From: a virus
Strand: one strand, 5' to 3'
Virus record (IMG/VR): IMGVR_UViG_3300020195_000003
Coordinates: 1 to 42,929 of that record
Length of the DNA: 42,929 nucleotides
In this document: positions 1 to 42,929 of the stretch, piece after piece
Layout of the letters: each line of letters begins with the position of its first letter
How positions within the stretch are numbered: position 1 is the stretch's first letter
Notes under the pieces: model-generated
The model's input: only the letters and a program-made list of their open reading frames with translations
Told to the model about the DNA's origin: nothing
The model's database searches: none
Translations under genes and position numbers: made by a program

Positions 1-39
1 TGCCGCTAATGCAGTTTTTGCGTCATTGTTTTTTGATGC
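1..39. repeat. Terminal direct repeat, left copy (circular join)
   Basis: These 39 bases are identical to 42891-42929. A reading frame runs across the join without interruption. The simplest reading is a circular or circularly permuted genome whose assembled ends overlap, giving a unique length of 42,890 bp. A 39-bp overlap is more likely an assembly artefact than a physical terminal repeat. Confidence 0.95.
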
Positions 40-87
40 GCAGCCACTAACGCTTGCGCTTGCGAGACTTAGCATTAAGATAAGCAT
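1..87 (-). CDS. Small phage lipoprotein, N-terminal part (continues at 42890-42750); outer-membrane spanin candidate
   Basis: The ATG is at 87 and reads leftward through base 1 into 42890, ending with TAA at 42750-42752, for 75 aa in all. The N-terminus is hydrophobic and followed by a lipobox-like VSGC at residues 13-16, so Cys16 would be lipidated. The mature part is short and ends in a Trp-Trp segment. The start lies inside the upstream gene (47-247) in another frame, a 41-nt overlap like that of nested Rz/Rz1 spanin pairs. The adjacent holin-like gene supports a lysis role. The family is not recognised by sequence, so the spanin call is inference; a general lipoprotein is the alternative. 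Confidence 0.6.
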   Translation of the reverse strand, partial: MLILMLSLASASVSGCASKNNDAKTALAA

Positions 88-247
88 CCATACTTTTTTG
101 TCCTTCAATTTCAATCTCCTTTACCATTTCCTCTTGAGCCTTCAAAACACGCTTATCCGACTCAGTGGCTTTGTTCGCCCACCGCGCAGACCACGGGTTT
201 ATAAGATCAAGAACTTTATTGATTAACGCAATGATTCCAAGCCACAT
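47..247 (-). CDS. Small charged protein with hydrophobic N-terminus; inner-membrane spanin candidate
   Basis: This 66-aa protein begins with a hydrophobic or amphipathic stretch (residues 1-19, MWLGIIALINKVL...) followed by a long charged, probably helical segment ending in KSRKRKR. It starts immediately after the stop of the holin-like gene (TAA then ATG), so the two are cotranscribed and probably translationally coupled. A lipoprotein start is nested in its 3' end. An N-terminal membrane anchor plus a charged helix with an overlapping lipoprotein is the layout of i-spanin/o-spanin pairs. The anchor is weaker than in classical Rz, so the role is inferred from context. Confidence 0.5.
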   Translation of the reverse strand: MWLGIIALINKVLDLINPWSARWANKATESDKRVLKAQEEMVKEIEIEGQKSMDAYLNAKSRKRKR

Positions 248-439
248 TTATTTGCCTACTAATGAACGCGTATAAATTCCAAGCCCGGCGAGAATCGAGT
301 AAATAAATGGAGGGACACTGAAGGCTTTGCAGACAACTGCGTTAGCTAGGCAATGCGCGTTATAGGTATCAATGCCACCGAGAATTACGGCAATACCTAA
401 AATGATGTAAGTTTTGTAACCGTTTAATTTTTTAAACAT
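248..439 (-). CDS. Holin-like small membrane protein
   Basis: The protein has 63 aa and two predicted membrane segments (about residues 11-26 and 44-58), joined by a loop with two Cys, and a basic N-terminus (MFKKLNGYK). Size, topology and position just before the spanin-like pair fit a class II-type phage holin, which permeabilises the inner membrane at the end of infection. A GGGAGATAAT ribosome-binding region lies just upstream. There is no strong family signature, so holin is assigned from topology and neighbours. The endolysin candidate is far away on the other strand (15557-15973). Confidence 0.6.
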   Translation of the reverse strand: MFKKLNGYKTYIILGIAVILGGIDTYNAHCLANAVVCKAFSVPPFIYSILAGLGIYTRSLVGK

Positions 440-440
440 A

Positions 441-644
441 TTATCTCCCTATGACCGCATCAATGCGTTTGATTAATTGTTGAAACTCCTGATCTCTGGC
501 GTCAAGTTCAATGTCGAGTCGCAGACAAGCTTTTGCAATCCTGGACTCATGCTCTTTTTCCATGCGGGCAAAATCTTTTAAAATATGCAAACAGTCACCC
601 GCAATCCGTTCATTGATTTTTGCTGTAGCATCTGAAATTGTCAT
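441..644 (-). CDS. Hypothetical helical protein in lysis cluster
   Basis: This is a 67-aa, highly charged, probably all-helical protein with no membrane segment or signal peptide. Its start overlaps the end of the preceding membrane gene (641-644), implying coupled translation in the same minus-strand operon. The next gene downstream is the holin-like protein. I do not recognise the family. A soluble regulator of lysis or a minor virion protein are both possible and nothing in the sequence decides between them. Confidence 0.6.
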   Translation of the reverse strand: MTISDATAKINERIAGDCLHILKDFARMEKEHESRIAKACLRLDIELDARDQEFQQLIKRIDAVIGR

Positions 645-997
645 ACTGTTTTACTCTCTTGTTCAAGTCTGGTCAGGCGTGAATCATTCCTGTCGATTCG
701 CTGGTAAACAGACAAAAAATCTTTAGCGGCATCTTTTGACGTATACCGATCTAACAAATTGTCCTTCACCTCAGATTTTAGCGCCGCGATAGACTGCTGC
801 AGATAATCAATCTTAGTCGTTACGATTGATGAAAATGACCCACCCCACCAGACCACACCGAACGTTTGAATGGCAATAGCGATGATAATCCCGACAAGCT
901 CGAATCGAATTACCATCCCAGTTTTTGACTCGATGTATTCTCCTCGCCTAAGGTCGTTCGGGTTAAGGTTTTCTGGATCATGTTCACGCCGTGTCAT
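641..997 (-). CDS. Membrane protein with coiled-coil tail, lysis-associated
   Basis: The 118-aa protein has a charged N-terminus, one clear membrane helix (about residues 34-52, rich in Ile/Val and ending near VVWWGG) and a C-terminal helical region from about residue 60 with a heptad-like pattern. One membrane pass followed by a coiled coil is seen in i-spanins and XhlA-like haemolysin proteins, and the gene precedes the holin-like gene. It could therefore be the true i-spanin or an accessory holin component. Its 3' end overlaps the start of the next gene by 4 nt. No family is recognised with certainty. Confidence 0.6.
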   Translation of the reverse strand: MTRREHDPENLNPNDLRRGEYIESKTGMVIRFELVGIIIAIAIQTFGVVWWGGSFSSIVTTKIDYLQQSIAALKSEVKDNLLDRYTSKDAAKDFLSVYQRIDRNDSRLTRLEQESKTV

Positions 998-1017
998 TTT
1001 ATTTCCCTTCGCCCCGA

Positions 1018-1458
1018 TTATTCGGCTGTTGTTGTTGAGTTAATAATTTTCGTTGACAATGCAATTTTATCTTTGATCTGATTGCTGATAACCTGCATTG
1101 ACTCATTCTGCTGCTGACGCATCTCGTTTATAAGTCTCTCGGCCAACCATGAATCGAACATGCTTTTCGCCATACGCGCCAAATAATCCGTTGGCGATTC
1201 ACGATTCGGAACGGTCGTGCTGGTCTGCCCGATCACAATCTTTGATCCGTCTAATGTAAGGACAAATCCACCCAGATCATCAAGTTGATAAACAGGAGTC
1301 TCCACCTGAAGTGTCTCTTGATAGCCTCGATATTTTGCGTCATCTAGAATCTCAGTAGCGGTGAAAGCGGCGAGATCAACTTCAATTGCTTTTTTTTCTG
1401 CGAACAAGCTTGTTGAAATTAAAAGAAGGCCGATTAAGATAAATGCTGTTTTTTTCAT
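1018..1458 (-). CDS. Secreted hypothetical protein in virion/lysis operon
   Basis: The 146-aa product begins with a classical Sec signal peptide (basic MKK, hydrophobic core FILIGLLLI, cleavage probably after LFA at about residue 20). The mature part is mixed alpha/beta with a Gln-rich helical stretch near residues 108-125. It lies between a fibre-like secreted protein and the membrane/lysis genes and is transcribed with them. Export to the periplasm during infection is predicted; no enzyme motif is visible. Signal peptides are uncommon in phage structural operons, and three occur in this one. Confidence 0.65.
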   Translation of the reverse strand: MKKTAFILIGLLLISTSLFAEKKAIEVDLAAFTATEILDDAKYRGYQETLQVETPVYQLDDLGGFVLTLDGSKIVIGQTSTTVPNRESPTDYLARMAKSMFDSWLAERLINEMRQQQNESMQVISNQIKDKIALSTKIINSTTTAE

Positions 1459-1525
1459 TCTGGTTTATCCTGTGTTTTTTGAATCTGCTGGTTTAGAAAT
1501 TGAGTTATCCATTTCTGTTTTAGTT

Positions 1526-2632
1526 TTAATAGTACGTTGCTGTGATTATGCCGCCCACGACATCGGCGATTTTTGTGGATGTTGAATCGTTTAGATCGCC
1601 GGTGTAACCCGATGTCGTCGGTGGCGTTGCCCATGTGCCGTCACCGCGCCAGAAGGTCGTGGAAGATGCGCTTGTCCCTGAATTGAACACCGAAACGGGT
1701 AACGCGGTGGTGTCAGTTAGCCGACCGTTCGTCGTCGTCATGACAGCTCGTCCAGATGTTAAGGCAATATCATTCAAAGCAATTTCTTTTCTGGCTGCGC
1801 CTGTGGTTATCGTTCCGTATATTTTGTCGGTTAGAAACTCCACCGCACCCGCTTCGGCTGTAGTGTTGAGAACTCCTGATGTTAATTTTATTGGTGCGGT
1901 GCTTGCTGTAGCCGTCCCTGCTTTTATGTGCAGAACTGCGGTGGGACTCACCGTTCCAATGCCAACTTTGCCCTCAACAATTAAGCCACTAGTTGGTGCT
2001 GGACTATTAGTATACGTTGCTCCAATTCCTACTCCGCCAGCAATAGATAGTTTACTTGCTGGAGTTGTGGTACCTATGCCTACAAAACCGCGATTGGACA
2101 TTTGACCGATTATGTTTATGTCTCTGTTTAAACCAGTTCCAAGCGACAACATTTGACTTGAATTTGCACTTATAAGACTTGCTGTAGGACTAAATACATC
2201 AGTAAAACTAAGAGCATTTATTGAAAATGACTCAGAGGCAACTAATTTTCTTATGGTTGTGACAAAAGTAGATGCATTGGCGACAAACATGTTACTTCCT
2301 GAGGTTAGTGTAAAGTTCCCGCCCCCTGTCATAGCGTTTGAAAATGTCTGCTGTCCTGTCCAGACATTATTTCTACCCAGATTCAGCGAGGCTACTACTG
2401 CCCCTGTCGTCGGGGAGATTGTGAGAGTTCCGTCGGAGTTGGAAACTGAGGTGACTCCACCTGTCGTCATGTTGTCGAGAGTATCCAGCGCTTTTTGTAC
2501 ATTGTTATCTGCGCCGGAAAGATTTTTATTAAAACTCGATGTGTCGGTCTGAATCCTTTTAGCTTTCGGGTCGATCGCCCAGGCGTTAAACGAAACAGCC
2601 ACACAAATAATTACCGCAATTATTTTTTTCAT
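1526..2632 (-). CDS. Fibre-like repeat protein with signal peptide
   Basis: The 368-aa protein starts with a Sec-type signal peptide (MKKIIAVIICVAVSF..., cleavage near AWA at about residue 19). The rest resembles beta-structured fibre or trimeric adhesin-like proteins: Ser/Thr/Gly-rich, with two copies of a GIGT(T/V)(T/S)P motif near residues 191 and 227 of the type found in phage tail-fibre shafts, and a FWRGDGTWATP segment near residue 328 common in fibre proteins. Its start overlaps the preceding gene by 4 nt (ATGA). It may be an appendage protein, but the signal peptide argues for export, which is odd for a virion component. The function is unresolved. Confidence 0.65.
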   Translation of the reverse strand: MKKIIAVIICVAVSFNAWAIDPKAKRIQTDTSSFNKNLSGADNNVQKALDTLDNMTTGGVTSVSNSDGTLTISPTTGAVVASLNLGRNNVWTGQQTFSNAMTGGGNFTLTSGSNMFVANASTFVTTIRKLVASESFSINALSFTDVFSPTASLISANSSQMLSLGTGLNRDINIIGQMSNRGFVGIGTTTPASKLSIAGGVGIGATYTNSPAPTSGLIVEGKVGIGTVSPTAVLHIKAGTATASTAPIKLTSGVLNTTAEAGAVEFLTDKIYGTITTGAARKEIALNDIALTSGRAVMTTTNGRLTDTTALPVSVFNSGTSASSTTFWRGDGTWATPPTTSGYTGDLNDSTSTKIADVVGGIITATYY

Positions 2633-2925
2633 GATTTTATATAATCCACGATTAACGGTTCTCCGGTGTCTGGCGCAACCACCATTGTAAAAGTCGTTGA
2701 AGATGTCTCGGTGAAATCTGCGGTCGGGTGCATACGAAAACTTGCTCTGGTTACTTTCAAAGACCCAGCCACATAAGCATTTGCAACAGTAAAAACTGTC
2801 TGAACTCCGTTTGTTGCGGGAGTTGGTGTCTCGCCTGAAACAACCAAAGCGGCAATAGCCGAGCCTGTCACAGAACTGCCAAATAAACCAATCTCACCCG
2901 TTAGTTTGTTGAACTGAACTCCCAT
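2629..2925 (-). CDS. Small virion-operon protein, beta-rich
   Basis: The 98-aa, Thr/Val-rich protein is probably all beta. A central pattern of the type GxQTxFTVANAYVAGSLKV resembles the small beta domains found in phage fibre and baseplate-associated proteins. Its start codon overlaps the preceding stop (TGATG), and its stop overlaps the start of the signal-peptide fibre-like gene. It has no signal peptide of its own. It is probably a minor structural or fibre-associated protein; the exact family is not recognised. Confidence 0.6.
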   Translation of the reverse strand: MGVQFNKLTGEIGLFGSSVTGSAIAALVVSGETPTPATNGVQTVFTVANAYVAGSLKVTRASFRMHPTADFTETSSTTFTMVVAPDTGEPLIVDYIKS

Positions 2926-3176
2926 CAGAAATAGCTGGCGCGAGATGTCCAGCTCCCATAAGCTAATTGAATCCGAGTAACAGCCGAACCTGAGTAGGTA
3001 AATTTATAAATCTTCCAGTCAGCCGCCGCGTCAGACGCTCCTTTTAATAGGTTTAGCCCTATGTATATAGGAGCCGCATCTGAAGCATCAAACTGAATGT
3101 CCGCATAAAATCCTGAGTCGGATGGTTTCGGACGTACCGCCCCAATATTTGGGAGTCTGTACGATGATTCTGGCAT
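2925..3176 (-). CDS. Small hypothetical virion-operon protein
   Basis: This is an 83-aa protein with an acidic/aromatic composition, no membrane segment and no recognisable motif. It sits in a tight string of short genes between the capsid genes and the fibre-like secreted protein, 5 bp after the upstream gene and overlapping the downstream gene by 1 bp. Position suggests a minor virion or decoration protein. This is inference from synteny only. Confidence 0.55.
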   Translation of the reverse strand: MPESSYRLPNIGAVRPKPSDSGFYADIQFDASDAAPIYIGLNLLKGASDAAADWKIYKFTYSGSAVTRIQLAYGSWTSRASYF

Positions 3177-3181
3177 TGCTA

Positions 3182-3484
3182 TTACCTAAATTTTCCAACA
3201 GCAATAACGCTTACATTCGCTCCTGTAGTAACTTTCCATCCACCACTAGTCGAGACAGCTTCAATATCAAGAACGATTGGCTTCAAGTCGGAAAGTGTCC
3301 CCGCAACGAATACGTTGATAGCTGAACCAGAACCATCTTTAATTGAAACAGTCCCAGCTCCAGTTGTAGCAGGAACGATAACCAAACGATTGAGAATGTC
3401 GCCAGCTACACCATTAACTCCAAGAGCCTGATCTGACTGAGATGCCGCAATTGTCTCATAAGTTTTACCAAAAAATTCACTCAT
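3182..3484 (-). CDS. Small beta-rich virion-operon protein
   Basis: The 100-aa protein is rich in Gly/Ala/Val/Thr. It has alternating hydrophobic strands in the pattern GDILNRLVIVPATTGAGTVS and a C-terminal GANVSVIAVGKFR, so it is probably a small beta sandwich. Comparable proteins often lie just downstream of the capsid genes in BPP-1-like and other podoviruses and act as minor head or decoration components. A good GGAG ribosome-binding site lies about 8 nt upstream. The precise function is unknown. Confidence 0.6.
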   Translation of the reverse strand: MSEFFGKTYETIAASQSDQALGVNGVAGDILNRLVIVPATTGAGTVSIKDGSGSAINVFVAGTLSDLKPIVLDIEAVSTSGGWKVTTGANVSVIAVGKFR

Positions 3485-3493
3485 AATTTTCTC

Positions 3494-3745
3494 CTAGATA
3501 ACTTCATCTCCAGCGATTTCATCTGAATCTGAAGTTTGTTGTTCTGGTTTTTTAACGGGAGCGTCTTTGTCGACCTTCTCCATCCATTTTTCTGAAAACT
3601 GACTTTCTGGAGAAATGATAATTTTCTTTCCGTTTCTCAAAATTGTAATCGGACTTAAACTAAATTCTTCCCCAGCTTTGCGTCTTTTGAGACCGTGATA
3701 ACCAGAATAATTTTGATTCGGGATAGTAAGTGCTCGAACTCTCAT
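3494..3745 (-). CDS. Small hypothetical protein downstream of cement gene
   Basis: The 83-aa protein has a basic N-terminal half (residues 1-45) and a very acidic C-terminal tail (DSDEIAGDEVI). The start is preceded by AAGGAG at good spacing. It is the first gene after the intrinsic terminator at 3766-3802, so its expression would depend on readthrough of the capsid transcript or a local promoter. No family is recognised; a minor head or completion protein is plausible from position. Confidence 0.55.
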   Translation of the reverse strand: MRVRALTIPNQNYSGYHGLKRRKAGEEFSLSPITILRNGKKIIISPESQFSEKWMEKVDKDAPVKKPEQQTSDSDEIAGDEVI

Positions 3746-3765
3746 TGTTTGCTCCTTGCTAAGTT

Positions 3766-3802
3766 AAAAAATGGTGGGGCTGGTTTCCCAACCCCACTTT
3801 TT
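3766..3802 (-). terminator. Bidirectional Rho-independent terminator after capsid cement gene
   Basis: A 10-bp stem with one mismatch (3774-3783 paired with 3788-3797, loop TTTC) is flanked on the minus-strand 3' side by a run of six A on the plus strand (U run in the transcript) and on the plus-strand side by TTTTT. It lies just after the cement gene stop and probably ends or attenuates the capsid transcript, keeping capsid and cement mRNA more abundant than downstream genes. Confidence 0.85.
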
Positions 3803-3810
3803 ATCCTTGA

Positions 3811-4242
3811 TTAGCTAATCGTAATCGCATCAGCGTAATTTGTGTACGCATCAATGTTCGGCGTAAGAAACGCAGTAAACGAACCCGCAGAAAGGTTTCC
3901 GTTCGCTGGCGTGTAATACACACGCAAGAACTTTTCATTGATTTTGTCAATTTGCAATGCCACAACCAATCGTGTGCCAATCGCTGAAGTAGCGGGGAAG
4001 GTTCCGACTGTTTGTGCTAGCGTTGCTGAAGAAAAAGATGCGTTATCATCCGTTTCTAAAATAACAGCAAGAGTCGAATCGCTTCCTGAATCTGTCATTG
4101 CGACATCGCAAGTGACAACAAGATAAATCGGCGTTCCAACTCCCAAGTTACGAATAGCACCTAAGTTCAAGTAATCTGTTGAAGCAGCGGCAGCCGTTAC
4201 AGCTTGCGCACCACTAAATTGAGCTTCTCTGTCTCTAAACAT
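3811..4242 (-). CDS. Capsid cement/decoration protein, Bbp16-like
   Basis: The 143-aa protein begins MFRDREAQFSGAQAVT and is otherwise strand-rich, matching in length, start and position the Bbp16-type capsid cement proteins of BPP-1-like podoviruses. Those are jelly-roll proteins that sit on the outside of the shell and hold capsomers together. It lies immediately downstream of the major capsid gene with 19 bp between them, and the terminator at 3766-3802 follows it. The assignment rests on recognising the family pattern plus synteny. Confidence 0.8.
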   Translation of the reverse strand: MFRDREAQFSGAQAVTAAAASTDYLNLGAIRNLGVGTPIYLVVTCDVAMTDSGSDSTLAVILETDDNASFSSATLAQTVGTFPATSAIGTRLVVALQIDKINEKFLRVYYTPANGNLSAGSFTAFLTPNIDAYTNYADAITIS

Positions 4243-4261
4243 AATAATTCTCCTTTGTTAT

Positions 4262-5263
4262 TTAAGCAACCGCTGCTTCAGTTTCAACGAGGGCATCACA
4301 AGTGCGGATAGGGATACCACGGAAAGAATATTGAATCTTTCCATCCACATCAGCATAAGATAAGCCACCACCTGAAATTACATCATCACGACGCATAATA
4401 TCAAGCATCTGCATAACTGTTCGGTTCATGTAAAACACGGGACGAACGGCGCGGATGTTTGGAATACGATGGATTGACTTAATCATCAACTCGATGATGT
4501 CAGCCGCAGACGATTTAGCAACGAGGTTACTGATGTCAATGTTCGGGATACGAACATTATAACGCCAGTCACGAAGTGCAATACCGATTTTCCATTTCCA
4601 TTGATCTCTGAACGCACGCATACGAGTGCCTGCAATTCCTGCTGTCGTTTCAACGGTCTCTTCTCCGAGGTCGTTATGTTCAAGACCAGCCTTGCTACCC
4701 TTCGGAAAAATACCGAAGATGCTTTGCTGACCCCAACCAATCAACCAAATAGAACTGTTGTCGGAACCAGACCCAGAACCGCTAACAATGTTTTGGGCAT
4801 TGGCTGCGGATAAGGAACTGTAACGAGCTGACAAACCAGTAAACTCTTCATTTGCTACAGAAGAATTACCATAAAACAGCGTTGATGCCATTTCTTGGTT
4901 CATCGCCTCAATGAACGATTGTGCTTCAGATAACCTGAAAGCCTGTTGATTGCCGTTCAATTTAGCAAGTTCAACATCGACTTCAGACCATGCTTCCAAC
5001 ATCCCGCAAGATTCATCAATCTGCGCAGTCGTGCTTTTACTAGGCTGAACACCTTGGTTAAGCAAACGCCATGCAGCAGTCGGCAAACCTGTGCGAACGG
5101 TTGTACGATGACCAATAGGCAAGTTTCCTTCCTGAAAGATCATGTCGGTTAGAATTTCATTCGTCTGACTAAGCAACTCAACGATGTCAGGTGTTTTACC
5201 ATCTGGATCGAGACGTTTTGCCCAATCAGCGAGCGTTAATACATACGTTCCTCTTTCTGCCAT
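4262..5263 (-). CDS. Major capsid protein, BPP-1 (Bbp17)-like, HK97 fold
   Basis: The 333-aa protein starts MAERGTYVLTLADWAKRLDP, the typical N-terminus of BPP-1-type major capsid proteins. It has central segments typical of the family (PIGHRTTVRTGLP near residues 50-62; RDWRYNVRIPNID near 233-245; PVFYMNRTVMQMLD near 281-294). It forms the icosahedral shell around the packaged DNA and lies between scaffold and cement genes, as expected. The start is preceded by AAGGAG at about 7 nt. Length is normal for this family and nothing appears truncated. Confidence 0.9.
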   Translation of the reverse strand: MAERGTYVLTLADWAKRLDPDGKTPDIVELLSQTNEILTDMIFQEGNLPIGHRTTVRTGLPTAAWRLLNQGVQPSKSTTAQIDESCGMLEAWSEVDVELAKLNGNQQAFRLSEAQSFIEAMNQEMASTLFYGNSSVANEEFTGLSARYSSLSAANAQNIVSGSGSGSDNSSIWLIGWGQQSIFGIFPKGSKAGLEHNDLGEETVETTAGIAGTRMRAFRDQWKWKIGIALRDWRYNVRIPNIDISNLVAKSSAADIIELMIKSIHRIPNIRAVRPVFYMNRTVMQMLDIMRRDDVISGGGLSYADVDGKIQYSFRGIPIRTCDALVETEAAVA

Positions 5264-5266
5264 AAC

Positions 5267-5893
5267 TTACTCCTTTTTACTCGCGCCGTAAAATTTTTCG
5301 GCGAGATCTTTTGGTTGTTCTGTTTTTGTACCAGGATGAACAAATTGGTCTTCACTCATTGATTTTCCGATTCTTACAAAGATTCGGACAAGCTCTGGGT
5401 GATTTCCCAATCCTGTTCTATTCAATTCATCTTTAAATTCCTCCGTACCGAATCTCGATATAACACGCTTTGCCAGTTCAGCGTGTTTGGGGAATGCCTC
5501 ACCGCCAATTTCTTTGTCGGTTTTGGCTGTTTCAAGCCACTCAACAGTGGCTTCATCTAACTGAGCAATGTTTTTAGCATCATGCCCTTCTGCTAACTTA
5601 CTTTCGCGCTCGATCTGTTTCTGAGCCTGTTCTTGTGACAACCCTTGCTCTTTTGCAAAAGCAGCGATATTGTCAACTTCAGTCTTAGAAAGTTTTGAGC
5701 CTTCAGGAAGTTTCAATTCGTATGGAACAGGAGTTTTTTTCTCCTCAACCTTTTTAGCGTCCTCAACCTTCTTTGCTTCATCAGCAGCCTTTGCATCAGT
5801 CGCGGATTTCTCTTCCGCTAACTTTGTCTCGGCAGCTTTCGCTTCGGTGGCAAGCAGTTTTTCTTCTGGCGTTACAACTACTTCGTCAGGCAT
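5267..5893 (-). CDS. Capsid scaffold protein
   Basis: The 208-aa acidic and lysine/alanine-rich protein has a long low-complexity helical N-terminal half (residues 1-55, KAAE/EAKK repeats) and a more ordered C-terminal half. Position directly upstream of the major capsid gene and composition identify it as the internal scaffold that guides procapsid assembly and later leaves. I chose the ATG at 5893 over the in-frame one at 5923 because GGAG lies 7 nt upstream and it gives an 8-nt overlap with the upstream gene. Confidence 0.85.
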   Translation of the reverse strand: MPDEVVVTPEEKLLATEAKAAETKLAEEKSATDAKAADEAKKVEDAKKVEEKKTPVPYELKLPEGSKLSKTEVDNIAAFAKEQGLSQEQAQKQIERESKLAEGHDAKNIAQLDEATVEWLETAKTDKEIGGEAFPKHAELAKRVISRFGTEEFKDELNRTGLGNHPELVRIFVRIGKSMSEDQFVHPGTKTEQPKDLAEKFYGASKKE

Positions 5894-6245
5894 TTTCAGG
5901 CTCCTTTGTTTCTTCAGGTTCAATTTCTTTTTCTGATCTGTCTTTCGCTTCTAGCATCATTTTTATAAATGACATCGGATCGGCTTCGAGAATATCAGCC
6001 TTAATAATAAGACCAATGTTTCTTTCACCCGCATTAAAAATGCTCCAATTTACGTCACCTTCATAGGTTTGCTTTTCAGTTTTTGTAACTCCGAGCATTC
6101 TCCAAATATATCTTCGCCCTTGATCGGAAGATAAAATGAAAGAAATGTCTCTAAGCTCTTGCTGCCGTAAGAATTTCTCTTTTTGTTCAGCATTTTTAAC
6201 TTGCTTCCTATCCGATGTGTTTTTAACGAAAGATCTTTCAGTCAT
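5886..6245 (-). CDS. Bbp19-like head-assembly protein
   Basis: The 119-aa protein contains the core pattern of the Bbp19 family of BPP-1-like phages: LSSDQGRRYIWRMLG near residues 38-52 and FNAGERNIGLIIKADIL near 69-85. In these phages it is a small protein coded between portal and scaffold; its exact role is not well defined. The Glu-rich C-terminus overlaps the scaffold start. Its start codon shares a base with the stop of the upstream signal-peptide gene, so it is in the capsid operon. Confidence 0.8.
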   Translation of the reverse strand: MTERSFVKNTSDRKQVKNAEQKEKFLRQQELRDISFILSSDQGRRYIWRMLGVTKTEKQTYEGDVNWSIFNAGERNIGLIIKADILEADPMSFIKMMLEAKDRSEKEIEPEETKEPENA

Positions 6246-6940
6246 TAAGAGAGTGCCGCTGTTCTTGAAACTTCGTTGAAAACAGTTCCGTCACTTACAA
6301 AAGAAACCACGTATCGTCCTGCGGTTAAGTTCGCAAGCGTCAAAGTTCCAGTCGTGTTTGTGAGAGTGGTTTGAAACGTAGCCACCTCATCCCCTGCCCC
6401 GCCTGTGTCTGTGATAAGCAGAACTCTCGCTATTTGCCCTAAACTCCCGCCCGATGAAAACGTGATTGTTGTATCTTGGTTGTCCGTGACGATGGTGAGC
6501 GTGGCGATGAAATCAACCCCTAATGGAACAGTCAAAGTCGGGGTTGCGCCAGCCGTGATAACAACCGTTGCTCCGCTCAATCTAACTGTACCTGCCGCGC
6601 CTGCTGTATTAGGGATGCTCAATGGATTATCCGCCGTAGGATCAACTGGTGTGATGGTTGTCTCATGGGCATCCGCTGTTGCACCTTCAAACCTGAGACC
6701 ATTTGATACTGCCCAAACAGAATTAGCGGCATCAACGGCATTGCTTCCCAATGTACTTGGGAATGACGTAGCGAAAGATACAGCTACCTTCCCAGATACC
6801 TGAGAGCAAGTAACACCTGTTGAACACTTCACCTCTGAAAACTGACCGATCTGAGCGTCATTGCTATCGAACCAAGTGTCTGCAAAAGCAACTTGAGCAA
6901 TAAATAATGACGCGATTAAAAGTAACATTGATTTTTTCAT
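6245..6940 (-). CDS. Secreted beta-rich protein in capsid operon
   Basis: The 231-aa product has a clear Sec signal peptide (MKKSMLLLIASLFIAQVAFA, cleavage after AFA at residue 20). The mature part is Thr/Ala/Val-rich with many predicted beta strands and three Cys, two of them close together in KCSTGVTCS. It lies between portal and the Bbp19-like gene, normally a purely structural stretch in this phage group. It may be an exported surface or superinfection-related protein, or a fibre-like moron inserted into the operon. No family is recognised. Confidence 0.65.
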   Translation of the reverse strand: MKKSMLLLIASLFIAQVAFADTWFDSNDAQIGQFSEVKCSTGVTCSQVSGKVAVSFATSFPSTLGSNAVDAANSVWAVSNGLRFEGATADAHETTITPVDPTADNPLSIPNTAGAAGTVRLSGATVVITAGATPTLTVPLGVDFIATLTIVTDNQDTTITFSSGGSLGQIARVLLITDTGGAGDEVATFQTTLTNTTGTLTLANLTAGRYVVSFVSDGTVFNEVSRTAALS

Positions 6941-6952
6941 TTTCTTTTTCCT

Positions 6953-8677
6953 TTATTTTTTACCAGCTAATTGAGTTAATATGTTATCTCCATCCATATC
7001 CGAACCCGCAAGATTCTTTACCGCGCCAGAAATCTGTGTCGCTGATTCAAGAGCTTGCGCTTGAGCCATCTTTTCCTCCCGCTGTGCTTTCATTGCTTGA
7101 ACAACCTCGTCAGATCGAACTACTTTTGGCGATACCCCAGACCCAAACGCATATTCATCTATCACTTGGTCAAAGTCAACTTTCATAATGTGGGATGGAT
7201 CACCCGTTTGATTTGCAATTCCAATCGAGAATGTCGTGAATCTTTCAAGCGCACCAAGCCCAACCGCCTTCTGCGCTTCTGCCATTACGCTGATGTATTC
7301 AACTTTTAATCGCATCCCTTCAAGAACAGCAGGAGCCTCTGGTAACAACCCCTGCTCCAACATGAAATCAAATGTGATGTCGGTCAATGGATTGTGCAAA
7401 TCTACATTCGCTTGCTCAAGCATCTGCCCTATCATAAACATTTTCTCTTGAGCCTTTTCATTGATTTCTGTCGCTGTAATTTCTCTGCGATCACTCTGGG
7501 ACATCATCAAGAACATATCTTCGTAATACGCTCGCCCGATAATTTTCTGAACGGCTTGAATGTCCTGCAATAAATATTGAAGATCAAGCTGAACCTGAAT
7601 CGCAGCCCTGAATCCTTTCTGCCCTTCTCGCTCATCAACAAAAGTAATGTCGCCTGGAAGAGTTGTTGCCTTTGCTGTTCGCATGGATGTTGGCCCAACC
7701 ATCGGTGGATGAATTCCCTTTTCAATGCCCTGATGCTTTCGCTTCTGCTCGTTCATCAACTGTTTTATGTCACCAAGTGCTGTCATTCCAGGGCAGTCTG
7801 TTCCGTATGCGTCGCCGTCTGTTACTTCCCATCTTGGAGCAAGTACCGGAAAATAATTATATCCAGACTCACGAAGATAAACACTTTCGTCAATCCCAGT
7901 TGTCGCATCACGATTAGAACCAGCCATGCTTTGCTCGTAATAACAGCTTGCGAACTTTTTGTATTTTGACTCTATTTTATTTTGATCATATTCTGGGTTC
8001 GGCTCGATAATGTGAACAACATCAATCCAAGCATCGTGCTGTCCTTGTTCCCAAAGGTTTTTTACCTGAAGGCTAAACTTCTTCCAGTCTGGTTTACCAA
8101 GAAGATCAACTTGCCCGAATTTCATAATCAACTGCCGAACTGTAAGCCTGAACTCTCTTGCGAAAACACGAACACGCCCCTTGTCGTCATTCCCAAGCAT
8201 GTAACTTCCAATCGGGAAAGTATAGGTGTGTAAAACATTCTCGAAATCTTCTTCGACCAACATTGCGCCTGTCGCGAAATCAGCCATGTCCCCATAAAGA
8301 ACAGGAAGGCTTGTGTATAAATTTGATCTAGCAAAAACACCAAGCATGCGTGTTGAAACTTCGTGAAGATAATTTTTTACATCCTGTTGCTCCATCAAAT
8401 TTTTGTCTTCAATCGCAACTTTTAACCACGGTCTTGCGGGAGAAGAAATGCCAGCCATCATTCCCGCTCGGCATGTTCTCGACGCGAGTGTCGCTGTTGC
8501 ATCAACAATCTTTTGGTTTCTTCGATCTCCACGGTTTGTATCCCCTGTGAAAAAGCGAGAACGACGGGGACGAATAAAATCCGAAAGCTCCCTCCAATGC
8601 GACATGAAAGATTGTCTCTCATTCCTTAATCCAGCAATGAGCGTTTGGTGTCTCTGCCGTTTTGAATATAGTTGCAT
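6953..8677 (-). CDS. Portal (head-to-tail connector) protein, T7/BPP-1 type
   Basis: The 574-aa protein matches the 'head to tail connecting protein' family: N-terminal WRELSDFIRPRRSRF near residues 29-43, the TLASRTCRAGMMAGISSPARPW segment (residues 62-83) and FPIGSYMLGNDDKGRV near residues 154-169. Twelve copies form the ring at one capsid vertex through which DNA is packaged and ejected, and which binds the adaptor and nozzle. Length is usual for the family. It follows the small 102-aa virion gene directly and leads the capsid operon. Confidence 0.92.
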   Translation of the reverse strand: MQLYSKRQRHQTLIAGLRNERQSFMSHWRELSDFIRPRRSRFFTGDTNRGDRRNQKIVDATATLASRTCRAGMMAGISSPARPWLKVAIEDKNLMEQQDVKNYLHEVSTRMLGVFARSNLYTSLPVLYGDMADFATGAMLVEEDFENVLHTYTFPIGSYMLGNDDKGRVRVFAREFRLTVRQLIMKFGQVDLLGKPDWKKFSLQVKNLWEQGQHDAWIDVVHIIEPNPEYDQNKIESKYKKFASCYYEQSMAGSNRDATTGIDESVYLRESGYNYFPVLAPRWEVTDGDAYGTDCPGMTALGDIKQLMNEQKRKHQGIEKGIHPPMVGPTSMRTAKATTLPGDITFVDEREGQKGFRAAIQVQLDLQYLLQDIQAVQKIIGRAYYEDMFLMMSQSDRREITATEINEKAQEKMFMIGQMLEQANVDLHNPLTDITFDFMLEQGLLPEAPAVLEGMRLKVEYISVMAEAQKAVGLGALERFTTFSIGIANQTGDPSHIMKVDFDQVIDEYAFGSGVSPKVVRSDEVVQAMKAQREEKMAQAQALESATQISGAVKNLAGSDMDGDNILTQLAGKK

Positions 8678-8678
8678 T

Positions 8679-8987
8679 TTATAGACCTAAAATTGTTTTC
8701 TTGGTGTCTGGAGTTTTGTATGTCGGGTCGCCCAATGGACTTGTTAAAACAGTTTCTCTCCCACGGATCGCTCCGACCGCTCTTTGTTGCTGTCGTCTCT
8801 TCGCATCATTGCGAGTCAAGTTGTTCTCATCGTCTTGCTTTTGCTTTGCAATCTCAGACGCGCGTTGAGACTCTAAAGAAGATAGCTTTTTAGCAGATTC
8901 TTCTGCCGCTTTATTTGCGTCTTTATCGGCTCCACCACCACCAAATAAACTTGAAACACTACTAAATAAACTTGAAATAAAAGACAT
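8679..8987 (-). CDS. Small virion-associated protein between GNAT protein and portal
   Basis: The 102-aa protein has a Ser/Phe-rich amphipathic N-terminus (SSLFSSVSSLFGGGG), a charged helical centre (residues 20-70) and a C-terminus with YKTPDTKKTILG. Genes of this kind lie just upstream of portal genes in many podoviruses and the Gly-rich N-terminus resembles short membrane-active or virion proteins. The function is not established. It is separated from portal by one base and from the GNAT gene by one base. Confidence 0.6.
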   Translation of the reverse strand: MSFISSLFSSVSSLFGGGGADKDANKAAEESAKKLSSLESQRASEIAKQKQDDENNLTRNDAKRRQQQRAVGAIRGRETVLTSPLGDPTYKTPDTKKTILGL

Positions 8988-8988
8988 G

Positions 8989-9435
8989 TTACGCCTCCTT
9001 CAAAAAAACATTCTCATACGGTTTAAATCCTCGTTTCAATAACGAGCTGTCGCTGAATTTAGTCATCCAAGTAAGTGAAAACGCAATCCACTGTGCGTTC
9101 TTTTCTCCGAACATAATAAATTCATCCATCAACATAGCCCCAACACCTTTGCGTCTGTACTTTGGAACTGTCCACCAGAAAAGTTCGCTGAGAATCTTGA
9201 TTTGTGGATTGAATAAATGCGGTGTGAAATAGCCTGCAACGAAACCGATACGCTCCGAATCGCACTCGGCAATAAAGACAATGTGATTTTTGATAAGCAT
9301 TTCAAGCCCATCTTTTGAGTATTTTTCGTCACCATATAGCTCGTATTTTGTCTCTATCGCTTTAGAGAAAATTTTAAGTTCGCCTAAAATCCAGTCGATG
9401 TCAAACAACTCAGCTCGGCGAATAGTAGTGATCAT
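8989..9435 (-). CDS. GNAT-family N-acetyltransferase-like protein
   Basis: The 148-aa protein has the GNAT fold pattern: an N-terminal IRRAELFDID segment, a central beta strand IGFVAGYF and the acetyl-CoA pyrophosphate-binding motif YRRKGVGAMLMDEF (R/Q-x-x-G-x-G/A) near residues 92-105. GNAT-like genes are often coded between the terminase and portal of podoviruses. The substrate is unknown and could be a host or virion protein. The upstream gap carries a 14-bp palindrome that may control it. Confidence 0.75.
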   Translation of the reverse strand: MITTIRRAELFDIDWILGELKIFSKAIETKYELYGDEKYSKDGLEMLIKNHIVFIAECDSERIGFVAGYFTPHLFNPQIKILSELFWWTVPKYRRKGVGAMLMDEFIMFGEKNAQWIAFSLTWMTKFSDSSLLKRGFKPYENVFLKEA

Positions 9436-9447
9436 AAATTAAATAAC

Positions 9448-9461
9448 TACCATATATGGTA
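9448..9461. promoter_or_regulatory. 14-bp perfect palindrome in the TerL-GNAT gap
   Basis: TACCATATATGGTA reads the same on both strands. It lies in a 50-bp AT-rich gap between the TerL stop and the GNAT start, in an otherwise tightly packed operon. A binding site for a dimeric regulator or a processing hairpin is possible; there is no U run to make it a terminator. Confidence 0.45.
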
Positions 9462-9485
9462 TGAAAGGTAAACTATTATTATTTT

Positions 9486-11837
9486 TTAACTTCTTTCAGG
9501 CGAGAATGGATCGTATTCGTATAGCAGCTTTCCCCTCGTGTATCCTTGCATTTTCCCTTCAAGTGTGCTTTCTCCTGGCATTTCGTTAAGCGCGAATGTT
9601 AATGCTAAACCGTCCGAAAAATCTGGCGAGAATCCCAATCTTTTCTTGATCTGATCTTTTTCTTCCATTCGGAATTTACCGTTCTGAAAGGTGTAAGTCA
9701 TCGCAGGTAATTCTTTTCGCAACTGCGGAATGTTCGGTAATTTCCCACCGCGCCGTATCCACTCTGCCATTAAAAAATACATCTCGGATCGCTTATTGAA
9801 AAATCTTGGGTCAATGGACTTCCCATTAAACTGAACTTCAATCGGAGACGCACCACCCTGAATCATCGCATCAATAGTTCCCGCGCCGTACCCGCCTGTC
9901 CCATCAACGAATTCCATTTCACTGCCCCAATTAACTTTCGCATTCATCACTCTTGCCGCGATTTCTCCGCTTCTCGCGTCACGCATCTCAACAGGTCTGA
10001 ACGCAACAAGCCCTTGTCGTGGGAATATCACGGTCGCGTCCATGCCAAATCTTGCCGTGTCAACCCCTAATCTTTTCTGAGCAAAACTAAACTCGCTCAA
10101 ACGAATCTGCCGCTTCATCGAATCTTCCACCTCTTGCAAACTCAATAATGAATTTATGGACGATGGCGGAAACTGTCCCAAAATATACGACATGACCCAT
10201 GGATCTTTTCTTCCATACTTCGAGATCTGTTCACGCGCCCATTCAATGCCGATTCTCGGTGAACGCTTCGGGTCATCAGGGTCGCCCGTGATATTTATGA
10301 CATTCCAGTTATCTCTCAACGTCGTCGCCGCGAGATACAACATCCCAGTCAATGACGTCGGATTCCCAGCCTGAATAATTTTTCCCCACTCGCAATTCGA
10401 TAACCCTTGCTCCGCAGATTTTAAAACCGCAACAGGAATGTCACCAGACTCATCAATTAAATACAAAACATATTTACTGTGAAGCCCAGATAAAGTTCGC
10501 CCCTGCTCTTCTTCGTCCGAGGTCTTACTCCATGATCTCGCAGATAAAAACCATGTCTCAGGATGGTCGCGCGCGGATAGTCTTTCTTTCGTCCATTCAA
10601 ACGCAGTGCGTAAAAACTCAGAACGACTTTGCCATTTTGAAATCTCAGGCCATAAATTATCGCGTAAATTATCTCTCGTAACAGCAACTGCAGCTCCCTT
10701 CGGATGCTCGCCCCTCGAACCCATGCACGAAATAAACCAGAGCGCAGCCCACGCTAGTATTGCGGAGTTATGTGTGACAATAAAATCATTCGTAAGATAA
10801 CAATTCCTTTTATCTGCAACGCTAATACATCTTACATTCTCTTTACCGAAAGGCTCTATCGACACCATGTATCTTTTTAAATATCTTTCTTGCGGACAAT
10901 GCCATCTGTCTGATTTTCTTTTTAAAAAAAATGGGTTGAAAGAGGTCGATACGCTTACTCTGTAACAGTCTCTGCATTTAATTTTAATTTTTGAAACACC
11001 GCCTAACGATCTAACAAGCCAAACAACATCTTCTGCCAATCTATGTGATGTCGTGCTGTACTCACAGTGTCCATCGTCTTTATCAATGCACCCGTCTGTG
11101 TCCATTAGACCTCTAAGAAGATCAATTCTTTGTTCTATTTTAGAAAATTTATAAACATCGGGTAGAAACTTTTCATTAAATAGACCAAGACATCTTAGGT
11201 GTCCTGTAATGCCAAGCATGTTTCTTGCCCCTATCTTGAAACCACGCCTTTCAATTTCTTTAAGCAACTGGTCATCAGCAGTTTTTCTACATCCATCTCC
11301 TATCCAAACTCCAACGGCATAGGCATCCATTGGTATTTGATAATTCTTTTTGAAATCAGACTTTCCTTGCATCGGAATTTCAAACTCAACTAAATTTCTT
11401 TTCATTATTTCTTCAGTCGAAATAACAGACCAGCCGTTTTTAGAGTGCTTTGTTGCGCGAACTTTCCAAAGATGTTCTCCGCATGCTTTCGTGGATGACA
11501 TGTCGGAGAATGTTATTTTATAAACATCTCTAACTCCTCGCTCGAAAACTCCGAGAACTTTTGTCGGCTCGCCATCTTCAGCAAGAACGTGATCGCCTGC
11601 TTTTAAATCGCCAAATCGCCGCATTCCATTCGGAGTCGGTATCAGCGTGTCGTGTGGTTGGGCTTTCCCCGGCCCTGCGCAGGCTGTTAAACTTATTCGA
11701 GAATGTTTAGGATCACTCGACCCAAGAATTTTAAGAGCATCTATCTGCCAAGCGTCAGGCTGAATTTTAAAATTATCCGTAACAAACAACAACGGATTTT
11801 TACGCCATTCCGCAATCCGAACCGTGGCTTTACTCAC
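9486..11837 (-). CDS. terL: Terminase large subunit (TerL) interrupted by an intein
   Basis: This is the packaging ATPase/nuclease motor. The mature extein is about 484 aa: Walker A is split by the intein (GPGK before it, S after it), Walker B is VLYLIDES, and the RNase H-like nuclease has LGVDTARFGMD, a central FVDGTGGYGAGTID and a C-terminal FSDGLALTF. I chose the GTG at 11837 (783 aa) because AGGAGG lies 6 nt upstream and it overlaps the TerS stop by 8 nt; the longer frame starts only at TTG (11867). Splicing is needed to rebuild the ATP-binding loop. Confidence 0.92.
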   Translation of the reverse strand: MSKATVRIAEWRKNPLLFVTDNFKIQPDAWQIDALKILGSSDPKHSRISLTACAGPGKAQPHDTLIPTPNGMRRFGDLKAGDHVLAEDGEPTKVLGVFERGVRDVYKITFSDMSSTKACGEHLWKVRATKHSKNGWSVISTEEIMKRNLVEFEIPMQGKSDFKKNYQIPMDAYAVGVWIGDGCRKTADDQLLKEIERRGFKIGARNMLGITGHLRCLGLFNEKFLPDVYKFSKIEQRIDLLRGLMDTDGCIDKDDGHCEYSTTSHRLAEDVVWLVRSLGGVSKIKIKCRDCYRVSVSTSFNPFFLKRKSDRWHCPQERYLKRYMVSIEPFGKENVRCISVADKRNCYLTNDFIVTHNSAILAWAALWFISCMGSRGEHPKGAAVAVTRDNLRDNLWPEISKWQSRSEFLRTAFEWTKERLSARDHPETWFLSARSWSKTSDEEEQGRTLSGLHSKYVLYLIDESGDIPVAVLKSAEQGLSNCEWGKIIQAGNPTSLTGMLYLAATTLRDNWNVINITGDPDDPKRSPRIGIEWAREQISKYGRKDPWVMSYILGQFPPSSINSLLSLQEVEDSMKRQIRLSEFSFAQKRLGVDTARFGMDATVIFPRQGLVAFRPVEMRDARSGEIAARVMNAKVNWGSEMEFVDGTGGYGAGTIDAMIQGGASPIEVQFNGKSIDPRFFNKRSEMYFLMAEWIRRGGKLPNIPQLRKELPAMTYTFQNGKFRMEEKDQIKKRLGFSPDFSDGLALTFALNEMPGESTLEGKMQGYTRGKLLYEYDPFSPERS
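10767..11663 (-). other. Intein with LAGLIDADG homing endonuclease inside TerL Walker A
   Basis: The 299-residue insert (residues 59-357 of the 783-aa precursor) begins AQPHDTLIPTPNG and ends FIVTHN followed by Ser+1. The terminal HN and the N-terminal Hint strand pattern mark a self-splicing intein. Position 1 is Ala instead of Cys or Ser, so splicing should follow the class 2-type route. Two dodecapeptide motifs (AVGVWIGDG near residues 174-182 and LLRGLMDTDG near 240-249) indicate a homing endonuclease. Joining the flanks gives AGPGKSAILAW, a normal Walker A. Confidence 0.9.
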
Positions 11838-12405
11838 CACCCACCTCCTTTGTGTACGACCGATCAATCAAATCTTCCAATGTCACACGCACCGAATGCT
11901 GAATCCGAGTCGTGTCAATGAACAACTGCAAGTGTTTCCCCAATAACTCTAACGCCTTCAACTTATCCGAAAACTTCACACGCCGCGTTACCCCAACCAC
12001 TAACCCTCCCTCCACTATCTCATCACTCTCCACCGCCACGATCGCTGACCGCACCTCCGCAGGAATATCCCCCAATGCCTTCAACTTCCCCAACTCGTCA
12101 TACGCTAACCCTATATCAACCATCCCGATGTTCCTCAACTCCCCAATTATCGACGCTATGTACCACTTCGCACCAGCCGTCTCAGCATTCCCTATCGCTA
12201 TCCGCCTCTCCTCTCCACCTCCACTAATCCATCCCAACACGTCCGAATATCTCACACCCCTCTCTAAACAATACCTAGGCCCGTCTCCTCCATTCCCCAA
12301 ATGTGCGCAAAATTTTTCCAAAAATAACGGATCATCAAGCATAGCCCTCGTCCGCTTCTCCCTCCCTTCTAGACCAACTATCGATTGCTTCGGTATCATT
12401 TCCAT
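11830..12405 (-). CDS. terS: Terminase small subunit (TerS)
   Basis: The 191-aa protein lies directly upstream of TerL with overlapping ends. It has an N-terminal helix-turn-helix-like region (about residues 25-60, including YCLERGVRYSDVLGWISG) for DNA recognition, a helical middle, and a C-terminal part of the type KLKALELLGKHLQLF seen in many small terminase subunits. It would bind the packaging site and load TerL. Its promoter places the transcription start at or within a few bases of the ATG and there is no ribosome-binding site, so the mRNA may be leaderless. Confidence 0.8.
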   Translation of the reverse strand: MEMIPKQSIVGLEGREKRTRAMLDDPLFLEKFCAHLGNGGDGPRYCLERGVRYSDVLGWISGGGEERRIAIGNAETAGAKWYIASIIGELRNIGMVDIGLAYDELGKLKALGDIPAEVRSAIVAVESDEIVEGGLVVGVTRRVKFSDKLKALELLGKHLQLFIDTTRIQHSVRVTLEDLIDRSYTKEVGGE

Positions 12406-12413
12406 GTATCAAT

Positions 12414-12443
12414 ATTATACTAACAATGTCAATCGGACAACAA
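12414..12443 (-). promoter_or_regulatory. Putative sigma70 promoter of the terminase operon
   Basis: On the minus strand a perfect TATAAT (12414-12419) has upstream TTGTTG at 18 bp or TTGTCC at 15 bp as -35. The -10 ends 8 nt before the TerS ATG. A TGTCCGA half-site (12433-12439) overlaps the -35 region and recurs at 12582-12612. Confidence 0.5.
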
Positions 12444-12527
12444 CTTTTTTAAAAAATTTTCGTTTCGTAAATGTTATCCTTACAGGTCCAAAAGGGTTTA
12501 GCGAATTTTGTGGTTAAGAGCTTGATC

Positions 12528-12558
12528 CCCACGGCCCCGCGCGCGAAAAACCCGTGGG
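12528..12558. other. GC-rich inverted repeat upstream of terS, packaging-site (cos/pac) candidate
   Basis: In AT-rich surroundings a GC island carries the inverted repeat CCCACGG (12528-12534) / CCGTGGG (12552-12558) with CCGCGCGCG followed by AAAAA in the loop. Small terminase subunits usually bind close to their own gene, so this is a candidate packaging-initiation or cos region. Palindrome, GC island and position are seen; function is inferred. Confidence 0.35.
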
Positions 12559-12581
12559 TGGGGTACCCGAGTTTGGAATGC

Positions 12582-12612
12582 TCGGACAATTTATATTATA
12601 GGACGTGTCCGA
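12582..12612 (+). promoter_or_regulatory. Operator-like inverted repeat around a weak promoter before the mini-CRISPR array
   Basis: TCGGACA (12582-12588) and TGTCCGA (12606-12612) form a 7-bp perfect inverted repeat with a 17-bp centre that contains TATTAT (12594-12599), a possible -10 for rightward transcription into the CRISPR repeat at 12625. The -35 is poor (TTGGAA at 12573-12578, 15-bp spacing). The same half-site occurs at the TerS promoter. Confidence 0.4.
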
Positions 12613-12624
12613 CTTAGTTTCATA

Positions 12625-12711
12625 GTCGCGCCCCGTGCGGGCGCGTGGATTGAAACTCGGCATTTGGTCGCGTTAGGCCAAAGGCTGGAGGTCGCGCCCC
12701 GTGCGGGCGCG
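12625..12711 (+). CRISPR. Phage-borne mini-CRISPR array, type I-C repeats, one spacer
   Basis: A full 32-nt repeat (12625-12656) starts GTCGCGCCCC and ends TGGATTGAAAC; it folds as CGCGCCC / GGGCGCG, the known type I-C (Cas5d-processed) repeat form. A 34-nt spacer (12657-12690), the usual I-C length, follows. The second repeat (12691-12711) keeps only the first 21 nt, including the whole hairpin, and lacks the TGGATTGAAAC handle. No cas gene is present in the genome. The spacer itself contains a 5-bp inverted repeat (TTTGG...CCAAA). I found no match to the spacer elsewhere in the window by eye. Confidence 0.9.
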
Positions 12712-12718
12712 ACAAAAG

Positions 12719-12806
12719 GGGCAAAAAATAATGCTTTGGCTGTAAATAAAATCTTGACAGCGCGCAATATCCGTGCGATAATTTTTGTAGATCGAAACAA
12801 AATGAA
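12719..12806 (+). repeat. 88-bp promoter element, copy A
   Basis: This segment is repeated at 13806-13893 with three mismatches. It covers an A-rich lead-in, a strong sigma70 promoter, the short 5' leader and the first codons (ATGAA) of the following ORF. Downstream sequences of the two copies are unrelated, so the element behaves as a portable promoter/start unit. Confidence 0.9.
12754..12782 (+). promoter_or_regulatory. Strong sigma70 promoter P1
   Basis: A perfect TTGACA (12754-12759), 17-bp spacer and GATAAT (12777-12782) make a near-consensus promoter. Expected transcription starts near 12789, some 13 nt before the ATG at 12802. The transcript would cover two small ORFs, the UUCG hairpin and the solitary CRISPR repeat. 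Confidence 0.85.
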
Positions 12807-12996
12807 AATATACATTGGCAGTTGGATTGCAAACAGTGGGTCAACTTATTCCGCCGATTACAAATTTACATCACTGCGGGCCGCCAAAAAATCTATGCGC
12901 GCACTTTGCAGGGGAAATGTTTTTGCCGGCAATACTGGCGCATGGTACGTCCGATGCAACGGTGATGTAATAGCGTCCGGCTCTGTCAAAAATTAA
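12802..12996 (+). CDS. Small early protein, cassette A (64 aa), candidate counter-defence protein
   Basis: The product begins MKIYIGSWIANSGSTYS and is a compact, basic, mixed alpha/beta protein (about residues 26-40 helical, C-terminal GAWYVRCNGDVIASGS hairpin-like). The start at 12802 is chosen because it lies about 13 nt after the P1 start site. A longer in-frame extension would run back through the promoter and CRISPR repeat and is not credible. There is only a weak ribosome-binding site (GATCGAAAC). It sits between two CRISPR repeats under a strong promoter, so an anti-CRISPR role is worth considering but is not shown by sequence. The family is not recognised. Confidence 0.65.
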   Translation: MKIYIGSWIANSGSTYSADYKFTSLRAAKKSMRALCRGNVFAGNTGAWYVRCNGDVIASGSVKN

Positions 12997-13018
12997 TTTA
13001 AACAAAGGAAAAAACAAA

Positions 13019-13186
13019 ATGACAATCAAAGATGATGTTCAAGCAGTTTTCGCGCAAGCGATTGACGCGCGCCGGCTATCCGCTGATCCGCGTGACTGGA
13101 ACTACGCCGGTCACTACATGTACATGGGAACAGATAACGGTATTGACGCATTTAAGCATGGCGTCACCCGGCTATATCTGGAGTGA
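13019..13186 (+). CDS. Small hypothetical protein, cassette A (55 aa)
   Basis: The frame is short: ATG at 13019 with an AAAGGA ribosome-binding site 10-15 nt upstream, stop TGA at 13184-13186. The product starts MTIKDDVQAVFAQAIDARR and has an amphipathic helix (residues 3-22) followed by an aromatic segment (YAGHYMYMG) and a basic/aliphatic end. It is the second gene after P1. Its stop lies inside the UUCG hairpin element and the solitary CRISPR repeat begins 16 nt later. Small size, strong upstream promoter and neighbours make it a counter-defence candidate. No homology is recognised. Confidence 0.55.
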   Translation: MTIKDDVQAVFAQAIDARRLSADPRDWNYAGHYMYMGTDNGIDAFKHGVTRLYLE

Positions 13187-13202
13187 CGCCTTCGGGCGGT
13201 AA
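13181..13202 (+). repeat. 22-bp UUCG-hairpin element, copy 1
   Basis: GAGTGACGCC followed by TTCGGGCGGTAA is identical to 14090-14111. It folds as CGCC-UUCG-GGCG, an extra-stable tetraloop, but lacks a U run, so it is more likely an RNA stability or processing element than an intrinsic terminator. The CRISPR repeat starts at the very next base. Confidence 0.8.
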
Positions 13203-13234
13203 GTCGCGCCCCGTGCGGGCGCGTGGATTGAAAC
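13203..13234 (+). CRISPR. Solitary type I-C CRISPR repeat (RNA anti-CRISPR candidate)
   Basis: This is a 32-nt perfect copy of the repeat at 12625-12656, with no second repeat within a spacer's length downstream. It lies at the end of the P1 transcript, right after the UUCG hairpin. It keeps both the CGCGCCC/GGGCGCG hairpin and the TGGATTGAAAC 3' end that becomes the crRNA 5' handle after Cas5d cleavage. Solitary repeat units of this kind in phages are known as RNA anti-CRISPRs (Racrs), which sequester Cas proteins in aberrant complexes. The repeat is certain; the role is inferred. Confidence 0.85.
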
Positions 13235-13256
13235 ATATGACGAATCCCCATAATCG

Positions 13257-13274
13257 GTGGCTGATATAAGCCAC
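13257..13274 (+). other. Short hairpin after the solitary CRISPR repeat
   Basis: GTGGCT (13257-13262) pairs with AGCCAC (13269-13274) around a 6-nt loop, starting 22 nt after the repeat. It could mark the 3' end of the small RNA. There is no U run, so ordinary intrinsic termination is unlikely. Confidence 0.45.
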
Positions 13275-13331
13275 AAAACACGCACAAAACCCGTCAAAAA
13301 CCGTCAAAAACCGACCAAAACCCTAGAAAAA
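13274..13331. other. Phased A-tracts, predicted bent DNA
   Basis: Six runs of 4-5 A start at 13274, 13286, 13296, 13306, 13317 and 13327, spaced 12, 10, 10, 11 and 10 bp. A-tracts in phase with the helical turn are the textbook cause of intrinsic curvature. The core is a near-tandem 10-mer, CCGTCAAAAA twice then CCGACCAAAA. Such DNA is common at origins and strong promoters. Confidence 0.75.
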
Positions 13332-13411
13332 CCATAGCCATATCCAAAGCCATAGATTAAAGCTTTTTAACAATTCAAAAGGTTAAATAGTTTTAATGAA
13401 CGCTATTGCTT

Positions 13412-13425
13412 GTAATAGCTATTAC
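13412..13425. promoter_or_regulatory. 14-bp palindrome in non-coding region
   Basis: GTAATAGCTATTAC is perfectly symmetric. A second inverted repeat, GTTATA-8-TATAAC, lies at 13481-13500. Both are in the 700-bp stretch without genes and could be regulator or initiator binding sites. Confidence 0.4.
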
Positions 13426-13445
13426 TTGCGTGCCGTGGCTATATT

Positions 13446-13767
13446 TGTCTTAGCTGAAATTCAGGATTATCCCGACACGTGTTATAAGTTTATGTATAAC
13501 TGTTCTACATTGCTAGATTATTAAAGTTCTTTAAGATAATGTTGCTATGGCTTGCTATGGGCTGATAGTAATCGGTCGAAGTGTCTTAGATGTCTTAGCT
13601 GATTTCCCTATTCTTTCTAATTTTGAAAGGTTTCCCCGCTGCATCAAAACCCTTCCTCCTGGTATTGATCCTCTCTATAATATATACAAGACATATAAGA
13701 CATAGGAGTCACTCAGCTATACAAAACTGTCTTGATTGCTTTTTTTCTCTACCAAGACAGCAAGACA
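13446..13767. other. Non-coding region with eight TGTCTT/AAGACA motifs; origin or control-region candidate
   Basis: TGTCTT occurs at 13446, 13582, 13591 and 13728 and its complement AAGACA at 13688, 13697, 13754 and 13762. Three pairs are direct repeats 8-9 bp apart. The stretch 13187-13888 has no credible gene, is AT-rich, and follows the bent DNA. Clustered oriented short motifs next to curved AT-rich DNA resemble iteron-type origins or a multi-operator control region. Nothing shows which. Confidence 0.45.
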
Positions 13768-13805
13768 GCCCAATGATAAAAAATCATAGCCTCTAGGTGG
13801 TCGTA

Positions 13806-13893
13806 GGGTAAAAAATAACGCTTTGGCTGTAAATAAAATCTTGACAGCGCGCAATATCCATGCGATAATTTTTGTAGATCGAAACAAAATGAA
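13806..13893 (+). repeat. 88-bp promoter element, copy B
   Basis: This copy differs from 12719-12806 at three bases and likewise ends at ATGAA of a 64-codon ORF. It shows that the same promoter/start unit has been joined to two different small coding regions. Confidence 0.9.
13841..13869 (+). promoter_or_regulatory. Strong sigma70 promoter P2
   Basis: TTGACA (13841-13846), 17-bp spacer, GATAAT (13864-13869), identical in both boxes to P1. It should drive the 13889 frame and the following rightward small genes to about 16626. Confidence 0.85.
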
Positions 13894-14083
13894 GACTTTC
13901 GGCTATTTAGGGTTTTACAAGGGGAAAAAAGCATAGATAACATTGACCGAGCCAAACGCAAGCAGAGCGCACGCATACATCGAGCTGGCTAAAATTCTCG
14001 GGGCAAGAAAAAGCTATGAAGTGAGTCTTTTTTTATGCGAAAGAGACGGCGAGCAAGTGAAGCATTCTACGGATTCGCTTTAA
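13889..14083 (+). pseudogene. 64-codon small ORF with in-frame amber codon at position 16
   Basis: From the ATG at 13889 the frame reads MKTFGYLGFYKGKKA, then TAG (13934-13936), then continues open for 48 codons (ITLTEPNASRAHAYIELAK...) to TAA at 14081-14083. Read through the amber, the product would be 64 aa long and looks like one coherent small protein: a GYLGFYKGKKA strand segment, an Ala-rich helix, and a C-terminal YEVSLFLCERDGEQVKHST that resembles a common small phage protein type (short fold ending in a kDGkpVvH-like segment). Either the gene has been inactivated by a point mutation, or it is expressed by amber suppression, or translation restarts at the TTG just after the stop. Confidence 0.6.
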
Positions 14084-14089
14084 GATCTT

Positions 14090-14111
14090 GAGTGACGCCT
14101 TCGGGCGGTAA
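14090..14111 (+). repeat. 22-bp UUCG-hairpin element, copy 2
   Basis: Identical to 13181-13202 and likewise placed just after the small ORF of a promoter cassette. Here no CRISPR repeat follows; instead a second hairpin (GCCGG...CCGGC, about 14122-14139) precedes the next ribosome-binding site. Confidence 0.75.
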
Positions 14112-14163
14112 AAGCATTAAAGCCGGTCACAATGCCGGCGACAAACAAAAAGGAAAAAACAAA

Positions 14164-14547
14164 ATGAATAACACACAATTTAAACATGCAGAAATGGCAA
14201 AGTATGTAAAAGAATTACAAGAGAATAGATTTAAAATCTTTGTTTACTCTGATTCTGATTCAATAGATTTTAAATTTGAGAAAGATAATAATCTAGGCTA
14301 CTGCATGATAGATGGAATTCGCGGCTTTACTTTTTCGAGCGTCCACAAACCCAATAATCAAACCGGACGCGGATTTAGGACTAGCGAAGAGACTTGGAAT
14401 CCAACATTAAAAGACGCCGAAAACGCTTTTTGCAATGCCCCTTATTGGGCTTCTAGTCGAGATAGGAAGTCTATTGAGAAATATAAAAACATGGCGGATT
14501 ATATGAGCAAAGAGACCGTTCTTAAATATAGAGAATTAATGGCTTAA
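14164..14547 (+). CDS. Hypothetical early protein (127 aa)
   Basis: The start at 14164 is chosen because AAAAGGA lies 10 nt upstream; the same AAAGGAAAAAACAAAATG leader precedes 13019 and, nearly identical, 15374. The product begins MNNTQFKHAEMAKYVKELQ, with an N-terminal helix, a central DFKFEKDNNLGYCMIDGIRGFTF beta region (residues 36-58) and a Trp/Tyr-rich C-terminal helical part. No enzyme motif is visible and I do not recognise the family. It is expressed from P2. Confidence 0.6.
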   Translation: MNNTQFKHAEMAKYVKELQENRFKIFVYSDSDSIDFKFEKDNNLGYCMIDGIRGFTFSSVHKPNNQTGRGFRTSEETWNPTLKDAENAFCNAPYWASSRDRKSIEKYKNMADYMSKETVLKYRELMA

Positions 14548-14626
14548 TTTAAAAAAGGAAAAAACAAAATATAACGAACTAACAGACTCGGCAAAAGAGA
14601 ATGCTCGGAATTGGTATCTAGGCGCG

Positions 14627-14992
14627 ATGGCTGGGGAGTCGTTTAGGTGGGAAGACATATTAGAGGACGCAAAAGCAATTGGTTTAAATATTAATTCGAA
14701 AAACGAAGGGAATTTTATAGAATCGGCTACCGTTTGCGCGGAATTAATTTTGCGCGGTCATGGGAAAACTTGCGAAACATACAAAACAGCCGCGATATTT
14801 ACTAATAGCCTTGAATTGCTCGGAGAAGAAACGGAAGAGGACGAATTGAAATCGGAATTTCTTCGGGCATTGCTCGAAGATTTTAGATTATTATTAAATG
14901 CTAACGTTGAATATGATCAAAGCGAAGAAGCAATATCCGACACGATGGAAGCCAATGAATATGAATTTACTATTGACGGTAGAATTTTTTAA
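14627..14992 (+). CDS. Hypothetical early protein with apparently damaged original start
   Basis: The first ATG in this frame is 14627 (121 aa), with only AGG at -9. The frame stays open upstream and the product reads back as YNELTDSAKENARNWYLGA to the conserved leader AAAGGAAAAAACAAAAT, where a start codon is expected. There the sequence is ATATAAC, as if two bases had been lost from ATGTATAAC. Proteins of this type (xYNELTxxAKENAR...WEDILEDAKxIGLxI...) are common in phages and plasmids and normally carry that N-terminus. So this is an N-terminally truncated but perhaps still translated gene, or a decayed one. Function unknown. Confidence 0.5.
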   Translation: MAGESFRWEDILEDAKAIGLNINSKNEGNFIESATVCAELILRGHGKTCETYKTAAIFTNSLELLGEETEEDELKSEFLRALLEDFRLLLNANVEYDQSEEAISDTMEANEYEFTIDGRIF

Positions 14993-15012
14993 AAACAAAA
15001 GGAGAAAAGAAA

Positions 15013-15321
15013 ATGATTTCATTTAACGACGCAAAAGAACGCGCGCAAGGAATGCTGGAAACTAATGAACTAGCCGATGCTGCGGCGGCTAATGTTGAGA
15101 TTGTGCGGATGATGGGTGTCAGGATGATTTTTTCGAGACTCACCATTGACGTTAGAAAAGCACTCAATGCAGCGGTAAAAAATGGGCGTCTTGGGCATTT
15201 AAAAAAAGAGCACTTGCGACCAGAGGCCTATTTTCATCCAAACGCGAAAGCGAACGCGATGGACGAGCGCGATAAAATTCTGCGAGAAAGCATTGAAGCG
15301 ATTAGAAAAGTTTGCGCATAA
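15013..15321 (+). CDS. Hypothetical early protein (102 aa)
   Basis: The 102-aa, mostly helical, basic protein starts MISFNDAKERAQGMLETNEL after AAAGGAGAAAAGAAA, a strong ribosome-binding site. A central segment VRKALNAAVKNGRLGHLKKEHLRPEAYFHP (residues 52-81) resembles small phage proteins of unknown function that have a Leu-Gly-His-Leu-Lys turn. There is no catalytic motif. It is in the rightward string downstream of P2. Confidence 0.65.
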   Translation: MISFNDAKERAQGMLETNELADAAAANVEIVRMMGVRMIFSRLTIDVRKALNAAVKNGRLGHLKKEHLRPEAYFHPNAKANAMDERDKILRESIEAIRKVCA

Positions 15322-15373
15322 CTGCAATTGCTGATTTTTTAAAACTCAAACGACAAACAAAGGAAAAAAGAAA

Positions 15374-15544
15374 ATGAATAACACAATATTAATTGATGAT
15401 CAATTCGTGCTTGTAGACGCTCTTGAAACGGCTAGAGCAGTGCTAGAAAATCATTTTGGCTATGAACACGGACGAGAAGACGTGGGGAAGGCATGGGGCA
15501 AAATTGAAACGGCACTCGAAATGTTGGAAAGTAACAAAAAATAA
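15374..15544 (+). CDS. Small hypothetical protein (56 aa)
   Basis: The frame begins with ATG at 15374 after AAAGGAAAAAAGAAA and ends at TAA 15542-15544. The product starts MNNTILIDDQFVLVDALETAR and is acidic and helical. It shares the MNNT start and leader with the gene at 14164, suggesting that leader-plus-start units have been copied in this island. No family is recognised. Confidence 0.55.
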   Translation: MNNTILIDDQFVLVDALETARAVLENHFGYEHGREDVGKAWGKIETALEMLESNKK

Positions 15545-15556
15545 GGAAGCATCAGT

Positions 15557-15973
15557 ATGAAAATTTTACTATTAGGCATATTCCTATTTATGGCCGGAGG
15601 GTTGGGCGTGGCCGGCCAGATTGACCTATCTAAAATCGCCGTGATTGAGTCGAACAGCCGCCTAAATGCCATTGGGGATAACGGGCAATCGTTCGGGCTT
15701 TATCAGATCCACCGGCGCGGAATATTGGCGGATTTTAACCAAATGACCGGCGCGGACGTTAAACCAAGCGAGCTATTCAGCGAGTCGAAATCCGCTCACA
15801 TTGCGCTTTGGGCATTTGAGGAGCGATTGCCGCAGCTTATCAGGGCCAGGGGGCATAAAGTTACAGAGCGAGCCTTGATCATAGCGTGGAACTGCGGGAC
15901 ATCATGCCTTGACCGTAAAGCTTTACCGAAAACAACCGTTAACTATTTAAAAAAATACAGGAGCTTGAAATGA
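15557..15973 (+). CDS. Secreted lysozyme-like endolysin (SLT/transglycosylase type)
   Basis: The 138-aa protein has an N-terminal signal peptide or signal anchor (residues 1-20, MKILLLGIFLFMAGGLGVAG) followed by a lysozyme-superfamily domain. IAVIESNSRLNAIGD places the likely catalytic Glu at residue 31, and GQSFGLYQIHRRG is the motif of lytic transglycosylases. It would cut peptidoglycan in the periplasm. Sec export would make lysis partly independent of the holin, as in SAR or signal-arrest endolysins. Unusually, it is coded on the plus strand among small early genes, 15 kb from the holin-like gene. Its last bases overlap the next ATG (ATGA). Confidence 0.8.
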   Translation: MKILLLGIFLFMAGGLGVAGQIDLSKIAVIESNSRLNAIGDNGQSFGLYQIHRRGILADFNQMTGADVKPSELFSESKSAHIALWAFEERLPQLIRARGHKVTERALIIAWNCGTSCLDRKALPKTTVNYLKKYRSLK

Positions 15974-16179
15974 CACAGGCAGAATATTTGAACAAAGTTT
16001 TGAAAATGGTTGAAAAATCACTGGAGCCGCAAGAATTCTGCGGACTCTGCGACGAAGCGAGCGCGGAATTAACGGATATTGAATTCAGAAACAGGGATAT
16101 GAGCGTTTGCGCGAAATGCTTTAACAATATGCCGGAAGAATATCCCGAGGATGAAGACCAGCATAGGGGAGACCGCTAA
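15970..16179 (+). CDS. Small zinc-finger-like protein (69 aa)
   Basis: The 69-aa acidic protein contains two Cys pairs, FCGLCDE (Cys24, Cys27) and VCAKCFN (Cys47, Cys50), spaced as in a small treble-clef or zinc-ribbon fold. It overlaps the endolysin stop by 4 nt, so translation is coupled. The acidic tail (PEEYPEDEDQ) is unstructured. It may bind nucleic acid or a host protein; function unknown. Confidence 0.6.
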   Translation: MTQAEYLNKVLKMVEKSLEPQEFCGLCDEASAELTDIEFRNRDMSVCAKCFNNMPEEYPEDEDQHRGDR

Positions 16180-16180
16180 C

Positions 16181-16405
16181 ATGCCGATGATCCAAAAAGA
16201 CGCTCTTGAGGCATTTACAAGGGCGAAGAACGAGGGCAGAATGTCCGCGAGTCCGACAGCGTGGAATTTTTACGGGCATTTTTTGTATGTCGGTAGCGTT
16301 GGCGAGCTTGATCTTTTCAAGCACGTGGCGACGGGTGAATTTTTAAGCGATAGGGCAGACCACATAATTAAGAAGCATAATTTAGAAGCGAGGATTGCAC
16401 CATGA
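16181..16405 (+). CDS. Hypothetical protein (74 aa)
   Basis: I chose the ATG at 16181 over an in-frame upstream one at 16151 because it starts right after the preceding gene and GGGGA lies about 11 nt upstream. The product (MPMIQKDALEAFTRAKNEGR...) has a helical start, a central aromatic segment WNFYGHFLYVGSVGELDLFKH and a helical end. It is the size of small phage proteins with an unknown role. It overlaps the next start by 4 nt. Confidence 0.55.
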   Translation: MPMIQKDALEAFTRAKNEGRMSASPTAWNFYGHFLYVGSVGELDLFKHVATGEFLSDRADHIIKKHNLEARIAP

Positions 16406-16626
16406 CCGAGCGCCGACGCACGAAAAAAAACAAAGAACTATTCAGGCGCGAAATATCGGGGCTTAGCGAAGAAAAGTTACTTTGTCTCGAAGCCAATCTA
16501 AGCCGTGAGGTCACAGAGCTTTTCGACGACGCTGATCATGGAATTGAATTGCTTGATATCATCGACGAGCGGTTAGATTTCCTCGAAAAAATAACGGTAG
16601 AAAACATCATCAAGAAATGCGTATAA
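16402..16626 (+). CDS. Small helical hypothetical protein (74 aa)
   Basis: The 74-aa product starts with a strongly basic segment (MTERRRTKKNKELFRR) and continues as an acidic helical hairpin (residues 25-65). Its start overlaps the upstream stop (ATGA). It is the last gene of the rightward island and its 3' end overlaps the convergent zinc-ribbon gene by 17 bp, with no terminator between them. Confidence 0.55.
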   Translation: MTERRRTKKNKELFRREISGLSEEKLLCLEANLSREVTELFDDADHGIELLDIIDERLDFLEKITVENIIKKCV

Positions 16627-16915
16627 CGATAAAGCCATTAGGTAGGTGAGTCAGGCGGAACAGTGAACCCTTTGCCTTGCCGTAGCGCGAGACAGAGCTG
16701 GCAACGCTCGCCTTATCCTGGTCTCTGACCTCAAAAGCCTTAGAGCCGCCAACGCGGATGGTTTCAATTCCGTATTTCTTGGCGAACGCGACATGCCCAA
16801 CCACGCCCCAATTATTAGCGTGACACCGACTGCAATGCTTCGGTTTAATATTAGGGTCTCGCCCGTGCCAACTGTTACCACAGCGAGCGCAAATATTCGG
16901 TTTTATATATTCCAC
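16610..16915 (-). CDS. Zinc-ribbon protein at end of replication block
   Basis: The 101-aa protein has two Cys pairs, ICARCGNSW (Cys8, Cys11) and HCSRCHANNW (Cys28, Cys31), typical of a zinc ribbon, then a C-terminal basic region. Such small zinc-ribbon proteins with a KPKxCSRCxxxxW pattern are often found near phage replication genes and are thought to bind DNA. Its start overlaps the stop of the primase-helicase by one base, so the two are cotranscribed. Role unknown. Confidence 0.65.
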   Translation of the reverse strand: MEYIKPNICARCGNSWHGRDPNIKPKHCSRCHANNWGVVGHVAFAKKYGIETIRVGGSKAFEVRDQDKASVASSVSRYGKAKGSLFRLTHLPNGFIVIRIS

Positions 16916-19182
16916 TAAAATTCAGGTTCTTTATAATATATTTTATTCCGCCAAAGATAAACACGCCCACTGCTTTTGCGAATTTGGAATTTCTCCCATC
17001 CTAAAAGCCGGAGACAACTTCCAACGCGCCTTTCAATCAGTCGGTCAATGCGCCCGATTGGAATCTGTAAGCACTCGGTTATTATTTCCAGCGTTGAAAC
17101 CTCTTCGCTCTTGCCTGTCATCATCAAATATTGAATGATTGCCTGCTCCCATTCATCAGTCATTCGTCGTTTTTCCTGTTCTTCTTTCGCGCTCTCTGGC
17201 ATCTCCCACCATGATTCGCGAGCTTTATAGCGGACAACAGCCTCGGCAAAAAGCTGGTCTCGGTCTTGCTCGATCTTATCGATGTGTATCGTGTGCGTTT
17301 TAATAGGCCAGAATCGTCGAGCACCAGTATTGTCCTTTAGATATTCATCTTCGTTTGTTGTGCCGACACATACGCACTGGCGGGGGAAGTCTCTCGCGTT
17401 TTTTGCCCAAACAGCACGATAGCGGTCAGTTGGACATGAAGCGAATTTCTTAATGGCATTTGCATCGGCATTGGATATATTCGACAATTCAGCGAACTCA
17501 ATCAGCAGCTTGCCTTGAATATTATAATAAAAATTCGCGTCCGTCACATGCCCGTGAGCTTCGGCGTACCAGTCCCCTCCGATAATACCAAGAGCGGTTG
17601 ATTTATATTTACCCTGAGTACCTTCGAGCATGACCATATTATCCATTTTGCAACCTGGTTTATAAATACGAGCGACCATCGCGATCCAGAAATTTTTCGA
17701 TACCGCCTCTGAATAATCGCTGCTGTCGGAGGACATATACGCCGTAAAAAAATTATTCAATCTCGGCATACCATCCCAGACGAGCGACTCGAAATATTCT
17801 TTTGGGGCATTGCGCGGTCGTCTATTTGAAACAGCGACAAGCCCGTCATAGATAGTTTCCTTGCCTATCTTAGTCATAGCGAACGTACTCTGCATGAAAC
17901 ATTGCATTTCAATCGTATCGACATCGGTAAGCTCTCGCGGCTTGCTTCCAACAGCACCAAGCCAAGTGGTGAGAATTTTCTGCTCGAACACATCAAACCA
18001 GAATTTGTCCTTCCATCCCGGGTATCTCTCAAGAACAGTAATGACGCACAGCACGTTCATCATAGGAACGCCCTTGCCGTTATCGGGAAGCCCAAGCTCT
18101 TGAATCCAATAAATAGAAGTTTCAGATAGCGGAACAACTTCTTCCGCTTCGTGGACATGAGTTTCTTTGCTTATGATCTGAGCGTTCCCATGCACGATAG
18201 TATGCTCAGAAACTATTTTCCTCGGCTTTGCGATAGCGGTCGTGTGATAGGTTGACACGCATGACATCGCCCATTGAACAGTTTTTTTTGAGTCCCACCC
18301 TTCTTCGAGCGCGTCCGCCGCATCGAATCCATCACCCATGCCAACGGGAGTCAGTGTTTTTATCAGTGGGCAATGTGGTTTTAATAGCTCGGCTATGCCG
18401 TGCATTGCGTCAATTCCGACCTGATCGGCATCAGCCCATAGAAGTATCGCCCGCCCATAAATAGCGTTCCACATAGCCTTTCTGTAGGCATTAGAGCCAT
18501 TCGACCATGTGACAACGACATAGGTATGCCCTAACAGCGTCCGAGCGGCATCGGCGGCTTTCTCGCCTTCCACTATTAGCACTGGCGCATTAGGTCTTTC
18601 TGCAAGCAATTCAAGCCCATAGAGCGGACGAGGGGCAGGGTAGCCTTTGTTTACCCAACAGCCATTGGCAGACCAAGTAAACGGGAGAATCTGTTTTTTA
18701 CCATCAGACATATTATAACGCACGATATAAAATAAAAGTTTGCGTTCAGCATTAAGGTAAGTCCAGAAAGCAGCCGGCTCGCCGTACACAGCGTGATTAA
18801 AATCGCATTGTGGCGCATCAGCAGGTGGTTGACATATTTTAGGTGCAGGCGGTGGCGGTGGCGGCAAATCTTTCGGGCTGTCGATAGGAACGAAGCCCTG
18901 ATCGTTGCTTAGTCTTTTGTATGATTCTCCGTTTGATATTCCGAGCACAGCCGCGTGTAATGATATTAAATCGCCTCCCGCACAATCAGAGTTTGCAAAA
19001 TCAGACCACATTCCAGTCATCAAATTAACGCTCATTGAATCGCCGTTCCCGCCCGATAACCCAGAGCAGACATATTCGCGCCCGCGTACTTTCCCGCCTG
19101 GAAGCCATGTTGAAACTAAATCAAGCGACCTCGACAGCAACTCGGATGCCAAGCCTTTAAAATCAAGCTGGTTAGTTTGCAT
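16915..19182 (-). CDS. Primase-helicase: TOPRIM plus VapE-like SF3-type ATPase
   Basis: The 755-aa protein is the likely replicative primase-helicase. The N-terminal part (residues 30-90) resembles primase zinc/DNA-recognition regions (VNLMTGMWSDFAN, GGDLISLHAAVLG). A TOPRIM domain follows (VLIVEGEKAAD at 201-211, WADADQ at 249-254). The C-terminal domain is the virulence-associated-E ATPase: NAPKEYFESLVWDG (458-471), Walker A GTQGKYKST (521-529), Walker B LLIEFAEL, and GTTNEDEYLKDNTGARRFWP. I start at MQTNQL (19182) because GAGGAG lies 8 nt upstream and the ATG overlaps the previous TGA; the upstream ATG lies in another gene. There is no polymerase, so host polymerase is probably recruited. 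Confidence 0.88.
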   Translation of the reverse strand: MQTNQLDFKGLASELLSRSLDLVSTWLPGGKVRGREYVCSGLSGGNGDSMSVNLMTGMWSDFANSDCAGGDLISLHAAVLGISNGESYKRLSNDQGFVPIDSPKDLPPPPPPAPKICQPPADAPQCDFNHAVYGEPAAFWTYLNAERKLLFYIVRYNMSDGKKQILPFTWSANGCWVNKGYPAPRPLYGLELLAERPNAPVLIVEGEKAADAARTLLGHTYVVVTWSNGSNAYRKAMWNAIYGRAILLWADADQVGIDAMHGIAELLKPHCPLIKTLTPVGMGDGFDAADALEEGWDSKKTVQWAMSCVSTYHTTAIAKPRKIVSEHTIVHGNAQIISKETHVHEAEEVVPLSETSIYWIQELGLPDNGKGVPMMNVLCVITVLERYPGWKDKFWFDVFEQKILTTWLGAVGSKPRELTDVDTIEMQCFMQSTFAMTKIGKETIYDGLVAVSNRRPRNAPKEYFESLVWDGMPRLNNFFTAYMSSDSSDYSEAVSKNFWIAMVARIYKPGCKMDNMVMLEGTQGKYKSTALGIIGGDWYAEAHGHVTDANFYYNIQGKLLIEFAELSNISNADANAIKKFASCPTDRYRAVWAKNARDFPRQCVCVGTTNEDEYLKDNTGARRFWPIKTHTIHIDKIEQDRDQLFAEAVVRYKARESWWEMPESAKEEQEKRRMTDEWEQAIIQYLMMTGKSEEVSTLEIITECLQIPIGRIDRLIERRVGSCLRLLGWEKFQIRKSSGRVYLWRNKIYYKEPEF

Positions 19183-19481
19183 CAAACATACTCCTCGTAA
19201 ATTAGTGGGGTAAGCCCGTAATGTTCGTTGCAATTTAAAAATGAATCCGATGCCGAGCCGAAAATATCTTCGCACTCATAGCACAGCGAGCTAGTCCCAC
19301 ACCTAGTTTTTATTCCGATAGAGTTTTTAAGTGTGTCAATTATTATGAGCAATCGTCGTTCTTCTGCAACAAAAGCCTCAGTGGTCATTGACATTTTCTC
19401 GTTTGGTAATGTGCAATCAATCATGCGCCTATCAATTAAATCGAAATATTCTTTTCGGAGTTCTTTTATTTGGTGGTTCAT
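19182..19481 (-). CDS. Hypothetical replication-block protein (99 aa)
   Basis: The start at 19481 is chosen because ATGA overlaps the preceding stop, with GGGAAAAA upstream. The protein begins MNHQIKELRKEYFDLIDRRM: a helical N-terminal half, then four Cys (RCGTSSLCYECEDIF and FLNCNEHYG) that could bind zinc. It ends inside the primase-helicase start (TGATG). Family unknown; DNA-binding helper of the helicase is only a guess from position. Confidence 0.55.
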   Translation of the reverse strand: MNHQIKELRKEYFDLIDRRMIDCTLPNEKMSMTTEAFVAEERRLLIIIDTLKNSIGIKTRCGTSSLCYECEDIFGSASDSFLNCNEHYGLTPLIYEEYV

Positions 19482-19660
19482 TGTTTTTCCCACGGATATG
19501 GTTGACCGTGGTTCTTTTTATAATATTTTTTTAGTGTGTAATCTTTTAATCCTCCAATTATTTCTTCTGGTTTTAGACCATTTTTTATGTATTCACTGAT
19601 TAGTTGATGCACATCAATATCAAAATCCATTTTCAGAGATATTCTCTGTCTAGCATTCAT
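19478..19660 (-). CDS. Hypothetical replication-block protein (60 aa)
   Basis: The ATG at 19660 overlaps the stop of the VRR-NUC gene (ACATGA). The 60-aa product begins MNARQRISLKMDFDIDVHQL, is helical and basic at its C-terminus (YTLKKYYKKNHGQPYPWEKQ). The longer in-frame extension upstream overlaps the nuclease gene and has no ribosome-binding site. No family is recognised. Confidence 0.5.
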   Translation of the reverse strand: MNARQRISLKMDFDIDVHQLISEYIKNGLKPEEIIGGLKDYTLKKYYKKNHGQPYPWEKQ

Positions 19661-19977
19661 GTTCTTAACCTCGTAATCATTTCCAACGCTTCTCCCACCG
19701 ACCGCGCAACAAACGCAATGCCACCGCACGAATTAATCATGTCAATAAACGCAAGCTGTTCTTTTGTGGCTTTTCCTTTTTCAGCTTTCACTTCTACTGC
19801 GACAAATTGCCCTGTATTGCTACAAATCCCAACTAAATCCGATGACCCAGTTCCCAATCCATATCTAACATAAGTTCCGTTTTGGTCTTGCAACATTCCG
19901 CAGTTATTTCTGAACAGCCGAACCCCGACATTCGCAAGAGCAAGCTGTATCTCAATCATAATTTGTTTTTCGCTCAC
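19657..19977 (-). CDS. VRR-NUC domain nuclease
   Basis: The 106-aa protein is a single-domain PD-(D/E)xK nuclease of the VRR-NUC family. The sites are GLGTGSSDLVGI (Asp47) and FVAVEVKAEKGKATKEQ (Glu62, Lys64), followed by the helix FIDMI. Such phage enzymes act as structure-specific endonucleases, probably on branched DNA during replication and recombination, and are often next to a helicase. I start at GTG 19977 because it overlaps the helicase TGA (GTGA) and AAGGAGG lies upstream; the longer ATG frame starts inside the helicase gene. Confidence 0.85.
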   Translation of the reverse strand: MSEKQIMIEIQLALANVGVRLFRNNCGMLQDQNGTYVRYGLGTGSSDLVGICSNTGQFVAVEVKAEKGKATKEQLAFIDMINSCGGIAFVARSVGEALEMITRLRT

Positions 19978-21362
19978 CCAAACACCCTCCTTTTCTGTCG
20001 TGACTGAAATACAAATTTCCCCCACGCATACGGATTTTTATATTTTCTAATCTTCCCAAGCGCAATCAGCTCTTCAAGCGTCTCCGCCTGATACTGCTCA
20101 GTTCTTTTAATTTTCCGCATCGCATCAAGATCAACCTCTTCTAATGACCCATCAACCTCATCGACTTTTCTCGGTTTGAGTTCAAATGTATGTCCGCAAT
20201 ATCGGCAGACAAGCGTTCCTGCTTTAACCGCAGCAAAACATTTTGCGCATATTTTTACAGATGAAACCTGTTCTTCGTTTTTCTTACGAGAACCGAGCGT
20301 CCCTTCAAGAGTCCATTCTCTTTCTTCGTCGGGAAGTCCGTGCCGAACACAGTTGCCAACATGGTCGAGAATAATGGCAGTTGTTTTACAGCTTGAGATT
20401 CTAAGTGATCTCCCAAGTTGCTGAAGGTATAATCCAAGGGATGCCGTTGGTCGTAATAAGATAACAGCCTCCAGAGAAGGCAGATCAATTCCCTCGCCGA
20501 ACAGGTCGATGTTAGATAAAACCTTAATTTCGCCTGCTTTGAATTTACTGATCGCTTCATCTCTTTCCTCCTTGGGTGTCTCACCGTCAACATGTGCTGA
20601 CGAAATGCCAGCCCCTTGAAACTGTGATACGACATGCTTTGAATGTTCGATTGAACAGCAGAAAACAAGCGCACGTTTCCCTTCAGCAAGTTTCTGATAA
20701 TGTTTGATCGCATCGCCTGTGATTGTCGGTTTATCGACAGCTATGTTTAATTCAGCCTTGTTATAATCGCCCATTTGCATATGAACATTTGAAACATTAA
20801 CGGACGATGGCGCATAAAGCTTGTAAGGAGAAAGGAATTTATTTTCAATGAGCCAACGGACGGAAGGTCCATGAACGATCTCTCTGAAATATTTAACCAA
20901 GCCTTTTCCGTCCAATCTTTGCGGGGTGGCACTTAACCCAACATGGAACGCATCGGGGAATTGAGCGTGTATTTTATCCCACGAATTAGCAGCTAAATGA
21001 TGACATTCATCCCACAAAATTAATTTCGGTTTTTTTATTCTATTAAGTCTGCGTGCAAGAGATTGAACTGCACCGATTTGAATCAGCTTTGAGCTATCGG
21101 CTGGAAATCCATTTGCGATTATTCCGTGAGAAACGCCGACATCACCGAATGTTTTGACTGTCTGTTTGATAAGCTCTCTGCGGTGAACAATAAAAAGAGA
21201 AGCCATGCCTTTTGATGCGGCAGTTTTTAACATGAACGCAGTAAGTACCGTTTTTCCTGAGCCAGTTGGCGAAGTAATGAGAACGGATTTAATACCACTC
21301 CTCATTTTGTTTCTGACAGTATCGACAATGCTCTCTTGGTATGGTCGAAGCGACAACGACAT
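19974..21362 (-). CDS. SF2 DEAD/DEAH-box helicase
   Basis: The 462-aa protein starts with a Q-motif-like LRPYQ (residues 5-9). It has Walker A SPTGSGKT (31-38), DECH (118-121), SATPQR (144-149) and motif VI QQLGRSLRI near residue 315, so both RecA-like lobes are complete. The C-terminal region carries a four-Cys zinc ribbon (ICAKCFAAVKAGTLVCRYCGHTF, given as Cys pairs near residues 367-386). This resembles phage helicases paired with VRR-NUC nucleases. Its role is probably in replication or recombination initiation. It lies 1 base after the HTH gene and overlaps the nuclease gene by 4 nt. Confidence 0.9.
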   Translation of the reverse strand: MSLSLRPYQESIVDTVRNKMRSGIKSVLITSPTGSGKTVLTAFMLKTAASKGMASLFIVHRRELIKQTVKTFGDVGVSHGIIANGFPADSSKLIQIGAVQSLARRLNRIKKPKLILWDECHHLAANSWDKIHAQFPDAFHVGLSATPQRLDGKGLVKYFREIVHGPSVRWLIENKFLSPYKLYAPSSVNVSNVHMQMGDYNKAELNIAVDKPTITGDAIKHYQKLAEGKRALVFCCSIEHSKHVVSQFQGAGISSAHVDGETPKEERDEAISKFKAGEIKVLSNIDLFGEGIDLPSLEAVILLRPTASLGLYLQQLGRSLRISSCKTTAIILDHVGNCVRHGLPDEEREWTLEGTLGSRKKNEEQVSSVKICAKCFAAVKAGTLVCRYCGHTFELKPRKVDEVDGSLEEVDLDAMRKIKRTEQYQAETLEELIALGKIRKYKNPYAWGKFVFQSRQKRRVFG

Positions 21363-21363
21363 T

Positions 21364-21600
21364 TTAAACCGTAACTTTTCTGCCGTGAATCAAGTCATCC
21401 GCAGTGATGTCAAGTTTTCTACGCATTGCTACATTCAGAATATCCATCTGCGCAGGACCGGGGATCCTCCCGTCTGTTCCTTTGTTTTTCTTCGATTTAT
21501 TCCATTTTGAAATTGCCGCTGCGGATCGCCCGATGGCTAATCCTGCCTTTCGGACACCTCCAAAAACGTAAATTATATATTGTGCTGGACTGAGTTGCAT
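21364..21600 (-). CDS. Cro/YdaS-like HTH transcriptional regulator
   Basis: The 78-aa protein has a helix-turn-helix of the YdaS/Cro type: GGVRKAGLAIGRSAAAISKW (residues 14-33) with recognition helix SAAAISKWNK. It starts after AAAGGAGCAATC, a strong ribosome-binding site, and heads the minus replication block. The divergent promoter region contains an inverted repeat over its own promoter, so autoregulation and control of the plus-strand operon are likely. There is no integrase or CI-type repressor, so it probably acts as an early switch of lytic timing and not as a lysogeny repressor. Confidence 0.75.
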   Translation of the reverse strand: MQLSPAQYIIYVFGGVRKAGLAIGRSAAAISKWNKSKKNKGTDGRIPGPAQMDILNVAMRRKLDITADDLIHGRKVTV

Positions 21601-21626
21601 GATTGCTCCTTTATTGTTTGATTATC

Positions 21627-21646
21627 AGTATAGTAAGGAATATACT
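21627..21646. promoter_or_regulatory. Operator-like inverted repeat AGTATA-8-TATACT
   Basis: AGTATA (21627-21632) and TATACT (21641-21646) are perfect inverted repeats with 8 bp between. The left arm is the -10 box of the minus-strand promoter, so a bound dimer would block it. The most likely ligand is the HTH protein at 21364-21600. Confidence 0.55.
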
Positions 21647-21654
21647 AATGTCAA
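21627..21654 (-). promoter_or_regulatory. Promoter of the HTH/helicase/primase block
   Basis: On the minus strand TTGACA (21649-21654), 16-bp spacer, TATACT (21627-21632). Both boxes are close to consensus and the distance to the ATG at 21600 is normal. Confidence 0.75.
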
Positions 21655-21671
21655 GATAATGTAAAAAATAT

Positions 21672-21701
21672 TTGACACGAAATCCTGACACATGCTAACA
21701 T
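21672..21701 (+). promoter_or_regulatory. Promoter of the recombination operon
   Basis: TTGACA (21672-21677), 18-bp spacer, TAACAT (21696-21701) upstream of the gene at 21736. A direct repeat TGACAC (21673 and 21686) lies within it and could be another regulator site. Confidence 0.6.
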
Positions 21702-21735
21702 TAACACATATCGAAGAATAACACCAAAGGCAAAT

Positions 21736-22632
21736 ATGAAAAATACGATTGATGAATTGATTGTTTACAGCGTTACTGACTCAGCAATCGCGCTGATGAA
21801 ATCAGAGTATATGGGGCTTGTCGTAAAGGGGATTGACGACAAGGAAGGATATTTAATCTGCAAAGAAGCGCGGACTGAGGTCAGAAACAAACGCATTGAA
21901 GTCGAAAGCAAACGCAAGGAACTAAAGGCGGATTCTTTAGACTTCGGGCGCAATGTTGACGCTGAAGCGAAAAGAATTACAGATCAGCTTTATGTTATGG
22001 AAAACCATCTTAAGGTTCAACTCGATGTGACTGACAATGAAATTCGTCGTAAGAAAGAAGAAAAAGAACTGAAAGAAAAAGCAGAGCTTGATCGATGTGT
22101 GGCTTTACTTCAATCCGTAAAAGCAACATTTACAATTTCAGAGCTTGCTTCAATGTCAGTCGAAGAATTTGATGCTCTTTACTTTACGAGCAAGACCATC
22201 TTCGACACCGCCGAAAAAACAAGGATCGAGAACGAAGCCAAGATTAAGAAGCTGGAGGCAGAGCAAAACATACAGGCTGAAACACTCCGCAAGCTGGACG
22301 AAGAAAACAAAAAGATGACTGCGGAATTACTTAAAAAACAGCAGGGCGAAATCGACGCAAAGAATGCCGTAATCGAGAAGGAGCGGAAAGAGCAGGCTGA
22401 TAAAGACGCAAAGCGCGAGGCTGATGAAGCCGCTCGAAAAGCGGTTGAAACTAAGCGACTCGCCGCTGAAGTTGAGGCGAAGCGGTTAATCGATGTAGAA
22501 AAGAAACGGCTCAACGACGAAGCGCAAAAGCAGATCGCCGACGAAGAACTATTTGAAGCGATCAAAAAAGAATTTCCGACGGTTGAATCCGCATGGGTTG
22601 AGATCGCAAGACTTAGGAAGGTGGCGAAATGA
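21736..22632 (+). CDS. Coiled-coil recombination-operon protein, DUF1351-like
   Basis: The 298-aa protein has an N-terminal ordered part (residues 1-60, with GIDDKEGYLICKEARTEVRN typical of phage DUF1351-like proteins) and a very long charged coiled coil (about 60-285, KELKEKAEL, KKLEAEQN, EEARKAVE-type heptads). It is the first gene of the operon containing YqaJ exonuclease and RecT, as in many phages. The role is unknown; it may organise the recombination proteins. The start has AAAGGCAAAT upstream. Its stop overlaps the next start (ATGA). Confidence 0.75.
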   Translation: MKNTIDELIVYSVTDSAIALMKSEYMGLVVKGIDDKEGYLICKEARTEVRNKRIEVESKRKELKADSLDFGRNVDAEAKRITDQLYVMENHLKVQLDVTDNEIRRKKEEKELKEKAELDRCVALLQSVKATFTISELASMSVEEFDALYFTSKTIFDTAEKTRIENEAKIKKLEAEQNIQAETLRKLDEENKKMTAELLKKQQGEIDAKNAVIEKERKEQADKDAKREADEAARKAVETKRLAAEVEAKRLIDVEKKRLNDEAQKQIADEELFEAIKKEFPTVESAWVEIARLRKVAK

Positions 22633-23555
22633 AGCAAATAATTAACCCAGCAAATGAAGAGGCATGGCTTGAATTAAGAACCAAAGATATTACTTCGTCC
22701 GAGGTAGCCGCATTATTCGGCATCTCACCGTACATGACTAAGTTTGAATTATGGCATCGTAAAAAAGACGGAAAAGTTGTAACGATAGAAAAAAATGCTG
22801 ACATGGTCTGGGGTCTTCGTTTGCAAGACAGTATCGCTCAAGGGGTCGCAGAAGACAATAATTTTGTCATTAGAAAAATGACTGAATATATACGTGATGA
22901 TGAATTAAAGATCGGGTCAAGTTTTGATTTTGAAATTTGTGGAGAAAAAAAAGGAATCCTTGAAATCAAAAAAGTACGCGGACTTATTTATAAAGATCAA
23001 TGGCTTGAGAACGATGACGGGACTGTAGAAGCACCACCGCATATTGAGATTCAGGTTCAACATCAGCTTATGGTTTCAGGATATGAATACGCCTATATCG
23101 CGGCATTCGTCGGTGAGAATAATGTTGTTGTGGTTCGCCGAGAACAGGACATTGCCGTTATTGAAGCAATCAGGAAACGTGTCCATGAATTCTGGGTCTC
23201 AATCACAGATAACAAACCGCCTGAACCCGACTTCGCCCAGGACGCAGAGTTTATTTCTAAACTTTACGGCTATGCAGAAATTGGCAAGGTCTTGGACGCA
23301 TCAAACGATAAAGAATTCACCGAACTCGCAAAAGAACATAAAAAGTTTCTCGAAGAAGAAAAAGCGGCGAATTCAGGCAAGCAATCATGCAAGGCTAAAA
23401 TGCTTATTAAAATAGGCGATGCCGAAAAAGTTCTCTGCGATGGCTTCTCGATTACATCAGGAGAATGTGCGCCGACTCGGATTGAAGCGTATGACAGAGA
23501 GGGGTATCGAATGTTTAGAATCAATTGGAAGAAAATAAAGGATAAAACAAAATGA
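22629..23555 (+). CDS. YqaJ-family (lambda Exo-like) recombination exonuclease
   Basis: The 308-aa protein matches the YqaJ viral recombinase fold: WLELRTKDITSSEVAALFGISPYMTKFELW (helical entry motif, residues 12-41), GLRLQDSIAQG, SFDF (near 98) and EIKKVRG (catalytic Glu and Lys near 115-117), then IQVQHQLMVSGYEYAYIA. It degrades one strand of duplex DNA to give 3' single-stranded tails for RecT annealing. It is translationally coupled to its neighbours on both sides by ATGA overlaps. Length is normal. Confidence 0.9.
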   Translation: MKQIINPANEEAWLELRTKDITSSEVAALFGISPYMTKFELWHRKKDGKVVTIEKNADMVWGLRLQDSIAQGVAEDNNFVIRKMTEYIRDDELKIGSSFDFEICGEKKGILEIKKVRGLIYKDQWLENDDGTVEAPPHIEIQVQHQLMVSGYEYAYIAAFVGENNVVVVRREQDIAVIEAIRKRVHEFWVSITDNKPPEPDFAQDAEFISKLYGYAEIGKVLDASNDKEFTELAKEHKKFLEEEKAANSGKQSCKAKMLIKIGDAEKVLCDGFSITSGECAPTRIEAYDREGYRMFRINWKKIKDKTK

Positions 23556-24664
23556 CAACCGAAATCACACCAGTATCAGAAATTTCAATCACGCTGTCAA
23601 AAATGCAGGATAACTTCAGAAAAGCACTTCCTGCTCATATTAAGCCGGAACGGTTTATCGCCGTTGCGCAGACTGCTCTTTTGAACGCTCCGAACCTTGC
23701 TAGTCTTGACCGAAACAGCTTATATCAAGCGTTTACGCAAGCGGCACAAGATGGGCTTATGCCAGACGGTCGTGAAGCAGCTATCATTCCGTTCAAAGGC
23801 AAAGCGAAATACACAGCAATGGTCGCTGGAATCTGTAAAAAAGCCCGTAATTCAGGTGAGATAGCAACAATCGACGCGCAAGTGGTTTACTCAAAAGACG
23901 TTTATGAGGCATGGACGGATGAGAAGGGTCCTCATTTCAAGCACGTCAAATCTCGTGGTGATCGTGGTCAGATCGAAATGACTTATGCTTATGCTCTCGG
24001 AAAGGACGGAGCCGTTTATTTTGAGGAGATTTCAGAAGAGCAGATGAATAAAATTAAGGCAATGTCAAAGTCAACAGACAGTCCATGGCATGGACCGTTC
24101 GCCGATGAGATGCGCCGCAAATCAGCACTTCGCAGGCTCGGAAAATATCGCTTACCAAACTCAAGCGACCTTGTATCGGTTTTTGAAAAGGACGATGAAA
24201 TTTACGAGGAACATGAAACCGAAGATGTTGTCATTACCGAAGCTCCTGAGAAATCATCTAGGTTGAGCAATATCGTGGCATCAAAGTCCGTGGAGGTTGA
24301 GACCGTAGTGGTCGTAGCCGAGCCAGTGATGTCAGTTGAAGAAGCCGCTTTAATGGCTGAAGAGGTATTTAAACCAGCCCCAGCCCCAGTCGCTTCAGTA
24401 ACGTCGGTAACAGGGTTAATCGAGACAATAAAAGCCAATGACGGAATAGGCACTAACGGGGCATGGCGACGGTTTGCAGCTAAAATTGGTGGCAATTACT
24501 ACGGTACTTTCGACACCAAGATAAACGAGCAGCTCACAGCGGCACTTGACGCGGGGAAAGAAGTAACGGTTGAATACGTTGAATTGACAAAAGGTGGGAA
24601 GGTTATGCGGAATATCAAGTCTGTCATGCCTGCGATTGTCTGTGATAACGAAATGCCGATTTAA
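23552..24664 (+). CDS. recT: RecT-family single-strand annealing protein
   Basis: The 370-aa protein has the RecT core in residues 1-215: FRKALPAHIKPERFIAVAQTAL, LDRNSLYQAFTQAAQDGLMPDGREA, AKYTAMVAGICKKARNSGEI and SPWHGPFADEMRRKSALRRLGKY. It anneals single strands made by the YqaJ exonuclease. After an acidic linker and a Pro/Ala stretch (PAPAPVASVT) it has an extra C-terminal domain (about 285-360), likely a DNA- or SSB-interacting module. The start overlaps the exonuclease stop by 4 nt. Confidence 0.9.
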   Translation: MTTEITPVSEISITLSKMQDNFRKALPAHIKPERFIAVAQTALLNAPNLASLDRNSLYQAFTQAAQDGLMPDGREAAIIPFKGKAKYTAMVAGICKKARNSGEIATIDAQVVYSKDVYEAWTDEKGPHFKHVKSRGDRGQIEMTYAYALGKDGAVYFEEISEEQMNKIKAMSKSTDSPWHGPFADEMRRKSALRRLGKYRLPNSSDLVSVFEKDDEIYEEHETEDVVITEAPEKSSRLSNIVASKSVEVETVVVVAEPVMSVEEAALMAEEVFKPAPAPVASVTSVTGLIETIKANDGIGTNGAWRRFAAKIGGNYYGTFDTKINEQLTAALDAGKEVTVEYVELTKGGKVMRNIKSVMPAIVCDNEMPI

Positions 24665-24665
24665 T

Positions 24666-24875
24666 ATGGCAACCGTAACAATCGTAATCTCAGATGCACC
24701 AGGCGGAAGCGTATCAGCGCACCCGACACCGAAGCTATCTTATTTGCTTCAGAAAGCACAGACAAGCGATCTGACATCGGCTGAAGCGTATGCGATATTC
24801 GCACTGAATAAAATCAAAGAAGAGTCGAAACGACAAGGCGAGCTTATCATTCAGATTCCGAGGTTTAGGGCATGA
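24666..24875 (+). CDS. Small hypothetical protein (69 aa)
   Basis: The ATG at 24666 follows the recT stop by one base. The product starts MATVTIVISDAPGGSVSAHPTPK: two short strands, then a helix (SAEAYAIFALNKIKEESKRQ) and a basic end. The pattern VTIxISDxPGGxVxVxxxP is common among small proteins in phage recombination operons. The function is not known. Its end overlaps the next ATG. Confidence 0.6.
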   Translation: MATVTIVISDAPGGSVSAHPTPKLSYLLQKAQTSDLTSAEAYAIFALNKIKEESKRQGELIIQIPRFRA

Positions 24876-25006
24876 AAAAGAATAGACGCGGGAATAGTCT
24901 GGCTAGACGCATGATTGATTACATCGGCATGGTGTACTGGTGCTTGATTTTGAGCGAGAAGGAAGTTGAAATGTTGCGGGTTAAAGATAAGAAAAAAAAA
25001 GATTGA
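24872..25006 (+). CDS. Tiny basic protein (44 aa)
   Basis: The frame starts at ATGA overlapping the previous stop and ends at TGA 25004-25006. The product begins MKKNRRGNSLARRMIDYIGM, has a short hydrophobic middle (MVYWCLIL) and a Lys-rich end. Coupling supports translation. Membrane association is possible. No family is recognised. Confidence 0.45.
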   Translation: MKKNRRGNSLARRMIDYIGMVYWCLILSEKEVEMLRVKDKKKKD

Positions 25007-25011
25007 TAAAA

Positions 25012-25085
25012 GGGCGAAGGCTCGTCACCTGTCTAAGTGCCGGGGAACCCCGGCGCATTCTGGAGCGTCAACGGCTCCATCGCCC
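25012..25085 (+). ncRNA. Structured RNA element, cloverleaf-like
   Basis: The segment closes on itself: GGGCGA (25012-25017) pairs with TCGCCC (25080-25085). Inside are an 8-bp hairpin (25037-25044 with 25049-25056, GAAC loop) and a 6-bp hairpin with 7-nt loop (25061-25066 with 25074-25079). The region between 25018 and 25036 pairs only weakly. The shape recalls a tRNA but anticodon and T-loop bases do not fit. It lies between two genes just before the ribosome-binding site of the glycine-rich gene. Confidence 0.45.
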
Positions 25086-25107
25086 GCAAATTGGATGAGG
25101 AGAAAGT

Positions 25108-25368
25108 ATGAACGAAATAAGTTTTAGAAAATATGGAGATGGATCTGGAGATGGAGCTGGATATGGAGATGGATATGGAGGTGGAGCTGGATATGGAGAT
25201 GGATATGGAGATGGATATGGAGGTGGAGCTGGAGATGGAGCTGGATATGGAGATGGATATGGAGATGGATATGGAGGTGTAGGTGGATCTGGATATGGAT
25301 ATGGAGATGGATATGGAGATGGAGGTGGATTTGGAGATGGATATGGAGATGGATATGGAGATGGATAA
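25108..25368 (+). CDS. Gly/Asp/Tyr hexanucleotide-repeat protein, copy 1
   Basis: An AGGAG ribosome-binding site lies 5 nt before the ATG, so translation is likely. After MNEISFRKYGDGSGDG the 86-aa protein is almost wholly GYGDGYG/GDGAG repeats coded by GGA followed by GAT, TAT, GGT, GCT or TCT. Composition suggests a disordered or beta-stacked low-complexity protein. The repeat leaves all frames open on both strands, so only the frame with the ribosome-binding site is kept. The second copy is at 25783. Function unknown; similar GDG/GYG repeat proteins occur in other phages. Confidence 0.65.
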   Translation: MNEISFRKYGDGSGDGAGYGDGYGGGAGYGDGYGDGYGGGAGDGAGYGDGYGDGYGGVGGSGYGYGDGYGDGGGFGDGYGDGYGDG

Positions 25369-25417
25369 GGGTCTTAAGTTTAACCAAAATAAATAGTAAC
25401 AAACGGGGATAAAAAAA

Positions 25418-25795
25418 ATGAAACCAGAAACGATAACAATTGACGATCAACTGTATGTGCGAGCGGACACGATAAACATCACAGCGGAAAAAGTAGACGG
25501 AATGCAGTATTGCGTTATTCGGTCTTACGGGGCTGGTGTTTTTTGCGGGTATGTTAAAGAGCAAAAGTCGGAACTGAACGGAATCAATGTTGAGTTAGTA
25601 AATTCAAGAAGAATTTATTTATGGGCTGGTGCGTGCAGTTTGAGCCAAGTATCTGTGGACGGGCTTGGTGATCTGGCTAATTCAAAAATTGCAATGGTTG
25701 TGCCGATTCAGACCGTTGCGAATGTGATTGAAATTATTCCGATGTCTTCGAGAGCGGCGAGTCAGATCCAGTGTGCGGATGTATGGAAGAAATAA
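25418..25795 (+). CDS. DUF6948-like phage protein
   Basis: The 125-aa protein has the family pattern: MQYCVIRSYGAGVFCGYV (residues 29-46), SRRIYLWAGACSLSQVSVDGL (63-83) and a C-terminal ADVWKK ending like other members (xxxVWKK). The domain is widespread in phages but its function is unknown. It is placed between the two glycine-rich repeat genes, and the second of these starts within its last codons. Confidence 0.75.
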   Translation: MKPETITIDDQLYVRADTINITAEKVDGMQYCVIRSYGAGVFCGYVKEQKSELNGINVELVNSRRIYLWAGACSLSQVSVDGLGDLANSKIAMVVPIQTVANVIEIIPMSSRAASQIQCADVWKK

Positions 25796-25953
25796 TTTTT
25801 AGAAAATATGGAGATGGATCTGGAGATGGATCTGGAGATGGATCTGGATATGGATATGGAGATGGAGCTGGATATGGATCTGGATATGGAGATGGAGATG
25901 GAGCTGGATATGGATATGGAGGTGGAGATGGATTTGGAGATGGATATGGATAA
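25783..25953 (+). CDS. Gly/Asp/Tyr hexanucleotide-repeat protein, copy 2
   Basis: The 56-aa product begins MEEIIFRKYGDGSGDG, matching the N-terminus of copy 1 (MNEISFRKYGDGSGDG). The DNA after the stop also matches: both copies end GGATAAGGGTCTTAA. The start overlaps the end of the DUF6948-like gene by 13 nt and has no good ribosome-binding site. Tract length differs from copy 1, as expected for a slipping or recombining repeat. A start at 25771 is also possible but loses the match to copy 1. Confidence 0.5.
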   Translation: MEEIIFRKYGDGSGDGSGDGSGYGYGDGAGYGSGYGDGDGAGYGYGGGDGFGDGYG

Positions 25954-25965
25954 GGGTCTTAACCG

Positions 25966-26016
25966 TATCCCGACCTCCTCTCCTCCCTAGACAAACCATT
26001 AACAGATAATAAATAA
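25966..26016 (+). pseudogene. Remnant of the 3' end of a small early gene
   Basis: In one frame the DNA reads YPDLLSSLDKPLTDNK then TAA. This matches the C-terminal pattern of the genes at 26387 (LIDDLLSLAKPITEK) and 26846 (TALSSLDKPDEQ). A stop codon lies just upstream and the hexanucleotide repeat ends 13 bases before, so the 5' part of this gene seems to have been replaced by the repeat cassette. Confidence 0.5.
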
Positions 26017-26022
26017 AGATAT

Positions 26023-26244
26023 ATGAGCGACCTAAAACCATTCAAGCATGGAGAAGAAAACACACACAGTGTCTGCAATAAGCACAACACAGGAGGTAAG
26101 TCTGTTTGTTGTGATTGTTCTGGAAAAGATGATTGTGGATATGAATCTATGAAACCATCAGAAATATTTGATGGAATCATAGATGGTAAGAAAGGAATTG
26201 ATTGTGAAGATTTAGTTATAAAAATAGCCCTCTCCCATCCCTAG
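26023..26244 (+). CDS. Small Cys-rich protein (73 aa)
   Basis: The product begins MSDLKPFKHGEENTHSVCNK and contains five Cys (VCNKHNT, SVCCDCSGKDDCGYE) in residues 17-38 that could bind zinc, followed by an acidic helical tail (IFDGIIDGKKGIDCEDLVIKI). The ribosome-binding site is weak (AATAAAGATAT). It ends at TAG. Function unknown. Confidence 0.5.
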   Translation: MSDLKPFKHGEENTHSVCNKHNTGGKSVCCDCSGKDDCGYESMKPSEIFDGIIDGKKGIDCEDLVIKIALSHP

Positions 26245-26269
26245 ATAAATTAACAGAAAAGGAATAATC

Positions 26270-26380
26270 ATGGACACAGTAATTGGAGTATCAACATTAG
26301 TAGTTTTATTTGCAGGAGTATGTATGTTGGTAGGAAAACCTAAAAATGAAAGTGGTTGGCTAGATAATGATAAGGAATAA
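26270..26380 (+). CDS. Tiny membrane protein (36 aa)
   Basis: The frame starts after AAAAGGAATAATC and ends at TAA 26378-26380. The product starts MDTVIGVSTLVVLFAGVCML, one membrane helix (residues 3-21), followed by a short charged tail ending NDKE. Small single-pass phage proteins of this kind often interfere with host membrane processes; the target is unknown. Confidence 0.5.
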   Translation: MDTVIGVSTLVVLFAGVCMLVGKPKNESGWLDNDKE

Positions 26381-26386
26381 CGATCT

Positions 26387-26839
26387 ATGACCAACACAGA
26401 TAAAGTATCAGAGAAAGAACTATTTGAAATGGTCTATCAATGGGGCAAAGTAGGAGTAGTTACAAACCACAAATGTTTTGCGTTCAGATCTGCTATGCAA
26501 GAAATTATCAACCATGCTTTAGCGGAAGACATAGCGGAAGACATAGCGGAAGACATAGCAGAAGACAGGGAGATGGTGGACAAATGGCTGAAAGAACGCA
26601 GAAGCCTAGAAGTTTCAGCGCTTGAATCATCAAAGTTAGTCCCAGACCGACATTATCATAAGGGTAAGATACATTTGATAGACGACCTGCTCTCCCTAGC
26701 CAAACCAATTACAGAAAAAATCTTAGAAAAAGAGAATCCTCACAAGAAAATATCAGGAGAAATATACAATGCCACTTTTGACCCTCAATGTAGTGTGTGT
26801 TTGAATAATAATTACAAATTAACAACAGATAAGGAATAA
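26387..26839 (+). CDS. Hypothetical early protein with AEDI tandem repeat (150 aa)
   Basis: AAGGAATAACGATCT precedes the ATG. The protein begins MTNTDKVSEKELFEM, is helical, and contains four AEDI/AEDR units at about residues 46-61, coded by a 12-bp tandem repeat at 26522-26569. The C-terminal half has two Cys (QCSVCLNNN, near residues 133-136). The leader and the first six codons (MTNTDK) are nearly identical to those of the next gene, and LIDDLLSLAKP matches its C-terminal motif, so the two genes share ends. Function unknown. Confidence 0.6.
   Translation: MTNTDKVSEKELFEMVYQWGKVGVVTNHKCFAFRSAMQEIINHALAEDIAEDIAEDIAEDREMVDKWLKERRSLEVSALESSKLVPDRHYHKGKIHLIDDLLSLAKPITEKILEKENPHKKISGEIYNATFDPQCSVCLNNNYKLTTDKE
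26522..26569 (+). repeat. Four tandem 12-bp units in coding sequence
   Basis: Units GCGGAAGACATA at 26522, 26534 and 26546 are identical; the fourth (26558) has three changes. In-frame units add AEDI, so copy-number change keeps the frame. Confidence 0.9.
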
Positions 26840-26845
26840 AGATCT

Positions 26846-27193
26846 ATGACCAACACAGATAAAATATTAGCGGAGTTTGATGAGAAGTTTGAATGGACTG
26901 ATTTCTCAGGCGATATAGGAACGCACATATTGGCTAAAAAAACATCATCTTACGCTACAGAAGAAACTGAGAGAAATGAGCTTAGAACCTTCATCGCCTC
27001 CAAAATCAACCAAGCCATAGCAGAGGAGAGGAAAAGGGTGGTGGAGATTGTGAACTTTATTGATGATGATTTTCTGGCAGACTTATCAAATGATGAAAAA
27101 TATCCACTTGAATATTGTATCAACTCTGAACGCAAAAGAATACGAACTGCCCTATCCTCCCTAGACAAACCAGATGAACAGGAGACGTTATGA
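26846..27193 (+). CDS. Hypothetical early protein (115 aa), paralogous ends with 26387 gene
   Basis: The protein begins MTNTDKILAEFDEKFEW after AAGGAATAAAGATCT, the same leader as the gene at 26387. It is helical and charged (residues 45-70 with SKINQAIAEERKRVVEIV; C-terminal RKRIRTALSSLDKP). The pattern FxxFxxxI..AI.EER.R....I.....L resembles small phage proteins whose C-terminus ends ALSSLxKP. The stop overlaps the next ATG. Function unknown. Confidence 0.6.
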   Translation: MTNTDKILAEFDEKFEWTDFSGDIGTHILAKKTSSYATEETERNELRTFIASKINQAIAEERKRVVEIVNFIDDDFLADLSNDEKYPLEYCINSERKRIRTALSSLDKPDEQETL

Positions 27194-27270
27194 TTGAAAC
27201 TCATTGGATTATATTTTGTTTAGGAGTCGCATTCGGGCTTGTGCTTAGTAAAACATTTACGAGAAGATAA
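27190..27270 (+). CDS. Tiny membrane protein (26 aa)
   Basis: ATGA at 27190 overlaps the preceding stop, with AGGAGACGTT as ribosome-binding site. The product is MIETHWIIFCLGVAFGLVLS plus a basic tail: one membrane helix with positive-inside C-terminus. Coupling and the strong binding site support expression. Confidence 0.5.
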   Translation: MIETHWIIFCLGVAFGLVLSKTFTRR

Positions 27271-27282
27271 ACAGGAGAATTT

Positions 27283-27546
27283 ATGAAAACTGAAATAAAT
27301 AGAAAATTTGTAATGAGCAAGGACAATGGGACAGGTGCAGAGATTTTGCACAGAATAAATGAAGATGGATCTACGAGCTTTGCAATTCTTGAGGACGTTG
27401 AGAAAATTATTAAGCAAGCAAGGGAGTATGAGCGAGCATCTTTTACGAAAGCAAAAGATAACTATTGCTGTTGTGAAGAAGGTCGCATGTGTGGCTCTTG
27501 CATGGCATATTACGATGCTATTAATGATTATGGATTAGATTTTTAG
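27283..27546 (+). CDS. Cys-rich small protein (87 aa)
   Basis: Start after CAGGAGAATTT. The product has a helical middle and a compact Cys cluster NYCCCEEGRMCGSCMAYY (residues 60-77; Cys at 62, 63, 64, 70 and 73) that could bind zinc. The end is NDYGLDF then TAG. No family is recognised; small Cys-rich phage proteins often bind host nucleic-acid enzymes. Confidence 0.55.
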   Translation: MKTEINRKFVMSKDNGTGAEILHRINEDGSTSFAILEDVEKIIKQAREYERASFTKAKDNYCCCEEGRMCGSCMAYYDAINDYGLDF

Positions 27547-27584
27547 ATGAGAGGGACTCCAAATGAAAAGAAAAAGGAGAAGTT

Positions 27585-27725
27585 ATGAAAGATAGAATTA
27601 TTCTTTATCTTTGCTTTTTTTTGGGACATAAGATTAACCAAGCTATTGCTGGTAAGTTTAAAAAATTAGAACCAAATATTCAATGTCAGAGATGTGGGTA
27701 TACTTGGTTTAGGAGAAAGTTATGA
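27585..27725 (+). CDS. Small protein with C-terminal CxxC (46 aa)
   Basis: AAGGAGAAGTT precedes the ATG. The product starts MKDRIILYLCFFLGHKINQA, with a short hydrophobic N-terminus, and ends with CQRCGYTWFRRKL, half of a zinc ribbon. Such halves can dimerise around one zinc. Its stop overlaps a 7-codon frame (27722). Confidence 0.5.
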   Translation: MKDRIILYLCFFLGHKINQAIAGKFKKLEPNIQCQRCGYTWFRRKL

Positions 27726-27745
27726 ATGACTTAAAAAATATATGA
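27722..27745 (+). CDS. 7-codon coupling ORF (MNDLKNI)
   Basis: AGGAGAAAGTT lies before this ATG, which overlaps the previous stop. Its own stop overlaps the next ATG at 27742, which lacks a ribosome-binding site. It probably carries ribosomes from one gene to the next. It may also be a remnant of a gene start. Confidence 0.4.
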   Translation: MNDLKNI

Positions 27746-28326
27746 AAATAACAAAAGAATGGCTACTAGAAAAAAAAGCATGTGCGTCTGGTGTTAAATG
27801 GTTTGAGTCTCAAAAAGAAACCGATATTGTCCGGGTCTTGGAATCGCTTAACAACGACGACCACTGGGAATGGGCTAATTGGCTAATGGTGAGAATCATG
27901 AGCTACAAGCAGTACGTGTCATCTGCTGTCTATGCTACTGAGCAAGTTCTTGATATTTTCGAGGATAAATATCCTGATGATGATAGACCAAGAAAAGCTA
28001 TTGAGGCGGCTAGAAAATGTATTGACGATCCGAGTGAGGAGAATAAACAGGCTGCTGCTGATGCTGCTGCTGATGTTGCTGCTTCTGCTGATTCTGCTGC
28101 TTACGCTGCCGCTGTTGCTGCTTCTGCTGCTTACGCTGATGCTGCTGATGCTGCTTATGTTGCTGCTGCTAATGCTGCTTATGTTGCTGCTGATGCTGCC
28201 GCTGTTGCTGCTGCTGTTCCTTTTGTTGGTACCGCTTCTTATGCTGACGCTTATGCTGCAGCAAAAAAACAGATGAGGCTAAAAATATTAAACTATGGGA
28301 TTAAAATTATTGAGGAGAATTTATGA
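27742..28326 (+). CDS. Imm5-like protein with Ala-rich repeat (194 aa)
   Basis: The N-terminal part (residues 1-93: KEWLLEKKACASGVKWFES, DDHWEWANWLMVRIMSYKQYVSSAVYATEQVL, RPRKAIEAARK) matches proteins related to the putative immunity family Imm5, common in phages and polymorphic-toxin systems. Residues 102-178 are an Ala-rich tract (AAADAAADVAASADSAAYAAA) coded largely by GCT codons, likely a long helix or helical repeat. The C-terminus is basic and helical. A neutralising or decoy role is inferred only from the family name. The start depends on the 7-codon ORF before it. Confidence 0.65.
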   Translation: MKITKEWLLEKKACASGVKWFESQKETDIVRVLESLNNDDHWEWANWLMVRIMSYKQYVSSAVYATEQVLDIFEDKYPDDDRPRKAIEAARKCIDDPSEENKQAAADAAADVAASADSAAYAAAVAASAAYADAADAAYVAAANAAYVAADAAAVAAAVPFVGTASYADAYAAAKKQMRLKILNYGIKIIEENL

Positions 28327-28484
28327 TCGAACAAGAACACATTAAAGATTTGGATGATAAAATTGAACAGCTTCAAGCGGAGATTGAACATCTTCAAGAT
28401 ACGATTGACCGACTATCCAATATTATTCTAGCTAAGAGCTGGTCTCTCCAGAAGACATATTACGGATTGGGATTGAATTATTAA
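28323..28484 (+). CDS. Small coiled-coil protein (53 aa)
   Basis: ATGA overlaps the previous stop and GAGGAG lies upstream. The product begins MIEQEHIKDLDDKIEQLQAE and has a continuous heptad pattern over residues 7-38 (L/I at a/d positions), so it should dimerise. The end is aromatic (SLQKTYYGLGLNY). It resembles small coiled-coil proteins in many phage early regions. Function unknown. Confidence 0.55.
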   Translation: MIEQEHIKDLDDKIEQLQAEIEHLQDTIDRLSNIILAKSWSLQKTYYGLGLNY

Positions 28485-28500
28485 ACCAACAGGAGCAACT

Positions 28501-28716
28501 ATGAAAATCGAAACGAAATACAGCCTCGGACAACCAGTCTGGTTAATTATTGATAATAAAATCAGGGAGGGCTCGGTCAATGGAATAACAATTGATGTTA
28601 CTGTGGCAGGATCAGAAATAAAATACAGAGCAAGAGCCAATATGAGGGACCCGTTACAGATGTGCTATGAAAGCGAACTGTTTGCGTCAAAAGCAGACTT
28701 GATCAATAGCCTTTAA
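28501..28716 (+). CDS. Small beta-rich hypothetical protein (71 aa)
   Basis: AGGAGCAACT precedes the ATG. The product starts MKIETKYSLGQPVWLI, followed by strands IREGSVNGITIDVTVAGSEIKYRAR and a C-terminal ESELFASKADLINSL helix. The pattern (KYxxGQxVWxI..xKIxEGxVxxI) is that of small SH3-like proteins found in many phages. No known function. Confidence 0.6.
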   Translation: MKIETKYSLGQPVWLIIDNKIREGSVNGITIDVTVAGSEIKYRARANMRDPLQMCYESELFASKADLINSL

Positions 28717-28750
28717 GGTTGAACTTATAAAACAAACAACAGGAGAAGTT

Positions 28751-28867
28751 ATGAAAATTTGGAGAAGGATAACCTGCCCGTTACAAAAACAAGAAAAATC
28801 CAGTCAAAGCCTCGTCCGTAACATCTTCTGGTGGATTAAAAGTCGCTGTGTATCGGGCGGTGCCTGA
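28751..28867 (+). CDS. Truncated ORF at the early/late boundary
   Basis: AGGAGAAGTT followed by ATG starts a 38-codon frame (MKIWRRITCPLQKQ...) that runs 87 nt into the 3' end of the opposite-strand LamG gene. The strong leader matches that of 27585, but the coding part after about codon 10 is antisense to the LamG gene. It probably marks a recombination joint that cut off an early gene. Confidence 0.3.
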   Translation: MKIWRRITCPLQKQEKSSQSLVRNIFWWIKSRCVSGGA

Positions 28868-30781
28868 TGCAAAACGAATGTTGTCCATGAGACCATCGAA
28901 ATCTACCGTATCTTTTCTTCCGAAAACTATTGTTCCTGCGGGAGCAAGTGCCGTACCATAAGCATAGGTAGTTGATTGCAAGGTTCCATTAAAGAAAAAT
29001 CGTATTGTTGATCCATTTCTTGAAATAAGAAGATAATGCCACATACCCGCAACAAGGGGGAAAGAGAGAGTTGTCGTGACCCCATTGATACTCAACTCTA
29101 AGTTGGTAGTCGAGTTATTCCAATGCACATTAATCCATCCCGCATCCGTTGCCCCCGATCTACCGACGAATCCTTGTGAAACAGAAAGGATGCGTGGTCT
29201 AAAGAAAACTTCGTATGCAAAATTAGCTGCATCCCAATCTACACTATCAGGAACACTAAGATAATCCCCAGTTCCATCAAAGTAAGCAACCCCACTCCCA
29301 AACGCAGAGAAGAAATCTACTTTACAAGTTGAGACTGGATAAGGTTTGTGCCCTGTGTTTCCATCGTCTTTGAAGATGCAAGAGCGGTAATCTTCGGTGT
29401 ATTTAATCTTTGTGTCACCAAAAGTGGTTACGGTCTTAGGGGTAGTCTCTGAATCGATGAAAGTCGTTACCCCGTTATTCTCATTCCCTTTGATGTAGAG
29501 TTTTGTGTTTGCGTCTACTGTGAATCCTATTTGAGAGGGGGTATAGACAGCATTGCTATCACGGACAACATTTGAAAATCTAACTTCTCTCATATGTCCA
29601 GTAAACGGAGAAGACCCACCAGAAATCCTCATTCCAAGACTTGCTGAAACAGCAGAGTTTTCAGTTATGTTTGTAGAATTAGCCGCTGAATAAATCTGCT
29701 TCCCGTTTTCAAAAAGCCTTATTGTCCCGCTGGCTCTTTGAGCACGATACGAAGAAGCGGTTCCAAGGGTATGAGTAATGGTTACGTCTCCAGATACACT
29801 CACGCCATTCAGATAAATACCAATATACTTTGAGGCGGCTGGAGCCCAATGAATATAAATTCCCTTATTTGCGTCAACCCCACTATCAAATATCCCCATC
29901 GCTACATCTGCTTGCCCAGCCAAACTTCTCAATGTAAAGTCTATGCAGAAGTCTCCAGTCCCTACATCATACGAACCGCCATTGGGAACAGTCAAATAAT
30001 CCCCAGCCCCATCAAAATAAATCGCAGGACCAATCGGACTCTTCGCTGGGTTATTAAAATGGAGAAGGAGTTTTGTGTTTGCATCAGATGTATATTGGGT
30101 TGTTGGAACTGCGACTGTTCTAGCTACGTTACTCCATCGCAATTCTTTCATCCAGCCATTGAAATGATATAGACCTGTAATGTTGATGACTCCAATAGGA
30201 GTAACTGGGTTATCTGTAAAATTATAATCAGCTGTCCATGTCGAGCCATCCTGAACAGCGTCCAAATACATCTTCACATTACGAGAACCATTTGCCGCTC
30301 CATTCCCGATCAGCATGACGTGATACCAAGTATTTATCACAAGTGCCGTTGCGCCCGTAATTGCAGTGCTATTTCCAATGTTCATTGCAAGTTGGCGAGA
30401 AGAATCTATATATAAATTAAACCCAGTTGTATTAGCAGAGGATGATCGGGTGTCCGTAATTGCGTACAAAACACCTGGAGTCCCAAGAATCATTAGTTTT
30501 AATTCAATCGTGAAAGCCCCTGTTCCAGGTGCGAAATCCGCATGAGCGGGAATAAGTAAATAATCACTCGTCCCATTAAAAAACCCAGCGGTCAAATTAT
30601 TCTTAATGACACCCGTTGATCTAATCAGAGGCAAATCGGTAAATGGAATCGATAGTTGAGTTGCATTTCCATTAGCAGTTACGGTCTTGACATTAGCCGT
30701 TGAGCTATCAGCAAAAGACGCACCTGAGCCGTTGTTACGAAGAAATAATTTGTCGAATGAATCGGGTATGATGAGTGCCAT
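28781..30781 (-). CDS. LamG/concanavalin-like tail fibre or receptor-binding protein
   Basis: The 666-aa protein has three copies of a concanavalin-like (LamG-type) jelly-roll domain, about residues 60-245, 255-425 and 500-660, each starting near YFDGxxDYLxxP and including a YxAxxN/W-LRFSN-like closing strand (MKELRWSNVART, MREVRFSNVVRD, MDNIRFASGTARY). Such domains bind glycans, so this is the best candidate for the host-receptor-binding tip. It follows the T7-like fibre gene by 3 bp and is the last gene of the late operon. Confidence 0.8.
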   Translation of the reverse strand: MALIIPDSFDKLFLRNNGSGASFADSSTANVKTVTANGNATQLSIPFTDLPLIRSTGVIKNNLTAGFFNGTSDYLLIPAHADFAPGTGAFTIELKLMILGTPGVLYAITDTRSSSANTTGFNLYIDSSRQLAMNIGNSTAITGATALVINTWYHVMLIGNGAANGSRNVKMYLDAVQDGSTWTADYNFTDNPVTPIGVINITGLYHFNGWMKELRWSNVARTVAVPTTQYTSDANTKLLLHFNNPAKSPIGPAIYFDGAGDYLTVPNGGSYDVGTGDFCIDFTLRSLAGQADVAMGIFDSGVDANKGIYIHWAPAASKYIGIYLNGVSVSGDVTITHTLGTASSYRAQRASGTIRLFENGKQIYSAANSTNITENSAVSASLGMRISGGSSPFTGHMREVRFSNVVRDSNAVYTPSQIGFTVDANTKLYIKGNENNGVTTFIDSETTPKTVTTFGDTKIKYTEDYRSCIFKDDGNTGHKPYPVSTCKVDFFSAFGSGVAYFDGTGDYLSVPDSVDWDAANFAYEVFFRPRILSVSQGFVGRSGATDAGWINVHWNNSTTNLELSINGVTTTLSFPLVAGMWHYLLISRNGSTIRFFFNGTLQSTTYAYGTALAPAGTIVFGRKDTVDFDGLMDNIRFASGTARYTATFNPPEDVTDEALTGFFLFL

Positions 30782-30784
30782 AAA

Positions 30785-31780
30785 TTATCCTTGCGCCATA
30801 CAACGCCATTTGCTCGTTACAGAATTCCAAACAAACCCGACGTCTAACCTCGTCGTGCCAACCGTAGTTGTCGGCAACGTAACTGCTCCATTCTCAAAAC
30901 TTGACCCCCACGTTATGGCACGAGCGTCTGTTCCTGTAATTGAAATCCAAAGTTTTTGATTCTCTGTCGGTGTCCCTGACAAACCAGATGTGAAACTCGT
31001 TATGTCCGCAGTCTGCGCAGTTAGTGAATAATAATCTACGTTATTCGTGTTTATCGTTGGAGTCGCAGAGCTAGTCGCCGTCCCAGTCCTCAGAGTTACC
31101 CGCTTATTTGTCAACGTAACAGTGTTCGTTAGCGTCACAACATCAGCAGGAGTCAATGCCGTGATAGCCTCGGCTGTCATAAGCGGAGTCATATAAGCGT
31201 CATTCTCAGTCCCGACCTGCGCCTGCGCCTGAGTCGCCTTTGTCAAAAATACCGATGAGTTCGGAGTATAGTTTACAATTCCAGTCGCGGCAGAATTCCA
31301 GCCGATGAGTTTTGAAGCCGATGGAACAGGAAGTATCATACTCACAACAGTTGGCGCAATCGTCTCAGGCAACCTTGCCGACCTGTCAATCGCGTCCTGC
31401 TGTTGCTGTGAAATGCGCATTTGATAATCCAACGCATCTTCAATGCCTTCTGGAAAATATTCGCCCTGATTTCTGATGTCAGTTTCCTGAATAAGTGCTT
31501 CTACTCCTCGAATGGTTATCGCCCAAGAAGTATTGAGGAAATTCCCAGTACCTAGCCATGCTTGGTTTACGTCAACAAGCGTTATCTCCCCGCCTCCTAC
31601 ATTTCCAACTCCTGAAACGGTGTAATCCGTCGTCAGGACAAGCACCGTTTCTACGTCAGTGCTGGGATTTCTAACCGTGACCCTCAAATCGTTCTGGTTT
31701 AAAATCCAGAATGTGTAATCGTAGTCGCCTGTGTTGTTCGCGCCTACTGCGTCCGTTCTATTGCCTATTGGTAGTGTCAT
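30785..31780 (-). CDS. Tail fibre with T7 gp17-like N-terminal attachment domain
   Basis: The 331-aa protein starts with the module that anchors T7-like fibres to the tail: NTGDYDYTFWILNQNDLRVTV near residues 16-36 and TDYTVSGVGNVGGGEITL near 52-69, then EFFPEGIEDALDYQMRI-like helix (residues 107-127 region) at the shaft start. The C-terminal half is Thr-rich and beta-structured. It probably connects the tail to the LamG receptor-binding protein coded next. Operon position fits. Confidence 0.8.
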   Translation of the reverse strand: MTLPIGNRTDAVGANNTGDYDYTFWILNQNDLRVTVRNPSTDVETVLVLTTDYTVSGVGNVGGGEITLVDVNQAWLGTGNFLNTSWAITIRGVEALIQETDIRNQGEYFPEGIEDALDYQMRISQQQQDAIDRSARLPETIAPTVVSMILPVPSASKLIGWNSAATGIVNYTPNSSVFLTKATQAQAQVGTENDAYMTPLMTAEAITALTPADVVTLTNTVTLTNKRVTLRTGTATSSATPTINTNNVDYYSLTAQTADITSFTSGLSGTPTENQKLWISITGTDARAITWGSSFENGAVTLPTTTVGTTRLDVGFVWNSVTSKWRCMAQG

Positions 31781-31831
31781 AAGTTCTCCGTTTAATTTTA
31801 ACTATTAGTGTAATTTTAAGATCCATGGGCA

Positions 31832-34800
31832 TTAGTCGTCATCCGTCAGAGAATACTTAGACCATCCAAGTGCGCTGCCAAGAGCGTTCCAATATTCTCC
31901 ATCTTCAAGATTCTCAACCGTGTCGGAAACCATATCCTTCATCTGCTTGATTGGAATCTTTGTAGCAAACCCAGCAACTCCAGACAGACCATCAACAGCC
32001 TGCCAAAAATCTTCTTCTTGGATGTCGTTCCAATCGATAGATGTCAAAGACTTTGTAATGTCCATCAAAATCTTAGAGACTGGAAGCTCTATCGCTGACC
32101 TTCTGAAACTTTTAATTCCAAGAGCATTGCTCAGAATAGCTTCAAGGAAATCTCCGACTATAAAAAGACCATTCGCCGATCCCATGAGAGCCGCCCTTAA
32201 CTGGTTTTTTCCATTAAACCTTCCGAAATCAGAAACCCATTGGAAAATCATAGGTAGCAGGAAATGATAAATAAATATAGTCTTTGCGGCTTCTTTTGGA
32301 GTAATGCGCTTTCCCAAAAGATTTCTAATAGCCATGATCTCTTTTCTTAGATATTGGTTAGGAGATGTCTTAAACATCGTGAAAAGTTTTGCGAAAGACC
32401 CAGCCCTCTGAAATACGGATTGCTCCGACAAATCACCAGACTGTTGAGTTTCGTTCGAGACTCGAGCGAATTCTTCAAGAGCTTGCTCGTGAGACATGCC
32501 AGCCTTAATAGACTTTTTATAAACAGCCCACCCGCCCATAGCAATCGATAGTTGGTCGCCAAGCTGTACATTAAACATTAGCCTATTAACGAAGCTCGGT
32601 GTTTTTCTCCAGCTCTTGTAAGCATCAGTCATCATAGCTGTTTTTAAGTCACGATCTATATTATCAGCCCTGTACTTGAAAAATGGATGCTCTCGGAGAA
32701 TCTCCCAATTCTTCTTTGGATGTTTCCAAAAATCATAAATGCCTGATGTGAATTCACCAACGCTCATACTGCTTAGATATGCTGGAGTTGATGTTAGCTG
32801 TTTTATAAGAATAACTGGGCGTAAAGCTAGTGCTACTTGAGTAGTCCTTGCCCTCCACCAATCAAAAAATTCCATACGCTTCGCTTGATCTATCCCATAT
32901 CTTGAGAAGTCTTGCATAAAGTTATTCATAACTCCATATTCAGAAGACCCAAAATTCTCTTTCATCGCCTGAACGAATCTTGGGTCGGTGAACACGTCAT
33001 TCATATCCCTAACCTTTTCAGCCCATGCTATGAAATGCCCCATTTCTGCAACGTGCTTCTCTAACTCCATTGTATCGCTTACATATTCCAGAGGAAGAAT
33101 AGATTTCACTCGGCTCTTCAGCGCACCCGAAGTTACTGATCTCCTCCGAAAATCAATCTCCTGCATAAATTCACCGAGCTGATTATTTTTAATGACATAC
33201 CCGCGTCTTTTTATCGGGCTATAAAATTCATTCGTAGGAAGATTGACTCCGTACATCCGTTTGTAAACATCGTTTATTTTCTTGTAGAAATCCTGATAAA
33301 AGTCAAGCTGCTTCTTAATAAATACACGATCTTGAACAGTCATAAATTTATGGATAGCTGAAACGATTTCTTCCGTGTATGCCATCCCATCTTTGGATGA
33401 GAATGTTTCAGATAGGGATGGGTCAAGCATTTCCATTATTTTCTTTCTAGCCTGAGCCTTTGTAAGAACGACGTAATCATCGACTTCATTTGCGTTTTTA
33501 AATTTACCTAAATTTACAGGACGTGTATCTTCTCTGAGATGCTTGATAACATCACCGTCTTTTTTAAGACCATAGGACTCTGCATAAATATCGCTGATAT
33601 TCCTCATCATTTCGCTCTTCATAGCTTGAGAAAGTCTTGTCTGAGAAAACACGTCAAAAAATTTACTGATAAAACTTTGCCCAGGACGCGTGCCACTTTT
33701 GTAAGATACCCAATCAAGAATATTATTCCAACCGATTATTCCGTTGACAACCAAACCTTTGAAAGGATTGCGAGTTGAATCCTTGTCTTTTATTCCGAAA
33801 GTAGCAGCCCCTTTCTGGATACCTTTCTGACCACTCAAATCAGCAACAGCAGCTTCTACATTCGCCTCCTTCGCTTCTTTCCTGTCGTTTCTTAGTATCT
33901 CGTTCAGTGCTTCCCCACCAGCCTTAATGTCTTGGATTGTTACAAGAAGCTCTTGAAGTGTCTCAGGACTTTCCTCTTCAAAGTTTATCCGCATATCAAG
34001 GATTCTAGCCTCAAATTCATTCTCAGCTGTCATTGATGCTGGATCGGACATTAGGTTGTTCATACGGTCGAGAGCTGCCTCAACGTCCATTTTTGAAGCA
34101 GCTCGGAGTGCGTCTAGTACGACTTGTATATCAGCTGTGAATTTCCCGACAGGTTTACCAGATTGCTTGCTAACCTTGGTTGAATACAACTCGTCAAGAA
34201 TCGCTTGCTTTGCAGTTCTTTTCGCATCTTTTCGTTCAAGCTCCTCAATCTGACGCCCTATCTCTGGGATTGCTTTTTCAAACTGCTTCTCGTTATTGAT
34301 GTTTTTGATCGTCGATATGAACTTCACTTTATCGTTATCTTTAAGGTCAGAGCCTTTAATCATTTCAGTAATAACTGTCTGAAAATCTTTTATTAATTTT
34401 CTCGTATCAATTCCACCTTGTCTTATTCCCGAAGTAATGTCAGCGATTCTTTGACGAAGAAAAGTTATTTCTTTTTGGGTGGTTATCGGCTGACCAAGCT
34501 CGGATATTTGGTCTTTGAGTCTAGACTCAAATTTTTTTGTTTCTTTTAGGAAGTTTATGAAATCAGAAGTGCTTTCAAAAAAGTAGCCACTGTTACTGTT
34601 ATTGAATTCGTCCATAACCTCATCAATGGCGATACCATCTTTGCTCATAAATTCTTTTGGAATATCTATAAACTCTTCTAGTCTTAACTTTTTTCTGAAT
34701 ATTGTTCCAGGCTCGAAATTTTTAATTCTCCTGAACAGCGATCTCTTAATCTCTTTGACATTTTCGAGAGAATCTTTCAGTACTTGTCGCTTAGAATCCC

Positions 34801-36310
34801 TATCCGTCAATGCGTCAATCTTCACTAAAATATTTTGAAGAAGCGTGGATTTTGGTTTTATGATTTCGACTTCTTTCACAGGACTTTGCTCTGGAGCAAA
34901 ATCAGCTTCGGTTGCAATCTGAACGCCCGGCTCCTGACTATCGGCGGGTAGCCCCGCATCAGGAGAGGCGACCTCCTTTTGCGATGCAGGGCTTTGGGGA
35001 ATTTCTTCGCGGAATAATTGTTCATTGATTCTTGCTAACTCAACATCTTCTTCCTCTATCTGTTTTTGAAGCGCAGCAGGGTCGGAAATAGCTAAAACTA
35101 TTTTTTCGGCTTCAGCATCAGTAATCTCTCGCAGTTCGCTCTCAGGTGCTTTCCCAACTTCAACCCCGTTTATTTTCTTTTTTGAGTATCTGTCAGCCAA
35201 TGCTTGATGCGACATTTGTGCAGCCATTGGCACAGATATTACCAACGCTTCTGTCAGGAGTTCTGATCCGTTTGGGATGGACGCAACAAGCCTATCAAAC
35301 ACGCTATGAGGATTATCAGCCCCGAAATCTTCAACTCCAGTAACCGCTCGCATAATATCGCCAAGCCGTTCCTCACCCATTTCTCCTATAAAACCATTGT
35401 ACCCAGCCTTTGTCCACAGACTCTGGACTGCTTTGTTTTTTGGAATCTTTAAAAATACTTTCTCCATGCTTTTTATCAAAGCTACTGGCAAAATATCCTT
35501 TATCGGTTTTGCGATATACCTCCCAAAATACATACCAGAAGCCTCGGAAAAGTTTTCAATGGCAACATCGCCCCAAGCCTTAAAAAAAGACGTCACCGGA
35601 GCTTCTTTAGTCTCTTTGGCTATCTGGAGTCCCTTCGGAGTTAATTCGATATTAGATGCCACCTGACGATCTGTGTATCTATCTAAAACATTCTGAGGCA
35701 TACCAACAGTAGTCCTTAAAGCTGCTCCAGTAGCCACACCAGCTACCCCTGCCGCGAAACTGAGAGTTTTGCTCTTAGCGACAGTTGTTATCCCTTTACC
35801 GATTACCGTCTTAACCGCCTTTTTCCCGATGGCAGCCAATCCACCGGTAGCCATGAATTCGAGCATAAAAGCAGGTAAATTTGAAATGCCGCGTGTTACA
35901 TTCCCACCAATCGAAAAACCACGGATACGCTCTTCCTCAGCCCTGAGAATAAATTCGTTCACCTTTCTATAATCTTCGGATTGAACTGTCGGTTCTTTAT
36001 ATTCATTTCTCTTGATTCTGTTGACAGCGTTCAAGACTACGAATCCCTTGTATGCGCCTTCGACTCCGCCCCAGAAAGGGATTTTCTCTGTTCCGTCTTC
36101 TCTCGACCATTGCTCCATGAACCCTATATTCCCTTTTTTTTCCCATTCAGATTTCTGAGCATCGTCAACTTCGGTTATCCCGCCCTGAGAGTCTTCTGTT
36201 ACGTCAATGGTATCCATCGATTCTAGTTGAGACAGCTTCATAGACGTTGGACGGTCTGAGTTGAGAAGATCGCCCCTCTCTTGCTGCGCATCAAGTTCTG
36301 ATAATTTCAT
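31832..36310 (-). CDS. Large internal/ejection (polyvalent) protein
   Basis: The 1492-aa protein is the largest in the genome. It has an N-terminal repeat of MKLSELD/MKLSQLE, hydrophobic segments near residues 155-210 (LEFMATGGLAAIGKKAV, SFAAGVAGVATGAAL) that may cross a membrane during ejection, a charged coiled-coil middle (400-870) and a helical C-terminal part (1080-1400) resembling large polyvalent-protein associated domains. It takes the place of the T7 gp16-like ejection protein. No lysozyme motif is obvious. The start overlaps the previous gene by 4 nt. Confidence 0.75.
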   Translation of the reverse strand: MKLSELDAQQERGDLLNSDRPTSMKLSQLESMDTIDVTEDSQGGITEVDDAQKSEWEKKGNIGFMEQWSREDGTEKIPFWGGVEGAYKGFVVLNAVNRIKRNEYKEPTVQSEDYRKVNEFILRAEEERIRGFSIGGNVTRGISNLPAFMLEFMATGGLAAIGKKAVKTVIGKGITTVAKSKTLSFAAGVAGVATGAALRTTVGMPQNVLDRYTDRQVASNIELTPKGLQIAKETKEAPVTSFFKAWGDVAIENFSEASGMYFGRYIAKPIKDILPVALIKSMEKVFLKIPKNKAVQSLWTKAGYNGFIGEMGEERLGDIMRAVTGVEDFGADNPHSVFDRLVASIPNGSELLTEALVISVPMAAQMSHQALADRYSKKKINGVEVGKAPESELREITDAEAEKIVLAISDPAALQKQIEEEDVELARINEQLFREEIPQSPASQKEVASPDAGLPADSQEPGVQIATEADFAPEQSPVKEVEIIKPKSTLLQNILVKIDALTDRDSKRQVLKDSLENVKEIKRSLFRRIKNFEPGTIFRKKLRLEEFIDIPKEFMSKDGIAIDEVMDEFNNSNSGYFFESTSDFINFLKETKKFESRLKDQISELGQPITTQKEITFLRQRIADITSGIRQGGIDTRKLIKDFQTVITEMIKGSDLKDNDKVKFISTIKNINNEKQFEKAIPEIGRQIEELERKDAKRTAKQAILDELYSTKVSKQSGKPVGKFTADIQVVLDALRAASKMDVEAALDRMNNLMSDPASMTAENEFEARILDMRINFEEESPETLQELLVTIQDIKAGGEALNEILRNDRKEAKEANVEAAVADLSGQKGIQKGAATFGIKDKDSTRNPFKGLVVNGIIGWNNILDWVSYKSGTRPGQSFISKFFDVFSQTRLSQAMKSEMMRNISDIYAESYGLKKDGDVIKHLREDTRPVNLGKFKNANEVDDYVVLTKAQARKKIMEMLDPSLSETFSSKDGMAYTEEIVSAIHKFMTVQDRVFIKKQLDFYQDFYKKINDVYKRMYGVNLPTNEFYSPIKRRGYVIKNNQLGEFMQEIDFRRRSVTSGALKSRVKSILPLEYVSDTMELEKHVAEMGHFIAWAEKVRDMNDVFTDPRFVQAMKENFGSSEYGVMNNFMQDFSRYGIDQAKRMEFFDWWRARTTQVALALRPVILIKQLTSTPAYLSSMSVGEFTSGIYDFWKHPKKNWEILREHPFFKYRADNIDRDLKTAMMTDAYKSWRKTPSFVNRLMFNVQLGDQLSIAMGGWAVYKKSIKAGMSHEQALEEFARVSNETQQSGDLSEQSVFQRAGSFAKLFTMFKTSPNQYLRKEIMAIRNLLGKRITPKEAAKTIFIYHFLLPMIFQWVSDFGRFNGKNQLRAALMGSANGLFIVGDFLEAILSNALGIKSFRRSAIELPVSKILMDITKSLTSIDWNDIQEEDFWQAVDGLSGVAGFATKIPIKQMKDMVSDTVENLEDGEYWNALGSALGWSKYSLTDDD

Positions 36311-37734
36311 TTAAGAAGCTCCACATCAGGGTCAAAAGGATCTGAATCATTTGTAACCTTGTACCGCATTCCTCCACGTTCAAAAACATCATCTTTTTTG
36401 TATCCAACTTTGAATGATTTATTCATCATGCTTTCCGCCATTTTTTCTACGGAATTAGAACCGTATTTTGATTCATTAAGAGCTTGGTTATAAACGAAGT
36501 TAATCTTTTTTTTATCCTTAGCCTCGTTTGCGACGTAGACAACCCACCCTAAATCCTTCTCGTTAATCAACCCTTCAGAATACGCTTTGAAAGCATCCAT
36601 AACAGTCTCTCCCGCAGGCTCTCCGTTTTTTAGACCACGGAGTTTACTGACGAAATAAGATCCCTTATCGGAATAATTCTCATTTTTAGCTGATGCCTTA
36701 CCTTGACTGTATGCAAATTTCTTCCATTCAGATTTACCAAAAAATTTCTTTTTGCTAAACAGAGAAGCTGTTAATGCCGACGCTGTCTCAGGCTTCATAG
36801 CTCCCTGCTTCACCCAAGAATCAATCTGACCCAATGAAAGTTTTCCTTCGGTAAACATCTTTCCAGCATCAATCGTTGTCTTGTCATACTGAAGCTCAAT
36901 CTGTTCCTTTGCTTCCGTCTTTATTTTTTCAATGTAATTATCAGCGAGTACTTTCAACTTGTTTTTCTTCTCGACATCGATCTCTTTTGAAGTGAGTGAA
37001 TTCAAATACTCCTTAGCTTTGTCGGTTCGTCCATTATCAATAAGAGATTGAGCAACCATTATGTTTGCTTCGCTTCTGACTTTCAATAAATCCTCGATTA
37101 CCGTCGAATCTGAAAACTTTCCCGACTTCATCTCTTCTTGGCTTATCCTTTTGTCTCGAAATGCTTTATCAAGAAACGTCTGCTCGATGTCCCCCTTTAT
37201 TATGGCAACAGCTTTTGGGTTATCTACATTCTCAGCAACCTTATTAGTCAAACCACTTATTCTGTCTTCTGTGCTTTTTTTATCGTGCGCTTCTCTTTGT
37301 GTCGCAGCGTGAGCATTTGCCTTAGAATAAATTTCAACGTAAGATTTGTTTGCGTTAAAATTAAAATCCTGTCTTTGTTTTGGTGTTAAATCCTTAGCCA
37401 ACTCCTCAACTCTTTTTTTGTGTTCAGTTGTAGCGAACTCAACTGACTTAGTTGCCGCGTCAAGCCCCTGCATCGATCCAACTTTATTTAAAATATCTGA
37501 TTCCGCAATTCCGAGTTTATTCGATGCGTCTTGAACACGAACTTTATTAGCGTTTTCTCTCTCTATCGCAAACCTCGCCTGCAGCGTCGTGTTCAAAGTT
37601 GTCGCAGCCGAAACAACGGCTTTATTCGTCGCTCCACCGCCGAATGTTTCTTCTGTCGCTGAAATAGATTGCTTCTCGCCTGAAGCTGGTTCTGCGAATA
37701 CTTGTCTGCCTTGTGGACGTGGGACGGTTGGCAT
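36307..37734 (-). CDS. Internal virion protein, gp15-like
   Basis: The 475-aa protein is almost all helical and highly charged (residues 60-330), with an N-terminal Pro-rich start MPTVPRPQGRQVFAEP and a basic C-terminus. Position between the gp14-like and the large ejection protein gene, plus length and composition, fits the second ejection protein of podoviruses, which with its neighbours forms a channel through the periplasm. There is no catalytic motif. Confidence 0.7.
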   Translation of the reverse strand: MPTVPRPQGRQVFAEPASGEKQSISATEETFGGGATNKAVVSAATTLNTTLQARFAIERENANKVRVQDASNKLGIAESDILNKVGSMQGLDAATKSVEFATTEHKKRVEELAKDLTPKQRQDFNFNANKSYVEIYSKANAHAATQREAHDKKSTEDRISGLTNKVAENVDNPKAVAIIKGDIEQTFLDKAFRDKRISQEEMKSGKFSDSTVIEDLLKVRSEANIMVAQSLIDNGRTDKAKEYLNSLTSKEIDVEKKNKLKVLADNYIEKIKTEAKEQIELQYDKTTIDAGKMFTEGKLSLGQIDSWVKQGAMKPETASALTASLFSKKKFFGKSEWKKFAYSQGKASAKNENYSDKGSYFVSKLRGLKNGEPAGETVMDAFKAYSEGLINEKDLGWVVYVANEAKDKKKINFVYNQALNESKYGSNSVEKMAESMMNKSFKVGYKKDDVFERGGMRYKVTNDSDPFDPDVELLK

Positions 37735-37741
37735 TTTACCC

Positions 37742-38227
37742 TCAGTTTTTTTTACTAAAAGTGTTCAAAATATTTAAACCCGTTGTCAAAATAGTGCCTG
37801 TCGCTTTCTGATTCGCTGTGACTCCTGCGAAATTTCCTGCGGTTCTATCGTTCAATGCCTGAGCTCGGAATCCCCATGCCTCTTGCCATGCGTTATTTTT
37901 AATCTGACGCGCATCCTCAGCCGTATCCCCTGCTGTTTCCTGTTGAATAGCCAACGCATCATCCTGTCCTAAATCAAGCCCTTGTGCCGCCAATGCCGCC
38001 CGTTGTGAGCCGATTAGCTTTGCACCACGAAGTTTTATCTCATCAGCCTTCTGTTGACCACGATAAATTGAGTCCTCACCCTTAAATTCAGATATTATTC
38101 TTGCGTTTGAGTCATAGATACTCTGCTGATACCTTCCCTCGGCTCTTTGTGCGGCTGCCTCGCGACTTCCTTGAACACCCTGAAGAATTGAAGACGCAAT
38201 CGTTAATATTGAACCAGCTAATCCCAT
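37742..38227 (-). CDS. Internal virion protein, gp14-like
   Basis: The 161-aa protein has the gp14-family pattern: a short hydrophobic N-terminus (MGLAGSILTIASSILQGVQG), a charged helix (REAAAQRAEGRYQQSIYDSNARI) and ALAAQGLDLGQDDALAIQQETAGDTAEDARQIKNNA in residues 75-111 (given as a helical hairpin). Internal proteins of this type are ejected first and make the pore in the outer membrane. It lies directly downstream of the nozzle gene. Confidence 0.8.
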   Translation of the reverse strand: MGLAGSILTIASSILQGVQGSREAAAQRAEGRYQQSIYDSNARIISEFKGEDSIYRGQQKADEIKLRGAKLIGSQRAALAAQGLDLGQDDALAIQQETAGDTAEDARQIKNNAWQEAWGFRAQALNDRTAGNFAGVTANQKATGTILTTGLNILNTFSKKN

Positions 38228-38236
38228 AAAATCTCC

Positions 38237-40933
38237 TTATTTAAATGCAGCCATTGTGGACGGCATTATCGCTGAAACTAATAGCGGCAAAGGGTCAACC
38301 TGCCTGATGAAAATTCGACCATTGCTGTTGTACTGCGACTTAACATTGATATTTATTTGCCCTGTTTTAAGGGCTATCGGGTCTGACATAAGTTCGTCGT
38401 TCCTTCCTTTGTACTCAAAAAGCCCTTCAAGCGGGTCAACGGCATCATCCGACGGCGGCGCGGCTCCTACAAATATACCTCGGCTCGCCTCAACATAAAT
38501 GGTTACGTCTGAAACGAGCTTCTTTTTGTCAGCAACTGTTTCACCATTTGGATTATCAATATCAAGCGTTTCAATATCGGCTGTAATCGGAAGCCCTGCA
38601 TGAACCACTACATATGGTTTGTCAAGCTCGGCTACACCACTAGCTACAGTAACTATTGTGTAAGCGGCATTATTCGGACTTGCGACGACGAAGCCATCTC
38701 CTAAAATAGAAAGGTTTTTTCCTTCAAGATGCGATAGCCCAGACAAAGTATCCACAGCTTTCCCCCAGACTGCGGTTGAGCCTGTCCGCATAGAAACTGG
38801 AACTGTTTTGTGAGGTTTTACTGAAACAACTGTCGCACTCGTGTATGCCGTGATTGTGAACCTGACAACTGTTCCGTCTGCAGCAGTTATGTGAATTGCG
38901 TTCCCAATATCACCAGCAACGAAGAATGATGCGTTTGCGGTTAATGTCAAAGTGTCCGTATAAAGCCATCCTGAACCAGTGAGAGCCATTGTCGTTGCTG
39001 TCAAGTTTGTTCCGTCATAAGTTAAAGAGCAGTCCATAAATATTGCGTTTTTAATATCTGAGATTATCCGAGAAGAGAACCTTTCGATATAACGAACCGT
39101 CGCACTATTGATCGTTCTTTTGATTGTCAAATAAAGAACGTCCTCATTCCCTTCAGGGACGGACGTAACAGCTTCAACCGTAGCCCCTTCAAAAACATGC
39201 CTATGCCAAGCGAAAATCTTATGCTCACGAAGATATGTCAGCCCAAGCAAAACTCCATCGTTACGAACAATCCAAACAATCGGGTTCGGTGTTTGCGTGA
39301 AAGCCCAATCAACTAAAGTGAATGCTTCAAATAAGTGGCTTGACATAATCGTCAAATCAGTCCCCTGATACCCGTCTGAACCATCGGGTGAAAGTTGATA
39401 TTTTAAATCTCTTACGATGTTCTGCCGAGCCTGAATGTAAAGGGCTGTGTCGTTAATAATTATCGGCTGTAATTCGCTTGAGCCGTTGTATGACTGCTGA
39501 ACCTGATTGACTTCTCCCGCTCGAAGGATTCCTGCCTGATCTCCGTTGATAACCCATTCTGCTCCTTCTGTGAAAATGATTAATTTCCCGAGGTCAATCA
39601 TGTGCTTAACCGAATTAACCTGAAGCCCACGCAAAGGGAATGTAACGGCATCGTCATCTTGAATAGGTGAGCTTACCGTCATGTTTTTGAAATTAGCAGA
39701 CCGTGACCCAAATACTTTTTCAGTGTCGCTATTTATGTTCGCAAACATTTGCCTTTGCTGATAATAGTTCGATGTCGATGGAAAATTATTAGTCGTAACT
39801 GTAAGAATGTTTATCGTGCAGTTTGTTCCACTGCCACCCGTTGTAGCCAATCCATTCGCAGCAGAATATCCTTCACCATAGTCAATTATGGTATAGGTAA
39901 CAACAGCCCCCGGCGTAACAGTATCAACTCTTATTTTTCCGCTTGAACCACCCGTCTGAACGATTGTAAGAATGTCGCCGACAAGATACGCCGATCCACC
40001 CGCACCAAGTGATGTCGTTGCAATCGGAGTTATCGCAAATGGATTTCTTTTCAATGGAACTGAATCAGCCACATCGGCAGTTATTGTTGCGTCAATAAAT
40101 GAAAGCTCTGTCGATGTCCCGATGAAACCGTAAACTCCATTCCTCTTTTTATAAATATTGTATTCAACCGCTCCTGATGAAGCGACCCATGTAAGAGTGC
40201 TTGTTTGACTCGAAGAACCAACTGGATTTGTCGGTAATGATTCTTCCGATGTGTCTTCCTTGATTGCCGTAACAACGTAATAAAATGCTGTTCCAGAAGC
40301 ACTTGAAGAAAGGCTGGTGGGAGCGCTAATGCTCGGCGCAAATGTGACGATTGATAACGCCCAGTTTGTGTGTGCCGTTCTAGCAAGCTCTCTGACCGCA
40401 TAACTTGGATGGGTCAATGTTATAATATCACCAGATTGATTTATTTTTAGAGTTCTTAAATCTGCTTCTAAATAAGTTGTCGGGATTTCATATATAGTCC
40501 CAGTAAGTGCATACCAAAATGTCGGAGAACTTGCAGGCGTCTGCCCTGTCCCTGCCTTAATGCAATAATAATTTATTCCAACTGATACAACGAGATCACC
40601 AATCACATAAGCTGTCCCAGCACCATAAGCCGCAACTCCTGAAACATTCACTTGCGCCCCGTTCCTGATAAATCGCAAATAAAGGTTTCCGACTTCAATC
40701 ACATAAGTCTGAGAAGAATTAAAAACGAATTTGATTATCCTTGACACTTTCGTCGAGTCTTTTGTTGAGACTACATATTTTGTCCCAGAACGATTAGACG
40801 CACCGCCATGTTTCTTGATGATGAAGTTTTCGCACGTTCTCAGCCCAGTCAAGTATTGAACAATGTCATTCCTTGCGTACAAAGATGGGGCTATCTCACC
40901 CGAAGTGAAGGAACGTTGCGAAATAGTTGGCAT
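38237..40933 (-). CDS. Tail nozzle protein (gp12-like) with inserted domains
   Basis: The 898-aa protein starts MPTISQRSFTSGEIAPSLYA, typical of podoviral nozzle proteins, and contains the family hallmarks YYQQRQMFANINSDTEKVFGS and DDDAVTFPLRG in the middle. It forms the tail tube below the adaptor. Two insertions are visible: a carbohydrate-binding-like module near residues 98-145 (YGAGTAYVIGDLVV...YYCIKAGTG...PTFWYAL) and a fibronectin-III-like domain near residues 200-290 (SAPTSLSSSASG...YYVVTAIKED...YNIYKKRNGVYGFIG). They may touch cell-surface sugars. Confidence 0.85.
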   Translation of the reverse strand: MPTISQRSFTSGEIAPSLYARNDIVQYLTGLRTCENFIIKKHGGASNRSGTKYVVSTKDSTKVSRIIKFVFNSSQTYVIEVGNLYLRFIRNGAQVNVSGVAAYGAGTAYVIGDLVVSVGINYYCIKAGTGQTPASSPTFWYALTGTIYEIPTTYLEADLRTLKINQSGDIITLTHPSYAVRELARTAHTNWALSIVTFAPSISAPTSLSSSASGTAFYYVVTAIKEDTSEESLPTNPVGSSSQTSTLTWVASSGAVEYNIYKKRNGVYGFIGTSTELSFIDATITADVADSVPLKRNPFAITPIATTSLGAGGSAYLVGDILTIVQTGGSSGKIRVDTVTPGAVVTYTIIDYGEGYSAANGLATTGGSGTNCTINILTVTTNNFPSTSNYYQQRQMFANINSDTEKVFGSRSANFKNMTVSSPIQDDDAVTFPLRGLQVNSVKHMIDLGKLIIFTEGAEWVINGDQAGILRAGEVNQVQQSYNGSSELQPIIINDTALYIQARQNIVRDLKYQLSPDGSDGYQGTDLTIMSSHLFEAFTLVDWAFTQTPNPIVWIVRNDGVLLGLTYLREHKIFAWHRHVFEGATVEAVTSVPEGNEDVLYLTIKRTINSATVRYIERFSSRIISDIKNAIFMDCSLTYDGTNLTATTMALTGSGWLYTDTLTLTANASFFVAGDIGNAIHITAADGTVVRFTITAYTSATVVSVKPHKTVPVSMRTGSTAVWGKAVDTLSGLSHLEGKNLSILGDGFVVASPNNAAYTIVTVASGVAELDKPYVVVHAGLPITADIETLDIDNPNGETVADKKKLVSDVTIYVEASRGIFVGAAPPSDDAVDPLEGLFEYKGRNDELMSDPIALKTGQININVKSQYNSNGRIFIRQVDPLPLLVSAIMPSTMAAFK

Positions 40934-41322
40934 TACAAATCAACCAACAATGTTTTGCCTTTCTGAGGCTTGTATTCTTTTCCATCAATGCCGTATAGTT
41001 TATCGCTTACAGAGCTTTCGTCTTTTTCTTCATCTTCTTTTTCGTGGTCGCCAAGACACATCTCGGTAATTTGCAAACTCATGTCTTGCCTACTACCGCC
41101 TTCTTTGGTTTCGTTATGCGCAACTCGCTCAACGACAACAGTCGCTATGAGACTTAATTTTTCACCGACGTTTGGTAACTCGCTCAAACCTAGCTTTTTC
41201 ATCGCTTCATCACCAAGCTCAATGCGAAGTCCATACGGATAAGCAGGCGACTCAGACTTAGCCATAGGCACTTCTGCCGTCGCTTCTTTTCCAGACAATT
41301 TCATACTAACCATTTTTTGCAT
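40933..41322 (-). CDS. Capsid staple-like small virion protein
   Basis: The 129-aa protein has the pattern of small phage head-stabilising ('capsid staple') proteins: an N-terminal MVSMKLSGKEA, PAYPYGLRIELGDEAMKKLGL near residues 26-46, LPNVGEKLSLIATVVVERV near 49-67 and SLQITEMCLG near 81-90. A charged low-complexity tail follows. The family assignment is by pattern memory and moderate. Stop and next start overlap (TAATG). It lies between adaptor and nozzle genes. Confidence 0.6.
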   Translation of the reverse strand: MQKMVSMKLSGKEATAEVPMAKSESPAYPYGLRIELGDEAMKKLGLSELPNVGEKLSLIATVVVERVAHNETKEGGSRQDMSLQITEMCLGDHEKEDEEKDESSVSDKLYGIDGKEYKPQKGKTLLVDL

Positions 41323-41323
41323 A

Positions 41324-41929
41324 TTATCCCCTTGCCCTTACAGCTTCAGCTTCGGGCGGTTCTTCTTGTTGTTCTTCGTTTGCATCGCTTACTTCTGCCT
41401 TGCCTTTGTATAGCAAATACATATTCATCGCTCTCTCGCCCATCTTAAACGGGTCTTCGCCCGTGAGCCGTGGAGCGGCAAGGGACGCAAGTAAAAATGA
41501 AAGTGCTAAAGTGAGGTCGGGCGGGAATCTGTCAGTGTCGGTAATGTTTTGAGTGTATTCAAGGACGGCATCTTCCTTGTCTGTATAAATAAGTTTCCCC
41601 GCAACGTCTTTCCCGATTTTATAATTAACTCTTGATTGCCGTGTATCGTTTCTTACACCAGACAAAATTCTAAGCATCTGCAAGCAGTCGGTAGGATACC
41701 TATAAGAAAAAGCCCACTCATCGTTTGGTTGCTCTTCAACAAGCGCGAGTTCTGAAGTTACATTTGAAAATGAATGTGGAAAATCTTTAAGAACAACTTG
41801 AATCGCAATAGGAAGATAGCGTTTCATAGTCAGAGCTTCGCTTGATCGATCTGAGTCGATATTTGCTATTTCTTTTCCTTGCCCAAGATGCGAGATTGCT
41901 AAATTTGCTACTTCTGTTTTTTGCGACAT
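41324..41929 (-). CDS. Tail adaptor protein, gp11-like (tubular protein A)
   Basis: The 201-aa protein resembles the adaptor family that joins portal to nozzle: EVANLAISHLGQGKEIANID near residues 6-25, WAFSYRYPTDCLQMLRI near 72-88 and a helical C-terminal half. The tail is acidic. It heads the second late operon with its own promoter candidate 27-55 bp upstream and an AGGTGAG ribosome-binding site. Confidence 0.85.
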   Translation of the reverse strand: MSQKTEVANLAISHLGQGKEIANIDSDRSSEALTMKRYLPIAIQVVLKDFPHSFSNVTSELALVEEQPNDEWAFSYRYPTDCLQMLRILSGVRNDTRQSRVNYKIGKDVAGKLIYTDKEDAVLEYTQNITDTDRFPPDLTLALSFLLASLAAPRLTGEDPFKMGERAMNMYLLYKGKAEVSDANEEQQEEPPEAEAVRARG

Positions 41930-41955
41930 AAGCTCACCTGTTTTGTTTTCATGTA

Positions 41956-41984
41956 AATATACCTTTTTATGACTTTTAAATCAA
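41956..41984 (-). promoter_or_regulatory. Putative promoter of the tail operon
   Basis: On the minus strand TTGATT (41979-41984), 17-bp spacer, TATATT (41956-41961), located 27 bp before the adaptor ATG. A second weaker option, CTGACA-16-TATTAA, lies further upstream near 42017-42044. The gap 41930-42038 has no gene. Confidence 0.45.
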
Positions 41985-42038
41985 TTCCCAAGCCAACCAA
42001 TTAAACATTTAAACTTAATATTGCAATAACTAAATTTG

Positions 42039-42461
42039 TCAGGCAAATAATAATGTTAAACTAATTATTCCCCAATACCATATGAAACAAATCAGGCGAG
42101 TTTTGAAATTAGCGTCTTTTGAATCCGCTTGTATGACTAAATTTTTAATGACGAATTTATAGAGCCAAGAGTTTTTCCCATAGGATGGGGCAATCTTGAT
42201 CATGAACGGAGCCGCTAAAAAGATCAGCCACGAGCATGGTTTTAAAAAGAAAATTGCTGTGCAGACCATGAGCGGGATTGCAAGCCAGCGGAGTGTTTTG
42301 TGCCCATGCTCCCAGCCCCCCAGCGTGCCCAGAACAGCTGATGCGCACACAATCGCCAACACCCACCCGAAATGGGGCTCAATCAGCCATAACAGTGGAA
42401 ACTGCCATGCTCCCCAGGTCAGCCAGTCATCCTTTGAAATGCCCCTGAAATTTATTGCCAT
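42039..42461 (-). CDS. Hypothetical polytopic membrane protein (140 aa)
   Basis: The protein has about four to five membrane segments (residues 17-44, 59-72, 76-87 and 121-138), with WLTWGAWQFPLLWLIEPHFGW at the start. A pair of Cys lies within membrane regions. The start overlaps the end of the preceding membrane gene by 10 nt. It lies at the end of the lysis/membrane gene string and before the tail operon. Function unknown; a superinfection-exclusion or holin-like role is possible. Confidence 0.55.
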   Translation of the reverse strand: MAINFRGISKDDWLTWGAWQFPLLWLIEPHFGWVLAIVCASAVLGTLGGWEHGHKTLRWLAIPLMVCTAIFFLKPCSWLIFLAAPFMIKIAPSYGKNSWLYKFVIKNLVIQADSKDANFKTRLICFIWYWGIISLTLLFA

Positions 42462-42757
42462 ATTAAATGCAGGTGTAAAAGAGCGATCGCAACGCTCATG
42501 AACAAAGTCGCCAGGTACATATAGATGCGTTTTTTGCCACCGTCTCGAATTTTGATAGTGACCTCAGTCGACAGTGTTTTTTTGTAAAGAGCCGTGACGT
42601 TTATAATCTCCCAGATCAGCACCGCTGCCAGAATAGAGATAAATGCCCAGAAAAAACCCCAGTGTCCACCGAGCGCCCAGAATATTTGCATCAAAACATA
42701 ACTGATTAAACAGCCAATTAAAAATACCTGTCTCATTTTCTGCGCTGGATTACCCAT
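42452..42757 (-). CDS. Hypothetical three-pass membrane protein (101 aa)
   Basis: Three membrane helices are predicted (residues 10-29, 34-52 and 79-98), with a basic loop between the last two (KIRDGGKKRIYMYL). The start overlaps the lipoprotein stop by 8 nt, so it belongs to the lysis operon. Size and topology would also suit a second holin or a pinholin. No family signature. Confidence 0.55.
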   Translation of the reverse strand: MGNPAQKMRQVFLIGCLISYVLMQIFWALGGHWGFFWAFISILAAVLIWEIINVTALYKKTLSTEVTIKIRDGGKKRIYMYLATLFMSVAIALLHLHLIWQ

Positions 42758-42929
42758 TGATTCTCATATCTCCTTCTTTTGAAATCCACCAACCATCTTT
42801 TTGCGTAACGATGGTGTATGTTTTATTTTCGTTCGTTGGCAACGCAACCCCAGCAATAGCCGTCCCTTTAGGGATATAAATAAAGTCCGTTGCCGCTAAT
42901 GCAGTTTTTGCGTCATTGTTTTTTGATGC
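42750..42929 (-). CDS. Small phage lipoprotein, C-terminal part (starts at 87 across the join)
   Basis: This is the continuation of the frame that begins at 87 and reads through base 1; bases 42891-42929 duplicate 1-39. Residues 30-75 are TDFIYIPKGTAIAGVALPT..., ending GWWISKEGDMRING with TAA at 42750-42752. The stop overlaps the ATG of the three-pass membrane gene by 8 nt. Together the two parts form a 75-aa protein with a lipobox. Confidence 0.6.
   Translation of the reverse strand, partial: ASKNNDAKTALAATDFIYIPKGTAIAGVALPTNENKTYTIVTQKDGWWISKEGDMRING
42891..42929. repeat. Terminal direct repeat, right copy (circular join)
   Basis: Identical to bases 1-39. It marks the overlap at which the circular contig closes. 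Confidence 0.95.

Follow-up and report, generated by a model that had tools for sequence, protein, structure and literature searches.

A solitary type I-C CRISPR repeat behind a predicted strong promoter in an epsilon15/BPP-1-type phage: a candidate RNA anti-CRISPR

The locus discussed here lies in IMG/VR virus record IMGVR_UViG_3300020195_000003, which was analysed over its whole length of 42,929 bases (hereafter the window), and comprises two small open reading frames behind a predicted promoter, a CRISPR mini-array ahead of them, and a single type I-C CRISPR repeat after them. Its features are, in order:

12625-12656, + strand: mini-array repeat 1, identical to the solitary repeat at 32/32 positions, or 33 nt with the preceding A
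12657-12690, + strand: mini-array spacer, 34 nt, self-complementary
12691-12711, + strand: mini-array repeat 2, matching at 21/21 positions and then stopping after position 21, with the 3' handle kept and the 5' handle lost
12754-12782, + strand: promoter P1, predicted from sequence, TTGACA-17-GATAAT, 11/12 matches, extended -10 (TG before the -10)
12802-12996, + strand: ORF A, 64 aa, with homologues 76% identical in a gene-sharing phage (L129) and 49% identical in L150
13019-13186, + strand: ORF B, 55 aa, with a paralogue at 16151-16405
13185-13202, + strand: UUCG hairpin GACGCC-UUCG-GGCG, between ORF B and the solitary repeat
13203-13234, + strand: solitary type I-C repeat unit (candidate RNA anti-CRISPR, Racr), an exact 32/32 copy, GTCGCGCCCCGTGCGGGCGCGTGGATTGAAAC
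13205-13223, + strand: predicted repeat hairpin, -14.3 kcal/mol
After repeat position 21 (13223), + strand: predicted Cas5d cut, placed from the 11-nt/21-nt handles reported for Cas5d (PMC5965380)
13224-13234, + strand: 5'-handle-like tail UGGAUUGAAAC, 3' of the predicted Cas5d cut
13256-13275, + strand: short hairpin GUGGCU-6-AGCCAC, about 22 nt 3' of the repeat, a possible 3' stabiliser
13270-13340, + strand: C-rich, G-poor stretch, in the top 1.1% of the genome's 70-nt windows
13806-13893, + strand: duplicate of the promoter segment, 88 nt, 97% identical to 12719-12806

The two ends of the window share an identical 39-nt sequence. The portal protein, 43.7% identical to that of phiV10 and epsilon15-type phages and with matches in Bordetella phages too, places the phage in the broad epsilon15/phiV10/BPP-1 group; the label "BPP-1-like", given in an earlier reading of the sequence alone, is fair at that level. 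A BLAST search of 12400-14700 against phage records returned no match. Proteins encoded at 1-1458 and 42039-42929 are 81-99% (mostly more than 90%) identical to record-end proteins of another phage, G010 (34.4 kb), several of them at 95-99%; G010 has a different portal, with none matching that of the window, and the breakpoint is almost the same in both, so that the similarity of the ends could represent either a recent exchange of the region or physical ends in common. The phage carries RecE-like and RecT-like genes. The terminase large subunit gene (9486-11867, - strand) contains an apparent intein with a LAGLIDADG-type domain (PF14528, E 8.6e-9, residues 247-305), inserted in the Walker A region with splice-like motifs after CAGPGK and at VTHN, and short tandem-like repeats occur at 25052-25413 (12/18-nt steps) and 28021-28278 (9/12-nt steps, encoding an Ala-rich protein), both possible variable tracts.

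The sequence-only reading had described an exact 32-nt repeat copy standing alone 16 nt after a small ORF, and the copy and the distance are both as described: the match is complete on the + strand, and the stop codon of ORF B occupies 13184-13186. The only other full copy in the window is mini-array repeat 1, and 100 dinucleotide shuffles of the window gave an expectation of zero chance copies, even when three mismatches were allowed. SRUFinder (PMC10651486) defines a solitary repeat unit (SRU) by a full-length match with at least 90% identity and coverage, by the lack of any full or partial repeat within 100 bp, and by an intergenic position. At 13203-13234, the identity to the repeat that many bacterial arrays carry is 32/32, the nearest CRISPR sequence ends 491 nt upstream, at 12711, and no open frame crosses the repeat within 150 nt on either side. 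The word "solitary" consequently holds locally but not for the phage as a whole, which also has the mini-array. An Rfam search found no match, and the stretch directly 3' of the repeat (13235-13285) folds with z = -2.4.

The near-consensus character claimed for P1 stands, with the TG ahead of its -10 as an additional match. No terminator was found from P1 to the solitary repeat; the distance from the -10 to the repeat is 421 nt, which exceeds the 250 bp used for candidate choice in PMC10651486. Beyond the repeat, no intrinsic terminator was found on the + strand, and the base composition of 13270-13340 suggests a possible Rho-dependent end of the transcript. No + strand ORF of at least 60 aa is listed between 12996 and 14092, and thus none in the roughly 850 nt after the repeat. 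The UUCG hairpin reported to stand just before the repeat is indeed present in the gap, but it is not specific to the repeat, as an identical 18-mer at 14094-14111 is followed by none. This second hairpin lies behind the duplicated promoter segment, from which it is separated by a short ORF with an in-frame TAG; each hairpin copy stands after a small ORF region, and since only the first has a CRISPR repeat, the hairpin does not belong to the repeat element. The broken frame (13889-14080, + strand, about 64 codons) reads MKTFGYLGFYKGKKA up to the TAG and continues with ITLTEPNASRAH, and may be either a pseudogene or subject to read-through; TAG is the stop codon of 2 of the 37 larger phage genes checked. 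On the other side of the locus, just before the mini-array, an inverted repeat at 12582-12612 (TCGGACA...TGTCCGA) overlaps a leftward promoter (ATGAAA-17-TATAAT, - strand, 12623-12595) and is a possible operator of the terminase-side operon.

Neither ORF A nor ORF B gave a convincing match to a Pfam, PHROG or NCBIfam model, and no link of either to any anti-CRISPR protein (Acr) was detected; a nearby acr gene is common for Racrs but is no requirement. The low-confidence structure model of ORF A (pLDDT 64) has AcrIF9 as its top PDB fold match (E 0.4, TM 0.32); an identification with AcrIF9 was rejected, since sequence similarity does not exceed chance locally (p 0.32; global p about 0.01), the profile-profile probability is 0.6%, and the TSLxxAK stretch common to the two is lost in the 49% identical homologue. 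An Acr assignment for ORF B was likewise set aside, in the absence of profile or PDB matches and with insignificant fold matches (E 2 or worse). ORF B also has homologues elsewhere, one of which is a region inside a larger phage protein, and this, together with the paralogue in the phage, gives no support for an Acr role.

The CRISPR DNA at 12625-12711 forms a mini-array in which one spacer stands between repeats that match those of sequenced bacteria. Cas5d processing of type I-C repeats gives handles of 11 nt at the 5' end and 21 nt at the 3' end (PMC5965380), so that repeat 2 ends exactly at the processing site and, having kept its 21-nt 3' handle, would still allow a normal 66-nt crRNA to form. 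The spacer folds into 12 bp at -15.6 kcal/mol (z -3.7 relative to shuffles), but of 735 natural spacers from arrays with this repeat, 11 fold as stably, which makes self-complementarity alone weak evidence. No target for it turned up in exact or limited-depth searches, which covered the window itself, IMG/VR (with an exact 20-mer), records of phages and plasmids, and 21 genomes/records. On the + strand upstream of the mini-array, no convincing promoter was found and no leader was seen. In host I-C arrays with the same repeat (L008, L014, L024 and L034), the last copy loses identity after 15-21 nt, and the simplest origin suggested by this sequence likeness is capture of the trailer end of a host array. 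Elsewhere, a spacer of an Ignavibacteriae I-C array (L007, 5820-5853) shares 20 nt with the reverse complement of that array's repeat.

The sequence-only reading had proposed a search of related genomes for the same solitary repeat, and this yielded a decayed copy but no intact one at an equivalent locus. In G010, the 76% identical ORF A homologue is preceded by TGGCGCGTGGATTGGAAC, which agrees with the last 18 nt at the 3' end of the repeat in all but 2 positions, the 5' half of the stem being gone; none of 200 first-order Markov resamplings produced such a match by chance. In L041, whose portal is 70% identical, the region adjoining the terminase genes has a TTGACA promoter and no repeat. 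The decayed copy and the locus without a copy indicate that the repeat belongs to a variable, exchangeable segment. As to the host, the repeat does not name it, since the exact sequence turns up in a wide scatter of genomes (Delftia, Methylotuvimicrobium, Treponema, Desulfosporosinus, Omnitrophota and others). A portal search of about 1550 genomes, covering sampled orders, classes and one phylum, reached at best 41% identity and gave no host, and of 740 spacers taken from arrays with this repeat, none has a convincing match in the phage other than in the repeat itself.

Scanning IMG/VR for the pattern of the I-C repeat gave 84 stretches, from which arrays, edges and duplicates were removed to leave 50 non-redundant solitary I-C repeats, the copy in the window included. 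Besides the window, one further virus record has the exact 32-mer (L003, 300 kb). Of the 50 copies, 46 have a Watson-Crick and 3 a wobble pair at stem positions 6/18, against 14.6 Watson-Crick pairs expected if the two sides were independent, as would be expected if the hairpin matters as RNA; the covariation could, for its part, be inherited from host repeats and not reflect phage selection. About a third of the solitary copies start no more than 30 nt after a stop codon, as does that in the window. One 50-kb phage contig (IMGVR_UViG_3300031673_000079; L047/L049) has three separate solitary I-C repeats, two of which follow a similar ...TCTGCG upstream sequence. On the chromosome of Desulfococcaceae bacterium HSG9 (L029), two lone I-C repeats (at 1679 and 2463; one exact, one with 5 mismatches) sit in the gaps between ribosomal protein genes (rplA/rplJ and rplJ/rplL), and solitary repeats are hence not limited to mobile elements. 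A general repeat-bracketed gene cassette, suggested by repeats about 600 nt apart in a Clostridia MAG (L026), finds no support in the contexts of L026 and L029.

By analogy with tested Racrs, we consider it probable that 13203-13234 acts as an RNA anti-CRISPR that sequesters Cas5d/Cas7 of a host type I-C system, and the function put forward by the sequence-only reading is, on the same analogy, the best supported for an element with the sequence properties of an SRU and a strong promoter upstream. In the study from which the model derives (PMC10651486), RacrIF1 is bound and cut by Cas6f, and its upstream product retains Cas6f and a Cas7f filament; as this product is without a 5' handle, Cas5f and Cas8f are not recruited. 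All nine candidate Racrs tested there were active. RacrIC1, a type I-C element in a Bifidobacterium pseudocatenulatum prophage, shares a bicistronic RNA with acrIC5 and lies 11 nt after that gene (PMC10651486), and alone restores infection by a targeted phage (Camara-Wilpert et al. 2023, PMC10651486). Here, P1 would drive a transcript across ORFs A and B that ends shortly 3' of the repeat. In a host with a type I-C system, which we infer, Cas5d would bind the repeat hairpin in the 3' UTR, cut after position 21, and remain with the upstream product at its 3' hairpin; for want of a proper 5' handle, this product would draw Cas7 and Cas5d into dead complexes. The downstream product would start with a genuine 5' handle and may likewise take up Cas subunits while offering no useful guide.

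The proposal draws on the exactness of the I-C repeat, its zero chance expectation and its identity to arrays in many bacteria, on the strong promoter with no terminator found in between, on the parallel between the 16-nt gap here and the 11-nt gap after acrIC5, on the 50 solitary repeats with their covarying stem pair, and on the survival of an intact repeat in a rearranged locus whose counterpart in a gene-sharing phage has decayed, as well as on the RacrIF1 precedent, the activity of all nine tested candidates and the known Cas5d handles. Against it, a Cas7 filament might be impeded by the stable UUCG hairpin that immediately precedes the repeat, and the locus without a repeat in L041 and the failure of both the portal and the spacer searches to find a host also count.

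The same findings bear on several other explanations. It is unlikely that the mini-array and the lone repeat are the functionless relic of a past recombination with the end of a host I-C array: the resemblance of the mini-array to host trailer ends that lose identity early, the retention of only a decayed 3' half in the gene-sharing phage and the lack of a repeat in L041 would all suit such an origin, but the lone repeat is perfect over 32 nt in a predicted 3' UTR under a strong promoter, and lone repeats with intact stems are kept in many unrelated viruses. Its place in the 3' UTR of a small-gene transcript, shared in position after a stop codon by about a third of the surveyed repeats, could also make the repeat a cis-acting element, at which Cas5d of an I-C host would cut the ORF A-B mRNA, sparing both ORFs and leaving a protected hairpin 3' end, and so alter its stability and hence early-protein output; we found no direct support for this, titration fits the same anatomy and has experimental precedent, and the idea appears very unlikely.

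Two further explanations start from the mini-array. The 33-bp repeats at 12624-12656 and 13202-13234 are identical, direct and 578 nt apart, and bracket ORFs A and B, so that they might serve the loss, gain or integration of a cassette through RecE/RecT or a host array; the phage has genes resembling recE and recT, and ORF A lies beside a repeat remnant in another phage. Short direct repeats are nevertheless poor substrates, the L129 remnant was found on one side only, no relative with a clean excision was seen, and we give a recombination site very little credence. That the mini-array is the working part, turning the host I-C system on a rival element with the lone repeat as a by-product, is hardly more than a slight chance: viral mini-arrays are known to act so (PMC6858448), and the truncated repeat 2 is compatible with a crRNA, but no spacer target was found in any of the collections searched, the spacer folds into a 12-bp hairpin, and no clear + strand promoter precedes it. 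Finally, and with low probability, both repeat elements may be decoys from one captured host array end, the solitary repeat as a Racr and the mini-array as the source of a crRNA-shaped RNA with a self-folding spacer; if so, the latter would load a complete Cascade unable to bind a target, and assembly and targeting would be blocked separately.

With sequestration by the solitary repeat as the preferred reading, the locus adds a type I-C candidate in an epsilon15/BPP-1-type phage to the still small set of tested Racrs. The sequence-only reading had valued it chiefly for the want of an I-C example; with RacrIC1 validated in 2023 (PMC10651486) and some 50 distinct solitary I-C repeats in IMG/VR, that novelty, and with it the main reason for the high interest, falls away. 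What is unusual is a lone repeat near a one-spacer mini-array in the same genome, the mini-array being the less ordinary feature. Its resemblance to the end of a host array offers a way to ask how phages acquire repeats, and the combination raises the question of whether crRNA-shaped decoys coexist with repeat-only decoys.

Among known systems, RacrIC1 is similar in having a single I-C repeat a few nucleotides 3' of a small ORF, with which it shares a transcript and a promoter (both predicted in the present case), and differs in that it follows a known acrIC5 and has been tested, whereas the repeat described here, known from sequence, follows ORFs with no detected Acr link and has a mini-array upstream. 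RacrIF1, from a Thiocystis violascens prophage (PMC10651486), likewise is an intergenic solitary repeat downstream of a promoter and is the source of the model of Cas6f/Cas7f sequestration, but it belongs to another subtype, type I-F, and Cas5d takes the place of Cas6f in type I-C. The mini-array shares with the trailer ends of the four bacterial I-C arrays a truncated last repeat with its 5' part kept, whereas the phage unit stands alone, with a phage promoter directly after it. With the mini-arrays of SPV1/SPV2 (PMC6858448) and of phages (reviewed in PMC11656645), it shares the form of a one-spacer array in a virus with no cas genes, and it is set apart from them by a self-complementary spacer with no target detected, by the lack of a visible leader, and by a second repeat cut at the Cas5d site.
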